Assembly: GCA_031271405.1 (NCBI GenBank)
Contig: JAISVT010000014.1
Location: 1 to 54,062 of the forward strand
Reading direction: 5' to 3'
Length of the DNA stretch: 54,062 nt
Origin: Candidatus Endomicrobium macrotermitis
Lineage (GTDB): Bacteria > Elusimicrobiota > Endomicrobiia > Endomicrobiales > Endomicrobiaceae
In this document: piece by piece, positions 1-54,062 of the stretch
Layout: each line of letters opens with the position of its first letter
Position numbering within the stretch: position 1 is the first letter of the stretch
Translations under genes and position numbers: made by a program
Notes under the pieces: model-generated
What the model saw: only the letters and a program-made list of their open reading frames with translations
Told to the model about the DNA's origin: nothing
Database searches by the model: none

Positions 1-137
1 ACTTCCGTCCCCTTGACCAAATTTCATGCAGGACTGCCGTGCAGCAAGAGCAAAAAGTTTTTACATTTGTTAGAATAACCGCGTGCCGGCAGATTATGTG
101 TCCGTTTGACTGCCGTATATTGAAAAGGAGGCGTAAA

Positions 138-995
138 ATGAGCGTGCGTAAAGTGGAAAAAGTCATCGCCGGAAATCAGCAGTATGACGGAGCCGGAGTA
201 AGCCTGAGGAGAGTGCTCGGGAATGATACGGTAAAAGATTTCGACCCTTTTTTGATGCTTGATTTTTTCGATTCCAAAAACCCGGAAGATTATCTCAATG
301 GTTTTCCGTGGCACCCGCACAGGGGAATAGAGACGGTAACTTATCTTATCAAAGGCGAAATAGACCACGGCGACAGCCTTAACAACAAAGGAAAAATTAC
401 GGACGGCTGCTGTCAGTGGATGACTGCCGGAAGCGGCATAATACATCAGGAAATGCCCAAGGCTTCGCCGCATATGCTGGGCATGCAGCTTTGGATAAAT
501 CTTGCGGCAAAAGACAAAATGGCAAAACCGCATTACCGCGATATAAAAGCTGAAATGATAAAAGAAGTCAAAGACGGAGCTGCTGCGGTAAGAATCATAT
601 CGGGAGAGTTTAAAGGGCATAAGGGCGCAATCGAAGGCGATTACGTAAAAGCGCAGCTTTTGGACGTTGAGCTTCCGCCGGACTCAACTTGGGAAACGGA
701 TACCGTAAAAGACAACACTTTGTTTGTGATGGTTATGGAAGGTTCGGGATTGTTTTCCGGCGCGCAGGTCGCGTCAAAAGGAAATGCCGTACTGTTTGGA
801 AAAGGGGATAAGTTTAAAGTTCAGGACTGCAAACAGGGCGTTCGCTTTATTTTGCTTTCTGCCAAACCGCTCAAAGAACCTGTAGCGTGGGCAGGACCTA
901 TTGTCATGAACACGGAAGAAGAGCTTGAAGAAGCCTTTGAAGAGATCAACTACGGCGGTTTTATAAAGGAAAAACACCCGGATTTCAGGGTCTGA
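138..995 (+). CDS. Pirin family protein
   Basis: A cupin-fold pirin of 285 residues, close to the usual family length. The four metal ligands of the N-terminal cupin are all visible: H59 and H61 in WHPHRG, and H103 and E105 in IIHQEM. They match the human pirin ligand set, so the protein should bind one metal ion. Some family members are quercetin 2,3-dioxygenases and others are regulators; the sequence does not decide between these. The ATG at 138 is chosen because a strong AAGGAGG ribosome site lies at 125-131. An in-frame ATG at 39 would add 33 residues with no family likeness. The gene stands alone, and a short GC-rich hairpin follows the stop. Family assignment is firm; substrate unknown. 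Confidence 0.93.
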   Translation: MSVRKVEKVIAGNQQYDGAGVSLRRVLGNDTVKDFDPFLMLDFFDSKNPEDYLNGFPWHPHRGIETVTYLIKGEIDHGDSLNNKGKITDGCCQWMTAGSGIIHQEMPKASPHMLGMQLWINLAAKDKMAKPHYRDIKAEMIKEVKDGAAAVRIISGEFKGHKGAIEGDYVKAQLLDVELPPDSTWETDTVKDNTLFVMVMEGSGLFSGAQVASKGNAVLFGKGDKFKVQDCKQGVRFILLSAKPLKEPVAWAGPIVMNTEEELEEAFEEINYGGFIKEKHPDFRV

Positions 996-1000
996 ATGTT

Positions 1001-1031
1001 CCGGGTCAATGCCTCCGTCCCTCTGACCCGG
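1001..1031 (+). terminator. Short GC hairpin after the pirin gene
   Basis: CCGGGTCA (1001-1008) pairs perfectly with TGACCCGG (1024-1031) across a 15-base loop, just after the pirin stop. There is no T-run behind it, so termination is possible but not shown. Its right arm touches the start of the ATPase remnant. Confidence 0.3.
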
Positions 1032-1216
1032 ATATAAAAGCGTCAAAAAAATTATTGCCGTATTTCAACGAAACGGCTATTCCTATTGCCAAAGGGGTAA
1101 CCGCAATACCGTTGAAAGGTTTTGAGAAAATTTGCAGCATTATGTATTGCCGTCACTCCGGACCAAATGCACGTATTCAATAAAAATTGTCGTTTCACAA
1201 TCGGAATTGCCTCCGA
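1031..1216 (+). pseudogene. Remnant of the 3' end of a DUF4143-type ATPase gene (repeat copy 1)
   Basis: This 186-base stretch matches 3103-3288, the end of the intact ATPase gene plus 78 bases beyond its stop. Read from 1031 it still gives DIKASKKLLPYFNETAIPIA, close to the intact C-terminus. One base is missing from an A-run near 1127-1130 and the stop triplet TAG has become CAG, so the frame runs on to a TAA at 1181-1183. The rest of the gene is absent. The non-coding tail, containing CAATAAAAATTG and ending in TTGCCTCCGA, is almost identical in both copies. It reads as the relic of a second ATPase copy, lost by deletion or left after a move. Confidence 0.85.
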
Positions 1217-1256
1217 AAAGTCAGGCGGGGCGAAATAAATAAAGGGGGGAGTAAAG

Positions 1257-1838
1257 ATGAGGAAAGTATCGGCACTGTTGTTTGTATTTTTGTTTTTTGC
1301 AGGTGTGTCTTTTGCCGCAGGCGAAGTAAATGTAAAGTTGGGCTTGGATCCGGTAGGGAATTTTGATGCAAAGTTAGACCTTGGTGAAGACGCGTCGGAA
1401 TCTTTCAAGTTCGGTTTTAACCTTAGCGCAGAGTATCTGTATCCCGTACACGAAATAGTAAGAGTCGGAGCGGGGTTAGAGTATTTGTTCCCGAGAGAAG
1501 TTGATGTTGAAGAAAGCCCGAAATTTTCATGGCTGCCGGTTTATGCAACTGTTCTTGTAAACCCGATAACCCCGGTACCCGAGCTTTATTTCAAAGGAAA
1601 CATCGGATATACCGTTTTATTCGATGTTTCAAACGCTGATGATTTAGCCAATGAAAAAGGCGGTCTTTATTGGGCTTTAGGAGCAGGTTACGAATTTGAT
1701 TTCGGCCTTGTGCTTGAAGCTATGTACGGCTTTTATTATTCAAGCTACGACATTACTTATGCCGGCCAAACTGTAGGCACCGTTGATATCACACACAGCA
1801 AACTCGGCATAAACATAGGTTATAAGTTTAAACTTTAA
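1257..1838 (+). CDS. Small outer-membrane beta-barrel protein
   Basis: This 193-residue protein has a clear signal peptide (MRKVSALLFVFLFFAGVSFA, cut probably after SFA). The rest alternates polar and hydrophobic residues with many aromatics and glycines, as in an eight-strand outer-membrane barrel. Segments such as GGLYWALGAGYEF and the closing GINIGYKFKL are typical strands. Its second half resembles the barrel of the repeat protein at 29801-31222 (FIPVYAAL against WLPVYATV; GGLYYAFGPG against GGLYWALGAG), so the two are probably relatives. A G-rich ribosome site (AAAGGGGGGAG) precedes the ATG, and a strong terminator follows. The gene lies between the two copies of the 186-base ATPase repeat. 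Specific function unknown. Confidence 0.8.
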   Translation: MRKVSALLFVFLFFAGVSFAAGEVNVKLGLDPVGNFDAKLDLGEDASESFKFGFNLSAEYLYPVHEIVRVGAGLEYLFPREVDVEESPKFSWLPVYATVLVNPITPVPELYFKGNIGYTVLFDVSNADDLANEKGGLYWALGAGYEFDFGLVLEAMYGFYYSSYDITYAGQTVGTVDITHSKLGINIGYKFKL

Positions 1839-1858
1839 TATTTGAATACGGCTTTTTA

Positions 1859-1899
1859 AAAGACCTCCGGATAATTTTTAATCCGGAGGTCTTTGTTTA
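1859..1899 (+). terminator. Intrinsic terminator
   Basis: A perfect 14-base stem, AAAGACCTCCGGAT (1859-1872) against ATCCGGAGGTCTTT (1881-1894), with an 8-base loop and T-rich tail. It lies 20 bases after the barrel protein stop. Confidence 0.92.
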
Positions 1900-1992
1900 T
1901 GGTCAAAACGGCAGTTCACGGTTTACCGCCGCTTGACTGCCTGGCCGGAAAGAGAACGCCGGACTGCCGTTTGTTTTATACAAATATGCATC

Positions 1993-2021
1993 TTGACTTT
2001 TAAAATTGTATAAAATATAAT
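1993..2021 (+). promoter_or_regulatory. Sigma-70-type promoter of the DUF4143 ATPase
   Basis: TTGACT (1993-1998), a 17-base spacer and a perfect TATAAT (2016-2021). The expected transcript start is about 2028, at or next to the ATG at 2029, so the mRNA would be leaderless. Confidence 0.75.
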
Positions 2022-2028
2022 GCTGATT

Positions 2029-3210
2029 ATGAATAGGTATATTAAACGGCAAATAGAAAAAGTTATTTTAAAAGCCTGCAAATATTCTCCCGTAATTGTA
2101 GTTACCGGACCGCGTCAAAGCGGTAAATCTACAATGCTTACGCATTTATTTCCAAAATACAATTACATAACTTTTGATTCGTCCGATTTAAGAATGTCCG
2201 CAAAAAACGATCCTCAGATGTTTATTGAAAATTTGGCAAAACCCGTAATAATAGATGAAATCCAATATGTTCCGGAAATAATTCCTTATATAAAAATTTA
2301 TACCGACAAATATACCGCGTCATTAAAAAATAAAGAAATTGCCGGAAGTTTTATATTAACCGGTTCCCAGACATTTACTATGATGGCGGGACTTACGGAA
2401 TCTTTAGCCGGCAGGATAGCCCTTTTTGAACTTTTTCCGTTTTCATTAAGCGAGCTTGATAAGTATCCTTTGAAAGTCATTGATTTTTATAAACAGATGA
2501 TAAAAGGATTTTATCCGGCGCCGAATGTTTTCTCAATAAATCCGTCGGAATATTACGGGGATTACGTTTCTACTTATGTTGAAAGAGATGTCCGGCAAAT
2601 ATTAAACGTTAAAGACATAAATTCTTTTCAAAAATTTATGCAGATTTTAGCCGCAAGAGTCGGTAATATGTTAAATATTTCGGATGTTGCAAAAGATTGC
2701 GCTATTTCTCACATAACCGCAAAAAATTGGCTTTCGATACTTGAAACGAGCCGCATAATTTATTTGTTAAAGCCGTACTTTGCAAATATTACCAAGCGTC
2801 TGGTAAAAACTCCGAAAATATATTTTACGGATACGGGACTTTTGTCCTATCTTTTGAGATATAAAGATGCCGACACATTGCTTTCGGGTGCGGTTTCCGG
2901 GGCTATATTTGAAAATATGGCAATAATGGAAGCCGTTAAACGCAACAGCAATAATAAAAGCGGAAATGACTTTTATTTCTACAGAGATAATAACGGAGTG
3001 GAAATTGATTTGGTTATTGATAAAGGGCAGGATGTAAGTCTGTATGAAATCAAAGCTGCCAAAACGCTAAAGTCGGATATGGCTAAAAATTTATCTTTGG
3101 CAGATATAAAATCGTCAAAAAAATTCTTATTATCTTTTAATGAAACGGCTATTCCTATTGCCAAAGGGGTAACCGCAATACCGTGGAAAGATTTTGAAAA
3201 AAATTTGTAG
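2029..3210 (+). CDS. AAA ATPase with C-terminal DUF4143 domain
   Basis: This protein of about 393 residues belongs to the AAA_14/DUF4143 ATPases. GPRQSGKST near residue 27 is the Walker A loop, PVIIDEIQYVP is Walker B, and ILTGSQ marks the sensor region. A helix-turn-helix-like stretch follows (ISDVAKDCAISHITAKNWL), then a DUF4143 end with DFYFYRDNNGVEIDLVI and YEIKAAKT, which recalls a PD-(D/E)xK-like core. The family is abundant and often multicopy in anaerobes, and its role is unsettled. The ATG at 2020 overlaps the -10 box and has no ribosome site, so the ATG at 2029 is preferred. The gene is AT-rich compared with its neighbours, and its 3' end is repeated at 1031-1216. Both points suit a mobile gene. 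Confidence 0.88.
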   Translation: MNRYIKRQIEKVILKACKYSPVIVVTGPRQSGKSTMLTHLFPKYNYITFDSSDLRMSAKNDPQMFIENLAKPVIIDEIQYVPEIIPYIKIYTDKYTASLKNKEIAGSFILTGSQTFTMMAGLTESLAGRIALFELFPFSLSELDKYPLKVIDFYKQMIKGFYPAPNVFSINPSEYYGDYVSTYVERDVRQILNVKDINSFQKFMQILAARVGNMLNISDVAKDCAISHITAKNWLSILETSRIIYLLKPYFANITKRLVKTPKIYFTDTGLLSYLLRYKDADTLLSGAVSGAIFENMAIMEAVKRNSNNKSGNDFYFYRDNNGVEIDLVIDKGQDVSLYEIKAAKTLKSDMAKNLSLADIKSSKKFLLSFNETAIPIAKGVTAIPWKDFEKNL

Positions 3211-3288
3211 CCTTATGTATTGCAGTCCTTTGACCAAAATGCACGTATTCAATAAAAATTGTCGTTTCACAATCGGAATTGCCTCCGA
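3103..3288 (+). repeat. 186-base direct repeat, copy 2 (ATPase 3' end plus flank)
   Basis: This copy holds the last 108 bases of the intact ATPase gene and 78 bases of non-coding flank. It is in direct orientation with 1031-1216. Recombination between the copies would remove about 2.07 kb, including the barrel protein gene. The shared flank contains short inverted repeats (CAATAAAAATTG and ATTGTCGTTTCACAAT). Confidence 0.88.
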
Positions 3289-3312
3289 TCAAAGGGCGCG
3301 CACGCGGCGCAT

Positions 3313-3342
3313 TTGATTTTATACTTTAAATTTGTCTAAAAT
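3313..3342 (+). promoter_or_regulatory. Candidate promoter for the Tm-1-like operon
   Basis: TTGATT (3313-3318), an 18-base spacer and TAAAAT (3337-3342). If used, the leader would be about 240 bases long and would include the hairpin and homopolymer tract. Confidence 0.45.
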
Positions 3343-3419
3343 AGAGTAATGGTAAATTTGAATGTTTAGAAAATGCCGGCATACGGCTATTTTTGAAATC
3401 ATTTTTGAACGGAAATGCG

Positions 3420-3451
3420 AATCCGTTGTCTGTTTTTTCAGACAACGGATT
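3420..3451 (+). terminator. Hairpin in the leader of the Tm-1-like operon
   Basis: AATCCGTTGTCTG (3420-3432) and CAGACAACGGATT (3439-3451) form a perfect 13-base stem with a T6 loop, followed by TTGCTTTT. It could end transcription from the ATPase or act as an attenuator. No known riboswitch core was recognised beside it. Confidence 0.55.
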
Positions 3452-3480
3452 TTGCTTTTGCCGCTGCCGGAAAAATAAAT

Positions 3481-3497
3481 AAAAAAAAGGGGGGGGG
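3481..3497 (+). repeat. A8G9 homopolymer tract
   Basis: Eight A followed by nine G, about 92 bases before the start codon at 3590. Tracts of this length are prone to slippage. Here it lies in the leader and not in a coding frame. Confidence 0.8.
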
Positions 3498-3589
3498 AAG
3501 AAGGTACGTGACAAAAGAAAAACTCCTATCCGGATTTTGTAGCTTTCTCGGCCATATACCCGTTAAACAGATAAAAAAGGGAGATATTT

Positions 3590-4789
3590 ATGGGAAAAGT
3601 ATACATTGCAGGCACTTGCGACACCAAGTACCCCGAGCTGCGCTATATCAAGGAACTTATCGTAAAAGCCGGTCTTGAGGCCGTTCTCGCCGACGTAGGT
3701 TCGTACAAGCATGAAAACCCCGTGGATGTTAAAAATACCGATATCGCCAAGTATAATGAAAAAAACCCCGATTTTCTAAACGATATAAAAGACAGAGGCA
3801 AAACAGTTATTGCCATGTCCGAAGCTTTTGAAAAGTGGATTGCCGCGCAAAAGGATGTCGCCGGCATAATAAGCGCCGGAGGCAGCGGAAACACTTCGCT
3901 TGTGACAAGAGGTATGCGTGCGCTGGATATAGGCATCCCTAAAGTTATGGTTTCGACTGTGGCTTCAAGCGACGTTTCGCCTTATGTCGGCGCAAGCGAC
4001 ATATGCATGATGTATTCGGTCGCGGATATCGCAAGCCTCAATTCTATAACAAGAACGGTGCTTGCAAACGCGGCAAACGCTGTTATCGGAATGGTCAAAT
4101 ATAAAACCGGAATACCCAAAGATACGCTTCCTCTTTTAGGGATGACGATGTTCGGCGTGACGACGCCCGCCGTTATGCAGATAAGCGGCATAATGAAAGA
4201 AAAGTTTGAGCCTTTGATATTTCATGCGGTAGGCTCGGGCGGAAAGTCGCTTGAAAAACTTATAGATTCCGGGCTTGTCAAAAACGTAATAGACGTTACC
4301 ACAACGGAAATATGCGACGAACTTATGGGCGGCGTTTTCAGCGCCGGTCCCGACCGCCTGGGCGCGATGATACGCACCGGAATACCTTATGTGGGAAGCG
4401 CCGGGGCGCTCGATATGGTCAATTTCAACGCGGTCGAGACAGTTCCGGAAAAGTATAAAAACCGCAAACTCCACATACATAACTCCAATGTAACTTTAAT
4501 GAGGACTACTCCCGAAGAAAATACGCTTTTAGGAAAATGGATAGCCGGCAAACTCAATCTTATGAAAGGCGAAGTGCGCTTTTTGCTGCCTTTAAAAGGC
4601 GTTTCGATGCTTGACGCCGAAGGGATGCCGTTTTATGACCCGGAAGCGGACAAAGCTTTATTCGATACTCTTGAAAAGTATGTAAATCAAAACGATAAAC
4701 GAAAACTCGTCAAGTTAGATATGCACATAAACGATGAAGCGTTTTCAAAAGCTTTGGCGGACGCGTTTTACGAAATACACAATAAATAA
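3590..4789 (+). CDS. Tm-1-like ATP-binding domain protein (UPF0261)
   Basis: This 399-residue protein matches the UPF0261/Tm-1-like family along its whole length. It starts with a nucleotide-binding-type strand and loop ([17 protein letters not shown]), has the glycine-rich [19 protein letters not shown], and a second half around [15 protein letters not shown] and [14 protein letters not shown]. In plants the Tm-1 virus-resistance protein carries this domain fused to a TIM barrel like the next gene product. Here the two halves are separate genes 11 bases apart. The bacterial role is not settled, although hydrolase and isomerase functions in small-molecule catabolism have been suggested for the family. 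A GGGAG ribosome site precedes the ATG. Confidence 0.9.
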
Positions 4790-4800
4790 GGAGGCGTAAT

Positions 4801-5625
4801 ATGAAAAACCGTGAAGAATTATTAAAAGTTTTTAAAGACAAAATTGCAAAGAGGGAGCCGATAATAGGCGGCGGCGCTGGTACGGGAATATCCGCCAAAT
4901 GCGAAGAAAAAGGCGGAATAGATTTGATAGTGATATATAATTCCGGGCGTTACCGTATGGCGGGAAGAGGCTCTTTAGCCGGGCTTATGGCTTACGGCAA
5001 TGCCAACGAAATAGTATGCGAAATGGCTCAGGAAGTTATTCCGGTAGTAAAAGACGCGCCCGTTCTTGCCGGCATCAACGGAACAGACCCTTTTACCATA
5101 TGGGATGACTTTTTCGACAAATTGAAACGGCTTGGTTTTGCCGGGGTGCAAAACTTTCCGACGGTGGGTTTGATAGACGGCGTATTCCGCGCAAACTTGG
5201 AAGAGACGGGAATGGGCTATGACCTTGAAGTCGAATCGATAAAAAAAGCGCATAAGGCCGGTTTTTTGACGACTCCGTATGTTTTCAGCGAAGAAGACGC
5301 GGTCAAAATGACTAAAGCCGGCGCCGATATCATAGTATGCCATATGGGGCTTACTACAAGCGGCAGCATAGGAGCGCAGACGGCAAAAACGCTTGATGAA
5401 TCCGTAAAACTTATAGACGCTTGGGCTAAAGCCGCCAAGTCGGTAAGGAGCGACGTTATCGTTCTTTGCCACGGCGGCCCGATAGCTATGCCCGAAGACG
5501 CGGAATACGTATTGAAGAGAACAAAAGAGTGCCACGGTTTCTACGGCGCTTCCAGTATGGAAAGGCTGCCGACGGAAATAGCCATAACAAATCAGATACG
5601 GGATTTTAAAAAGATAAAATTTTAA
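4801..5625 (+). CDS. Phosphoenolpyruvate hydrolase family TIM-barrel protein
   Basis: A 274-residue TIM barrel of the PEP hydrolase-like family (PF09370 type). Marker segments are [17 protein letters not shown] near the start, [47 protein letters not shown] and the closing [14 protein letters not shown]. The length is that of a complete domain. AGGAGG lies just before the ATG, 11 bases after the upstream gene stops, so the two are translated as an operon. The pair repeats the domain order of plant and fungal Tm-1 fusions, which suggests a physical or metabolic partnership. The actual substrate is not evident from the sequence, and the family name does not prove PEP hydrolysis. A strong terminator follows. 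Confidence 0.88.
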
Positions 5626-5647
5626 GGATAAAGAAGCGGTCATGCAG

Positions 5648-5686
5648 CAAAAACCTCCGGCCATTAAGTCCGGAGGTTTTTGTTTG
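5648..5686 (+). terminator. Intrinsic terminator of the Tm-1-like operon
   Basis: A perfect 13-base stem, CAAAAACCTCCGG (5648-5660) against CCGGAGGTTTTTG (5670-5682), with a 9-base loop and a T-rich tail. Confidence 0.92.
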
Positions 5687-5701
5687 TATATGAAAACCCG
5701 G

Positions 5702-5749
5702 CCCCTCATCCGAGGCTTCGCCTCACCTTCTCCCGCAAGGGGAGAAGGG
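5702..5749. repeat. REP-like palindromic intergenic element
   Basis: Two hairpins sit side by side: GAGGC-TTC-GCCTC and CCTTCTCCC-GCAA-GGGGAGAAGG, preceded by CCCCTCATCC. This layout is like the palindromic elements scattered between genes in many bacterial genomes. Only one copy occurs in this window, so its repeat status is inferred from its form. Confidence 0.6.
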
Positions 5750-5847
5750 AAGCAACGGGCCGCAAAAGAAAAGACGGCATATAGGTCTTGCGGAAGGGCA
5801 GTGCAAGCCATTGGCCGTGGCATATAAAGCCGCTTGTTACAAAACAA

Positions 5848-5876
5848 TTGCATATAAAGTAAAAAGGGGCTATATA
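5848..5876 (+). promoter_or_regulatory. Weak promoter candidate for GH81
   Basis: TTGCAT (5848-5853), 17-base spacer, TATATA (5871-5876), which would give a leader of about 100 bases. Confidence 0.3.
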
Positions 5877-5982
5877 TCTGGAGCTTATGCGTAATTATTA
5901 TTTTGATGCGGAAAATCGCGAAAAATAAGACTACAAAAAGATGCGATGTTATTGACGATATAACACAATAAGGATTCGACCC

Positions 5983-8900
5983 GTGAAGAAGTTTTTTATT
6001 CCGCTGATTTCGGCATCATTGCTTGTTTTCGTTTTTACGCAGGTTTCCTTTTCCGGGCCGCGTCCGGATTATCCAACTGCTTCAGCAGCCGGCAGAAGCA
6101 GTCTGCTCAGGGCTTTCCCGGGAAATTTTACAAAACCTAATCCGGGAGGAGCCGCAAGCCTTACGAACTATACTTCAAAGATGCCGGCAGCAAGGCTGGA
6201 TTCTTCCTTTGTTTCTCAGACTCCTTATCCGACAAATAAGTGGTACACCTCTCTTTTTACAAATCCCGTTGATGTCAGTAATACTACACAGAGCAAGTTC
6301 GGCAACAGATTTGCCGTTTCTCCTATGGTCGCGGTGTATTCTTCGAGATTTCCTTACGTATGGGATGAGGGAGACGGCTGGTCGGACGGCGGCGGATACG
6401 GGTATTCTTTGGGCGGGCAAAGCATTAAAGTTGACGCGCAGGGTTATGTTCACGTCAGCAATGCTTTGGCTTTTGCGGTTCAGGGCGCCAAAACCGGTAC
6501 CAATACCGACAGCAATGCCAATATTATTCACGGCTCCTCCCTCACGGTAAAAAGTTATTCGGACTGGGCTGTTACTGCCGTTTTGCAGGACGAAACGGAT
6601 CCTTCCAAAAGAATGACTACGACTTTCGGCAGAGGGTTTGTTTTTACTTATAATACTTTCAGCCCCGGAGTAAATCCGCGATTAAGAGCAAAGTATGTAA
6701 GCGCTGACGGAGACGTTACTTATTATTACGATAATAACGGAACAATGACTGACGCCGGCAACAATGTGACGATAACGACGGATCATATGATGATGAGGGT
6801 AAGAATAAATAAAACCGATACAAATTCGGGTTACGCATTAGGCGCCGTTGTCAACGAGTATCAGTATTTCGGCATATATGCCCCGCAGGGTACGACGTTT
6901 ACGATAAGCCCTTATAATTCGTCATATAGGGCTTATTTAAATATAACTTTTCCCGCCGCCGCGGCGGCCGAGGAAGACAGATATTTATCCATAGCGCTTT
7001 TAAAATCTCCTTCGACGCAAGACGATACCGGAGCTTTTCAGCTTTTCAGGGATTATTACGCTTATGCTTATAATTTTGTGACCGACACGCAGGTAAGCTG
7101 GGATTATGATCAAAGCCGGTCTGAGGTTACTGCAAATTATAATTTTACTTTTGACGCCAAAAGGACGGGCGGCGGTTTTATTGCGAATCAGACCGTGTTT
7201 GCCATGTATCCGCATCACTGGAAAAATCTTGTAGGGACTCCCAACAGAAGCAATACGTATAATTCTATCAGGGGGTTGCTCAAAGTAAGCGCGGGAAGTT
7301 CTTTTTCGACAAAGCATAATTTTAACGGCATCGTGCCTTTTTTGTCTTATGAAGTTCCTCAGGGAACGGAATCCGCCAAGCTCCAATCTTACATCGATTA
7401 CGATGAAACGTTTGAGCCTTCGCAGGCGCGCATAGAAAATGCCTGGAAGGGAAATTCCAATACGTATTATCACGGAAAAGCCGTTGCCAGAGCCGCAAAC
7501 CTTATACCGGTTTTTCATCAGCACGGAGATTTTGCCGCCAGAGACGCTATGGTAAACAAACTTAAAACCGAGCTTGCAACATGGTATTCGGGTTCTTCCT
7601 CAATTAAAAACTTCGGATATGACGCGGCATGGGGCGGAGTCATAGGTTCAAATCCGGGCGGTACTGTCAACGATTTCGGAGCAAGCCAGTTTAACGATCA
7701 TCATTTCCATTACGGATATTTTATTTATGCTTCGGCAATTCTTGCCATTTATGACCCTGAATTTGCTTCGTCTTCGCAATATAAAGGCATGGTGGATCTT
7801 CTTGTCAAAGAAATTTACAATCCTGTCAGAAATGACCCGAGTTTTCCTTTCTTGAGAAATTTTGACGTTTACGAAGGACATTCGTACGCAAACGGAAGGG
7901 GCGGCGGAGACTTTTTTTACGGCAATGACGAAGAGTCCACTTCGGAAGCTATGAACTCGTGGGCTGCCGTATATTTATGGGGTCTTGCGACAGGCAATCA
8001 GGACTGGATAGATTTGGCGGTGTACGGATACACTACCCAGTATGAAGCGACCAGAAACTATTACTTTAATATTGACGGCGATATTTGGCCGAGAAGCAGT
8101 TTCAATCATTCGAGCGTAGGAATGCTTTTTGACAGTACGTACAGATGGTCTTTATGGTGGACGCCTATAATCACGCAGACCGTTATGGGCATTCAGGTTT
8201 TGCCGCTTACGCCGTCTTTGCTTTATATGGGTTACGATACCGATTATGCGGAGCAGTTTTATAATGAAATGTGGAACAATAAAGATACTTCAGGAGAAAG
8301 AAGTAAGCTCTGGAGAGACATTTGGTTAAGATATGAATCTCTTTTCAACGCTCCGCAGGCTTTGGCAGACTGGGACAGTGCAAATTTGTCGGCAAATTTT
8401 CCCGACACTTTCAATACCGGCATAGGAGACGACGGAAGCAGCATGAGTTTTTCGTATCATTTTATACACTTTTTTAATGCCAAGGGTACGGTCGATACCG
8501 GTTATTATGCCAGCGACCCTTCTTTTCTTGTCACAAATAAAGACGGAGAAAGAACTTTCTTCGCGTATAATGCCGATAAACAGCATTCCAAGACCGTGAA
8601 TTTTTATAAACGGGATCAGTCTCAGGCAGCGCCGCGCGCCCGTGCGCTTGCAGCTTCCGTACCGGATGTGCCTAATGTCGGCAGCGTGACGCTTGCTCCC
8701 GGCACCATGGCCCAGACTAAAGATTTTGTCGATTTTGAATATACTTATACGGATATGGACTATACGGCCAATTACAGTTCCAATACCGAAAGAGACGTTT
8801 ACAGCATTTTTTCCGATAACTTTATCGGAGCGGTCTTGGGCGGAAATAACTATCAGGATAATCTTGCGCTTGATTCGTGGGATGGCACCATAACTCATAA

Positions 8901-9942
8901 TACGATTGAGTCTTTTTCGGATTCTTATGAGGGAAATAGGTATCTGTCTGCGGCAAGGAATAACTCTCTTGACTGGGGAGGGTGGGCATTCAGTTTTGCC
9001 GGCGGCGCGGTAGATATGTCTTCTTATCTTAACGGAAAAATCGAAGTCAGCATTAAACTGGCTTCGGCTTCTCCGGCGGCGGGCGATTTTGAAATAGGCT
9101 TTAAAGCCATAGAGGAGATATGGTTTAAACTTTCGGACCTCGGTTTTAACCCGTCTCTGACTTCATGGCAGACTGTTTCTATACCTTTGAATGCCTCTTC
9201 AAGCCAGCTGATAACCGATGTAAGCCTGGGTTATGTAACGCTCCCTTTTATGATGAGGCATAATTCGGAAAATTTTCAAAGCGGGTTGGACGTTGCGGTA
9301 CATATCGATTCCGTTTTATGGAAAAAGGCGGAGATTTTGTCTCCTTTTTCCGCAGTGCTGAAAAGCCGCGCCGACAATATGGCGGCTGAAAAAATAGGAT
9401 GGACTGAATCCGATTTTAAACGTAAAAATGCGGTAGCGCAGCAGTATATCGAAGTAGGCTTAAATAATGCCGAAGGGAACTCATGGTGCATTCAAATATA
9501 TACGGACAATAAATCTTCGGTTACTTTGACGGACGCGCTGTACAGCGGCAATATCGATTCAGGCACGGTTTCGGGTCTGGCGAGATCCGGCAATACAGGC
9601 TCCGCGATGCTTCCGATGATGTGGAGAGTTGCGTCCGAGATTTTCGATTTAAACGTTTCAAGCGAAACCCTTGTCAATACCGGAGAGGCGTACGGCATGA
9701 TGGTGTGGGGGCCTATGAGGGACGTTTCGGCTTTTTCGAACGAGCCGGGTTCGGGGCTCGGCAACGGCAGCGAGCAGGTCATAGTTTGGGACAGGCAGGG
9801 ATTCAAATGGGACCAATGGGGCATGCAGCGCGGAGTGCCGCCGGACGACAAAAAAGTCAGAATATATTTTCTTGCCGATTTTACCGGCGCCACAAGGGCT
9901 TTGTATAAAGCAAATATCGTCGTAGAATATTTTAACGAGTAA
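5983..9942 (+). CDS. Secreted GH81 endo-1,3-beta-glucanase
   Basis: A 1319-residue exported enzyme of glycoside hydrolase family 81, expected to cut beta-1,3-glucan (laminarin, callose, fungal wall glucan) by inversion. The signal peptide spans roughly residues 1-24. Family marks are PTNKWYTSL early on, FNDHHFHYGYFIYA with D572, and GNDEESTSEAMNSW at 647-659, where the glutamates include the expected catalytic base. The GH81 catalytic unit covers about the first 800 residues. The rest is beta-rich, with a jelly-roll-like part near 950-1120 (YLSAARNNSLDWGGWAFSF) that could bind carbohydrate, and an unassigned end. The start is a GTG with AAGGA 8 bases upstream. The gene is monocistronic and is the only polysaccharide-degrading gene in the window. 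Confidence 0.92.
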   Translation: MKKFFIPLISASLLVFVFTQVSFSGPRPDYPTASAAGRSSLLRAFPGNFTKPNPGGAASLTNYTSKMPAARLDSSFVSQTPYPTNKWYTSLFTNPVDVSNTTQSKFGNRFAVSPMVAVYSSRFPYVWDEGDGWSDGGGYGYSLGGQSIKVDAQGYVHVSNALAFAVQGAKTGTNTDSNANIIHGSSLTVKSYSDWAVTAVLQDETDPSKRMTTTFGRGFVFTYNTFSPGVNPRLRAKYVSADGDVTYYYDNNGTMTDAGNNVTITTDHMMMRVRINKTDTNSGYALGAVVNEYQYFGIYAPQGTTFTISPYNSSYRAYLNITFPAAAAAEEDRYLSIALLKSPSTQDDTGAFQLFRDYYAYAYNFVTDTQVSWDYDQSRSEVTANYNFTFDAKRTGGGFIANQTVFAMYPHHWKNLVGTPNRSNTYNSIRGLLKVSAGSSFSTKHNFNGIVPFLSYEVPQGTESAKLQSYIDYDETFEPSQARIENAWKGNSNTYYHGKAVARAANLIPVFHQHGDFAARDAMVNKLKTELATWYSGSSSIKNFGYDAAWGGVIGSNPGGTVNDFGASQFNDHHFHYGYFIYASAILAIYDPEFASSSQYKGMVDLLVKEIYNPVRNDPSFPFLRNFDVYEGHSYANGRGGGDFFYGNDEESTSEAMNSWAAVYLWGLATGNQDWIDLAVYGYTTQYEATRNYYFNIDGDIWPRSSFNHSSVGMLFDSTYRWSLWWTPIITQTVMGIQVLPLTPSLLYMGYDTDYAEQFYNEMWNNKDTSGERSKLWRDIWLRYESLFNAPQALADWDSANLSANFPDTFNTGIGDDGSSMSFSYHFIHFFNAKGTVDTGYYASDPSFLVTNKDGERTFFAYNADKQHSKTVNFYKRDQSQAAPRARALAASVPDVPNVGSVTLAPGTMAQTKDFVDFEYTYTDMDYTANYSSNTERDVYSIFSDNFIGAVLGGNNYQDNLALDSWDGTITHNTIESFSDSYEGNRYLSAARNNSLDWGGWAFSFAGGAVDMSSYLNGKIEVSIKLASASPAAGDFEIGFKAIEEIWFKLSDLGFNPSLTSWQTVSIPLNASSSQLITDVSLGYVTLPFMMRHNSENFQSGLDVAVHIDSVLWKKAEILSPFSAVLKSRADNMAAEKIGWTESDFKRKNAVAQQYIEVGLNNAEGNSWCIQIYTDNKSSVTLTDALYSGNIDSGTVSGLARSGNTGSAMLPMMWRVASEIFDLNVSSETLVNTGEAYGMMVWGPMRDVSAFSNEPGSGLGNGSEQVIVWDRQGFKWDQWGMQRGVPPDDKKVRIYFLADFTGATRALYKANIVVEYFNE

Positions 9943-10172
9943 GTTTTTACGGAACCGCGGGTTTTTATACTGTAACAATATCGGCGAACCATGCGGAATT
10001 ATTTCTTTAAATGCACATATTTGTCACCTTGAACTTGTTTCAGGGCGTGCTTTGTCTTTTTAATGACAGATATTGAAAGAAGTTTAGAATGATTATAGCA
10101 GAGATTAATATGCTACTCTTTACTTTTTCATGACAATTAGTAAAGCAATAATTCTGTAATTAAATTTATAAC

Positions 10173-10209
10173 AAAGGCTGTGGAGTTCTTTAAACCATGG
10201 CTTTTTTGT
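10173..10209 (+). terminator. Probable terminator downstream of GH81
   Basis: AAGGCTGTGG (10174-10183) pairs with CCATGGCTTT (10195-10204) as an RNA stem with three G-U pairs, followed by T-rich sequence. It separates GH81 from the ATPase cassette. Confidence 0.6.
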
Positions 10210-10235
10210 TAAGTTTTGTATTCCTTATGACATTT

Positions 10236-10263
10236 TTGACTTCTGTAACTTATTTTGTATAAT
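10236..10263 (+). promoter_or_regulatory. Promoter of the AAA ATPase cassette
   Basis: TTGACT (10236-10241), a 16-base spacer and a perfect TATAAT (10258-10263). The leader would be about 20 bases and includes AAAGGAAG before the ATG. Confidence 0.75.
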
Positions 10264-10288
10264 TTGCAAAACAAAACAAAGGAAGCAT

Positions 10289-11527
10289 ATGCAATTAAAA
10301 ATTGAACAGTTTGGCAAAATAAAAAAAGCTGAAATTGACTTGGAAGGTCTTACTGTTATTACTGGGCAGAATGATACTGGGAAAAGTACCGTAGGTAAGA
10401 TCTTGTTTTGGCTGATTAATGAACTAAATAACTATAAAGATACCAGTGAAAAATTTATTGTATCTCAATTTGAAAACAGTATTTCTACGACACTACCATA
10501 CTTGGCTAGAAAAGATTATCCACTGCCAAAAGATTTAAAAGATTATATTTCTAATACCAATAGTAATAGCATTACTGCTTCTATTTTAGAAAACAAACCG
10601 TTAAATCCACAAAACGCCGATATTCGTAGTTTAGCAAAACAACTTATCTCATTTATTGAAGAAAAAAATTTAACTGCTGATGATGTTTTAAAAGATGATT
10701 ATGAATTTATTAAAATTTTCATTAATGCCGATATCAAACAGCAATTGCTACTCGCACTACTTTTGAACTCGCCAAAGATATTTAAGAGAAATCTGAATAA
10801 TTCTGTAAATACTAAATCATCTGCGAGTATTAAACTGTCAATTAAGGATATCGAAATTTTATCAATTTCCATTAAAGAAGATATGCCTTCCATTGAAAAC
10901 TTCAATCAAGAAAAAATAAATCTTTTATGGAAAAACGTTGATTTTATAGAAAGTCCATTGATGATTGATACAAATTCACTAAAGAAAATATGGGAAGAGA
11001 AATTTCTTAATAGAATGTTTAACATCGATGAAGAAAATTTTGAAATATCAAAAGAGTTAATACCTACAGCTGCAGATATAGCAATAGATAAAAAGAGCAA
11101 GTCTATAAACTATAAAATAGGCAAAGATGCAAAAAAATTACATATGTTTAATACTGCTTCTGGAGCCAAATCTTTTATTATTTTAAGTATTTTAGAAAAG
11201 CTTGGAAATTTTAAAACAGATTCCATAACAGTTTTTGACGAACCTGAAAATCATTTGCATCCTGAATGGCAAATTAGATACGCAGAACTATTAATTGAAT
11301 TTATAAAAAAAGGTGCGAATATAGTGCTGACTTCCCATAGTCCTTATTTAATACAGGGTTTGATTCATTATGCAAAAAATAAAAAATTACCTGAAGAAAA
11401 ATTTAGGCTTTTACTTGCAGAAAAAGAAAATGAAGAAAACTGGAGTGTGTTAAAAGACGTTACTAAAACCCCAAATAAAATTTTTCAGTTGCTTGATGAG
11501 CCACTTGTAAAAGTTTTCGAGAGTTAA
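10289..11527 (+). CDS. AAA family ATPase of ABC/SMC type, possible defence ATPase
   Basis: A 412-residue ATPase of the AAA_15/AAA_21 (OLD/ABC-like) type. It opens with a strand pattern typical of these proteins and a Walker A loop GQNDTGKST (residues 26-34). A long helical middle follows, then a signature-like ASGAKSF, Walker B VFDEPENHLHP (D317, E318), and the H-loop LTSHSPYLIQ (H350). There is no Toprim domain, so it is not a full OLD nuclease; any effector activity would have to come from the next gene. Codon choice is strongly AT-rich compared with both flanks, and the cassette has its own promoter and sits between unrelated genes. That suits horizontal gain. A defence role is inferred from architecture only. 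Confidence 0.85.
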   Translation: MQLKIEQFGKIKKAEIDLEGLTVITGQNDTGKSTVGKILFWLINELNNYKDTSEKFIVSQFENSISTTLPYLARKDYPLPKDLKDYISNTNSNSITASILENKPLNPQNADIRSLAKQLISFIEEKNLTADDVLKDDYEFIKIFINADIKQQLLLALLLNSPKIFKRNLNNSVNTKSSASIKLSIKDIEILSISIKEDMPSIENFNQEKINLLWKNVDFIESPLMIDTNSLKKIWEEKFLNRMFNIDEENFEISKELIPTAADIAIDKKSKSINYKIGKDAKKLHMFNTASGAKSFIILSILEKLGNFKTDSITVFDEPENHLHPEWQIRYAELLIEFIKKGANIVLTSHSPYLIQGLIHYAKNKKLPEEKFRLLLAEKENEENWSVLKDVTKTPNKIFQLLDEPLVKVFES

Positions 11528-11533
11528 ACTTTA

Positions 11534-12103
11534 ATGTTGAATTCATTACAAACGCATTTGCAAAGCACTTTCCCTAATGAATGTAATAAATACATATGCG
11601 ATTTATGTACTGTTTCCTCACAAAATAATTGTACTTCAATGAAAATCCCAGGTGATACAAAGTTAAAAACTAATAATTTTATAGCCATTGACGGTATTAC
11701 TCATTTATCTTTGTTTGCAAGTGAATATCACAATGACTTTGGCAGTCGATATAGCGGTAGAGGTATTTGCGATGGAATTTCATTAGATTTTCTAAACAAT
11801 TCTATTGAATTTATAGAAATTACGGCACCGGCAAAACCAAACTATATGACTCAGCAGGAATACAGAAAAGACTTTGTTAAAAAAATAAAAGGGACTAGGT
11901 TTGTTTTAAAATACTTCGTATATAAAAAATGTGGGTTTAAGTACCATGGTAATAATATCAAAATAAGTTTTACAATTGTTTTTTCAAAGTTGCCAAGAGT
12001 GTTAGCTAAAAAACAGAGTGTACTATCAATAGTTGACAAGTTAACTTTACTTGCAATTGCTCCTATTCCAAATGTATCTTTTAAGCAACCGTATAATTGT
12101 TAA
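11534..12103 (+). CDS. Hypothetical protein, partner of the AAA ATPase
   Basis: This 189-residue protein is not a family I recognise. It begins 6 bases after the ATPase stop, without a clear ribosome site, so it is probably coupled to it. The N-terminus has a cysteine cluster (CNKYICDLC and a further C in SQNNC) that could hold zinc. The centre reads GICDGISLDFLNNSIEFIEI: an Asp, then a strand, then E-I-T, loosely like a PD-(D/E)xK nuclease core but with Thr where Lys is expected. The C-terminal half is basic (VKKIKGTRFVLKYFVYKKCG). No membrane segment or signal peptide is seen. By analogy with ATPase-plus-effector defence pairs it may be the effector or sensor, which is an inference. Confidence 0.7.
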   Translation: MLNSLQTHLQSTFPNECNKYICDLCTVSSQNNCTSMKIPGDTKLKTNNFIAIDGITHLSLFASEYHNDFGSRYSGRGICDGISLDFLNNSIEFIEITAPAKPNYMTQQEYRKDFVKKIKGTRFVLKYFVYKKCGFKYHGNNIKISFTIVFSKLPRVLAKKQSVLSIVDKLTLLAIAPIPNVSFKQPYNC

Positions 12104-12229
12104 TTCATTTTTGTGGCTATCAAATAACACAACAAACCATCAAAATTTTGTAAATAAACTTATCAAAAATATCGGTGAAACTCTTTATCTGGCTGTCTTT
12201 TTTCCTTTTTCAGCGGAAATGTAAGCAAA

Positions 12230-12259
12230 TTGTAAAATTATTATGAAATTTGATATAAT
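12230..12259 (+). promoter_or_regulatory. Promoter of the tpiA operon
   Basis: TTGTAA (12230-12235), 18-base spacer, perfect TATAAT (12254-12259). The transcript would begin near 12266, 25 bases before the tpiA ATG, leaving room for the AAGGAG site. Confidence 0.65.
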
Positions 12260-12290
12260 TTCTAATCTTAATAACGCAAGGAGACGCTCT

Positions 12291-13043
12291 ATGAGAAAAC
12301 CCTTAATGGCCGGGAACTGGAAGATGAACAAAACCGTTTCGGAAGCCGTATCAGTCGCATCCGCTTTGAAAACCGCAGTGTCCGACGTAAAAGACGTTGA
12401 AATTTTAATATGCCCTACTTATACCGCACTTTTTGCCGTAAGCAATGAAATCAAAGAAACAAATATAAATCTCGGAGCCCAGAATCTTTTTTGGGAGCCC
12501 AAAGGCGCTTTTACCGGAGAAATTTCTCCCGCGATGGTCAAGGACTCCGGCTGCTCTCACGTAATTATCGGACATTCGGAACGCAGGCAGTATTTCGGCG
12601 AAACGGACGAAACCGTAAACAAAAGAGTCAAAGCCGCTTTTGCCGCGGGGCTTATTCCTATAGTATGCGTCGGGGAAACTCTTAAAGAAAGAGAAGACAA
12701 CGTGACTTTTAAAGTCATAGAAACGCAAATAAAAGGCGGCCTTGCAGGCTTGACAGAAAGCGAGTCGTCATCCGCCGTTATCGCTTACGAACCGGTTTGG
12801 GCTATAGGAACGGGAAAAACCGCCTCTCCCGAACAGGCTCAGGAAGTTCACGCTTTTATAAGAAAACTTTATTCCGAAACTTACAAAGACGCGGCGGATA
12901 AGGTAAGGATTCTCTACGGCGGTTCGGTTAATCCGGCCAATGTTTCCGAGCTTATGAAACAGCCGGATATAGACGGCGGCCTTGTCGGCGGAGCAAGCCT
13001 TGAAGCCGAATCTTTCGCAAAACTCGTCAAATATTCAAAATAA
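12291..13043 (+). CDS. tpiA: Triose-phosphate isomerase
   Basis: Interconverts dihydroxyacetone phosphate and glyceraldehyde 3-phosphate. The 250-residue length is standard. All key motifs are present: the substrate lysine in AGNWKMNKT, the catalytic His in IIGHSERR, the catalytic Glu in AYEPVWAIGTGKTA (with loop 6 directly after it), and the phosphate-binding YGGSV and GGASL. The ATG at 12291 has AAGGAG 7 bases upstream. An in-frame ATG at 12243 lies within the promoter and is rejected. The gene heads an operon with pduL and rpiB, which abut or overlap it, and joins pentose phosphate metabolism to lower glycolysis. Confidence 0.98.
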   Translation: MRKPLMAGNWKMNKTVSEAVSVASALKTAVSDVKDVEILICPTYTALFAVSNEIKETNINLGAQNLFWEPKGAFTGEISPAMVKDSGCSHVIIGHSERRQYFGETDETVNKRVKAAFAAGLIPIVCVGETLKEREDNVTFKVIETQIKGGLAGLTESESSSAVIAYEPVWAIGTGKTASPEQAQEVHAFIRKLYSETYKDAADKVRILYGGSVNPANVSELMKQPDIDGGLVGGASLEAESFAKLVKYSK

Positions 13044-13613
13044 ATGAAAGTAACGGTGAATGTTTCCAACAGGCACATTCATTTGACAAAAGAGCATATC
13101 GAAACTCTTTTCGGGAGCGGTTATGCTCTTACCGAACAAAAAAAACTTATGCAGCCTCACCAGTTCGCGGCCAATGAAACTTTGACCGTCGCCGGACCGA
13201 GAAACGAAGTTTCGGGAGTCAGGATAGTAGGCCCGGAAAGAACGCAGACCCAGATTGAAATGACGGTTTCGGACGTCAGGTACCTCGGAATAAAGGCGCC
13301 TTTGAGGCTTTCCGGAGATTTGGAAGGCTCCGGCGCAGCGGTTTTGAAAGGCCCGAAAGGAACGGTAGAACTCAAAGAAGGCGCGATTGTCGCAAAAAGG
13401 CATATACATATTTCACAAAAAGACGCGGATGTTATGAACTTAAAAGACGGCGATGCCGTTTCTGTAAAAATGGGCGGAGAAAGAGCTTTGACGTACGAAA
13501 ACACAGTGATAAGAATCGATGAAAAAAACGCCGGACCCGAATGCCATTTGGATATTGAAGAGGCCAACGCGGCATTAATAAAAAACGGCGATAAAGCGGA
13601 TATAATAAAATGA
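13044..13613 (+). CDS. pduL: Phosphate propanoyltransferase / phosphotransacetylase, PduL type
   Basis: Converts acyl-CoA and phosphate to acyl phosphate and CoA, and serves as the phosphotransacetylase in many fermenters that lack Pta. At 189 residues it is a typical short PduL without a microcompartment-targeting extension. The two metal-binding His motifs, SNRHIHL near residue 9 and AKRHIHIS near 116, are intact, as is the family end ECHLDIEEANAA. The ATG follows the tpiA stop directly, and the stop overlaps the rpiB start by 4 bases. No acetate kinase or microcompartment shell gene is in the window, so a housekeeping acetate pathway role is more likely than propanediol use. Confidence 0.95.
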   Translation: MKVTVNVSNRHIHLTKEHIETLFGSGYALTEQKKLMQPHQFAANETLTVAGPRNEVSGVRIVGPERTQTQIEMTVSDVRYLGIKAPLRLSGDLEGSGAAVLKGPKGTVELKEGAIVAKRHIHISQKDADVMNLKDGDAVSVKMGGERALTYENTVIRIDEKNAGPECHLDIEEANAALIKNGDKADIIK

Positions 13614-14071
13614 ACAAAATTAAAAAATTGGCGTTCGGCACCGACCACGCGGCAGCGGAAGTAAGAAATACGGTAAAAGAGTACTTGCAAAGCATCGGCT
13701 ATGAAGTCGAAGATTTCGGTTTTGACGGGGAAGGGGTATGCGATTACCCCGATTACGCGGTCAAAGTCGCGGAAAGCGTACGCGGCGGAAAAGCCGATAA
13801 AGGGATTCTCATATGCGGGACCGGAATAGGCATGTCCATAGCGGCAAATAAAGTGCCGGGGATAATCGCCGCGCCGTGCTGGGACGACGATACCGCAAGG
13901 CTTGCCGCGCAGCACAATAAAGCGGACATTTTGTGTTTGGGTTCCAGAACGGCTACGGTAAGCGCGCTGTGTTCGAGAATCAAAAATTTTCTTGAGACGG
14001 GTTTTGAAGAAAGGCATTCCAAAAGGATAGCCAAAATCAAAGAAATAGAAAAAAGCCGGTGCGCAAAATAA
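13610..14071 (+). CDS. rpiB: Ribose-5-phosphate isomerase B
   Basis: Interconverts ribose 5-phosphate and ribulose 5-phosphate in the non-oxidative pentose phosphate route. The 153 residues contain the RpiB marks FGTDHAAAEVR, DYPDYAVKVAESV and the phosphate-binding loop GILICGTGIGMSIAANKVPGI, with the active-site Cys in that loop, followed by ARLAAQHNKADILCLGSRT. It overlaps pduL by ATGA. The partners that use its product, the two transketolase subunits and the nucleoside genes, lie downstream on the same strand, so this stretch forms a pentose-to-triose route. Confidence 0.97.
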   Translation: MNKIKKLAFGTDHAAAEVRNTVKEYLQSIGYEVEDFGFDGEGVCDYPDYAVKVAESVRGGKADKGILICGTGIGMSIAANKVPGIIAAPCWDDDTARLAAQHNKADILCLGSRTATVSALCSRIKNFLETGFEERHSKRIAKIKEIEKSRCAK

Positions 14072-14119
14072 ATTTGCGCTTCTTCACGGATACGGAAACA
14101 AAGCGAGAGAGCCGATAAA

Positions 14120-14539
14120 ATGAAAAAACTTTTCACAGGTTTATTTTTATTCTTTGCGGTTGCTTCGCCGGGCCTTGTCCGGGCAGACCTTGAGGAATCA
14201 TTAAAACTTTTAAATTCGGGAAAAACGGACGAAGCGATGGAAATCGTAAAGGCAAACCTTAAAGCCGATTCCGATTCTCCGGACAATCACATGGCTATGG
14301 GTTTGATTCATATCGACAAAAAAGATTACGGGCAGGCAAAAGAAAATTTCCGGCAGGCTTTGCGGATAAATAAAAAAATAGTCGCCGCGCATTATATGCT
14401 TGCGATGATTTACGAAAAAGAAAACGATGTCGCGCAGGCGATAGACAAATGGAAAAAAATAGTAAGATATTCAAAAGACGGCGCGCTTAAGTCTCTTGCG
14501 AAAAAACACATAAAACAGCTTAAAGGACAGCTTGAATGA
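14120..14539 (+). CDS. Exported TPR protein
   Basis: A 139-residue protein with an N-terminal signal peptide (cut likely after VRA near residue 22) and about three tetratricopeptide repeats covering the rest (for example AMGLIHIDKKDYGQAKENFRQAL). It is expected in the periplasm as a small scaffold. The stop overlaps the start of the lipoprotein at 14536 by ATGA, and that gene in turn overlaps the DUF4139 gene, so the three are one translational unit of envelope proteins. Partner unknown. Confidence 0.85.
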   Translation: MKKLFTGLFLFFAVASPGLVRADLEESLKLLNSGKTDEAMEIVKANLKADSDSPDNHMAMGLIHIDKKDYGQAKENFRQALRINKKIVAAHYMLAMIYEKENDVAQAIDKWKKIVRYSKDGALKSLAKKHIKQLKGQLE

Positions 14540-15129
14540 TTAAAAAGTTTTCCGTTTTGGCTGTTTTTTTTATTTTTACGTCCTGTGCGGCAAACAGGGC
14601 TGTCATAAGGCCCGATTACGACTTTTCTTCGGTAAAAACCGTTATGGTCGGGAATTTTACTTCGGCAAATGACGTGTACGGCACTTCGGGAAGCGCGGTT
14701 CAAAGCGCTTTTATAAAGTATCTTCTCGCACGCGGCTACAAGGTCGTTACGGACGGCAGAGCAGGCGCGGACGTTTTGATAGAAGGAAGCGTCACGATGT
14801 TTCAGCCCGATAAAAAATATCTCGTCCGCGGCCCTGACCGCGAGTACTACTGGTACGGCGGCGTATATACGTCCGACATTGTCGAGATAGGCGGTTCGAA
14901 CGTTTACGATTTGGGCACCGCTTTCGGGATTGACGGCGAAAACAGGATTATAGCAAGCAATGCGACCGTAGGGGTTTACGCTTATATGACCGACTTCGGG
15001 ACCGGAGAAGTCGTGTGGTCGGATTCTTTTACTTACGAAGGGCTGGATTTGTCTTCAGCTTTGGACGGCGTCGTAAAATACATAATAAAAACTTTGCCGA
15101 GCGAAAAAGTATCTCAGGAGAAAAAGTAA
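14536..15129 (+). CDS. Putative lipoprotein
   Basis: A 197-residue protein with a lipoprotein signal: a hydrophobic stretch ending in FTSC, giving Cys at about residue 16 for lipid attachment. The mature part has a strand-helix pattern (VKTVMVGNFTSAND, AFIKYLLARGYKVVTDGRAGADVLIEGSVTMF) like CsgG/LpoB-type or DUF4136-type lipoproteins, but I cannot assign a family firmly. It sits between an exported TPR protein and a DUF4139 protein, overlapping both, so all three probably serve one envelope function. Confidence 0.8.
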   Translation: MIKKFSVLAVFFIFTSCAANRAVIRPDYDFSSVKTVMVGNFTSANDVYGTSGSAVQSAFIKYLLARGYKVVTDGRAGADVLIEGSVTMFQPDKKYLVRGPDREYYWYGGVYTSDIVEIGGSNVYDLGTAFGIDGENRIIASNATVGVYAYMTDFGTGEVVWSDSFTYEGLDLSSALDGVVKYIIKTLPSEKVSQEKK

Positions 15130-16496
15130 TGGATAAAAAAATAATATGCGCTTTGTGCGCGTTTGTTTTTTTTGCTGCCTGCGCTTATGCCGAAGTCGCT
15201 CTTACCGTATATAACGGCAATCTGGCTTTGGTTAAAGACTCCAGAGAAGTATCCCTTAAAAACGGCGTTCAGGTTTTGGAATTTGACGACGTCGCGGCTT
15301 TTATCGATCCTGCAAGCGTTTTGCCGAAATTTTTAAACGAAAACACGCAAGTAAAAGTTTTGGAGCAGAATTTTGACTATGATTTGGTGAATACGGACAA
15401 GCTTTTAAGCAAATATATAGGCAGGGACATCGAAATCGAACGCGTCGGGGAAGATAAAAGGGGCAAACTTAAGGGAAAACTTTTGTCGTCTTCAAACGGC
15501 ATTGTGGTACAGACGGACTCCAAAATAGTGCTGAATCCGAAAGGCGAAATTTCGCTTTCGAAACTTCCGGAAGATTTAAGGCTTAAGCCCACTTTGACGT
15601 GGCTGGTGTCAAGCGGATTTGAAGGAAAAAATAAAATGGAAGTGTCTTATCAGACGTCCGGCATAAGCTGGAGCGCCGATTACGTTTTGGTGACGGACGA
15701 AAAAGACGAAAAAGACGAAAAAGCCGACATTACCGGCTGGGTTACGGTAAACAACAAAAGCGGAGCGGCTTATAAAGATGCAAAACTCAAATTTATAGCG
15801 GGAGACGTCAATATGGTGCGCAAGTATCCTTCCTCGGGAGCTTTGCGCAATAAAGCGTTTGCGGCGGATATGCCGATAGCCGAAAGCGCCGCGTCTTTTG
15901 AAGAAAAATCGTTTTTCGAATACCATATTTACGAGCTTCAGAGAAAATCCACGGTTAAAGACAATGAAATCAAACAGATAGAATTTGCGTCATGTTCCGG
16001 ATTTCCCGTTAAAAAAGTTTTTACTTACGACGGTATGAAAAACGGCCGGAAAGTCACCGTAACGCTCGATTTTAAAAATTCCAAAGAAAACGGGCTCGGC
16101 ATCCCTCTTCCCAAAGGGAAAGTAAGAGTTTCCAAATACGACGGCGGTTCCATGGAATTTATCGGCGAAGATATGATAGATCATACCGCGAAAGACGCGA
16201 AAATTTCCCTTAATATAGGCAGCGCTTTCGACATAACCGGAGAAAGAACGCAGACGAGTTACAAATCGGAAAGCAAGTCCTCCGAGGAAAGTTTCAAAAT
16301 AACCGTCAAAAACGGTAAAGACGTTCCGGCAGAAGTAAACGTAGTGGAAAAATTGTACCGCCGGGCTGACTGGAAAATCGAAAAAAATTCAATCCCCTAT
16401 GTGAAAAAAGATTCTTCGACGGCAGAATTTTTGATAACGGTACCCGCAAACGGCGAGAAAAGTTTTACGTATACCGTAAGGTATTGGTGGAAATGA
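15129..16496 (+). CDS. Exported DUF4139 domain protein
   Basis: 455 residues with a signal peptide (MDKKIICALCAFVFFAACAYA). The body carries the DUF4139 pattern, with YQTSGISWSADYVLV, WVTVNNKSGAAYKDAKLKFIAGDVN and a C-terminal beta-rich section ending RADWKIEKNS and FTYTVRYWWK. DUF4139 proteins include MuiA-like (mucoidy inhibitor) proteins whose biochemical role is unknown. The ATG at 15129 is chosen because it overlaps the upstream TAA (TAATG) and gives a clean signal peptide; a longer frame from 15015 has no such feature. A KDEKDEKAD stretch near residue 190 is a small internal duplication. Confidence 0.85.
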   Translation: MDKKIICALCAFVFFAACAYAEVALTVYNGNLALVKDSREVSLKNGVQVLEFDDVAAFIDPASVLPKFLNENTQVKVLEQNFDYDLVNTDKLLSKYIGRDIEIERVGEDKRGKLKGKLLSSSNGIVVQTDSKIVLNPKGEISLSKLPEDLRLKPTLTWLVSSGFEGKNKMEVSYQTSGISWSADYVLVTDEKDEKDEKADITGWVTVNNKSGAAYKDAKLKFIAGDVNMVRKYPSSGALRNKAFAADMPIAESAASFEEKSFFEYHIYELQRKSTVKDNEIKQIEFASCSGFPVKKVFTYDGMKNGRKVTVTLDFKNSKENGLGIPLPKGKVRVSKYDGGSMEFIGEDMIDHTAKDAKISLNIGSAFDITGERTQTSYKSESKSSEESFKITVKNGKDVPAEVNVVEKLYRRADWKIEKNSIPYVKKDSSTAEFLITVPANGEKSFTYTVRYWWK

Positions 16497-16558
16497 CATT
16501 CCGTGCCTGCCGATAAAGGCGGCGTTAAAACGAAACGATGCGGACAAAGGAACTGAAA

Positions 16559-18814
16559 ATGAAAAGATTTATTTTAAAGTACCTGTTAATATCTTTTGTG
16601 ATAACGACGGCCGCTGTTTTTGTATGGGCGTTGTTTGCGTATTTCTGGTTTCATTCCGCCGTGGAGAAATCCGTAACGCGGGTCGTGTCCAAGGCGGAGA
16701 ACGAGATTATCGTTTCCGATGCCATTTCGTCGCGTTCTTCAACGGAAAAGTTAAGACCTCTTTTTGACGACTTGGAACAAAGCAAAGAAATCGTCGCTTA
16801 TTCGGTTGTAGATAAAGGCAAAAACGCGGCCGACGGCGTAATAAAAAGAGACATAGTGCTCAGGTGGCTTAACGTTATTTATCCGATAAAAGCCGGCAGC
16901 ACGATAGTAGGCTGGGTCAAAGTATGGCCTTCTCCCGAAATAGTGGCGAGCCTTCTTTTCGAGGGGAAAAATGTTCTCGTCCTGCTCATATCTTTTTTGT
17001 TTTCCCTTTTGATCGTTTTTTGCCTTATGGCCGCATACGTTATTTTAAAGTTTTTGGTGCCTTTGTCCGAATACAGGAAATATATAAAAGATATTTCCAA
17101 CGGAAAAGATATCGAGCGGAGCGTGGAAACCAAAAACAGAAGCGGTTTTTGGAAAAATATGTATGAGGCCGCGCAAAAAATGAATTTGAAAGTGCTCGAT
17201 TCCAATACCGCCGTCCAAATGCTTTTTTCCGCTTCGAAAACGCTGACTTCGCAGGTAGATCTGAACAACATATTCAATACCGTAATAAACGTCATACAGA
17301 AAAAGATTCCCGAAGCTATGTGCGCGATTGTTTTGCCGGCCGAAGGAGGTTCGCTGAGAATAGCGGCAAAACGCGGTTATTCTTCGAATTTTCTTAAAAG
17401 CATAAGGCTTGAAGAAGGAAATCCCGTGGCGGACGCTTTTATGACTTCGAAAATGACCATGATAAAAAACATGGGGATGATCGAAGAAAGGTTCGGCGGG
17501 GGATTTGTTTCCGAGGGCGTTTTGACGCAGATAAACATACCGCTTATAGGCGAAGACAATTCTTCGCTCGGCGTGTTGAACGTAAGCGCGAAAACCGACG
17601 CCATTTTCAACGTTGACGTGTCGGAAACCATAAATATCACAGGCAAGTATCTTTCGATAGCGTTGAGAAACGCCAAGATGTACGATAAAGTGCACGCGCT
17701 CAACAGGAAACTCGAAACCGAAGTAAACATAACTTCGAACGAGCTTATACAGACGAACGCCAGGCTGATAAGAAAAGTCCGCGACTTAAAGGCTTTGTCG
17801 GATATTTCCGCTTTCGCTTCCGCAAGGTTTAATTTGGGAGAGGTAACGTGTTTTGTCGCGCAAAAGATAATGGAGCTTACCGGAATGGAAACTTCGGCGA
17901 TACTTACCGAAGATCCGTTTACGAAGCAGTTTTCATTTTTGGACGGGTCTTTTTCATTAAGCCCCGAACAGCTTTCCGCGGTTAAATTTTCTCCGGAAAA
18001 TTCGGAAATAATAAGAGACATCAAGAAAAGCAGAAAAGTATCGGTTTTTTCCAATATCGACGAAATCAAGTCGAAAGTTCCCGAATTTGCCGCGGTTATT
18101 TCGATGTCCAGCGCGATTTTCGTGCCTATCGAGAATAACGGCGAAGTTGTCGGGGTAATAGTATCCATAAACAAGTTCGGATATGAAATTTCCGACAACG
18201 ACATTACCATAATACAGCATATAGCGGTTTTGTTCGACGGCATTATCGAGAAAGTGAAACTTTATTCCGAGCTTGAAAGCAAGGTCAGCAGGCTTATTTT
18301 TCTGCAAAGAATATCTTCCGCCGTCGCGACCACTCCGGACCTGAAAAAAGTGCTTGAAAAAATTATCGACGTTACGAAAGACGCTTTCAGGGCGGATTTG
18401 TGCGCCGTGCTTTTATACGACGAAAAAACGAAGAAGCTTGTTACCCAGTCCGGGGCCTTTTTTACCGGAGGCAGCGACAAAGTGATGCTTCAGATAGCGG
18501 CGGACGATGAAGATTCTTTGTCGGCGAAAGTTTTCAGGGAGGGAAAAGCGTATTTGAGCGCGGACGCCATGAATGACCCGTCCGTTAAAAGCCATAGCGC
18601 CAACGACTGGAAGCTGAAATCAATAATAGTCGTTCCTCTCGTAAGCGACGATAAAGTCATAGGAGTTTTAAGAGTCGGCAACCACGAGGCGAATGTTTAT
18701 AACGAAGACGATAAAAATTTGATAGTTATGATTGCGAATCAGGCGGCCATACTTATCGGGAATGCCAATTTGTACGGAAAAATTACCGCGGGCAGGAAGC
18801 CGCGTAAGTCATAG
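16559..18814 (+). CDS. Membrane protein with three GAF domains
   Basis: 751 residues. A transmembrane helix near residues 5-29, an extracytoplasmic loop of about 105 residues, a second helix near 137-165, and a short HAMP-like linker precede three GAF sensor domains at about 225-385, 410-570 and 578-745, the first two joined by a coiled coil (LNRKLETEVNITSNELIQTN). No histidine kinase, cyclase, EAL or phosphatase output domain follows; the protein ends just after the third GAF. It may signal through a separate partner or be a receptor that lost its output. The ATG at 16559 is preferred over 16538 because AAAGGA lies at the right distance. Ligand unknown. Confidence 0.85.
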   Translation: MKRFILKYLLISFVITTAAVFVWALFAYFWFHSAVEKSVTRVVSKAENEIIVSDAISSRSSTEKLRPLFDDLEQSKEIVAYSVVDKGKNAADGVIKRDIVLRWLNVIYPIKAGSTIVGWVKVWPSPEIVASLLFEGKNVLVLLISFLFSLLIVFCLMAAYVILKFLVPLSEYRKYIKDISNGKDIERSVETKNRSGFWKNMYEAAQKMNLKVLDSNTAVQMLFSASKTLTSQVDLNNIFNTVINVIQKKIPEAMCAIVLPAEGGSLRIAAKRGYSSNFLKSIRLEEGNPVADAFMTSKMTMIKNMGMIEERFGGGFVSEGVLTQINIPLIGEDNSSLGVLNVSAKTDAIFNVDVSETINITGKYLSIALRNAKMYDKVHALNRKLETEVNITSNELIQTNARLIRKVRDLKALSDISAFASARFNLGEVTCFVAQKIMELTGMETSAILTEDPFTKQFSFLDGSFSLSPEQLSAVKFSPENSEIIRDIKKSRKVSVFSNIDEIKSKVPEFAAVISMSSAIFVPIENNGEVVGVIVSINKFGYEISDNDITIIQHIAVLFDGIIEKVKLYSELESKVSRLIFLQRISSAVATTPDLKKVLEKIIDVTKDAFRADLCAVLLYDEKTKKLVTQSGAFFTGGSDKVMLQIAADDEDSLSAKVFREGKAYLSADAMNDPSVKSHSANDWKLKSIIVVPLVSDDKVIGVLRVGNHEANVYNEDDKNLIVMIANQAAILIGNANLYGKITAGRKPRKS

Positions 18815-18896
18815 AACGTAAGCCGGAGAGATTTGCACGCAAAAGCGGCCTGCCGTTGAGCGTCAGTTTCTCCGGATATTTAAAGGAGAAGGGTAA

Positions 18897-19724
18897 ATGG
18901 ACACAGGCGAATTGAAAATAATATCCGCGAGGGTCAGAAAAGATATTATTAAAATGCTGGGGCTTTCCGGTTCGGGGCATCCGGGCGGGAGTTTGTCTTC
19001 GGTAGAACTTTTGGTTTCTTTGTATTTTAACCATATGAAATTCGATCCTAAAAATACGTCCGATACGGACAGGGATTATTTCGTTTTGTCGAAAGGGCAT
19101 GTCTGCCCGGTATTGTACGCGGTCCTCGCGCAGCTTGAATGCATAACGCCGGACGAACTTTGCACTTTGAGAAAAGCCGGCAGCAGGCTTCAGGGGCATC
19201 CGGCGAAAGACAAAGAACTTCCGGGAATAGAAATTTCCACGGGTTCCCTCGGTTACGGTTTGTCCATAGGCGCGGGAATAGCCGCCGGTATGAAACAGCT
19301 TAAAACGGACAACAGGGTTTACGTTTTGATGGGAGACGGCGAGCAGCAGGAAGGGAGCATTTGGGAAGCCGCGATGGCGGCGTCGCATTACAAACTCGGC
19401 AATTTGTGCGCCATAGTGGACGATAACGGACTGCAGATTGACGGGCGTACGAAAGACGTTATGAACGTCGAATCTCTTGCCGGCAAATATAAATCTTTCG
19501 GCTGGCATACGGTTGAGATAGACGGGCATAACCTTGACGAAGTAAACGCCGCTTATGCCGAAGCCAAAGAAGAAAAAGAAAGGCCTACGGCTATTATCGC
19601 GAAAACCGTAAAAGGAAAAGGCGTTTCCTTTATGGAAAATCTGGCGGAATGGCACGGAAAAGCGCCTTCAAAAGAACAGGTTGAAAAAGCGTTCGCGGAG
19701 ATCGACGCGTCATTGAAGCAATAA
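18897..19724 (+). CDS. Transketolase, N-terminal subunit
   Basis: The 275-residue thiamine-diphosphate-binding half of a split transketolase. Visible marks are GSGHPGGSLSSVELLVSLYF, LSKGHVCPVLYAVLA, GSLGYGLSIGAG, and the Mg/ThDP motif GDGEQQEGSIWEAAMAASHY running into VDDNGLQIDG. It needs the C-terminal subunit encoded 42 bases downstream. Together they move two-carbon units between pentose, tetrose and hexose phosphates. A strong AAAGGAGAAGGG site precedes the ATG. Split transketolases are common in archaea and many anaerobic bacteria. Confidence 0.96.
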   Translation: MDTGELKIISARVRKDIIKMLGLSGSGHPGGSLSSVELLVSLYFNHMKFDPKNTSDTDRDYFVLSKGHVCPVLYAVLAQLECITPDELCTLRKAGSRLQGHPAKDKELPGIEISTGSLGYGLSIGAGIAAGMKQLKTDNRVYVLMGDGEQQEGSIWEAAMAASHYKLGNLCAIVDDNGLQIDGRTKDVMNVESLAGKYKSFGWHTVEIDGHNLDEVNAAYAEAKEEKERPTAIIAKTVKGKGVSFMENLAEWHGKAPSKEQVEKAFAEIDASLKQ

Positions 19725-19766
19725 AAGGGATTTATTATATTCGGTAAAAAAATCGGGGGATAAAAA

Positions 19767-20714
19767 ATGGTGGAAGTTTTCGGTAAAAAAGCGACGAGAT
19801 TCGGTTTCGGGGAAGCTCTTGTTGAGCTCGGTAAAAGAGACCCGAAAATTTTTGTTTTGGGCGCGGATACGGTTTCGTCGGTAGCGATAAACGGTTTTCA
19901 GGAAAAATTTCCGGACAGATTTATAAACGTCGGAATTGCGGAAACGAATCTCATCGGCATGGCCGCGGGCCTTGCGGTCGCGGGTTTTATTCCGTTTGCG
20001 GCCACTTACGGAGTTTTTGCGTCCGGCAGGCCGTGGGAGCAGATAAGGACTACGGTTTGTTATTCCAACCTCAACGTAAAAATAGGCGGTTCGCATTCCG
20101 GCCTTATGGTAGGCCCCGACGGAGCGACTCATCAGGCATTGGAAGAAGTAGCCATAATGAGATGCCTTCCCAAAATGAAAGTCATAGTTCCGTGCGATTT
20201 GATTGAAACGAGAAAAGCGGCAATGGCAAGCGCCTATATTGACGGTCCCGTGTACATAAGATACGGCAGGGAAAACGTTCCGATAATAACCAAAGAAGAA
20301 GACGTTTTTGAAATAGGCAAAGCCGATGTTTTAAGGGACGGAAAAGACGTAGCCATTATGGCTTGCGGAACCATGGTTTACGAAGCGTTGTCTGCCGCCG
20401 ATATTTTAGGGAAAAAAGGCATAAAAGCGAAAGTTTTGAATATTCATACCGTAAAGCCGATAGACGAGAAAGCGATAATAGACGCGGCTAAAGAATGCGG
20501 CGCGATAGTTACCGCGGAAGAACACCAGATATTTGCCGGTTTCGGTTCGGCAGTCGCGGAAACCGTGGTAAGAAATTGCCCCGTGCCTATGGAATTTGTC
20601 GGCGTTAACGATACTTTCGGCGAATCGGGCGAGCCGTACGATTTGATGACAAAATACGGATTGAAAGACGTAAACATAGTTCAGGCTGCCGAGAAGGTTT
20701 TGAAAAGAAAATAA
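19767..20714 (+). CDS. Transketolase, C-terminal subunit
   Basis: 315 residues, the pyrimidine-binding and C-terminal half of the split transketolase. It shows [22 protein letters not shown] (with the ThDP-activating Glu), [52 protein letters not shown] and [12 protein letters not shown]. The C-terminal domain includes [23 protein letters not shown] site precedes the ATG. It works as a heteromer with the product of 18897-19724. Confidence 0.96.
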
Positions 20715-20745
20715 TTTGCCGTTAAAACACGCACAGAGAGACGCT

Positions 20746-21927
20746 ATGGCGCAAAGAATAGTTCTCATTGTTTTGGACAGCGCGGGCGTCGGAGAACTTC
20801 CCGATGCCGCAAAATACGGCGATAAAGGCGCAAACACCATAGGCCATATACTCGATTCTATGCCGGAAGATTTTTCTTTGCCGAACCTCAAAATGCTCGG
20901 CTTGTATAAAGTTTTAAACAGGGAAACAAATCTTACCGGCGGAGAGATTTCCGGCTGTTACGGCAAAATGGCAGCGCAGTCGCCTGCCAAAGACACCACG
21001 GCAGGCCACTGGGAAATGGCCGGAATAGTTTTAGACAAGCCTTTTCCCGTATATCCATACGGATTCCCCACGGAAATAATAAAAGAATTCGAAGATCTTA
21101 CCGGAACGAAAATAATAGGAAACAAGGCCGCCTCCGGAACTGAAATAATAAAAGAACTGGGCGAACTGCATCAAAAAACCGGTTTCCCGATAGTGTACAC
21201 TTCCGCGGACTCCGTATTTCAAATCGCGGCGCATGAGGAAACTTTCGGCCTTGAAAAACTGTACAAAATATGCGAAACGGCAAGAAGCATTTTAAAAGGC
21301 GATAACGCGGTCGGCCGGGTAATAGCCAGGCCTTTTACCGGAACGCCCGGAAATTATGCAAGGACCGCAAACAGAAAAGATTACGCTTTGAATCCTCCGG
21401 AAAATACCGTTCTTGACAAGATAAAAAATTCGGGCGGCCGCGTTACGGCCGTAGGCAAAATCGAAGACATTTTTAACGGCAGAGGCATTTCGGAATCGAT
21501 TCACGCCAAAGGTAATTTAAACGGGATAGAAGTTACCATTTCGGAGATTAAAAAGCCGGTTTCAGGGAAAACTCTGCTGTTTACGAATTTGGTAGATTTC
21601 GATATGCTTTGGGGACACAGGCGCGACATAGTTTCTTATGCCGGAGCCTTAAAAGAGTTTGACGGTTTTTTGCCTGAAATATTGCGGTCTTTGGCTTCGG
21701 ACGATATCCTTATTATAACCGCGGATCACGGATGCGATCCGTCTTATACTGCTCATACCGACCATACGAGGGAGTATGTTCCGCTTTTGGTTTACGGTAA
21801 AAATTTGAAAAGAAACGCCGATTTGGGGGTAAGAACTTCCATGGCGGACATTGCCGCATCTATAGCGGATATCTTTGCTCTTGAGGCTATGAAAAACGGA
21901 AAAAGCTTTAAAAGTTTGATTATGTAG
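20746..21927 (+). CDS. deoB: Phosphopentomutase
   Basis: Interconverts (deoxy)ribose 1-phosphate and 5-phosphate, which links nucleoside phosphorylases to pentose metabolism. The 393 residues have the alkaline-phosphatase-superfamily metal site: [15 protein letters not shown] at the start, [15 protein letters not shown] with the phosphorylated Thr, [20 protein letters not shown] at the end. The ATG at 20746 is chosen because the family begins at [12 protein letters not shown]; the ribosome site (GAGAG) is weak. It lies 31 bases after transketolase and upstream of the purine and pyrimidine nucleoside phosphorylases. Confidence 0.96.
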
Positions 21928-21989
21928 GCGGCAAACAGGGCTGTTGATCCGCCGTGTGCGGTTCATAATTTTAATCTGCGGGTATTGCG

Positions 21990-22814
21990 ATGAATGTTAT
22001 AGAAAAAATTTCAAAAAGCAAAAATTATTTAAAGAAAATCTTACCTTCCGGTTTCGCTCCCGAAGCTGCCGTTATTGCGGGTTCGGGGCTCGGCGGCATT
22101 ACGGATACTTTTAAAGTTCTAAAAACCGTAAAATACGAAAAAATACCGTTTTTCGCGAAAGCCACCGTAATCGGACATAAAGGCGAACTTGTTTTTTGCT
22201 CTTATAAAGGCAAGGATATAATCCTGATTAACGGACGCATCCATTACTATGAAGGGCACAGCGCGGAAGAAACGGTATATCCGTTAAGGGTCTTAAAGTC
22301 TTTAGGCGTCAAAACTCTAATATCTACGGCCGCGGCCGGAGCGCTGAACAAAAATTATAAACTCGGCGATATCGTTTTAATAAAAGACCACATCAATTTT
22401 ACGGGAAATAACCCTTTGAGGGGCGCTCATTTCGGCGAGTTCGGAAAACGTTTTCCCGATATGAGCCGCGCTTATGATTTTGCTTTAAGAAAACTTGCTT
22501 TAAAAACGGCAAAACAAAATAAAATCAAATGTTACGAAGGCGTATATTTCGGCGTAAGCGGCCCGTCGTATGAGACTCCGGCCGAGGTTTCCGCTTTCAG
22601 AAAACTCGGCGGCGACGTAGTGGGAATGTCAGTCGTTTGCGAAGTTATAGCGGCCGCCCAAATGGGTATAAAAACTTTATGCGCGGCTTATGTTTCGAAT
22701 ATGGCGGCGGGAATAAAGAAAGACGTTTTAAACCATGACGGAGTGCTCGCTTTGGGTAAAAAAACGAATGCCGCAATATCACTAATAATAAAGCGCGTAT
22801 TGGAAAAACTATGA
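21990..22814 (+). CDS. punA: Purine nucleoside phosphorylase
   Basis: Splits purine (deoxy)nucleosides with phosphate to base and (deoxy)ribose 1-phosphate. The 274 residues follow the trimeric PNP (human-type) pattern: AVIAGSGLGGITDTF, the phosphate-binding GRIHYYEGHS, GPSYETPAEVSAFRKLGGDVVGMS with the active-site Glu and Met, and VSNMAAGI with the base-binding Asn. It overlaps the pyrimidine phosphorylase start by ATGA, so the two are translated together. Its product sugar phosphate goes to DeoB. Confidence 0.95.
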   Translation: MNVIEKISKSKNYLKKILPSGFAPEAAVIAGSGLGGITDTFKVLKTVKYEKIPFFAKATVIGHKGELVFCSYKGKDIILINGRIHYYEGHSAEETVYPLRVLKSLGVKTLISTAAAGALNKNYKLGDIVLIKDHINFTGNNPLRGAHFGEFGKRFPDMSRAYDFALRKLALKTAKQNKIKCYEGVYFGVSGPSYETPAEVSAFRKLGGDVVGMSVVCEVIAAAQMGIKTLCAAYVSNMAAGIKKDVLNHDGVLALGKKTNAAISLIIKRVLEKL

Positions 22815-24121
22815 GAGTTTACGACATAATATACAAAAAAAGAAACCGCGAGCCGCTTTCGAAACAGGAACTGGAATTTATCGTTTATAAATACAATAAC
22901 GGCGATATCCCGGATTATCAGATGTCCGCTTTTTTAATGGCCGTCTGCTTCGCCGGGATGACTGACGGAGAAATATTCGACTTTACTTCCGCCATGGCAA
23001 ATTCCGGCGATATTCTCGATTTGTCGCGTTTTGACGCGCCTTCGGCCGATAAGCACTCTACGGGCGGCGTCGGCGACGGGACATCTTTGATTATCGCTCC
23101 CGTAGTCGCGTCTGCCGGAATTTACGTTCCTATGATGGTCGGCAGGGGTTTGGGACATACGGGCGGAACCCTGGATAAACTCGAGTCCATACCGGGTTTT
23201 AGGACTTCTGCCGATAAAGACGAGTTTTTGGGATTTCTCAAATATGCCGGCGCGGCTCTTACCGGGCAGACGAACGAAATAGCTCCCGTGGATAAAAAAA
23301 TGTACGCTTTGCGCGACGCTACCGCCACGGTCGAGTCCATACCTTTGATATGTTCGAGCATTATGTCTAAAAAAATAGCGGAAGGCGCCGGCACTTTGGT
23401 TTTGGACGTTAAGGCCGGAGGCGGCGCTTTTATGAAAAATCAAAAAGACGCCGCCGAACTTGCGGAAAAGATGATTTCCGCGGGTAAAAGTTTCAAGCGG
23501 AACGTATCCGCTTTGATTACCGATATGGATACGCCTTTGGGGAACTGCGCGGGAAATTCTTTGGAGATCGCTCAGGCTGCCGAAATACTGAAAGGGAATT
23601 TAAAAAACGATTTGTCAAAACTTTCAATTGAGCTTTCGGCGATGATGATTTTTAATTCAAAATCGGCTTCTTCTTTTGAGCAGGCGAAAGATATTGCCGA
23701 AAAACAAATATCGAGCGGGAAAGCCCTGGAAAAATTCAGGCAGATCATAAAAGTGCAGGGCGGAAACCCGGAAGTTTTGGATAATCCGGAAAAAATCCTT
23801 CCTAAAGCGAAAAATTCGGTAAAAATAAAATCCCAAAAAACGGGATACGTCTCTTTTATGAAAACGAGAGACATAGGAATAGCGGCTATGATGACAGGCG
23901 CCGGCAGGGAAAAGAAAGAAGATAAGATAGATTTCGGCGCCGGCGCGGTTTTCCATAAAAAAACGGGCGATTACGTAAAAGAAGGGGAAGTTCTCTCCGA
24001 ACTTTTTTATAATAACGCTCCGTTAATCGCAGAAGCGTCGCGCATTATGCTTGAGGCGTATATAATATCGGAAGAAAAAGCGGAACGCCCCGAATTGATA
24101 AAGGAAATATTAAACCGATGA
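22811..24121 (+). CDS. deoA: Pyrimidine-nucleoside / thymidine phosphorylase
   Basis: 436 residues of nucleoside phosphorylase family 3. It splits thymidine, deoxyuridine or uridine with phosphate. Signature segments are YQMSAFLMAVCFAGMTDGE, the phosphate-binding KHSTGGVGDGTSLIIAP, GRGLGHTGGTLDKLESIPGF and LPLICSSIMSKKIAEG as VESIPLICSSIMSKKIAEGA, then LDVKAGGGAFMK. The sequence alone does not separate thymidine-specific DeoA from broader Pdp. It overlaps punA and recJ by 4 bases on each side. Confidence 0.95.
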   Translation: MRVYDIIYKKRNREPLSKQELEFIVYKYNNGDIPDYQMSAFLMAVCFAGMTDGEIFDFTSAMANSGDILDLSRFDAPSADKHSTGGVGDGTSLIIAPVVASAGIYVPMMVGRGLGHTGGTLDKLESIPGFRTSADKDEFLGFLKYAGAALTGQTNEIAPVDKKMYALRDATATVESIPLICSSIMSKKIAEGAGTLVLDVKAGGGAFMKNQKDAAELAEKMISAGKSFKRNVSALITDMDTPLGNCAGNSLEIAQAAEILKGNLKNDLSKLSIELSAMMIFNSKSASSFEQAKDIAEKQISSGKALEKFRQIIKVQGGNPEVLDNPEKILPKAKNSVKIKSQKTGYVSFMKTRDIGIAAMMTGAGREKKEDKIDFGAGAVFHKKTGDYVKEGEVLSELFYNNAPLIAEASRIMLEAYIISEEKAERPELIKEILNR

Positions 24122-26154
24122 GTTTCGAAAAAGAAAAAACCTGGAAATTGCCGAAAGACAATGCGGCTAAAATTTCCGAAATTTCCAAAGCGCTGCCTTT
24201 AAACCCGAAAATAATTTCGGCGCTTATAAACAGAAACATAGACACCGCGGAAAAAGCCGCCGGCTTTTTACACGGCGGCATAGAGTCTTTGCATAATCCT
24301 TTTTTGTTTACCGATATGCAAAAAGCCGTGGACAGAATAAGAAAAGCCGTCGATTTGCGCGAGCAGATTTTGGTTTACGGCGACAGGGACGTAGACGGCG
24401 TTACCGCGGTCAACGTTATAGTCAACACCATAAGGATTTCGGGCGGCAATGTCCACTGGTACGTTCCGGCGGACGAAGGTTACGGCATACACAAAGACAT
24501 TCTTACGAAATACGCGTCCGGAAACGTCAAACTTTTGATAACGGTCGACTGCGGCATTTCGGCCGCTTCCGAAATAGAGTACGCCAAAAATCTCGGTATG
24601 GACGTTATAGTCACCGACCATCACGAACCGCCTTACGAGGGTATCCCGGAGGCATATGCCGTGATAAACCCTAAAATCTGCGATTCGAAATACCCTTTTA
24701 GAGATCTTGCCGGATGCGCCATAGCTTTAAAAACCGCCCAGGCTCTTATGTATACTTTTATGCGCAGCTACAATAAGGATATTTTGGTATGTTTCGCCTC
24801 AAAATCCGGCAGCGATTTTTCAGGAGAATATCTGCATGTCAAAAACGATTTGGAGATTGAAAAGAAAACTTTCGCTTCGGCTTCGGAAATAAAGCAAATT
24901 GTAAAAAATTCGTTTAAAATATATACAAACAGCGCAGAGGTGAAAGAATTTTTCGTGAAAAGCGACGCTTTGCTTAAAGATAAAATGGAGATTGTAGCCG
25001 CGGACGGCAAAATAAAAGACGCCGCCTCCCTTTTGCACGCCTGCAAAGTAAACAGATTTAAAAACGACGGACAGATAAAAGATTTTTTCGACGATAATCT
25101 GGACTTGTGCGCTCTCGGGACGATTGCGGACTCCATGCCTTTGACCGACGAAAACAGGATTATAGTAAAGGAAGGGATAAAACTTATAATATCGAACCCG
25201 AACGCCAAACCGGGACTCGGTCTTATTATTGAAGACGCGGTCGCTTCAAAAAATATTCCCGGCATTACCGCGCGCACCATATCGTGGAACATAACGCCCG
25301 TTTTAAATTCTTCGGGGCGCATGGGCAGGGGAATGCTTTCTGCGCAGCTTCTTATGACAAACGACTCTTTTCAGGCTAAAAATCTTTACGCCGACATTGT
25401 CAAACTTAACGCGGACAGGCGGGGGCTTCAGTCCGAAAATATCGAGCAGTTTAAAAATCTTCTGAAAGAGCAATGCGATTCGGAAAAAGACAAAGTTATC
25501 ATAGTCAACGCATCCAACCTTGAACACGGAGTTACGGGCATAGTCGCGTCGCAGATGGCAAAAGTCTATTTTAAACCTGTTTTTTTGCTGATAACCGACG
25601 GAAACGAAGCTACCGGCGCCGCGCGTTCCGCGGAGGGCTTTGACATAATAGCCGCCCTTGAAAGCGTCAAAGACATTCTTGTTAAGTACGGCGGGCACAG
25701 CCAGGCGGCGGGTTTTACCGTGGAGCATTCCAAGATAGCCGAGTTTAAAAAAAGAATAACCGAATACGCCGAAAAAAATTATACGCCTTCGGATTCCGCG
25801 GAAAGCGTGATGATAGACGGCGAGCTTAAAATTTCCGACATAAACGCGGACTTTTGCCGGCAGATAGATATTATGGAGCCTTTCGGAATGGCGAATCCGC
25901 GTCCGGTATTTTGCATAAAAGGCGTAAGCGTTACGGAAATGTCGGTTTTCGGAAACAAAGGAGAGCACCTGAAATTTAAAATTTCGCAGCAGGGCAGCAG
26001 AAACGTGCAGGCTGTTTTTTGGAACGGCGCGCATTTTTCCGATATGCTGCGTTCGGAAGACTCGGTTGATATAGCGTTTCAGCTGGAACTTTCCGGCAAA
26101 AGCGAAAAAGAATTTGTGCAGCTTAACATTACGGACGTAAAACCGGCCTATTGA
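24118..26154 (+). CDS. recJ: Single-stranded-DNA exonuclease RecJ
   Basis: A DHH-superfamily 5'-3' exonuclease of 678 residues, about 100 longer than the common form. Motif I is VYGDRDVDG (D89, D91, D93), motif III VTDHHEP (D167, H168, H169), motif IV GTIADSMPL (D338), and the DHHA1 part has GGHSQAAGFTV. The usual Tyr between the first two Asp of motif I is Arg here. Motifs III and IV are some 170 residues apart because of an extra segment of about 110 residues (roughly 215-325) that is Lys- and Phe-rich and has no recognised fold. The start overlaps deoA by ATGA, which places a DNA nuclease inside a nucleoside catabolism operon. Confidence 0.94.
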   Translation: MSFEKEKTWKLPKDNAAKISEISKALPLNPKIISALINRNIDTAEKAAGFLHGGIESLHNPFLFTDMQKAVDRIRKAVDLREQILVYGDRDVDGVTAVNVIVNTIRISGGNVHWYVPADEGYGIHKDILTKYASGNVKLLITVDCGISAASEIEYAKNLGMDVIVTDHHEPPYEGIPEAYAVINPKICDSKYPFRDLAGCAIALKTAQALMYTFMRSYNKDILVCFASKSGSDFSGEYLHVKNDLEIEKKTFASASEIKQIVKNSFKIYTNSAEVKEFFVKSDALLKDKMEIVAADGKIKDAASLLHACKVNRFKNDGQIKDFFDDNLDLCALGTIADSMPLTDENRIIVKEGIKLIISNPNAKPGLGLIIEDAVASKNIPGITARTISWNITPVLNSSGRMGRGMLSAQLLMTNDSFQAKNLYADIVKLNADRRGLQSENIEQFKNLLKEQCDSEKDKVIIVNASNLEHGVTGIVASQMAKVYFKPVFLLITDGNEATGAARSAEGFDIIAALESVKDILVKYGGHSQAAGFTVEHSKIAEFKKRITEYAEKNYTPSDSAESVMIDGELKISDINADFCRQIDIMEPFGMANPRPVFCIKGVSVTEMSVFGNKGEHLKFKISQQGSRNVQAVFWNGAHFSDMLRSEDSVDIAFQLELSGKSEKEFVQLNITDVKPAY

Positions 26155-26226
26155 ACGGCGGGAAGTTCGGATGCGCGGATACATAACACAGACGCATGGC
26201 AAAAACAAAAAATAAAGGGGGCGGAT

Positions 26227-27105
26227 ATGTCTGAAAAAGAGAATGTAAAAATAGCGTTTATCGGCGGGAGCGGCTTATACGAAATCGACGGGATCGAAGA
26301 CGTTTCGCAAAAAGAAATAGACACTCCTTTCGGAAAGCCTTCCGATAAAATTACAGTAGGAAGCATTGACGGAATAAATTGCGCTTTTTTGCCCAGGCAC
26401 GGCAGAGGCCATATTCTTTTGCCGTCGGAAATCAACCAGAGAGCCAATATGTACGCCCTTAAATCTCTGGGCGTAGAGCAAATTGTGGCTTTTACGGCGT
26501 GCGGTTCTTTGAAAGAAAAAATAAAGCCCAAAGACTTTGTAATGCCGGATCAGATTTTTGACAGGACGAAAAACAGACAGAATACTTTTTTCGGAGACGG
26601 AATAGTCGCTCATGTCGGCATGGCTAATCCTTTTTGCAACGATATAAGAGATATTGTGCACCAGTCGGTTTATGAACTCGGAATAGAGCATCATTTCGGC
26701 GGAACTTACGTCTGCATAGAAGGTCCGCAGTTTTCGACAAAAGCCGAATCCGAAGCCAACAGGCAGCTCGGCTTTGCGGTCGTCGGAATGACTGCCGTTC
26801 CCGAAGCGAAACTTGCCAGGGAAGCAGAAATGTGTTATGCAAACGTTTCTTTGGTTACGGATTTTGACGTATGGAAAGAGGGCGAAGAAGTAACGAATGA
26901 CGCTGTTGTCGCGGTTATGGCGGCAAATATTTCAAACGCCAAAAGAGTGGTGAAGGATTTGGTTTCGAAACTTTCGAAAAGAGAAGTCAAATGCGCGTGC
27001 CGCGACTCTTTAAAAACCGCGGTTATGACCGCCCCCGAGAAACTTTTGGTCAGCCCGAAATATAAAGATTTGGCTTTATTTCTCGATAAGTATTACAGCA
27101 GGTAA
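26227..27105 (+). CDS. mtnP: S-methyl-5'-thioadenosine phosphorylase
   Basis: Splits methylthioadenosine (or related 6-oxo or 6-amino purine nucleosides) to base and ribose phosphate. The 292 residues carry the family marks IAFIGGSGLYEIDG, LPRHGRGHILLPSEINQRANMYAL, YVCIEGPQFSTKAESEANR, VVGMTAVPEAKLAREAEMCY and LVTDFDVW, the last fitting adenine-type recognition. It follows recJ after 72 bases and lies 5 bases upstream of cdd, so it belongs to the nucleoside group. The exact nucleoside preference needs assay. Confidence 0.94.
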   Translation: MSEKENVKIAFIGGSGLYEIDGIEDVSQKEIDTPFGKPSDKITVGSIDGINCAFLPRHGRGHILLPSEINQRANMYALKSLGVEQIVAFTACGSLKEKIKPKDFVMPDQIFDRTKNRQNTFFGDGIVAHVGMANPFCNDIRDIVHQSVYELGIEHHFGGTYVCIEGPQFSTKAESEANRQLGFAVVGMTAVPEAKLAREAEMCYANVSLVTDFDVWKEGEEVTNDAVVAVMAANISNAKRVVKDLVSKLSKREVKCACRDSLKTAVMTAPEKLLVSPKYKDLALFLDKYYSR

Positions 27106-27110
27106 TAAAA

Positions 27111-27509
27111 ATGAAAGAGACAAAATACAAAGAACTTATGAAAGTGGCCAAAGAAGCGGCGGGAAATTTTTACGCGCCGTATTCCGGTTTTGCCGTCGGG
27201 AGCGCGGTTTTAAGTTCAAACGGAAAAGTATATACGGGAGCGAACGTCGAAAACGCGTCTTACGGTCTTACAAACTGCGCGGAGCGTTCCGCTTTGTTCA
27301 ACGCTTTTTCCCACGGAGAAAGAAAAATAGAAGCCGTCGCCGTATGGACGGAAAAATCCGAAACTTTTCCGTGCGGCGCGTGCAGGCAGGTAATTTCGGA
27401 ACTTGCGCCGCATGCGGATATAGTAATAAACGGCAGAGAAGACGAATTGATAATTTTGCGCGTTTCCGATCTGCTTCCTTTTGCTTTCGGTAAACATAAC
27501 CTTAAATAA
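27111..27509 (+). CDS. cdd: Cytidine deaminase
   Basis: Converts cytidine and deoxycytidine to uridine and deoxyuridine, making pyrimidines available to the DeoA-type phosphorylase upstream. At 132 residues it is the usual homotetrameric form. The zinc site is complete: TNCAERSALFNA with the catalytic Glu, and FPCGACRQVISE with two Cys ligands. The substrate-binding TGANVENASYGL is present. It starts 5 bases after mtnP. Confidence 0.96.
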   Translation: MKETKYKELMKVAKEAAGNFYAPYSGFAVGSAVLSSNGKVYTGANVENASYGLTNCAERSALFNAFSHGERKIEAVAVWTEKSETFPCGACRQVISELAPHADIVINGREDELIILRVSDLLPFAFGKHNLK

Positions 27510-27554
27510 GAAGACGGGATTACAAAAAGGCGGCAGGATAAGCAAAGACATACA

Positions 27555-29603
27555 ATGAAAAATAAAATAATCCTTTTTTTGCTTTTCCTTTTTATTTTTA
27601 CGGTTTCCGCTTTTGCTTCGGAGAAGTCTTTGCGTTTGGTTTCCGGAGACGGGCAGACCGGAATAACCGGATATCCGTTAAAAAACGATTTTACGGTGCG
27701 GGCTGTAAATGCCGACGGTTCGCCCTGTCCGGGCATTGCCGTCAAATTTCTGCTTATATCCCCGTTAAACGAAGAACATAAAAAGAATGCCGGCCGCGTT
27801 TTCCCCGAAGAAACTTTGACCGGCAAAGACGGTTATGCGCGTTCAAAACTTGTTTTGGGCAAAAACGCTTCCGGCGAAATAAATGTCGTGGCTTTTTCGG
27901 AACAAATTCCCGGAAACGTTATTTTCAGGACAATGACGTTTCATAAAAACTGGCTTGCAATGATGGTTATAAATCTTGCCGGCGGTTTGGCTCTGCTTCT
28001 TTTCGGAATGTCTTTTATCAACAAAGCTTTGCAAAGAGCCGCGGGGCAAAACTTCAGAAACATACTTACTTCCGCCACATCTTCAAGAATCCGCGGCGTG
28101 ATTTCCGGTTTTTCTCTCACTTCTTTAAACCAGTCAAGTTCCGCTACGATGCTTTTGGTAATAGCTCTCGTGAGCGGCGGGGCGATGTCGTTTTTCCAGT
28201 CGATGTCGGTATCTTTGGGCGCTTCCATAGGTTCCACGGTTACGGGACAGCTTGTCGCTTTCAGGCTTGTAAACTACGCGCTCCTGATAGCCGCGGCAGG
28301 TTTTGCTCTGTCTTTTTTTTCCGGCGGAAAAAGGCTGGCAAAAGCCGGCGACGCAATATTCGGTTTCGGCATTTTGTTTCTCGGCATGAAATTAATGTCG
28401 GACGCTATGACCCCTCTTACTCTTAATCCGGTATTTTTAGATATTATAACGGGAATAAAATCGCCTTCTCTGGCGATATTGGCGGGCATTGCCGTGACCC
28501 TTATAATACAGTCCAGCGGCGCGCTTGTGGGGATAGTTATAGCTATGGCGGCTTCCGGGATTTTGACTTTGGAGCAGTCTGTCTGCCTGGCTTTGGGATC
28601 GCAGATAGGCACATGCATTACAGTCGTTATAGGCGCGGTGAAAATGCCCAGAAACGCCAAAAGGACGGTTATTTGGCAAATATTCCAGCAGACTATAGCC
28701 GTTATTTTAATCTTTCCGTTTTTGCAATGGGTTTCGTTTAACGGGGAAGGGGTCTGGTTTATATTCGTTAAACGGTTTACCGAATCTTTGTTTTTTACGC
28801 AGGATATCGGAAGGCAGATTGCCATGTCGCATACTTTGTCGGCGGTTTTGAATATGATAATTCTGCTTCCGCTGTTAAAGTATCTTCAAAAAGCGGTTTT
28901 TTTGTTTTATCCTTTCAGAAACAGCGAAATAACTTTCGGCACGGTTTACATAAATATAAAAAACCCGGAACCGGACATAAACAAAGCGCTCGAGCTTTCC
29001 AAGCTTGAAATCCAGAGGCTGGGCGGTTTTGTTTCCGATATGCTCGGCAATTCCCTTAAGGCTTTAAAAACCAGAAATATAGACATTCCGGAAAGTATTT
29101 CCAACAGAGGGCTTAAAACGGACATACTTTACAGGGAAATAGTTCCGTATATTGCGAAAACCGGACAGAATAAGCTCAGCAGGGAACAGTCCGAAAAAGA
29201 AATCAGGCTTCTTTACGTTTTGTCGAATCTTGACGAAATTTCGGATATCGTGGACAGAAATCTTATGCATACGGCAAGGAAAAAAATAAGGAGTTTTTCG
29301 CGTTTTTCGCAGGAAGGGCTTGAAGACATTACAAAAATTCACGGAGTAGTATGCGAAAATATGTCTAAAGTTTTAAACGCTTTTTCTTCTGACGATAAAG
29401 CTCTTGCTTCCGAGGTCGCGGCCGCAAAAGCCTCCGTAAGGGGATTGGTTTCGCAGCTGAGGCAAAAACATATAGCGCGCCTTCATGCCAATTTACAGGA
29501 ATCCATAGAAACTTCCGGGATCCATATGGACGTTTTAGACCAATATAACAGAATCAATTCTATGGTTTGCGATATAGGCGCAATAATATCCGGAGAAGTT
29601 TGA
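27555..29603 (+). CDS. Na/Pi cotransporter-type membrane protein with Ig-like N-terminus and PhoU-like end
   Basis: 682 residues in three parts. After a signal-like helix (residues 4-22) comes a domain of about 100 residues that looks like a bacterial Ig-like (Big) fold: SLRLVSGDGQTGITGYPL, GSPCPGIAVKFLL, DGYARSKLVLG. The transporter part follows from about 130 to 460, with the two repeated sodium/phosphate motifs SLNQSSSATM (near 190) and IIQSSGALVG (near 317). The C-terminal 200 residues are helical and PhoU-like. The family (NptA/YjbB type) moves phosphate or similar anions with sodium. The extra exported Ig-like domain is unusual and its role is unknown. Location after the phosphorylases, which consume phosphate, is suggestive. 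Confidence 0.88.
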   Translation: MKNKIILFLLFLFIFTVSAFASEKSLRLVSGDGQTGITGYPLKNDFTVRAVNADGSPCPGIAVKFLLISPLNEEHKKNAGRVFPEETLTGKDGYARSKLVLGKNASGEINVVAFSEQIPGNVIFRTMTFHKNWLAMMVINLAGGLALLLFGMSFINKALQRAAGQNFRNILTSATSSRIRGVISGFSLTSLNQSSSATMLLVIALVSGGAMSFFQSMSVSLGASIGSTVTGQLVAFRLVNYALLIAAAGFALSFFSGGKRLAKAGDAIFGFGILFLGMKLMSDAMTPLTLNPVFLDIITGIKSPSLAILAGIAVTLIIQSSGALVGIVIAMAASGILTLEQSVCLALGSQIGTCITVVIGAVKMPRNAKRTVIWQIFQQTIAVILIFPFLQWVSFNGEGVWFIFVKRFTESLFFTQDIGRQIAMSHTLSAVLNMIILLPLLKYLQKAVFLFYPFRNSEITFGTVYINIKNPEPDINKALELSKLEIQRLGGFVSDMLGNSLKALKTRNIDIPESISNRGLKTDILYREIVPYIAKTGQNKLSREQSEKEIRLLYVLSNLDEISDIVDRNLMHTARKKIRSFSRFSQEGLEDITKIHGVVCENMSKVLNAFSSDDKALASEVAAAKASVRGLVSQLRQKHIARLHANLQESIETSGIHMDVLDQYNRINSMVCDIGAIISGEV

Positions 29604-29682
29604 TAAAAAACCGCAAAACGCCGTGTTTACTTCCTAAATCTGAAATTTTTGTTAAATCTTTCCGTTTTACCGCGCGCTTGCC

Positions 29683-29711
29683 TTGAAAATCTAATTTAAA
29701 AAGAGTAACAT
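29683..29711 (+). promoter_or_regulatory. Candidate promoter of the DAAxxLLG repeat protein
   Basis: TTGAAA (29683-29688), 17-base spacer, TAACAT (29706-29711), about 90 bases before the ATG. Confidence 0.35.
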
Positions 29712-29800
29712 ATCTTTTGCTTGGGCAGTCTAATGAATGTATATGCCGTACGGAAAATTCACTTTTTGCCGCTGCTGCAAAATGCGTTAAGGGGTTAGGT

Positions 29801-31222
29801 ATGAAAAAAATATCTGTTGTAATTTTATTTATGTTGTTTTGCGCGGGAGGGCTTTTCGCGGAATACATATATTTGAAAAACGGACAGGAAATCAAGGGTA
29901 AAATAGTGTCCGAAACGGATAAAACCGTTACGGTGCTTAACGAAGCTACAAAAAAAAGAGTCGTGCTTAAGTTTGTGAATATTGCCGACATAACCTCAAC
30001 GCCCAAATCCGAGATTGAAATTACCCGGATTGCGCAAAGCGCACAGGAAGCCGCAACGCAGTTTACCAGCGCCAATAAAACCGAGCTTGACGGTTCCGAT
30101 ACGTATGTCCAAAATAACAAGTCGGGCGTCATAGTGTATAACGTCAAAGAAGAAATAATTGAAAAAGGAAAGCAGCCGTCCGCCGTAACCGGCGTTTCGG
30201 AAGAAGACGATAAAGGCGGTTTTGACGCCGCGGCTTATTTGCTGGGAACGGGTTCAGCCGCAAAATCCTCGGTAAAGCCTGCCGCCGAAAGCAAGCCTAA
30301 GCCGAAACGCTCCAAAAAGAAGCCCGCGCCTGCAGCCGAAGATTCGGGTTTTGACGCCGCGGCGTACTTATTGGGAACAGCTTCCGCTCCCGAGGCAAAA
30401 ACGGCGCAGACCAAAGAAAAAAAGCCTAAAGAAAAACCCGCCAAAAAAAAGAATAAAGAAATAAAGCAGATGGAAGAAGAAGATTACGACGCCGCAAAGT
30501 ATTTGCTCGGCATCGCGGACGAGCCGGTAAGCGCTCCCCGGAAGGAAGAGAAAAAGGCTAAGGAAAAACCCGCGAAAAAAGAAAAGAAAAAATCAAAAGA
30601 GGCGGAAGAAGATTATGACGCGGCAAGATTTTTGCTGGGGGATTCTCTTTCGGAGCCGCAAAGCAGTTATAAAGAAACGGAAAAACCGGAATACTCGGGA
30701 AGTTCTTCGGCTTTGCCTGCGGAAACCGTCGTATCCATAGCTTTTGATTTAAAAGGTTATAGTAAATTTTCAGGTTCTCCTTTCTTAACAAGCGGAGGTT
30801 CCGATTTCGGAATGGGTCTTTTTCTTGAAAGATACGGCTATTTTTGCAGTTTTGCCGCAGCGGGCGTAGGCGCGGGCTATGAGCATAAAAGAGGTTTGGA
30901 AGATATGCAGGGAAGATTCGGTTTTATTCCCGTATACGCGGCTTTGAAAGCCAGGCTCACGGAATACAAAGACTTTAATTTTTACGCGGTTTTCCGTTTC
31001 GGGTATAATTTTATGATTGCAAATCCGGCATATTTGGGCAAGGCCGACGCCAAAGGCGGTTTGTATTACGCGTTCGGTCCGGGAGTCGTGCATAACAGAG
31101 TTGTCGTTCAGGCATTGTACTCCTTCAATAACGGAGGAATGAGTTATTACGGGGCGGATTCGCAAATAGACGTAGATCTGAAATTTTCAAAGGTAAGTTT
31201 TTCCGTAGGTTATATGTTTTAG
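29801..31222 (+). CDS. Outer-membrane protein with four DAAxxLLG repeats
   Basis: 473 residues. Signal peptide 1-20; a small beta domain at 21-65 (YIYLKNGQEIKGKIVSETD) like short SH3-like OM-associated domains; then a Lys/Glu/Pro-rich linker with four spaced repeats: FDAAAYLLG (141-149), FDAAAYLLG (184-192), YDAAKYLLG (229-237) and YDAARFLLG (272-280), 43-45 residues apart. The last 165 residues form a beta-barrel ending in aromatic Phe (VGYMF), related to the protein at 1257-1838. The linker is basic (KEKPAKK repeats) and should span the periplasm. The repeats look like short linear binding motifs. I know no named family with this layout. The ATG at 29801 follows AAGGGG; an upstream start at 29717 lacks a signal peptide. 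Confidence 0.82.
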   Translation: MKKISVVILFMLFCAGGLFAEYIYLKNGQEIKGKIVSETDKTVTVLNEATKKRVVLKFVNIADITSTPKSEIEITRIAQSAQEAATQFTSANKTELDGSDTYVQNNKSGVIVYNVKEEIIEKGKQPSAVTGVSEEDDKGGFDAAAYLLGTGSAAKSSVKPAAESKPKPKRSKKKPAPAAEDSGFDAAAYLLGTASAPEAKTAQTKEKKPKEKPAKKKNKEIKQMEEEDYDAAKYLLGIADEPVSAPRKEEKKAKEKPAKKEKKKSKEAEEDYDAARFLLGDSLSEPQSSYKETEKPEYSGSSSALPAETVVSIAFDLKGYSKFSGSPFLTSGGSDFGMGLFLERYGYFCSFAAAGVGAGYEHKRGLEDMQGRFGFIPVYAALKARLTEYKDFNFYAVFRFGYNFMIANPAYLGKADAKGGLYYAFGPGVVHNRVVVQALYSFNNGGMSYYGADSQIDVDLKFSKVSFSVGYMF

Positions 31223-31243
31223 GACGCGGGCTTTCGTTATTCG

Positions 31244-31423
31244 TCAGTGGACGCGTTCCGTAATGCTTCCCGCAGAGGGCGCGGTTTCTCCGGTTTCTTC
31301 TTCGACTGTAGTATAATTGATTCCGGTTTTGTTTATCTTATAGTCCGCAATGCTTTCTTTTCCAGAGCATCCCGCAAACAATACGAACGCTGTCAGGTAC
31401 GCAAAAAACACAATTTTATCCAT
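31244..31423 (-). CDS. Small lipoprotein
   Basis: A 59-residue protein on the minus strand. It starts with a lipoprotein signal peptide whose lipobox LFAGC puts the lipid-carrying Cys at residue 19. The mature part is short and acidic (IADYKINKTGINYTTVEEE). AAAGGAGA stands 5 bases before the ATG, and a good promoter (31451-31479) lies upstream, so this is very likely a real gene despite its size. It is convergent with the repeat protein (stop codons 21 bases apart) and divergent from the metallo-beta-lactamase-fold gene. Function unknown. Confidence 0.82.
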   Translation of the reverse strand: MDKIVFFAYLTAFVLFAGCSGKESIADYKINKTGINYTTVEEETGETAPSAGSITERVH

Positions 31424-31450
31424 GAGAATCTCCTTTTGTCCAGTTTTCTA

Positions 31451-31479
31451 ATGATATAAAAACTTTTTAAGATATTCAA
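31451..31479 (-). promoter_or_regulatory. Promoter of the small lipoprotein
   Basis: On the minus strand: TTGAAT (31479-31474), 17-base spacer, TATCAT (31456-31451). Confidence 0.6.
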
Positions 31480-31510
31480 TAATTCGCGCAGTCAAAATAA
31501 CGGAGGAAAA

Positions 31511-32383
31511 ATGAAAAAAGTATCGTTTGCGGCGGTTTTGGCTTTATTTTGTTTTTGCGTTTCAGGTTTTTCGCAAAGCGGGGGAGGAGTTTCAAACACG
31601 TATAAAATCGGTTCTATAGATTTTATAGCGATAAAAGACACGGATACAAATATGGGCAAAAATATATTGACGAAGCCTAATTCCGAAGTGGTAAAAAGAG
31701 TTATGCCCGACAATCAAAACCCGTCTTCAATAAACGCTTTTGTGGTTAAAACGAGCTCGAAAACGATCCTTATAGACGCCGGAGTCGGAGCAGGAGGCAA
31801 TTTGATTAAAAATCTCGCCGCGGCCGGCATTTCTCCCGATAAAGTCGATATTATTTTGATAACGCATATGCACGGCGACCATATAGGCGGGCTTATAAGC
31901 CCGGACAATAAAAAAGTTTTTCCTGCGGCCGACGTTTACGTCGCGGCTCCCGAGATCGGCTATTGGGCGGGCAATATTTCGGCAAATGTCGGAAACACAA
32001 ACCTTGCGAAAGCCGTAAGAGCCGTATACGGCAATAAATTCAAAACTTTTGAGTGGGGCGAAAACGTTACTCCCGAAATAAAGAGCGTTAAAGCTCAGGG
32101 ACATACTCCGGGACATACGGTATTTGACATATCGTCCGGAGAGGAAAAACTTACCGTGATAGCCGATTTGATACACAGCCTGAAAGTTCAAACGGCCGAT
32201 CCGTCGATTTCGGTAACTTTCGACGTTGACCCGCTTCAGGCCGTAGATACGAGAAAGCGCATATTGAGAGAGGCGTCAAAAAATAAAACCAGAGTAGCCG
32301 GAATGCATATCCCTTTCCCGGGAGTAGGCACGGTTACCGAAACCGATAACGGCGGATATTTCTTCAACCCTGCGCTGAAATAA
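31511..32383 (+). CDS. Exported metallo-beta-lactamase-fold hydrolase
   Basis: 290 residues with a signal peptide (cut near FSQS, residues 19-21). The MBL-fold zinc motif is ITHMHGDHIGG, followed by the later His in GHTPGHTVF and Asp in VIADLIHS. The overall form matches periplasmic MBL-fold proteins of the lactonase/arylsulfatase-like group. A GGAGG ribosome site precedes the ATG. The sequence does not show resistance-type beta-lactamase marks, so the substrate is open. It is divergent from the small lipoprotein and 92 bases upstream of gap. Confidence 0.9.
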   Translation: MKKVSFAAVLALFCFCVSGFSQSGGGVSNTYKIGSIDFIAIKDTDTNMGKNILTKPNSEVVKRVMPDNQNPSSINAFVVKTSSKTILIDAGVGAGGNLIKNLAAAGISPDKVDIILITHMHGDHIGGLISPDNKKVFPAADVYVAAPEIGYWAGNISANVGNTNLAKAVRAVYGNKFKTFEWGENVTPEIKSVKAQGHTPGHTVFDISSGEEKLTVIADLIHSLKVQTADPSISVTFDVDPLQAVDTRKRILREASKNKTRVAGMHIPFPGVGTVTETDNGGYFFNPALK

Positions 32384-32410
32384 TTATTTCTTTGCGAAAA
32401 AAAGTTTGAT

Positions 32411-32439
32411 TTGACAACAATTCCAATATTTTATACCAT
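32411..32439 (+). promoter_or_regulatory. Promoter of gap
   Basis: Perfect TTGACA (32411-32416), 17-base spacer, TACCAT (32434-32439). TATACC at 32432 gives an alternative with a 15-base spacer. Confidence 0.55.
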
Positions 32440-32475
32440 TCACTTTGTATAAATTCACATCACAGGAGGCGTATT

Positions 32476-33492
32476 ATGGCAGTAAAAGTTGCGATTAACG
32501 GTTTCGGAAGGATTGGAAGATTGGCTTTCAGGCAGATGTTCGGAGCGGAAGGGTATGAAGTCGTTGCTGTTAACGATTTGACAAAGCCCGCGATGCTTGC
32601 CCATTTATTAAAATATGACACGGCTCAGGGAAGATATGCCTTGGCCGATAAAGTGAAATCAACCGAAGATTCCATAATAGTCGACGGCAAAGAAATTAAA
32701 ATATACGCCGAAAAAGACGCGAAAAATCTTCCTTGGGGAAAAATCGGAGTTGATGTCGTTCTCGAATGCACCGGTTTTTACACTTCAAAAGCGAAATCCC
32801 AGGCTCATATAGACGCGGGCGCGAAAAAAGTAGTTATTTCCGCTCCGGCAGGCGATGATCTCCCGACGGTAGTATTTAACGTAAACCATAAAATACTCAA
32901 AAAAGAAGACAATATCATATGCGCCGCTTCGTGCACTACAAACTGCCTGGCGCCTATGGCAAAAACGCTTAACGATTATGCTCCGATACAGTCGGGCATT
33001 ATGACCACCGTTCACGCTTATACGGGCGATCAGATGACTCTTGACGGACCTCACCCGAAAGGCGATTTGAGAAGAGCGAGAGCTGCTGCCGAAAACATAG
33101 TTCCCAATTCGACGGGAGCGGCAAAAGCAATAGGTTTGGTTATACCCGAACTTAACAAAAAACTTATCGGCTCGGCGCAGAGAGTTCCGGTTAAGACCGG
33201 CTCCAGCACGATTTTGGTGGCCGTTGTCAAAGGAAAAGACATAACGAAAGAATCGGTAAACGCAGCTATGAAAGCCGCGGCAAACGAATCTTTCGGATAT
33301 ACCGAAGAAGAATTGGTTTCTTCAGATATTATCGGAATTTCTTTCGGTTCTTTGTTTGACGCTACGCAGACTATGGTTTCTAAAATTTCCGACGATACTT
33401 ATCAGGTTCAGACCGTTTCATGGTACGACAACGAATACAGCTATACCAGCCAGATGGTAAGGACTATAAAATACTTCGCGGAATTGGCGTAA
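32476..33492 (+). CDS. gap: Glyceraldehyde-3-phosphate dehydrogenase
   Basis: Oxidises glyceraldehyde 3-phosphate to 1,3-bisphosphoglycerate with NAD and phosphate. 338 residues, normal length. The Rossmann start is [17 protein letters not shown], the catalytic Cys lies in [15 protein letters not shown], and the cofactor and substrate parts [26 protein letters not shown] and [13 protein letters not shown] are intact. An AGGAGG site precedes the ATG. A strong hairpin separates it from pgk, the next enzyme of glycolysis. Confidence 0.98.
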
Positions 33493-33514
33493 TTGTTTTG
33501 AATAAATAAAAATC

Positions 33515-33558
33515 AAAGACCGCGCCGGCGCAATTTGCGCGGCGCGGTCTTTTTTTAG
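33515..33558 (+). terminator. Terminator or attenuator between gap and pgk
   Basis: A perfect 13-base outer stem AAAGACCGCGCCG (33515-33527) against CGGCGCGGTCTTT (33540-33552), then a T-run. The pgk ribosome site (AGAGG) starts only a few bases later and no promoter is visible between, so pgk probably depends on read-through. Confidence 0.88.
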
Positions 33559-33567
33559 AGGTAAAAA

Positions 33568-34818
33568 ATGAAAAAAACCATTAAAGACATCGACGTAAAA
33601 GACAAAAAAGTTTTGGTAAGGGTGGACTATAACGTTCCGCTGGACGCAAAATTGAATATAACAAACGACAAAAGAATTGCCGCGACTTTGCCGACGATAC
33701 AATATCTTCTGGACCAGAACGCGGCAATAATACTTCTTTCGCATTTGGGAAGGCCGAAAGGAAAAGCCGTCCCTGAAATGAGCTTAAAGCCCGTTGCCCC
33801 GAGGCTTGCCGAACTTCTCGGAAAACCCGTTAAGTTTATAGAGGGAGACGCAATAGGCGAAGAAGCCGGGAAAGCAGCCGCGGATTTAAAATCCGGCGAA
33901 ATTCTTTTGCTTGAAAATTTGAGATTTCATCCCGAAGAAGAAGGCAAAAACGCGGCCGGCGAAAAAGATAAAGACGCTATGGACGCTTTTGCAAAAGAAC
34001 TTGCCTCTCTCGGCGAAGTTTTTGTTCAGGACGCTTTCGGGACGGTGCACAGGGCGCACGCTTCGACTGCGGGCATAGTAAAATACGTTAAAGACGCTGC
34101 GGCGGGCTTTTTGGTTGAAAAAGAGCTGAAATTTTTGGGAGCCGCGCTTGATAACCCCGTAAGGCCTTTCATAGCTATACTCGGCGGAGCGAAAGTGTCG
34201 GATAAAATCAACGTTATAGAAAATTTGCTCGGCAAAGTTAATGCCATAATAATCGGCGGCGCAATGGCTTATACGTTTTTAAAAGCTCGGGGCATAAGCA
34301 CCGGAACGTCTTTGGTTGAGGATGATAAATTGGATCTGGCTTTGGAAATTTTAAAAAAAGCGGAAGAGAAAAAAGTCGAGTTTTTGCTTCCCGTGGACCA
34401 TATCATTGCGAATAAAGTCGATTTTGCCGGTAAAGCCGTTCCGTTGGGAGCCGTCGTTAAAACTACCGACGGAGATATTATAGAAGACGGTTTTATGGGC
34501 GTTGACGCGGGACCGAAATCCGTCGCGAAATTTGCCGAAGCGGTCAAGACGGCAAAAACAATAGTCTGGAACGGGCCTTTGGGAATATTCGAAATAGAAA
34601 GATTTTCAAAAGGAACCGTTGAAATAGCCAAACTTGTAGCGGAAGCTACCGACAAAGGCGCGGTTTCTGTCGTCGGCGGCGGGGATTCCGTTTCCGCGGT
34701 TAAAAAAGCGGGAGTAGACAAAAGAATAAGCCATATTTCTACCGGCGGCGGAGCGTCTCTTGAATTTTTGGAGGGGAAAGAACTTCCCGGAATAGCGGCT
34801 TTGCCGGATAAAGAATAA
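33568..34818 (+). CDS. pgk: Phosphoglycerate kinase
   Basis: Transfers phosphate from 1,3-bisphosphoglycerate to ADP, yielding ATP. 416 residues with [50 protein letters not shown], the hinge region [12 protein letters not shown] and the nucleotide site [11 protein letters not shown]. It directly follows gap and its terminator-like hairpin. Normal length, nothing missing. Confidence 0.98.
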
Positions 34819-34827
34819 ACAAAGTAT

Positions 34828-34879
34828 GACGATAAGAAGACGGGACGTTAAATAAAATTTTTCTTGTCTTCTTATCGTC
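34828..34879 (+). terminator. Long-loop inverted repeat after pgk
   Basis: GACGATAAGAAGAC (34828-34841) pairs perfectly with GTCTTCTTATCGTC (34866-34879) around a 24-base loop. No T-run follows, so it is a weak terminator at best; it may protect the mRNA 3' end. Confidence 0.5.
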
Positions 34880-34906
34880 GGTACAGTCTGCCGGTTGACA
34901 TTTGAT

Positions 34907-34935
34907 TTGACACCGTATAAATTTTGTTGTATAAT
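34907..34935 (+). promoter_or_regulatory. Consensus promoter of secG and the two tRNAs
   Basis: A perfect sigma-70 promoter: TTGACA (34907-34912), 17-base spacer, TATAAT (34930-34935). Another TTGACA sits at 34895 with TATAAA at 34916 (15-base spacer). The expected start is near 34942, only about 3 bases before the secG ATG. Confidence 0.88.
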
Positions 34936-34944
34936 CTCTGAATT

Positions 34945-35274
34945 ATGAACGCACTCAATACAGTATTTTATTTACTCCAATTCGTACATTACACGGTTTG
35001 CGCGGGACTGATAATCATAGTTCTGCTCCAAGCCGGAAAAAGCGGCGGCATGGCGGGGATTTTCGGCGGAGGCGGTTCTGACCAGATTTTTAACGCACCT
35101 TCCGGAATGGCTTTTATAAAAAAGCTTACCGTTTTCATGGCCTGTATTTTTATTTTTACCTCTTTGGTATTGACGAAGTTTTCCACAAGAATGAGCATGA
35201 TGTCCGTAGTCGATCAGCTCTCTAACATTCCGATAGCTGCTCCGGTTGAACCGGGCGGCGGAAGTGAGAAGTAG
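34945..35274 (+). CDS. secG: Preprotein translocase subunit SecG
   Basis: 109-residue inner-membrane protein of the SecYEG channel. It has the two membrane helices of SecG (about residues 8-28 and 52-72) and the conserved connecting loop LLQAGKSGGMAGIFGGGGSDQIF. The C-terminal tail is short and Gly-rich. No ribosome site is visible, and the promoter lies so close that the message should be leaderless. tRNA-Leu begins 7 bases after the stop, so secG and the tRNAs are probably one transcript. Confidence 0.95.
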   Translation: MNALNTVFYLLQFVHYTVCAGLIIIVLLQAGKSGGMAGIFGGGGSDQIFNAPSGMAFIKKLTVFMACIFIFTSLVLTKFSTRMSMMSVVDQLSNIPIAAPVEPGGGSEK

Positions 35275-35281
35275 TACTCGC

Positions 35282-35363
35282 GCTGGGGTGGCGGAATTGG
35301 CATACGCGCACGTTTGAGGGGCGTGTCCTTAACCGGATGCGGGTTCAAATCCCGCCCTCAGCA
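35282..35363 (+). tRNA. tRNA-Leu (GAG)
   Basis: The cloverleaf can be drawn by hand: acceptor GCTGGGG with CCTCAGC, anticodon stem CACGT/GCGTG around TTGAGGG (anticodon GAG), an extended variable arm (TCC...GGA) as expected for leucine, and T-arm GCGGG-TTCAAAT-CCCGC. CCA is not encoded. Confidence 0.95.
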
Positions 35364-35383
35364 TTTTTTTGATTTAGTTCGTC

Positions 35384-35401
35384 ATTTGTAATTTGTAATT
35401 G
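35384..35401. repeat. 18-base direct repeat, copy 1
   Basis: atttgtaatttgtaattg, itself built of TTTGTAA-like heptads. The same 18 bases recur at 35561-35578, so the two copies flank tRNA-Gly. Confidence 0.8.
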
Positions 35402-35408
35402 CCGTTAT

Positions 35409-35483
35409 GCGGGTGTAGTTCAGTGGTAGAACGTCTCGTTGCCAACGAGAAGGTCGTGGGTTCAAGTCCCATCGCCCGCTCCA
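35409..35483 (+). tRNA. tRNA-Gly (GCC)
   Basis: Acceptor GCGGGTG pairs with CGCCCGC, anticodon stem TCTCG/CGAGA holds TTGCCAA (anticodon GCC), the T-arm has GTGGG-TTCAAGT-CCCAT, and CCA is encoded at 35481-35483. Confidence 0.96.
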
Positions 35484-35492
35484 GATCAAACC

Positions 35493-35525
35493 AAAAAGTC
35501 CTGATTCTTTCAGGGCTTTTTTTAT
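35493..35525 (+). terminator. Terminator after tRNA-Gly
   Basis: AAAAAGTCCTGA (35493-35504) pairs with TCAGGGCTTTTT (35510-35521) with one G-U pair, followed by more T. Confidence 0.88.
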
Positions 35526-35560
35526 TTGTTTAATTTTTTGCCGTTGATTCGTGATTCGTA

Positions 35561-35578
35561 ATTTGTAATTTGTAATTG
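35561..35578. repeat. 18-base direct repeat, copy 2
   Basis: Identical to 35384-35401 and preceded by further ATTCGTAA units, which suggests expansion of a 7-base tandem repeat. Confidence 0.8.
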
Positions 35579-35582
35579 TATT

Positions 35583-36332
35583 TTACAGAGTTTTTTTTTC
35601 CGGGATTCCGGGTTTTCTGGGGAATTGCATCGGCGTGTCTTTGTATTTTTTGAAAATAAGAAGGCGGTAATCCAATTCCTGTTCGGGAAGTTTGTATTCT
35701 ATAATTCTTTCGAGTTTTGCTCCCAAATGCTTCAGTGCGTTTTCTACCGAAGTTAAACCTTCTTCTTTGCTTTCAACGGAATTTTTTGTCTTATGAACCA
35801 AAAAACGGCCGCCTATTTTAAGAAGCGGTATGGAAATTTCAAGATTAGGGGAAAATTTGCTTACCGCGCGCGACAAAATAAAATCGTATTTTTGCCTGTA
35901 ACCGGCATTTTGTCCTATTTCCTCCGCGCGTTTATTTAATATTTCAATGTCAAAACCAAGCCTTTTGTTTGCTTCTTCCAAAAAAACGCATTTTTTTGTT
36001 ATCGATTCCACAAGAGTCAGTTTTATATCGGGCAAAGCTATTTTTACGGGTATTCCCGGCATTCCGGAGCCCGTACCCAAATCTGCCGCGCGCAAACCCG
36101 AAGTATTTTCCGTTATTTCCGAAATAGCTTTAGCGCTGTATAAAGAATCGCAAAAATGCCTGTAAATCAAATCTGTTTCGGTTTTAAAAGATATCAGGTT
36201 AAACTTTTTATTCCACTCCGTAAGCGCGTCAAAATATATCGCAAATTTTTCACATTGTCCGTCGCTGAAATTTGTTAAAATATTTTGGCTGACATAATCC
36301 TTAAAAATGCCGAAAAGCCCGTGTTTTTTCAT
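35583..36332 (-). CDS. rsmG: 16S rRNA (guanine-N7)-methyltransferase RsmG
   Basis: 249 residues. Methylates G527 of 16S rRNA with S-adenosylmethionine. Family features are the lead WNKKFNLISFKTETDLIYRHFCDSLYSA, the SAM site AADLGTGSGMPGIPVKIALPD, LVESITKKCVFLEEA and the FILSRAVSKF segment. It is on the opposite strand from its neighbours, divergent from the giant gene (52 bases between starts) and convergent with the tRNA transcript. Length and motifs are normal. Confidence 0.95.
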   Translation of the reverse strand: MKKHGLFGIFKDYVSQNILTNFSDGQCEKFAIYFDALTEWNKKFNLISFKTETDLIYRHFCDSLYSAKAISEITENTSGLRAADLGTGSGMPGIPVKIALPDIKLTLVESITKKCVFLEEANKRLGFDIEILNKRAEEIGQNAGYRQKYDFILSRAVSKFSPNLEISIPLLKIGGRFLVHKTKNSVESKEEGLTSVENALKHLGAKLERIIEYKLPEQELDYRLLIFKKYKDTPMQFPRKPGIPEKKTL

Positions 36333-36355
36333 ATGAGAATATTATCAAATAATGA

Positions 36356-36384
36356 TTGAAAAATAAATACATTTGAGTTATTTT
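36356..36384 (+). promoter_or_regulatory. Candidate promoter of the giant gene
   Basis: TTGAAA (36356-36361), 17-base spacer, TATTTT (36379-36384). If used, transcription would begin near the ATG at 36391. Confidence 0.4.
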
Positions 36385-39300
36385 ATGAGCATGATAAAGA
36401 AAGGTATTTCAATATTATTGGCCATAGCTTTGATTGAGACTGCGGCTTTGGGCAGTATGCCTCCCGCTCAGCCGGTTTTTGCGGCGGAATCTAAAAATCT
36501 GCCGTCATTTTCGGATTTAGGCGGAGTAACGGGCGGAAAAGATTTCGGCTCGCCGGGAAGGATAATAATAATACAGGATTTGCACTGCCATCCTCAGGTG
36601 CAAAAAAATATCGGCTCGATAATAGAGATTCTTGACGATAAATTCAAAATAAACAATATCTACCTCGAAGGCGCGCACGGAGACGTTGACATCGGCTGGC
36701 TTACCGCCATAAAAGACAAGACCTTTTCGGATAATATCGCGCAAAAACTGCTTGAAAGCGGAAAACTGACCGGCGCGGAATATTACGCTTATAAACGTAA
36801 TTCCGGGTCGAAACTTAAAGGCATAGAAGACGAAGAAATCCATCTTGCCAATTTAAAAAGGCTTTCGCAAATAACGGAACTTCAGCCTGAAATAACCGCG
36901 ATACTGTCGGATCTTTCCGGTTTCCTCAAACAAAGCCAAAAACAAAACTACGGCGCTTTGAACCGTAAACTCGCTTCTCTTTCCGGTAAATACCGTTCAG
37001 GAAAAATAAATTCGGCGGGCTATTATAAAAAGCTTTTAAAATACGCCGAAAAAGCCGAAAAATTAAAAAGTTTTGCAGGGGATTTTAACGTAAATACTGA
37101 CGATTATCCGGAAATATTGAAGTTTTCGGAATCTTCGAATAAACTAAAAAAAATAAACTTGAAAACCGTTCAAACGCAGCTTTCCCGGATTGTGAACGAA
37201 TTAAAAAGTTCTCTTCCTTACGGCGCATATTCCGAATTTCTGGCAAAAACAAATTCGTTAAGCGATACCGGCGCGCTGATAAAAGAGCTTGAAAGATTAA
37301 ACTCCGGCGGTTTTATAGATTTCGGCAAATATAAAGAAGCGGGCGAATTTATTTCCGCGCAAAATTCCGCGGCGGATATTAACCCGATAAAGCTTATCGG
37401 CGAAGAAAGAAAATTTTTGAAAGCGCTTCAGGTTAAAGCCTCCGAAAGCGAAAAAGAAATGCTGACAGTCATAATTTCCGATATGTTCTCCTATTTCTCG
37501 GATTATTACACGGCAAGCCTTGCGTCGGACGATTATAAATACCTAAAAGCGTTCGGAACGGAAAATTACAGGCATTACTGGCAAAAAGCCGCAGGGTCTC
37601 ATGACATATATTTGCTTGATAAATACGACGCTTTACTGGAAGAGTATTATGAAACCAACATTAACAGGGATAAAATATTTACACAACACATATTTGACGG
37701 AAATGAGCCGTCCGGCATAAACCTGATAGTCTGCGGAGGGTTCCACACGCAGGGACTGGCAGAAGAGTTTGAAGAAAAAGGAGTAAGTTATACCGTAATT
37801 ACTCCTAAGGTTACCCAAGACGCCGCAATCGCGGACGAGATATATAATGAAATGCTTTTGAGCGGTTTTAAAACCGAATCTTTTGCCATAGCCTTGCAGG
37901 CAATATCAAACGGAGGAAGCCAAAAACAATTTACGCTGATTTTGGAAACCCTTCTGGCCGACGAATTAAAAAGAAATCCGAACTTAAACAAAGAAGAATT
38001 TATAAACGGTATCGTAAATAAAATATGCGATATCGACGAATCCGAACTTAAAAACGGCGGACTTACGGCAGTTTACAACCGCCCGGTAAACGAAGGCGTT
38101 AAGCTAAACGGCGACGGCAGCGTAGAAGTAAGCATATTTTTTGAAAATAGCAGGCAAAAACACGTTATCGCGGTAAATACGAAAGAAACGGCTCCTTACG
38201 CTTCGATCTTCGGCGCAAAATATGCAAAAACCGCCCCTTTGTGGGAGTGGGTGTATTTATTGCCGTTTTCAATACCGTTTTTAAAAAGCAGTAAGTTCAA
38301 GGCTTTCTTAAGCAATACATTCTTGCGGGGTGTGGAAGCGAGAGACATCAACAAAGTATTGAGAAACAATAAGAGGCTTAATATTTCGGATTTTATTTCA
38401 TCTTCCTTGCTGCTTTCTGCGATTTTTTTGCTGCCCCAAACTCTGCCTTTTGTGATAATTGCCTACTCGGTATTCAAATCGCTGGCGTTCGCATCTTTCC
38501 ACCAGAATAAATTTAATATCAGAGGAGGCGCAAAATTCAGTTCCGTATTTGTGTCGTCGCTTGTTACGCTGCTTCCCATTAATCTTATATTAATAATTGC
38601 AGGTCCGGCCGGCCTTGCCGCTGCCGTTATTTTAGGAATACCGCTTCAAGTATTGCTCCATGAACTTTATAATGTATGGCTGGCGCCTTCAATAGCCGCC
38701 CGTTTGCACAAAAACTATGTTTATACCGACAGCGAGTTGATTAAGTATTTTGATGATTTCAGCGAAGAGATAGACCTGTCGGATTTTAACAAAAGCGTGC
38801 CTTCTGCCGATGCGCGCAAATTTGAAGTCATGCTCAAGCTTTTTAATCTTAACAGGAATAAGGATACAGTAAACAGAATATTGCCGGTACTGCTGCAAAT
38901 ATCCGGAGATTTATCGCATAAAAAACAATCCGGAAAAATTGTATTAAGGATTAATGAATCCATATCTTCTCAGCTTGAAAATATGGATAAAAGCATTGCG
39001 CGATATATAGCGTCATCGGAAAGTAAAGAGGACTCATTTAACTTTTTGCTCATATCGGCTCAAAAGAATAAGCCTCGCGCGCTTTCCGAAATAGTTTCGA
39101 ATCAAAATATTGATGTAAGATACAGACTGTACGCGTACGGCCTTTTGAGAAGTTCCGGTTCATATTTAAATGAAAATAAAAAAAGAGAGCTTACTGAAAA
39201 AGCGCGAAGGCTTATACACAATTTTGAATGGAGAAAAGATTTAGGACATATATATGACGGCACCATATTTTACAATGAAGAATTACAGGCTTACGTCACG

Positions 39301-42300
39301 GCAGTTTATCTGATAATGGTTGCGGAACACCCCGGGTTTATTAACAGAGAAAGTTCCGATGTATTTAAAACGATAACAAAAGCAAGATTTGACGCCAGAT
39401 ACCGCAATGCCGACTCTTCCCTATCGTTCGGGAAAGATTTTTTTAAGGTTCCTGCGCAGCAAAGAGTATTTCCTGAAATTATTGCGCATGAGCTTGCGCA
39501 CATTCATCTCACAAATTTAAAGTTTTCTCCGATAAAAAAAATCGCGATTTTATTGATTTTCCTGCCCGAAAATAAATTTACGCGAAAACTTATCTTGAAT
39601 TTGCAGAGGGCGGTAATTCACGAGTTATATGCCGATGTCGCCGGATATTTGTTGAGTAAATCTACCGGAAGAAATCCTGAAAATTTTTATAATGCGATGC
39701 TGGCTCCTTTCTTGAAAAATTTTCCTAAATCTACGGAATTTACGGATGAGCATGAAGGGGCAAGAATTCAGTTCAGCCAGCTTATTGAAATGCTTAAACA
39801 CGACCGTCGCAGTATCGATTATTATAAGTTTGCCGGTCTTTTTGACAGAAAACTGCGCAGAAACATAAAAAATTCGGAATTATATTTCAGGGAGTTCTTT
39901 TTTGACCTTGCCGAATCTTATCTCACGCGCGAAGGATATAAAACCGTAAGCGAGCCTGAAGATTTACAAAGCAACGATGTTATTACCGTAAATGAATTGC
40001 TGGATTCTTTTTACGCTTCGATATTCGGCGGCGAAAATGCCGCCGCCGCTCCGTTTTGGGAATGGGTTTATATGCTTCCCGGAGTAAGTTTTTTTGTTGA
40101 AAAAGGCGGGTTTGCAAAAATACTCTCAAAAACTTTCTTGCGCAAAAAAAGCGAAGAAGAAATAAAAGGAACTCTGAAAACCGGCAAAGTTTCCAAAATT
40201 ATCGACGCGGCGGGGATAATTGCTTTTGCCGGTTTTTCATTGAGCGGCCTTGGCATTGCCGGACTTGCCGCATTTGCGCTTACCAGAGCGATAATTTTTT
40301 CCATGGCTCACAAAGGTTTTGACTGGAAAGCGCACTGGAAAGACAGGACTTTGATAAGTTCTCTTGTGTTCAGTTCTTTGCTGTTTTTTATTCCGTTTGC
40401 GGTCATATGCGCTCCTCTGGCGTTTTTCAGTATTAACGTTATACCTGCCGTTGCCGCGGGACTCTCTTTAAATATTCTTTTACACTCCGTTTATAACAAA
40501 TATATCGCTTCGTCGTTTTCTTTAAAAAAAGCTTCCATAGCGGCAGAACAGTCCGCGGAAGAAAAACAAAGTTTTATAGCGGGTGTCATAAAAAGCAAAT
40601 TGTCCGGAAAACTCGGTATTTCGGAAGAGAAAATCGAAATCAATCCGGCGTATGAAATACCGTACGGTTCAATCGGAACGCTTGCGGAATATTTTTATTC
40701 TGCGGTAAAACTTTCGAAAGCCGAAAACGGAAATATCGTTTCAAATATTCCGAAATCGTTTCTGTTTGCGCTTCACGGTCTTAACGGCGCGGAACGCGAT
40801 GAGTATATTGAAACTTTTGCCGAAAATCTTACGGCTTTGTACGAAATCATGCTAAAAGTTCCGGCTGATAAGCGCGATGAATCGGCAAATGCTCTTATGA
40901 ACGCCTTAAATGACAATATCGCCGATTTTGCGAAAACCGCATTTCTGGAGTACGCGTTTTCTTCAGCCGTTACCGTTCCTTCATTTGACGAGATTTCAAA
41001 ACTTGCCGGATATATCGGAAAATTGTCTTTTAAGTGGTCGGCAGTAAACAGAGACCTGTTGTATTTTATTTCCAAATCGAAAGACTTGGTTAAAAATTTC
41101 GACGGCAAAACGAGAAATATGCTGTTGTTTCAGTGTATCGAATTTTTAGGGTATATTTTGCAAAGCCAGACTTGGCTTTCTCCGGCGCTTTATGACGGAC
41201 AATACGGTTTTATGCAGGATACCGCTACGGCTCCGAGGTACGAGCGCGAGTTGGCTCATACGGGGGATATCGATCCGGTTTTTAAAACGATACTCTCAAA
41301 TCACCGCAGAACGCAGATTATAAAAACCAAAGAAGCCGCGCTTTTTGAATACATAGCCGACAGAGGAAACAGAATCGGCTCTTCTCTTATACTTCCGGAC
41401 AGCATAGGGGAGGGTTTTAAAAATATCGACATCTCATCTTTGGAAGATAAAGTGTATTCCGCGTATATTTTGGATGAAAATGAAACCGCTTCTCTGCTTA
41501 AACAGAGAAATTCCCGCTCAATTACGGACAGGTATTTTATAATAGACTGTTCGCAGCACGGCGATGTAGCGGCGATTGCCGGAAGCATCGATAAATACAA
41601 TGAGAGCGTGAGCGATAAACTTAAAATAAAAGAAGTTTTATTTTATAACGCCGATTTGAAAGATTATGTTTTGTCGGACAAAAAATTCTCTTTTTTGACA
41701 GCTTACATATTTGATTTTCCAAAGTTTGTAACGGATGAAAATAGCAGGGAATCCGTGTCGGATTTGTTTACGAATATTCCTGCCGTATATGCCGCGGACG
41801 ACGGGTTTGTTTTAGATTTCGGCAGCCGTCTGGACAATTTTACGATTCATTACTTGTATTTGCTTATGGACAGGGAGTCTATAGTTCACACGGCATCCGA
41901 AAGCGCGGCAAGACGCAGAGATTCGGCTTTCCCTGACATGGAAACCGCGGAGGAATATAAAAAACTGTATGTCAGGCTTGAGGAATCGCTTAAAAAATAT
42001 AATTTTTTTGACGGCGCGAAAAAGAAATTTTACAACACCGTAATGGAAAACCTTTCGGTTAATATCAAACGTTTAAATTATTATGCCGAAGGTAAATACG
42101 TAAGCGCGAGAGATTTTAACGACATTATAGATGAATACAGAACCTTTTTAAATTTCCTGCTTTATTTTCAATGGTCGGACAGAAAAGACAGAAACCATAT
42201 GATTTCAGATGCCGAAAGGTCCGGTTTAGCCGGGCAGTTTAACGGGTTTATGATAAAACCGAAGAATTCCGCAGGTGTTCCTTTTTCTCAGGATACCGTT

Positions 42301-43788
42301 TTAACCGCAAGCGGAATGTCGGCCGTAAAAACCATAGCGGCGATGCTTATATCGGAAAATATTTCCAAAATAGCGTTAGGAAAAAATATTTATTATGAGA
42401 ATAAACATATGTTTAAGAATCTGAATGCTTTTACAAATCCCGAGACATTTAAAGAAGGAGATACTGCGGCGATATTAAATCTTGATTCGGAAGCCGTATT
42501 TTTTGATTTGATTTCCAACGACTCGGAAATTCCGGTCGCAGACGTAAAACGCGTCGTTTCGGAACTTGCGAAAAGAAAATACGGAACGCCTTTTTATCTG
42601 TGCATAGACAACAGCATGTATCCGTCTTTTCAGTTTAACGGCATTTTTGACGGGATAGATTTGCCGGATAATATGTACATTGTAATTTACGGCAGCATGC
42701 AGAAAATGCATCAAAGAGGGCTTGAAATTGTAACTTCCGGATTTTTGACTTTGATGTCAAACGGGCATAACCATGAAGAGATCTTAAACCGGTTAAAAGA
42801 CTCTTCAAAATTTACTTCGTCCGAAATAGATACTTTCCGGCATATAGCTTTAAGCGAATTTGCGGATAGAGACAGTTTTCTTGCGCGTTCGAAAGAGCTT
42901 AACGACAACGCGGAAGCCGCGGCTTTGGCGCTGAACGGCATAGCAAAAATATTCGGGAACGTTTTCCGTGTGTATCATCCGTCTTTATACTCCGGAGAGC
43001 AGAAAAGAATGTGGGAAGAAAACGGAAGCGCCGGAATCCCGTTCTTTTTTATAAAAGGAAGCAAAGACGGAGTCGGGAATAATATTGACAAGTTTCTTGA
43101 ATATTTATTTAAGAAATTTATTAAGGAGACCGCTTTTTCGCCTCTTGTCAGAGACAGTTACGGGTTTGATTCTTTCACCAACATAACTTACGGCTACGGA
43201 GACAGGGCGGCAAGGTTTAACGCAGGGCTCGATATGGGCCGTGACGCAGATAAATTTTTAGATACGTTTGCCGGAGCGGCTTTTGAATATTTTTCCCGCG
43301 GCGGCGCGGAAGAAGAAGGAACTGCTGAAGATTTACAGGTTGAAAGAATATATTCTTATGTAAAAGAGCAGCGAGGCTACAGGGCGCAAAATTCGGATCA
43401 GGCTGTTTATGAGTATGTTAACGGCATAAATCATTCTGTTTTATCGGATGAAAATGTGCTGAAAATGCTGATTATTTGCGGTATTTTGGAAAAATCCGCC
43501 CCTGAAGAAATAAAAGCGCGCGCTTATGAAATATTAAGCGGGGAAATTACCGTAGATTTAAGCGGCATTTATATTGAGGCTTTGCCTTATTACGGAAAAC
43601 CAAATAGGGAGGTTACCGGAAAATTAACAGAATTTTTTATAAACGGCAGTTCGTCGCAGCAGGGCGCTGCTGCCGCTTCTTTAGCCGCGGTGCTGGAACC
43701 GCCTGCGGTTGAGCACAGCATAGACGGTTTTGATTCGGGCGCAGGGTATTCGGGAAGGTTTATTGCAAATATGCTGGCCGCGGCATAA
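36385..43788 (+). CDS. Giant exported multidomain protein (QDLHCH, HExxH and PLP-fold regions)
   Basis: About 2467 residues (numbered from the ATG at 36385; ATG 36391 or TTG 36373 are alternatives). In order: a signal or anchor helix (8-30); an N-terminal domain with QDLHCHPQVQ (64-73), YLEGAHGD (93-100) and CGGFHTQG (450-457), whose His and acidic residues suggest a metal-dependent or TraB/ChaN-like fold; membrane module A (about 605-770, APLWEWVYLLP); an M48-like zincin site, HELAH (1035-1039) and HELYAD (1079-1084); membrane module B (about 1208-1380, APFWEWVYMLP); a helical unknown part; and a region like fold-type I PLP enzymes of Cys/Met metabolism (about 1940-2305): ASGMSAV, IDNS (2074-2077), GSMQKMHQRG with K2107, and RFNAGLDMGRD. 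No family covering the whole is known to me. A second member starts at 53773. Confidence 0.85.
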   Translation: MSMIKKGISILLAIALIETAALGSMPPAQPVFAAESKNLPSFSDLGGVTGGKDFGSPGRIIIIQDLHCHPQVQKNIGSIIEILDDKFKINNIYLEGAHGDVDIGWLTAIKDKTFSDNIAQKLLESGKLTGAEYYAYKRNSGSKLKGIEDEEIHLANLKRLSQITELQPEITAILSDLSGFLKQSQKQNYGALNRKLASLSGKYRSGKINSAGYYKKLLKYAEKAEKLKSFAGDFNVNTDDYPEILKFSESSNKLKKINLKTVQTQLSRIVNELKSSLPYGAYSEFLAKTNSLSDTGALIKELERLNSGGFIDFGKYKEAGEFISAQNSAADINPIKLIGEERKFLKALQVKASESEKEMLTVIISDMFSYFSDYYTASLASDDYKYLKAFGTENYRHYWQKAAGSHDIYLLDKYDALLEEYYETNINRDKIFTQHIFDGNEPSGINLIVCGGFHTQGLAEEFEEKGVSYTVITPKVTQDAAIADEIYNEMLLSGFKTESFAIALQAISNGGSQKQFTLILETLLADELKRNPNLNKEEFINGIVNKICDIDESELKNGGLTAVYNRPVNEGVKLNGDGSVEVSIFFENSRQKHVIAVNTKETAPYASIFGAKYAKTAPLWEWVYLLPFSIPFLKSSKFKAFLSNTFLRGVEARDINKVLRNNKRLNISDFISSSLLLSAIFLLPQTLPFVIIAYSVFKSLAFASFHQNKFNIRGGAKFSSVFVSSLVTLLPINLILIIAGPAGLAAAVILGIPLQVLLHELYNVWLAPSIAARLHKNYVYTDSELIKYFDDFSEEIDLSDFNKSVPSADARKFEVMLKLFNLNRNKDTVNRILPVLLQISGDLSHKKQSGKIVLRINESISSQLENMDKSIARYIASSESKEDSFNFLLISAQKNKPRALSEIVSNQNIDVRYRLYAYGLLRSSGSYLNENKKRELTEKARRLIHNFEWRKDLGHIYDGTIFYNEELQAYVTAVYLIMVAEHPGFINRESSDVFKTITKARFDARYRNADSSLSFGKDFFKVPAQQRVFPEIIAHELAHIHLTNLKFSPIKKIAILLIFLPENKFTRKLILNLQRAVIHELYADVAGYLLSKSTGRNPENFYNAMLAPFLKNFPKSTEFTDEHEGARIQFSQLIEMLKHDRRSIDYYKFAGLFDRKLRRNIKNSELYFREFFFDLAESYLTREGYKTVSEPEDLQSNDVITVNELLDSFYASIFGGENAAAAPFWEWVYMLPGVSFFVEKGGFAKILSKTFLRKKSEEEIKGTLKTGKVSKIIDAAGIIAFAGFSLSGLGIAGLAAFALTRAIIFSMAHKGFDWKAHWKDRTLISSLVFSSLLFFIPFAVICAPLAFFSINVIPAVAAGLSLNILLHSVYNKYIASSFSLKKASIAAEQSAEEKQSFIAGVIKSKLSGKLGISEEKIEINPAYEIPYGSIGTLAEYFYSAVKLSKAENGNIVSNIPKSFLFALHGLNGAERDEYIETFAENLTALYEIMLKVPADKRDESANALMNALNDNIADFAKTAFLEYAFSSAVTVPSFDEISKLAGYIGKLSFKWSAVNRDLLYFISKSKDLVKNFDGKTRNMLLFQCIEFLGYILQSQTWLSPALYDGQYGFMQDTATAPRYERELAHTGDIDPVFKTILSNHRRTQIIKTKEAALFEYIADRGNRIGSSLILPDSIGEGFKNIDISSLEDKVYSAYILDENETASLLKQRNSRSITDRYFIIDCSQHGDVAAIAGSIDKYNESVSDKLKIKEVLFYNADLKDYVLSDKKFSFLTAYIFDFPKFVTDENSRESVSDLFTNIPAVYAADDGFVLDFGSRLDNFTIHYLYLLMDRESIVHTASESAARRRDSAFPDMETAEEYKKLYVRLEESLKKYNFFDGAKKKFYNTVMENLSVNIKRLNYYAEGKYVSARDFNDIIDEYRTFLNFLLYFQWSDRKDRNHMISDAERSGLAGQFNGFMIKPKNSAGVPFSQDTVLTASGMSAVKTIAAMLISENISKIALGKNIYYENKHMFKNLNAFTNPETFKEGDTAAILNLDSEAVFFDLISNDSEIPVADVKRVVSELAKRKYGTPFYLCIDNSMYPSFQFNGIFDGIDLPDNMYIVIYGSMQKMHQRGLEIVTSGFLTLMSNGHNHEEILNRLKDSSKFTSSEIDTFRHIALSEFADRDSFLARSKELNDNAEAAALALNGIAKIFGNVFRVYHPSLYSGEQKRMWEENGSAGIPFFFIKGSKDGVGNNIDKFLEYLFKKFIKETAFSPLVRDSYGFDSFTNITYGYGDRAARFNAGLDMGRDADKFLDTFAGAAFEYFSRGGAEEEGTAEDLQVERIYSYVKEQRGYRAQNSDQAVYEYVNGINHSVLSDENVLKMLIICGILEKSAPEEIKARAYEILSGEITVDLSGIYIEALPYYGKPNREVTGKLTEFFINGSSSQQGAAAASLAAVLEPPAVEHSIDGFDSGAGYSGRFIANMLAAA

Positions 43789-43799
43789 GTTTTCAAAAT

Positions 43800-43850
43800 A
43801 AAAAACGGGCGGCTGAAAATAAAATTCAGCCGCCCGTTTTTTATTTTTTA
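43800..43850. terminator. Bidirectional terminator
   Basis: An 18-base perfect stem, AAAAAACGGGCGGCTGAA (43800-43817) against TTCAGCCGCCCGTTTTTT (43825-43842), with A-run and T-run on either side. It serves the giant gene and the convergent coiled-coil gene. Confidence 0.95.
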
Positions 43851-43857
43851 ATATTTA

Positions 43858-44436
43858 TTATTTAGCCGCTTTGAGAGATTGTAAAAGCGCATCGGCCTGC
43901 TCCAAAGCTTTTTTGTTTTTGTCATCCGCCTGCCTCATTATTTCATCGGCTTCCCTGTCTGTCGTTTCTCTGGCATTTTTTGCTTCTCTGAGCATTAAAT
44001 CGATTTCCGATACGGATATTTTATACTCGTTGTTTGCTCTTTCTTTTATGGCGTTTGCCTGGCTTTCAAGGTTTTTTGCTTCAAGTTCCGCCTGTTTTCT
44101 TTTTGCCGCCGCCTGTTCTTTTATGACGTCAGCTTTCGCTTTTACGTCCTGTTCTTTTATCTTGGCGTCGTTTTTTATCTTTTTTACGTCTTCCGCAGCT
44201 TTTTTCTTTTCGGCGTTTGCCTGATTTTTTATTTCCTTTGCCTGGGCTTTTACGTCGTCGGCGTTTATTTTTACGTCTTGTTCCGTTTGCGTATTTTCCG
44301 AAGCAACGGGCGCAGTTGGAACCGACGTGACCGTAGCCGGAGACGTTACCGTGCCGCTTTCCGTCTGAGCCGCCGCCAATCCCGCCGCCGATACGATAAA
44401 TCCCGCCGCAAATACAGCTGAAAACAATTTTTTCAT
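43858..44436 (-). CDS. Exported Ala/Lys-rich coiled-coil protein
   Basis: 192 residues. Signal peptide about 1-23 (GFIVSAAGLAAAQ), a Thr/Val/Pro-rich linker to about 50, then a nearly continuous charged helix to the end with heptad-like KxxAE and QA patterns (for example VKAQAKEIKNQANAEKKKA). It should form a long periplasmic coiled coil, like Lpp- or OmpH-type spacers, but lacks a lipobox. AGGGAGAAG precedes the ATG. It is the last gene of the minus-strand cluster begun by mnmG, and ends in the bidirectional terminator. Confidence 0.8.
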   Translation of the reverse strand: MKKLFSAVFAAGFIVSAAGLAAAQTESGTVTSPATVTSVPTAPVASENTQTEQDVKINADDVKAQAKEIKNQANAEKKKAAEDVKKIKNDAKIKEQDVKAKADVIKEQAAAKRKQAELEAKNLESQANAIKERANNEYKISVSEIDLMLREAKNARETTDREADEIMRQADDKNKKALEQADALLQSLKAAK

Positions 44437-44455
44437 TTTTTTCTTCTCCCTTTTT

Positions 44456-44725
44456 TTATTTTGCCGCCGCTCTGTCGTACTTGATTTTTAAAATGACCTG
44501 TGTCAACGAAAGAGCAAGAATAATACAATTTGATATTATCAGCGGAAGTTCATTAAGCATTATGCCGTAAATAATCCACAGAAAAACGCCCGCGGTAAAA
44601 ATCGCGAACATATGTACCGAAATGTCTTTTGCCGATTTTGTTTTCAGGGTTCTATATACCTGCGGAACAAAAGCGATCGTAGTGAAAAAACCCGCCAGAT
44701 AACCCAATACTTTAATTGAAAGCAT
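44456..44725 (-). CDS. SemiSWEET-type sugar transporter
   Basis: 89 residues with three membrane helices, the size of a SemiSWEET half transporter that works as a dimer. The PQ-loop mark is AFVPQVYRTLKTKSAKDIS in the first helix, followed by FTAGVFLWIIYGIMLNELPLIISN with the expected Asn. The family moves sugars by facilitated diffusion. The start overlaps the preceding EFR1 gene by 14 bases. Confidence 0.92.
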   Translation of the reverse strand: MLSIKVLGYLAGFFTTIAFVPQVYRTLKTKSAKDISVHMFAIFTAGVFLWIIYGIMLNELPLIISNCIILALSLTQVILKIKYDRAAAK

Positions 44726-45503
44726 TTTTCATTTCCTCTTCATTTAACGCTTTATAGCGTTTTTCCCTTGTTACCCGCGAATCCAGAGCCTGTTTCGGGC
44801 AATAAGACAGGCATCTTAAGCATAACTGGCATTTATTGCCGTCAAACGCGGGATATTCTTTCATCGAAATATTTTTGACCGGGCAAACCGAAACGCAAAG
44901 TCCGCATTTTGCGCATTTGTCTTTTACGGTTTTAAGGCCGATGATTTTTTGTGAAAAAGCAGTTTCCCAAAGTCCGGTTATAAATGAAGAAACCGCGAAA
45001 CAAAATTTAAAGAACGCGTTTGTTTTTTCAGGTTTTGCCGTACCGTCCGCTATTTCCTGCGCGAAAGCGGTTATCTTTTTAAACGCTTTTTCTTTCTTTG
45101 CTTTGTTTTTTTCTTCGTTTTGTATAAGGATCCAGTTGTTCGGCATTCTAAAGCCTTTTGCCGCAATAAGCGAATACCCTTTGTCTTTTAAAATGCCGCC
45201 TATGGACGCTTCGGCTCTTAACGACGAATCTCCCATGGTCGAAAATACGAAAGTTTCCGTACCGAAAGCCTGAGGCAGGTTTTTGATAAATTTTCTTACG
45301 AACGGGTAGGTATTCCAGCACGCTATCGGAAACGCAATTCCTATCGTTTTCGTAAAATCTATTTCCAGGGGATTTGCTTTTTCTATATTTATGAGTCTTG
45401 CGGTTATGCCGTTTTGTTCGAAGACAGAAGATACTTTTTTTGCGGCCAGATAAGTGTTTCCGGTGCCGCTGAAAAAGTATATGTCAGCAGATTTGCTTTT
45501 CAT
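44712..45503 (-). CDS. EFR1-type flavodoxin-ferredoxin protein
   Basis: 263 residues from the chosen ATG. The N-terminal half is a flavodoxin-like fold with the FMN phosphate loop FFSGTGNTYLAAKK and FSTMGDSSLRAE. The C-terminus has two 4Fe-4S sets: CAKCGLCVSVCPVKNI and CQLCLRCLSYCPKQAL. Such proteins shuttle electrons in anaerobes; the partner is not known. The ATG at 45503 is preferred to a TTG at 45530. Either start lies inside the 3' end of mnmG, so translation is probably coupled. Confidence 0.9.
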   Translation of the reverse strand: MKSKSADIYFFSGTGNTYLAAKKVSSVFEQNGITARLINIEKANPLEIDFTKTIGIAFPIACWNTYPFVRKFIKNLPQAFGTETFVFSTMGDSSLRAEASIGGILKDKGYSLIAAKGFRMPNNWILIQNEEKNKAKKEKAFKKITAFAQEIADGTAKPEKTNAFFKFCFAVSSFITGLWETAFSQKIIGLKTVKDKCAKCGLCVSVCPVKNISMKEYPAFDGNKCQLCLRCLSYCPKQALDSRVTREKRYKALNEEEMKNAFN

Positions 45504-47271
45504 CTTTTTTCTGTTTCCTTTGCTTTTCAAGATGTATAGTAAGTATGGCTATGTCGGAAGGTTTTATCGAACTGATTCTCGAAGCCTGCCCTAAAGTCTG
45601 CGGGCGGACTTTGTTAAGCCTTTCTTTGCTCTCTGCGGATAAAGATTCCAGAGAGTCGTAATCGAAATTGTCCGGAATTTTGCGGTCTTCGTTTTTTTTC
45701 ATTTTGGAGACCGTTTTTCTTTGGATTTCTATATAGCCTTCGTATTTTTTATGTATGTTTACTTCTTCTTCGGCTTTTTCCAAAGACCACGGAGCCAACT
45801 CTTCGTCGTATGCGATATTATCCGTATTTCCGTCATAAATGTCAAGCAAAGTTTTTTTGTAAAGTTCGAATTTTTTATACATCGCGTCGGATATAAGTCC
45901 TATCGAACGCCCTATGTCCATAAGGCGCAGATCGGCGTTGTCGTTTCTTATCGAAAGCCTGTACTCGGCTCTTGAAGTAAACATTCTGTAAGGCTCGTCC
46001 GCGCCTTTTGCCGTTATGTCGTCAATGAGAATTCCTATGTAAGATTCGTTTCTGCCGAGTATAAGCGGGGATTTGCCGAAAAGTTTAAGTCCGGCGTTGA
46101 CGCCCGCGATAAACCCCTGGGCTGCCGCTTCTTCATAACCGGTAGTTCCGTTAATCTGCCCTCCGAGGAAAAGATTTTCCACGGTTTTTGTTTCAAGAGA
46201 GTTTTTTACCTGCAGAGGGTTTGCGTAATCGTATTCTATGGCATAGGCGTATCTTATGATTTTTGCGTTTTCAAGCCCGGAAACGGAATTGACCATTTTT
46301 TCCTGCAAATCGAAAGGAAGTCCCGTATAAAGACCGTTCAAATAAACTTCGTTAGTATTGTATCCTTCGGGTTCTGCAAAAATCTGATGCCTGATTTTTT
46401 CGGGGTATCTTTGTATCTTTTCTTCTATTGACGGGCAGTATCTCGGGCTTTTGCTGTTGCCGCCGTTTATGTTAACGGACGACAAGTCAAGGTTTTCGGC
46501 CGCCATTTTGTGCGTTTCCGGATTTGTGTAAGTCATCCAGCAGGAGATTTGTTTCAGGTTTTGTCTCCACTTCGAAACTTCCGTAAAATGGGAAAAAGGC
46601 CGGGGTTTTTCGTCGCCGGGCTGTTCGGTCATTTTAGAATAGTCTATGGAATTTCCGTTGACTCTGGGAGGCGTTGTGGTTTTAAACCTCGAAAGCGTTA
46701 ATCCGCAGTCTCCTGTCAGCGATTTTGAAAGATGCGCGGCTTCTTTTTCGTTAAACCTTCCGCCGCCGAAAGAAGCTTTTCCCGAGTGTATCGTGCCGTT
46801 TAAAAAAGTGCCTGCAGTGATTATTACCGCCCGGGATTCGATAATTTCTCCCGTCAAAACTTTTACCCCGCAGGCTTTTGCGTTTTTAACTATTATTGAT
46901 GCGGCTTCGGATTGCAAAATGTCGAGATTGCCGGTATTTTCAAGCGTTTTTGCCATCATTATCGAATATAACTGTTTGTCGCATTGTGCCCTGGGCGACC
47001 ATACGGCGGGACCTCTTGAACTGTTTAGCATTTTAAACTGAAGGCCGCAATGATCCGTATTCCACGCCATTTCGCCGCCGAGCGCGTCTATTTCGCGCAC
47101 GATTTGCCCTTTGGCGATTCCGCCGATTGCGGGGTTGCACGGCATTCTGGCTATGGAATCGACATCCATGGTGATTACGAGAGTTTTCAAACCCGTTCTT
47201 GCGCATGCCAGCGCGGCTTCGCAGCCCGCATGGCCTGCTCCGACTATGATTACATCGTATTTCTTTTCCAT
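45484..47271 (-). CDS. mnmG: tRNA uridine-5-carboxymethylaminomethyl modification enzyme MnmG
   Basis: 595 residues, near the usual length. With MnmE it installs the cmnm5 group on the wobble uridine of several tRNAs, using FAD and folate. The FAD site is VIIVGAGHAGCEAALACARTG, followed by CNPAIGGIAKGQIVREIDALGG, GTFLNGTIHSGKASFGGGR, FLGGQINGTTGYEEAAAQGFIAG and TSRAEYRLSIRNDNADLRL. Both conserved Cys-containing motifs of the family (CNPAIGG and the C-terminal helical part) are in place. AAAGGA precedes the ATG. It heads the four-gene minus-strand cluster. Confidence 0.97.
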   Translation of the reverse strand: MEKKYDVIIVGAGHAGCEAALACARTGLKTLVITMDVDSIARMPCNPAIGGIAKGQIVREIDALGGEMAWNTDHCGLQFKMLNSSRGPAVWSPRAQCDKQLYSIMMAKTLENTGNLDILQSEAASIIVKNAKACGVKVLTGEIIESRAVIITAGTFLNGTIHSGKASFGGGRFNEKEAAHLSKSLTGDCGLTLSRFKTTTPPRVNGNSIDYSKMTEQPGDEKPRPFSHFTEVSKWRQNLKQISCWMTYTNPETHKMAAENLDLSSVNINGGNSKSPRYCPSIEEKIQRYPEKIRHQIFAEPEGYNTNEVYLNGLYTGLPFDLQEKMVNSVSGLENAKIIRYAYAIEYDYANPLQVKNSLETKTVENLFLGGQINGTTGYEEAAAQGFIAGVNAGLKLFGKSPLILGRNESYIGILIDDITAKGADEPYRMFTSRAEYRLSIRNDNADLRLMDIGRSIGLISDAMYKKFELYKKTLLDIYDGNTDNIAYDEELAPWSLEKAEEEVNIHKKYEGYIEIQRKTVSKMKKNEDRKIPDNFDYDSLESLSAESKERLNKVRPQTLGQASRISSIKPSDIAILTIHLEKQRKQKKDEKQIC

Positions 47272-47293
47272 AAAATCCTTTATATTTTAATGA

Positions 47294-47323
47294 ATTTTAC
47301 TATTTTTAAATTGCCAAAATCAA
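47294..47323 (-). promoter_or_regulatory. Promoter of the mnmG cluster
   Basis: Minus strand TTGATT (47323-47318), 18-base spacer, TAAAAT (47299-47294), starting about 15 bases before the ATG, which leaves room for AAAGGA. Confidence 0.55.
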
Positions 47324-47334
47324 GAAAACGAAAA

Positions 47335-47364
47335 TTGCCGTTTTGCACCGTTGTTTGATATAAT
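47335..47364 (+). promoter_or_regulatory. Promoter of lemA
   Basis: TTGCCG (47335-47340), 18-base spacer, perfect TATAAT (47359-47364), about 34 bases upstream of the start region. It is back to back with the mnmG promoter. Confidence 0.6.
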
Positions 47365-47404
47365 GCATAATATTGTATAAATCGCCGTTTTGGCGGGGGG
47401 ATAA

Positions 47405-47998
47405 ATGTCTGCTTCCGTTTTGATAACAGTTCTTGTTTCAGGTCTTTTGTTTATTGCCGTTGCGGTTATCGCCGTAGGAATTTATAATTCGCTGATAACT
47501 TTAAAAATCAATATAGACAGGGCTGTGTCCAATATCGACGTTTTGGCAAAGCAGAGATTTGACGAAATACCCAATCTTGTCAAAGTGTGCAGCGTATATA
47601 TGAACTATGAAAAAGAAACTTTGCAAAAAATCATAGAAGCCAGAAACGTGTTTTTAAAAGCTTCCGGCGGTCAGGAAACCGTAAACGCGGATTTGGGGTT
47701 AGAGTCAGCTTTGAAATCTTTATATGCCGTTGCGGAAGATTATCCCGAATTAAAAGCGGACGCGCAATTTTTAAACCTTCAGAAGAGAATTACCGCCCTT
47801 GAAAACAATATTGCCGGAAGGCGCGAATTTTATAACGCCTCGGTCGCTTTATACAATGCCAGGATTTTCCAGATTCCGGATATTATCGTCGCGAGAATTT
47901 TGAACTTGAAAGAAAAACCGATGTTTAGCGCGGAAAGCGCGGACGAGCTTAAGCCCGTCAAAGTTTCCGTAAAATACCGGTCGGGAGAACCGCAATGA
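47405..47998 (+). CDS. LemA family protein
   Basis: 197 residues. One N-terminal membrane helix (about 7-28) followed by the LemA helical domain: YNSLITLKINIDRAVSNIDVLAKQRFDEIPNLVKVC, YMNYEKETLQKIIEARN, and YPELKADAQFLNLQKRITALENNIAGRREFYN, all typical. The function of LemA is not settled; it is an anchored protein with a helical extracytoplasmic or cytoplasmic part. It overlaps the next gene by ATGA, and LemA and GIDE proteins are commonly found together. Confidence 0.95.
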   Translation: MSASVLITVLVSGLLFIAVAVIAVGIYNSLITLKINIDRAVSNIDVLAKQRFDEIPNLVKVCSVYMNYEKETLQKIIEARNVFLKASGGQETVNADLGLESALKSLYAVAEDYPELKADAQFLNLQKRITALENNIAGRREFYNASVALYNARIFQIPDIIVARILNLKEKPMFSAESADELKPVKVSVKYRSGEPQ

Positions 47999-48849
47999 AA
48001 AACGCGCTTGCGTTTATGTCGTTTGCTCTGCTTTTGGTGCTTTCGATTTTTGCCTGCGGTATGTTGAACGCCCCGAAATGGTTGACCGATATCGTTATTT
48101 TGGCCGCGGGCGTATATGCCTATATTGAAAGTTTTGCCAAATACAAAATATTCAGGCGCGTAAGAGATACCGCTACTTCTAAAATAGGCTCTCTTCCGGT
48201 GGGTTTTGTCGAAATATACGGAAAAGCGAAAAGATTTCCGGGAATGCACGAGATTTATTATTATCTGTCGAACAGGAACAATTTTGACTGGTTTTCAAAC
48301 CTGATTTTTTCTCCCAAAGACAGCCTGGTCGCAAAACCGTTTTACATAGAAGATGAAACGGGAAAAGTTTACGTGGATCCTTTTTGCGCCGAAATGGTAT
48401 TGGATTATAAAACCCGCTTTGACGGAGAATTTGTTTACAGGGAAGCGGAAATAAAAGAAGGAGATTATGTTTACTGCCTTGGTTCGGTTCAAAGAAAAGA
48501 CGTTTCCGATATTTCGGCTGAAATCAATAAAGCTCTTAAAGATGCAAAGGCGAATAAAGAAAAGATGAAGCGGTTCGACAAAAACCGCGACGGAAAAATA
48601 AGCGAAGAAGAGTGGTTTGAAGCTAGAAAATTCATTGAAAACGAAGTTTTAAACAAAAATTTGAATAAAAACGACATATATCTTCCGGTTATAGGAAAAA
48701 GCGCGTACGATCCGGTTTTTGTAATATCCCAAAAAAGCGAAAAAGAGATCGTGAAGAGATTTTTTATCAAATACGTCCTGACTCTTGCGGCCGGAATCGC
48801 CTTGACCGCGTTTATGCTGGCTCGCGTTTTTTTAGCGCTTCCGCTTTGA
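47995..48849 (+). CDS. GIDE-domain membrane protein with an inserted EF-hand
   Basis: 284 residues: one or two N-terminal membrane helices (3-45), a GIDE-type beta domain (about 50-170, with VGFVEIYGKAKRF and EIKEGDYVYCLGSVQRK), and a C-terminal helix (about 258-280). Between the last two lies a canonical calcium-binding EF-hand loop, DKNRDGKISEEE at 195-206, with all oxygen ligands at positions 1, 3, 5 and 12 and Gly at 6. GIDE proteins are bacterial relatives of the MUL1 ubiquitin ligase without the RING. The EF-hand suggests Ca2+ control. It is translationally coupled to lemA. Confidence 0.85.
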   Translation: MKNALAFMSFALLLVLSIFACGMLNAPKWLTDIVILAAGVYAYIESFAKYKIFRRVRDTATSKIGSLPVGFVEIYGKAKRFPGMHEIYYYLSNRNNFDWFSNLIFSPKDSLVAKPFYIEDETGKVYVDPFCAEMVLDYKTRFDGEFVYREAEIKEGDYVYCLGSVQRKDVSDISAEINKALKDAKANKEKMKRFDKNRDGKISEEEWFEARKFIENEVLNKNLNKNDIYLPVIGKSAYDPVFVISQKSEKEIVKRFFIKYVLTLAAGIALTAFMLARVFLALPL

Positions 48850-48874
48850 TTTTATTATCAGGATTTAATAGAAT
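48846..48874 (+). promoter_or_regulatory. Promoter of gmk
   Basis: TTGATT (48846-48851), 17-base spacer, TAGAAT (48869-48874). The expected start is about 48881, 3 bases before the ATG. Confidence 0.6.
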
Positions 48875-48883
48875 AACGGGATT

Positions 48884-49486
48884 ATGAAAATAAAAGCAAA
48901 AGGCAGCATAGTGGTGGTTTCGGCTCCTTCCGGCGCGGGAAAAACTAGCGTCTGTAATGCCGTTATAGAAAGCGATAAAAATACCGTATATTCGGTTTCA
49001 TACACCACAAGAAAACCCAGAGAAGGCGAAAAAAACGGCTCCGAATATTTCTTTACAAATGAAGACAAATTCAAAAAAATGGCAAAAGAAGGCAAGTTTG
49101 CCGAATGGGCTAAAGTCCACGGAAATTATTACGGGACTCCCAAATCTTTTTTGGATAAAACGTTAAGAAACGGCAAAAACGTTCTTTTGGACATAGACGT
49201 TCAGGGCGGTCTCGATATAAAAAAGCAATATCCCGAAGCCTGTATGATTTTTATAATGACCCCAGATTTAAAAACTTTGAAAAAACGTTTGGTTTCAAGA
49301 AATAAAGACAGCAAAGAAACGATCAAAATCCGCCTTGAAAACGCCGAAAAAGAATTGAAATCTCTTAACAAATACGAATATTTGGTTATAAACGGCAATT
49401 TAAACGAAGCGGTTGACCGCGTGAAAACAATAATAAAATCGCTTGATTACAGAATTAAAAAAGGGACGGTTTGTAAAGTTTCCTAA
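48884..49486 (+). CDS. gmk: Guanylate kinase
   Basis: Phosphorylates GMP to GDP with ATP. 200 residues. Walker A is APSGAGKTSV, the GMP-binding segment is YTTRKPREGEKNGSEYFF with the expected Arg and Tyr, then YYGTPKSF and LLDIDVQGG. No ribosome site is visible, and the promoter is so near that the message may be leaderless. It opens the run gmk, rpoZ, coaC, coaB, udg, priA. Confidence 0.97.
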   Translation: MKIKAKGSIVVVSAPSGAGKTSVCNAVIESDKNTVYSVSYTTRKPREGEKNGSEYFFTNEDKFKKMAKEGKFAEWAKVHGNYYGTPKSFLDKTLRNGKNVLLDIDVQGGLDIKKQYPEACMIFIMTPDLKTLKKRLVSRNKDSKETIKIRLENAEKELKSLNKYEYLVINGNLNEAVDRVKTIIKSLDYRIKKGTVCKVS

Positions 49487-49502
49487 ACAGGAGAGAAACA
49501 AA

Positions 49503-49769
49503 ATGGCATTGAATGAAGCGCAATTGGCGGAAGCGATATCCTCATCGAAAATCGGAAAATACGATTTGGTAAAACTTGCTTTGGACTGGATAGAAGTAAA
49601 AAAGCATGAAGAAGATTACAGAAGGTTAACGCAGTCTGAACTCATAAAAAAGTCTTTAGACGACGTTGTGGAAGGCGAGGCTACTCCCGCGAAAATAGAG
49701 GAACTCCGTAAAAAAATCAAAGCCAGAGAAAATAAACAGGCCGGCGAAGAAGAAAAAGCGCAAAAATGA
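49503..49769 (+). CDS. rpoZ: RNA polymerase omega subunit
   Basis: 88 residues. The small core-assembly subunit of RNA polymerase, recognised by the helical pattern KIGKYDLVKLALDWIEVKK and LTQSELIKKSLDDVVEG and by its place between gmk and the coenzyme A genes. The ATG at 49503 follows AGGAGA by 8 bases; an earlier ATG at 49443 lies inside gmk. The end is charged and variable. It overlaps coaC by ATGA. Confidence 0.88.
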   Translation: MALNEAQLAEAISSSKIGKYDLVKLALDWIEVKKHEEDYRRLTQSELIKKSLDDVVEGEATPAKIEELRKKIKARENKQAGEEEKAQK

Positions 49770-50311
49770 GTTTAAAAGGCAAAAATGTCATTCTCGGAGT
49801 GTGCGGAGCCATAGCGGCTTATAAAGCCTGCGACATAATAAGGGCTCTTGTAAAACTTGACGCGAACGTCGAGTGCATACTCACAAAAAACGGAGCGGAG
49901 TTCATAACGCCGCTTACGCTGCGGACTTTGTCAAAAAATGAAGTCCGCAGAGAAATGTTTGACGAGCCGGAAAAGTGGGAAATCGGCCATATATCCCTCG
50001 CCAAAAAGGCCGATATTATAGCTGTTGTTCCTGCCACTGCCGACATAATTTCAAGGCTTGCTTCCGGCAGAGCCGACGATTTGCTTACGTCGTGCGTGCT
50101 TGCCTCCAAAGCTAAAATAATGATTTGCCCTTCGATGAATACCGGTATGCTCGAACACAAGGCTACGCAAAACAATATAAATGTTTTAAAAAGTTACGGC
50201 TACAAATTCGTAAATCCGGAAAGCGGCGAACTGGCCTGCGGCGACATCGGAGACGGCAGGCTTGCGGGCGTTGAAACGATAGTTTCAGAAATAGTAAAGG
50301 AACTGTCCTGA
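49766..50311 (+). CDS. coaC: Phosphopantothenoylcysteine decarboxylase (CoaC, separate subunit)
   Basis: 181 residues, the flavoprotein half of what is often the fused CoaBC. Decarboxylates phosphopantothenoylcysteine for coenzyme A synthesis. Marks: VILGVCGAIAAYKACDIIRAL for FMN binding, the His in GHISLAKKADIIAVVPATADII, and PSMNTGM in the substrate clamp. The ligase half is a distinct gene 3 bases downstream; the fused form is the more usual bacterial arrangement. Confidence 0.92.
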   Translation: MSLKGKNVILGVCGAIAAYKACDIIRALVKLDANVECILTKNGAEFITPLTLRTLSKNEVRREMFDEPEKWEIGHISLAKKADIIAVVPATADIISRLASGRADDLLTSCVLASKAKIMICPSMNTGMLEHKATQNNINVLKSYGYKFVNPESGELACGDIGDGRLAGVETIVSEIVKELS

Positions 50312-50314
50312 CAA

Positions 50315-50980
50315 ATGGCTTTAACGTTTTTGATAACTTCAGGATCCACGAAAGAATATATTGACCCCGTGCGTTTTATCGGCAACGATTCGTCCGGAAA
50401 AATGGGAACCGAACTTGCTCGGCAGGCGCTGAGAAAAAAACATAAAGTCATTTTCATAACCGGCAAATCCGAAATAAAACTCGAAACAAGCCTTCCCGAA
50501 CCGGTTGAAATAATAAAAACCGTAAGCGCTTCGGATATGTTTAAAGCCGTTAAAGAAAATTTTAAAAAAGCGGATATTATCATAGGCGCGGCCGCGGTTG
50601 CGGATTTCAGGCCGGTATCGCGCAGCAGGCATAAAATAAAAAAAGAATCGGCGCTTCCCGTAATAAAACTGAAAAAAAATCCCGATATCATAGCTTATTG
50701 CGGTAAAAATAAAAAAAAACAGGTTGTGGCGGGATTTGCGCTTGAAACGCAAAATTTGGTTTTAAACGCGCAAAAGAAATTGAAACGCAAAAATCTTGAT
50801 TTAATCGCCGCAAACGGCAGCCGGAGTTTGGGTTCCGATAAAACTGCGGTTTGTTTGATTTCGCCGGAACTAGGCGTTAAATCTCTTAAACAAGCTTCGA
50901 AAAACATTATCGCGGGAAAGATTATAGATGAAACAATCCGAATATTTGAACGTATTAAAACTCACAAAAAGAACTCTTGA
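50315..50980 (+). CDS. coaB: Phosphopantothenate-cysteine ligase (CoaB, separate subunit)
   Basis: 221 residues, the CTP-dependent ligase half of the CoaBC system. It shows ITSGSTKEYIDPVRFIGNDSSGKMG for nucleotide and substrate binding, AAAVADFRP and the KKNPDIIAY segment, and VVAGFALETQN. Its start lies 3 bases after coaC, and its end overlaps the uracil-DNA glycosylase gene by 53 bases in another frame. Confidence 0.92.
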   Translation: MALTFLITSGSTKEYIDPVRFIGNDSSGKMGTELARQALRKKHKVIFITGKSEIKLETSLPEPVEIIKTVSASDMFKAVKENFKKADIIIGAAAVADFRPVSRSRHKIKKESALPVIKLKKNPDIIAYCGKNKKKQVVAGFALETQNLVLNAQKKLKRKNLDLIAANGSRSLGSDKTAVCLISPELGVKSLKQASKNIIAGKIIDETIRIFERIKTHKKNS

Positions 50981-51683
50981 AGAATATTCAAACTGGGGAG
51001 AAGACGAATTGCGTAAATTTCAGGTTTCCGAAACGCAAAAAAGCGCGTCCGCCGCGAAACAGCCCGAACCGCAGGCGAAGCAGGCTTTGCCTTCCGATAA
51101 ACTTTTGCGGTCTTTAAAAGACGAAACTTCAAAATGCGGGAAATGTCCGCTCGGCGCAAGCCGGCTGACATGCGTTTTCGGCGAAGGTTCGCCGAATGCC
51201 GATCTTATGTTTGTCGGCGAAGGACCGGGCTACGAAGAAGACCATAAAGGGCTTCCCTTTATAGGCCGCGCCGGGCAGCTTTTGACGAAAATAATAGAAG
51301 CCATGGGTTTTACCAGAGAAACTGTTTATATAGCAAATATCGTAAAATGCCACCCTATGAAAGATCCGTCAGATCCCGAAAAACGCTCAAACGACAGGCC
51401 TCCGTCTTTTGAAGAAATGGAAACCTGCAGAACGTATCTTGACAGGCAGATTGAGATCATAAAGCCGAAAATAATAGTTACTTTGGGCGCGTCTTCGACG
51501 AAAGGTCTGTTGAAAACGGAAGAGTCCATAAGTTTGATCCGGGGTACGTTCAAAGAGTATAACGGAATTAAACTGCTGCCGACTTATCATCCCGCGGCTC
51601 TTTTAAGAAACCCGAACTTGAAAAAAGACGTATGGGCGGATATGAAGAAAGTTATGACTTATCTGAAAACGGGAGCGGCATGA
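50928..51683 (+). CDS. Uracil-DNA glycosylase, family 4 (Fe-S)
   Basis: 251 residues. Removes uracil from DNA. The first 60 residues are a variable helical extension. The catalytic domain has the first Fe-S Cys pair in KCGKCPLGASR, motif A as GEGPGYEEDHKGLPFIGRAGQLL, the Cys in NIVKCHP and CRTYL completing four ligands, and motif B THPAALLRNP as YHPAALLRNP. The start is inside coaB. The end overlaps the priA start by ATGA, so the gene is embedded in the operon. Confidence 0.93.
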   Translation: MKQSEYLNVLKLTKRTLEEYSNWGEDELRKFQVSETQKSASAAKQPEPQAKQALPSDKLLRSLKDETSKCGKCPLGASRLTCVFGEGSPNADLMFVGEGPGYEEDHKGLPFIGRAGQLLTKIIEAMGFTRETVYIANIVKCHPMKDPSDPEKRSNDRPPSFEEMETCRTYLDRQIEIIKPKIIVTLGASSTKGLLKTEESISLIRGTFKEYNGIKLLPTYHPAALLRNPNLKKDVWADMKKVMTYLKTGAA

Positions 51684-53674
51684 AAGTTCTGGAAGTCGCG
51701 CTTCCGGTCCCGTTAAATAAAACGTTTTATTACCTGCCTGCAGATAACGTATCTCCGGAAAACACAATAGGAAAAAGAGTGAAAGCGCAGTTCGGCAAAA
51801 GAACCGCGGCGGGTTATGTTTTGTCCGCTGCCGATTATGACGGCGATGAATTTAAACTGAAAAAAATAACGGATGTTTTAGATCCGGAACCTCTTATCGG
51901 CGAAGAATCTTTAATGCTTGCAAAATACATATCCGAAAATTATGTCTGCTCTTTAGGCGAAGCGCTTTCCGCAATTATTCCGGCGTCAATGAAAGCCCCC
52001 AAAAGGCAAAGTACAAAGAATAAAGAACGAAGTTCAAATGCAGCTTCGGAAAATCAAATCAGGGTATTAACGCATTATCAGCAGTCCGCGGTAAATACGA
52101 TTAATAAAACCATAGAGAAAAACGAGCCCAAAACGTTTCTTATTCACGGGGTCACTGCTTCCGGCAAAACGGAAGTTTATTTAAACTGCATAGAAAAAGC
52201 CTTAAGCCTTAATAAAAGCGCGGTTTTTCTTATTCCCGAGATATCTTTGACATCGCAGTTTGTGGAAATAGTTACCGCGAGATTCGGCGCTCAAAACGTA
52301 GGGGTTTGGCACAGCGGAATAAGCGGCATAGAAAAATATAAACTTTTTTTAAAAGCGAAAAAAGGCGAAATAAAAATTATGCTCGGCGCAAGATCCGCCG
52401 TTTTTGCCCCTTTTGAAAATTTGGGCGTCATAATTATAGACGAAGAACACGAGCATACGTATAAGCAGGAACAAAAGCCTTCTTACGACGCGAGGGAAAT
52501 CGCGGGCGAACGCGCTTTGTATCACAAAGCCGCCCTTATTTTAGGTTCGGCGACGCCTTCCCTTGAAAGTTTTAAAAACGCTTTGGAAAAAAAATCCGAG
52601 CTTATTGAACTCCCCGAAAGAATTGACGGAAAATCTTTGCCGGAATTCAAAATTTTGTCATTAAAAAACAAATTTGCAGGAAGAAGCCTTTTTCTGCCCG
52701 AGACGATAGAAGCAGTTTCAAAAACCCTTTCAAAAAACGAGCAGGCGATAGTTTTTTTAAACCGCAGGGGATATTCTCCGTCAATAATGTGCCGCAAATG
52801 CGGAAGCGTGTACCAATGCCCGAATTGTTCGATTTCTATGGTATATCACAGAAATCCGGACGCGGTAAAATGCCATTATTGCGGACATTCGAAAAAACTG
52901 CCTTTGACGTGTTCCGTATGCGGGGGAAAAGAAATTGCCGTTTTCGGCACCGGCACGCAAAGGGCGGAAAATGAGCTTAAAGGGATGTTTCCGGAAGCCA
53001 AAATTTTCAGGCTTGACGGCGATACGGCATCTTTTGCCGGGAATTACGCTAAAGCGTATGAAGGAATAAAAAGCGGGGAATACGATATTTTGCTTGGCAC
53101 CCAGATGATTGCCAAAGGTTTTGATTTCCCAAAAGTCACGCTGGTATGCATTATTGACGCGGACACATCTTTATATCTTCCGGATTTTAAATCGGCGGAA
53201 AGAACTTTTCAGCTTATTACCCAGGTTTCCGGACGCTGCGGCAGAGGCGAAATTTGCGGAAACGTGATTATACAGACTTCCCACCCGGAGCATTACGCGA
53301 TAATGCACGCAAAAAAGAACGATTATATGTCTTTTTACAAAGAAGAAAGCGGGCTGAGAAAAAAATTGACGTATCCTCCGTACTGCGATCTAGCCAAAAT
53401 TGCCGTAAGAAATAAAGTCGAAACCAAAGCCGCGGAGGATTCGGAAAAACTGTTTTCTTATCTTAATGAAATTATAAAAAGTTTGGATTTGCCTTTAAAA
53501 ATGCTCGGTCCGGCTACGGCCTATATAGTAAAAATGCATAATACTTACAGGAAACACATAATAATAAAAGGCAGCAGACAGGATATAGTAAAACTGTCAG
53601 GTTTCATGAGCGCGTATAAGCAATTTTCGGGCACGCAGATAAGCGTGGAAATAATGCCTTCCGATTTGATATAA
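51680..53674 (+). CDS. priA: Primosomal protein N' (PriA helicase)
   Basis: 664 residues. Restarts stalled replication forks. The N-terminal DNA-binding part begins with LEVALPVPLNKTFYYL. The helicase core has Walker A GVTASGKTEVY, LIPEISLT, IIDEEHEHTYKQEQKPSYDAREIA (DEEH box), LGSATPSLES and IAKGFDFPKVTLV, and QVSGRCGRG. Zinc-binding Cys pairs lie between the two core halves (CRKCGSVYQCPNC, CHYCGHSKKLPLTCSVCGG). The ATG at 51680 is chosen because it overlaps the upstream stop and starts the conserved part. Confidence 0.96.
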   Translation: MKVLEVALPVPLNKTFYYLPADNVSPENTIGKRVKAQFGKRTAAGYVLSAADYDGDEFKLKKITDVLDPEPLIGEESLMLAKYISENYVCSLGEALSAIIPASMKAPKRQSTKNKERSSNAASENQIRVLTHYQQSAVNTINKTIEKNEPKTFLIHGVTASGKTEVYLNCIEKALSLNKSAVFLIPEISLTSQFVEIVTARFGAQNVGVWHSGISGIEKYKLFLKAKKGEIKIMLGARSAVFAPFENLGVIIIDEEHEHTYKQEQKPSYDAREIAGERALYHKAALILGSATPSLESFKNALEKKSELIELPERIDGKSLPEFKILSLKNKFAGRSLFLPETIEAVSKTLSKNEQAIVFLNRRGYSPSIMCRKCGSVYQCPNCSISMVYHRNPDAVKCHYCGHSKKLPLTCSVCGGKEIAVFGTGTQRAENELKGMFPEAKIFRLDGDTASFAGNYAKAYEGIKSGEYDILLGTQMIAKGFDFPKVTLVCIIDADTSLYLPDFKSAERTFQLITQVSGRCGRGEICGNVIIQTSHPEHYAIMHAKKNDYMSFYKEESGLRKKLTYPPYCDLAKIAVRNKVETKAAEDSEKLFSYLNEIIKSLDLPLKMLGPATAYIVKMHNTYRKHIIIKGSRQDIVKLSGFMSAYKQFSGTQISVEIMPSDLI

Positions 53675-53716
53675 CGGACCTTTCAAATATTTTTCAAATA
53701 ATTCACATTAAACGCA

Positions 53717-53745
53717 TTGAAAAATCATAGTATTTCGGGTATAGT
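53717..53745 (+). promoter_or_regulatory. Promoter of the second QDLHCH gene
   Basis: TTGAAA (53717-53722), 17-base spacer, TATAGT (53740-53745), about 27 bases before the ATG. Confidence 0.65.
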
Positions 53746-53772
53746 TTAGAAGCAGTTAAACACGGGAATATT

Positions 53773-54062
53773 ATGAGGCATTTTTTTAATCAAAAAAACT
53801 GCAAAAAATGGACGGCAATTGTAGTAATAAATTGCTTTCTGTTTTCGTTTGTGTACGGAAACGCGATAGCGGAAGCATCCGCAAATATACAGTCCGGCAA
53901 ACAGTTTGCCCAAATATTCGATAATTTCATCCTTCCTTACTCGTACGGAAAAATCACACAAACGCATATAACGGACTCTTCAAGAGTAGTAATCCAAATC
54001 CAGGATTTGCACTGCCATCCGCAGGTGCAAAAGAACATATCCAACATCATAGAGCTTGTAGA
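53773..54062 (+). CDS. Second QDLHCH-domain exported protein, cut by the window end
   Basis: The first 96 residues of a gene that runs off the window. A signal helix (about 14-34, AIVVINCFLFSFVYGNAIA) is followed by IQIQDLHCHPQVQKNISNII, nearly identical to IIIIQDLHCHPQVQKNIGSI in the giant protein at 36385. It is therefore a paralogue of at least the N-terminal domain. Whether it has the membrane, zincin and PLP-like parts cannot be seen. Confidence 0.9.
   Translation, partial: MRHFFNQKNCKKWTAIVVINCFLFSFVYGNAIAEASANIQSGKQFAQIFDNFILPYSYGKITQTHITDSSRVVIQIQDLHCHPQVQKNISNIIELV

Follow-up and report, generated by a model that had tools for sequence, protein, structure and literature searches.

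A Family of Giant Proteins with a Probable TIKI-like Head in Candidatus Endomicrobium macrotermitis That May Carry Metabolic Enzymes out of the Cytoplasm

The window, that is, the whole stretch of 54,062 nucleotides of Candidatus Endomicrobium macrotermitis DNA analysed here, contains a giant gene that reads from an ATG codon through 2467 amino acids (Table 1); the mechanical ORF begins earlier, at TTG 36373. The first-pass annotation had proposed one continuous frame of about this length, and the comparison with other genomes bore it out. Full-length orthologues were found in Ca. Endomicrobium embiratermitis (L076, 63% identity) and in an Endomicrobium sp. (L077, 39% identity), and a third one in E. 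labiotermitis is split by contig ends into L054 and L075. All four genes occupy one shared chromosomal site, with rsmG on one side in 4/4 loci and an EFR1 ferredoxin/mnmG block on the other wherever the contig extends far enough. In E. proavitum (G001), rsmG directly adjoins EFR1, which represents the empty site with no giant gene. A dN of 0.27 and a dS of 1.33 against the E. embiratermitis orthologue (ratio of about 0.2) show purifying selection on the window gene; with orthologues at the same site in three species as well, the 2467-residue frame is not a chance one.

Beside the empty site of E. proavitum (L267:3624-10214) lies a 2197-residue, repeat-rich putative surface protein of a different type. 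The E. labiotermitis orthologue (L075, L054) apparently contains two copies of the unit formed by membrane module and PLP domain, and this doubling suggests growth through in-gene duplication. At its 3' end, the window stops within the first 110 residues of another TIKI-headed giant, nearly identical to a giant on contig C62 of genome G000 (L069), and such near-identical heads probably caused the assembly break. A further window gene, at 5983-9942, encodes a 1319-residue protein with a GH81 (endo-beta-1,3-glucanase) domain at its C-terminal end, a plausible fit for a bacterium of the termite gut.

Table 1. Coordinates of the giant gene, its domains and its predicted functional sites in the window
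Feature	Position	Strand	Basis
Giant gene, 2467 codons + stop	36385..43788	+	Open frame, orthologues in three species, dN/dS about 0.2
Sec-type signal peptide, residues 1-33, VFA/AES	36385..36483	+	Sequence
Constant N-terminal TIKI/ChaN/Ere-like domain, residues about 45-490	36517..37854	+	pLDDT 92.6
D65-x-H67, first predicted active-site motif	36577..36585	+	Invariant in 46 + 27 distant copies
E95, 28 residues past H67	36667..36669	+	Invariant; spacing as in Ere, RRSP (PMC6254334)
R428, basic residue preceding last His	37666..37668	+	Invariant
GGFH (G451-H454), last predicted active-site motif	37735..37746	+	GGxH invariant in 46 + 27 copies
Membrane module 1, residues 608-794: WEWVYLLP ... FASFH ... 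HELYN	38206..38766	+	Module HMM E 5e-69
Gluzincin-like domain, residues 800-1200	38782..39984	+	Conserved motifs; weak M48 E 0.13
HELAH (1035-1039), predicted zinc site	39487..39501	+	H1035, E1036, H1039 invariant, 4 orthologues
HELYAD (1079-1084), third-ligand motif	39619..39636	+	E1080, D1084 invariant
Membrane module 2, residues 1213-1409: WEWVYMLP ... FSMAH ... HSVYN	40021..40611	+	Module HMM E 7.5e-87
Fold-type-I PLP domain, Cys/Met-metabolism type, residues about 1880-2330	42022..43374	+	Profile, fold, conserved residues
K2107, predicted Schiff-base lysine	42703..42705	+	Invariant in 9 homologues
Tail FIANMLAAA, last nine residues	43759..43785	+	[LM]x[AS][AGS]-COOH family pattern
Start of second family member, cut by contig end	53731..54062	+	Nearly identical to L069

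The whole window protein gave no match in Pfam, NCBIfam or PDB, and matches came via short segments and family alignments. From these, the protein reads in the order of signal peptide, head domain, membrane module 1, gluzincin-like domain, membrane module 2, an unassigned stretch of 480 residues, PLP domain and tail. The motifs picked out by the first-pass annotation all lie where it had placed them: QDLHCHPQVQ, YLEGAHG and CGGFHTQG in the head; HELAH and ELYAD in the gluzincin-like domain; and ASGMSAV, IDNS (D2075), GSMQKMHQRG (K2107) and RFNAGLD (R2277) in the PLP domain. Its N-terminal helix could be specified as a Sec-type signal peptide.

What that annotation missed is that the QDLHCH region is a TIKI/ChaN-like domain. 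In the AlphaFold2 model of the head, which was built with 46 homologues, a helical insert about 290 residues long interrupts the beta core. Thirteen residues are invariant in the 46 copies, including D65, H67, Q73, E95, N425, R428, G451, G452 and H454, and the distance of 28 residues from H67 to E95 is kept in 45/46 copies and in 24/27 distant copies. The published TIKI set consists of Glu-x-His, a Glu 28 residues on, a basic residue and a GxxH-type His (PMC6254334). In the giants, the first-strand His, the Glu at +28 and the C-terminal GxxH His correspond to H67, E95 and H454, and the invariant R428 provides the basic residue ahead of the last His. The active-site order and spacing, as well as the beta core with helices, match the TIKI superfamily (ChaN, PF04187; erythromycin esterase, PF05139; TraB/PrgY; Tiki; RRSP), and PF04187 matches distant giants of the head family, one of them above the cut-off (31.2 bits). 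However, the head differs from the superfamily in the invariant Asp (D65) that replaces the first Glu, in the helical insert and in its constant position at the N-terminus of giant proteins. Also counted against the assignment, together with this Asp, are a nonsignificant best Foldseek match in PDB (EreC, E 0.3, prob 0.47) and a direct hhalign to ChaN that was weak and not significant. A TIKI-like hydrolase is thus the probable, not the proven, identity of the head.

The two membrane modules are homologous to each other, flank the gluzincin-like domain and both carry WEW, FxxxH and HxxYN. FxxxH and HxxxN, each present twice, are motifs of CPBP/Rce1-type proteases, but motif 1 of these proteases, EExxxR, is replaced by WEW. 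The modules had no match in Pfam, and the membrane modules of the giants stay under the CPBP/Rce1 cut-off; all three CPBP motifs (EESVFR / FTWAH / HSANN) are present in the paralogue L070, with an Rce1-like Pfam E value of 0.054. For the domain between the modules, the M48-type zincin proposed earlier was upheld at the level of motifs, as HExxH and the downstream ExxxD, which M48 peptidases share, are present with their residues invariant. It was not upheld at the level of the profile, in which the M48 score was 12.5 bits against a cut-off of 20.3. We consequently describe the HELAH/ELYAD site as predicted to be gluzincin-like, short of M48 membership. That both the zincin and the membrane modules remain under Pfam cut-offs counts against these module assignments. 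Weak matches to DUF1722, BldD, DUF4231 and similar entries were discounted as chance or helical bias.

The PLP-enzyme-like region fared better. The segment matched PF01053 with an E value of 7e-6, and since its 25.3 bits lie under the curated cut-off of 27 bits, we regard the domain as a relative and do not file it as a member; 4/9 PLP-domain members match this profile. A profile search of PDB found O-acetylhomoserine thiol-lyase at 3e-4, and Foldseek with a poor model (pLDDT 59) returned fold-type-I enzymes, the top matches all being of the Cys/Met type (methionine gamma-lyase / cystathionine gamma-synthase, E 1e-9, prob 1.00). Across nine homologous domains, K2107, D2075, S2104 and R2277 are invariant, so that the predicted Schiff-base Lys, pyridine-N Asp and substrate Arg are all in place, and K2107 aligns with the SATK lysine of the separate, canonical Cys/Met enzyme encoded by the same genome. 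The SGM loop, Tyr, Asp, S-x-x-K and carboxylate-binding Arg follow in the same order as in Cys/Met PLP enzymes, whereas the window domain is divergent and sits inside an exported-looking giant. Outside the orthologues, a pair of neighbouring giants on contig C33 has this domain, as do their counterparts in genome G003. The first-pass annotation had called a PLP fold outside the cytoplasm unexpected, which is too strict, because the periplasmic broad-spectrum racemases are PLP enzymes acting there.

The window protein belongs to a phylum-wide family, which had also escaped the first-pass annotation. The window genome has 19 to 20 TIKI-headed giant genes (a protein search gave about 20 loci, nearly all via the first 500 residues), and 19 family ORFs make up 6.8% of its DNA. 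In a profile search, head matches numbered mostly 10 to 24 per genome in large-genome Endomicrobia, 0 to 4 in the small-genome genus g8, 0 in the cultured E. proavitum and 12 to 56 in other Elusimicrobiota families. The longest frame seen, in Endomicrobiales, has 12,656 residues, and one in other Elusimicrobiota has 12,444; the head occurs once per giant, close to the protein start. All 80/80 named matches in GTDB genomes were Endomicrobia, a result of one peptide pattern that says little on other phyla. The small genomes of g8 would fit the intracellular Endomicrobiellum (PMC11257099), and the lineage is probably intracellular; the scarcity of giants there ties the family to life outside host cells, and the lack of a copy in E. 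proavitum indicates that it is dispensable for free-living gut life. The head was not found in the phage or plasmid records searched. A 1520-residue ORF with a distant copy of the head lies on a contig filed as viral (L212; IMGVR_UViG_3300045144_000334); this contig is probably bacterial DNA, and the ORF is probably not a phage gene.

Huge proteins are known to be abundant in Elusimicrobiota, and a survey gave none of them a functional category (PMC11573180); the giant ORFs of Omnitrophota were reported to be poorly conserved (PMC10066038). Our giants share the phylum (Elusimicrobiota), the size class and the multiple membrane segments with these published proteins, for which no shared domain or family was given, whereas here a common head, an Endomicrobiales tail and types of cargo can be named. 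Neither 'giant' nor 'secret' occurs in the searched text of the main comparative study of Endomicrobia (PMC11257099). We found no description of the TIKI-headed family in the searchable papers, and as far as these go, the earlier remark that no described protein has this combination of domains holds.

Both ends of the giants carry recurrent signals. A hydrophobic stretch is present in 103/103 distinct family N-termini, and an AXA-type site in 71/103, compared with 8% of internal control stretches. At the other end, [LM]x[AS][AGS]-COOH, typically as ILSAA or MLAAA, closes 13/13 complete giants of the window genome, the members lacking it there all being cut by a contig end, as well as both full-length orthologues (L076, L077) and 19/22 fetched 3' ends of giants from other Endomicrobiales genomes; it was found in 0/160 control ORFs of at least 300 residues, a set that includes non-coding frames. 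The remaining 3/22 ends and the complete giant L109 are exceptions, and distant Elusimicrobiota giants end differently, though mostly in A, with IQA, SSA and AA as examples. Such nonpolar tails resemble ssrA tags and the substrates of the periplasmic tail-specific protease Prc/Tsp (PMC5686067). No tmRNA, a possible source of the LxAA tail, was found in the loci examined.

According to this architecture, we consider it slightly more probable than its negation that the giants are exported, TIKI-headed and tail-tagged carriers of enzymes active outside the cytoplasm. Sec would carry the giant chain out of the cytoplasm, and the membrane modules would anchor it. The PLP domain and the TIKI head would come to lie together on the outer side, since two homologous modules should cross the membrane equally often and the crossings should then be even in number. 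The head might act as an endopeptidase or esterase that processes its own chain or a partner, while a dedicated sorting factor or a PDZ-type, tail-specific protease could recognise the tail. The cargo might work at the cell surface, in the periplasm or once it has been released; in the window protein it would be a C-S lyase or a related PLP enzyme, which would probably act on amino-acid or sulfur compounds of the gut. The 32/103 N-termini that lack a clear AXA site count against this reading, as do the giants without the tail (L109 and 3/22 fetched 3' ends) and the absence of any copy from E. proavitum. It also weighs against export that the substrates of many cargo enzymes are phosphorylated compounds or nucleotides, which are normally cytoplasmic, and Sec exports chains unfolded and without PLP. 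The supply of cofactor and substrates outside the cell is the chief difficulty of the exported-carrier reading.

Between head and tail the giants differ from one another, and these variable regions often match enzymes of cytoplasmic type whose active sites are intact. One giant combines UDPGP, PGI (E 5e-166) and PGM/PMM domains I-IV in a single chain; others carry PPDK with the PEP mobile domain, CofD, CBM48/amylase or metallophosphatase, and further matches include HD, RelA/SpoT-like, MFS and six AAA_5 domains. The main rival reading is a membrane-tethered cytoplasmic assembly: the giants would remain at the cytoplasmic membrane, on its inner face, held by an N-terminal anchor, as multi-enzyme assemblies of ordinary metabolism. 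PGI, PGM, UDPGP, PPDK, RelA/SpoT-like and PLP cargo need cytoplasmic substrates or cofactors, the PGI copies retain their active site, and UDPGP, PGI and PGM in one giant represent linked pathway steps. We nevertheless hold this arrangement to be rather unlikely, because most N-termini, with their AXA site, resemble signal peptides that can be cleaved, envelope proteins are where CPBP/zincin modules and TIKI-type hydrolases are typically met, and canonical PGI and Cys/Met enzymes exist in addition, so that the giants are not required for basal metabolism. Wherever a genome has a PGI giant, it has a canonical pgi of 550 residues too, and the idea that the cell's only PGI sits in a giant was rejected on this ground.

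The PGI giant often adjoins this canonical gene (contig C21 in the window genome, and also G012, G021 and G022). On C21 (L065/L272; G000, 46000-63500), a giant of 3727 residues directly downstream of pgi contains UDPGP, a complete PGM/PMM and a second PGI whose catalytic motifs are intact. The giant PGI copies have lost about a quarter of the canonically invariant residues and still retain, where covered, GGR, MES, QHS and GVELGK/GVQLGK with the catalytic R, E, H and K, apart from one fragmented exception. With these motifs retained, part of the cargo at least can probably still catalyse reactions. Their retention also bears on the view that the giants are a surface coat or adhesin filler, in which enzyme folds serve as structural material and catalysis is irrelevant. 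Their very large size, the fast-evolving linkers and the duplicated TM-PLP unit of E. labiotermitis would suit such a filler, but with catalytic residues retained in the TIKI, zincin, PLP and PGI domains and the window gene under purifying selection, we find it very unlikely.

The constant head, the variable cargo and the many paralogues in each genome could also be expected of delivered effectors, which would bring enzymes into rival bacteria or flagellate hosts. MARTX and polymorphic toxins are likewise giant, modular and exported, and in them one end is constant while the enzyme cargo varies; a TIKI domain also occurs in a MARTX effector (PMC6254334), the family is depleted in g8, and the giants of related phyla have been speculated to serve predation or adhesion (PMC10066038, PMC12057145). 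However, the cargo looks like housekeeping enzymes and not like toxins, both ends of the giants are constant (in Endomicrobiales), and the head is their own. No RTX repeats or MARTX-type cysteine protease appeared among the Pfam matches of any giant scanned, and in place of a C-terminal toxin with an adjacent immunity gene, we found a conserved tail and metabolic cargo. No conserved immunity-type partner emerged from the one neighbour tested, a 192-residue ORF (43858-44436, minus strand) that encodes a small coiled-coil protein with a signal peptide; it is present in a few Endomicrobiaceae at one copy per genome and was rejected as a dedicated partner of the giant. Delivery as effectors is thus quite unlikely in our judgment.

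The exported-carrier reading can be extended to a dedicated protein-display system of Elusimicrobiota, which we rate as possible rather than likely. Duplicates of metabolic enzymes would be placed behind a Sec-exported TIKI head and given an LxAA address (at least in Endomicrobiales), catalysis would take place outside the cytoplasm, and new giants would arise beside the donor gene. Whatever their site of action, the shared head and the Endomicrobiales tail turn a mere statistic into one testable family that occupies about 7% of the genome, and open to testing a class of giant bacterial proteins that has long been known but is uncharacterised. Exported-looking chains with intact PGI and PLP domains call into question the rule that enzymes of central metabolism are confined to the cytoplasm. 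Among the other members, a 5192-residue giant on contig C36 of G000 (L061) has a signal peptide, a VWA-like stretch and the six AAA_5 (dynein-related) domains, and an AAA machine bearing an export signal is odd.
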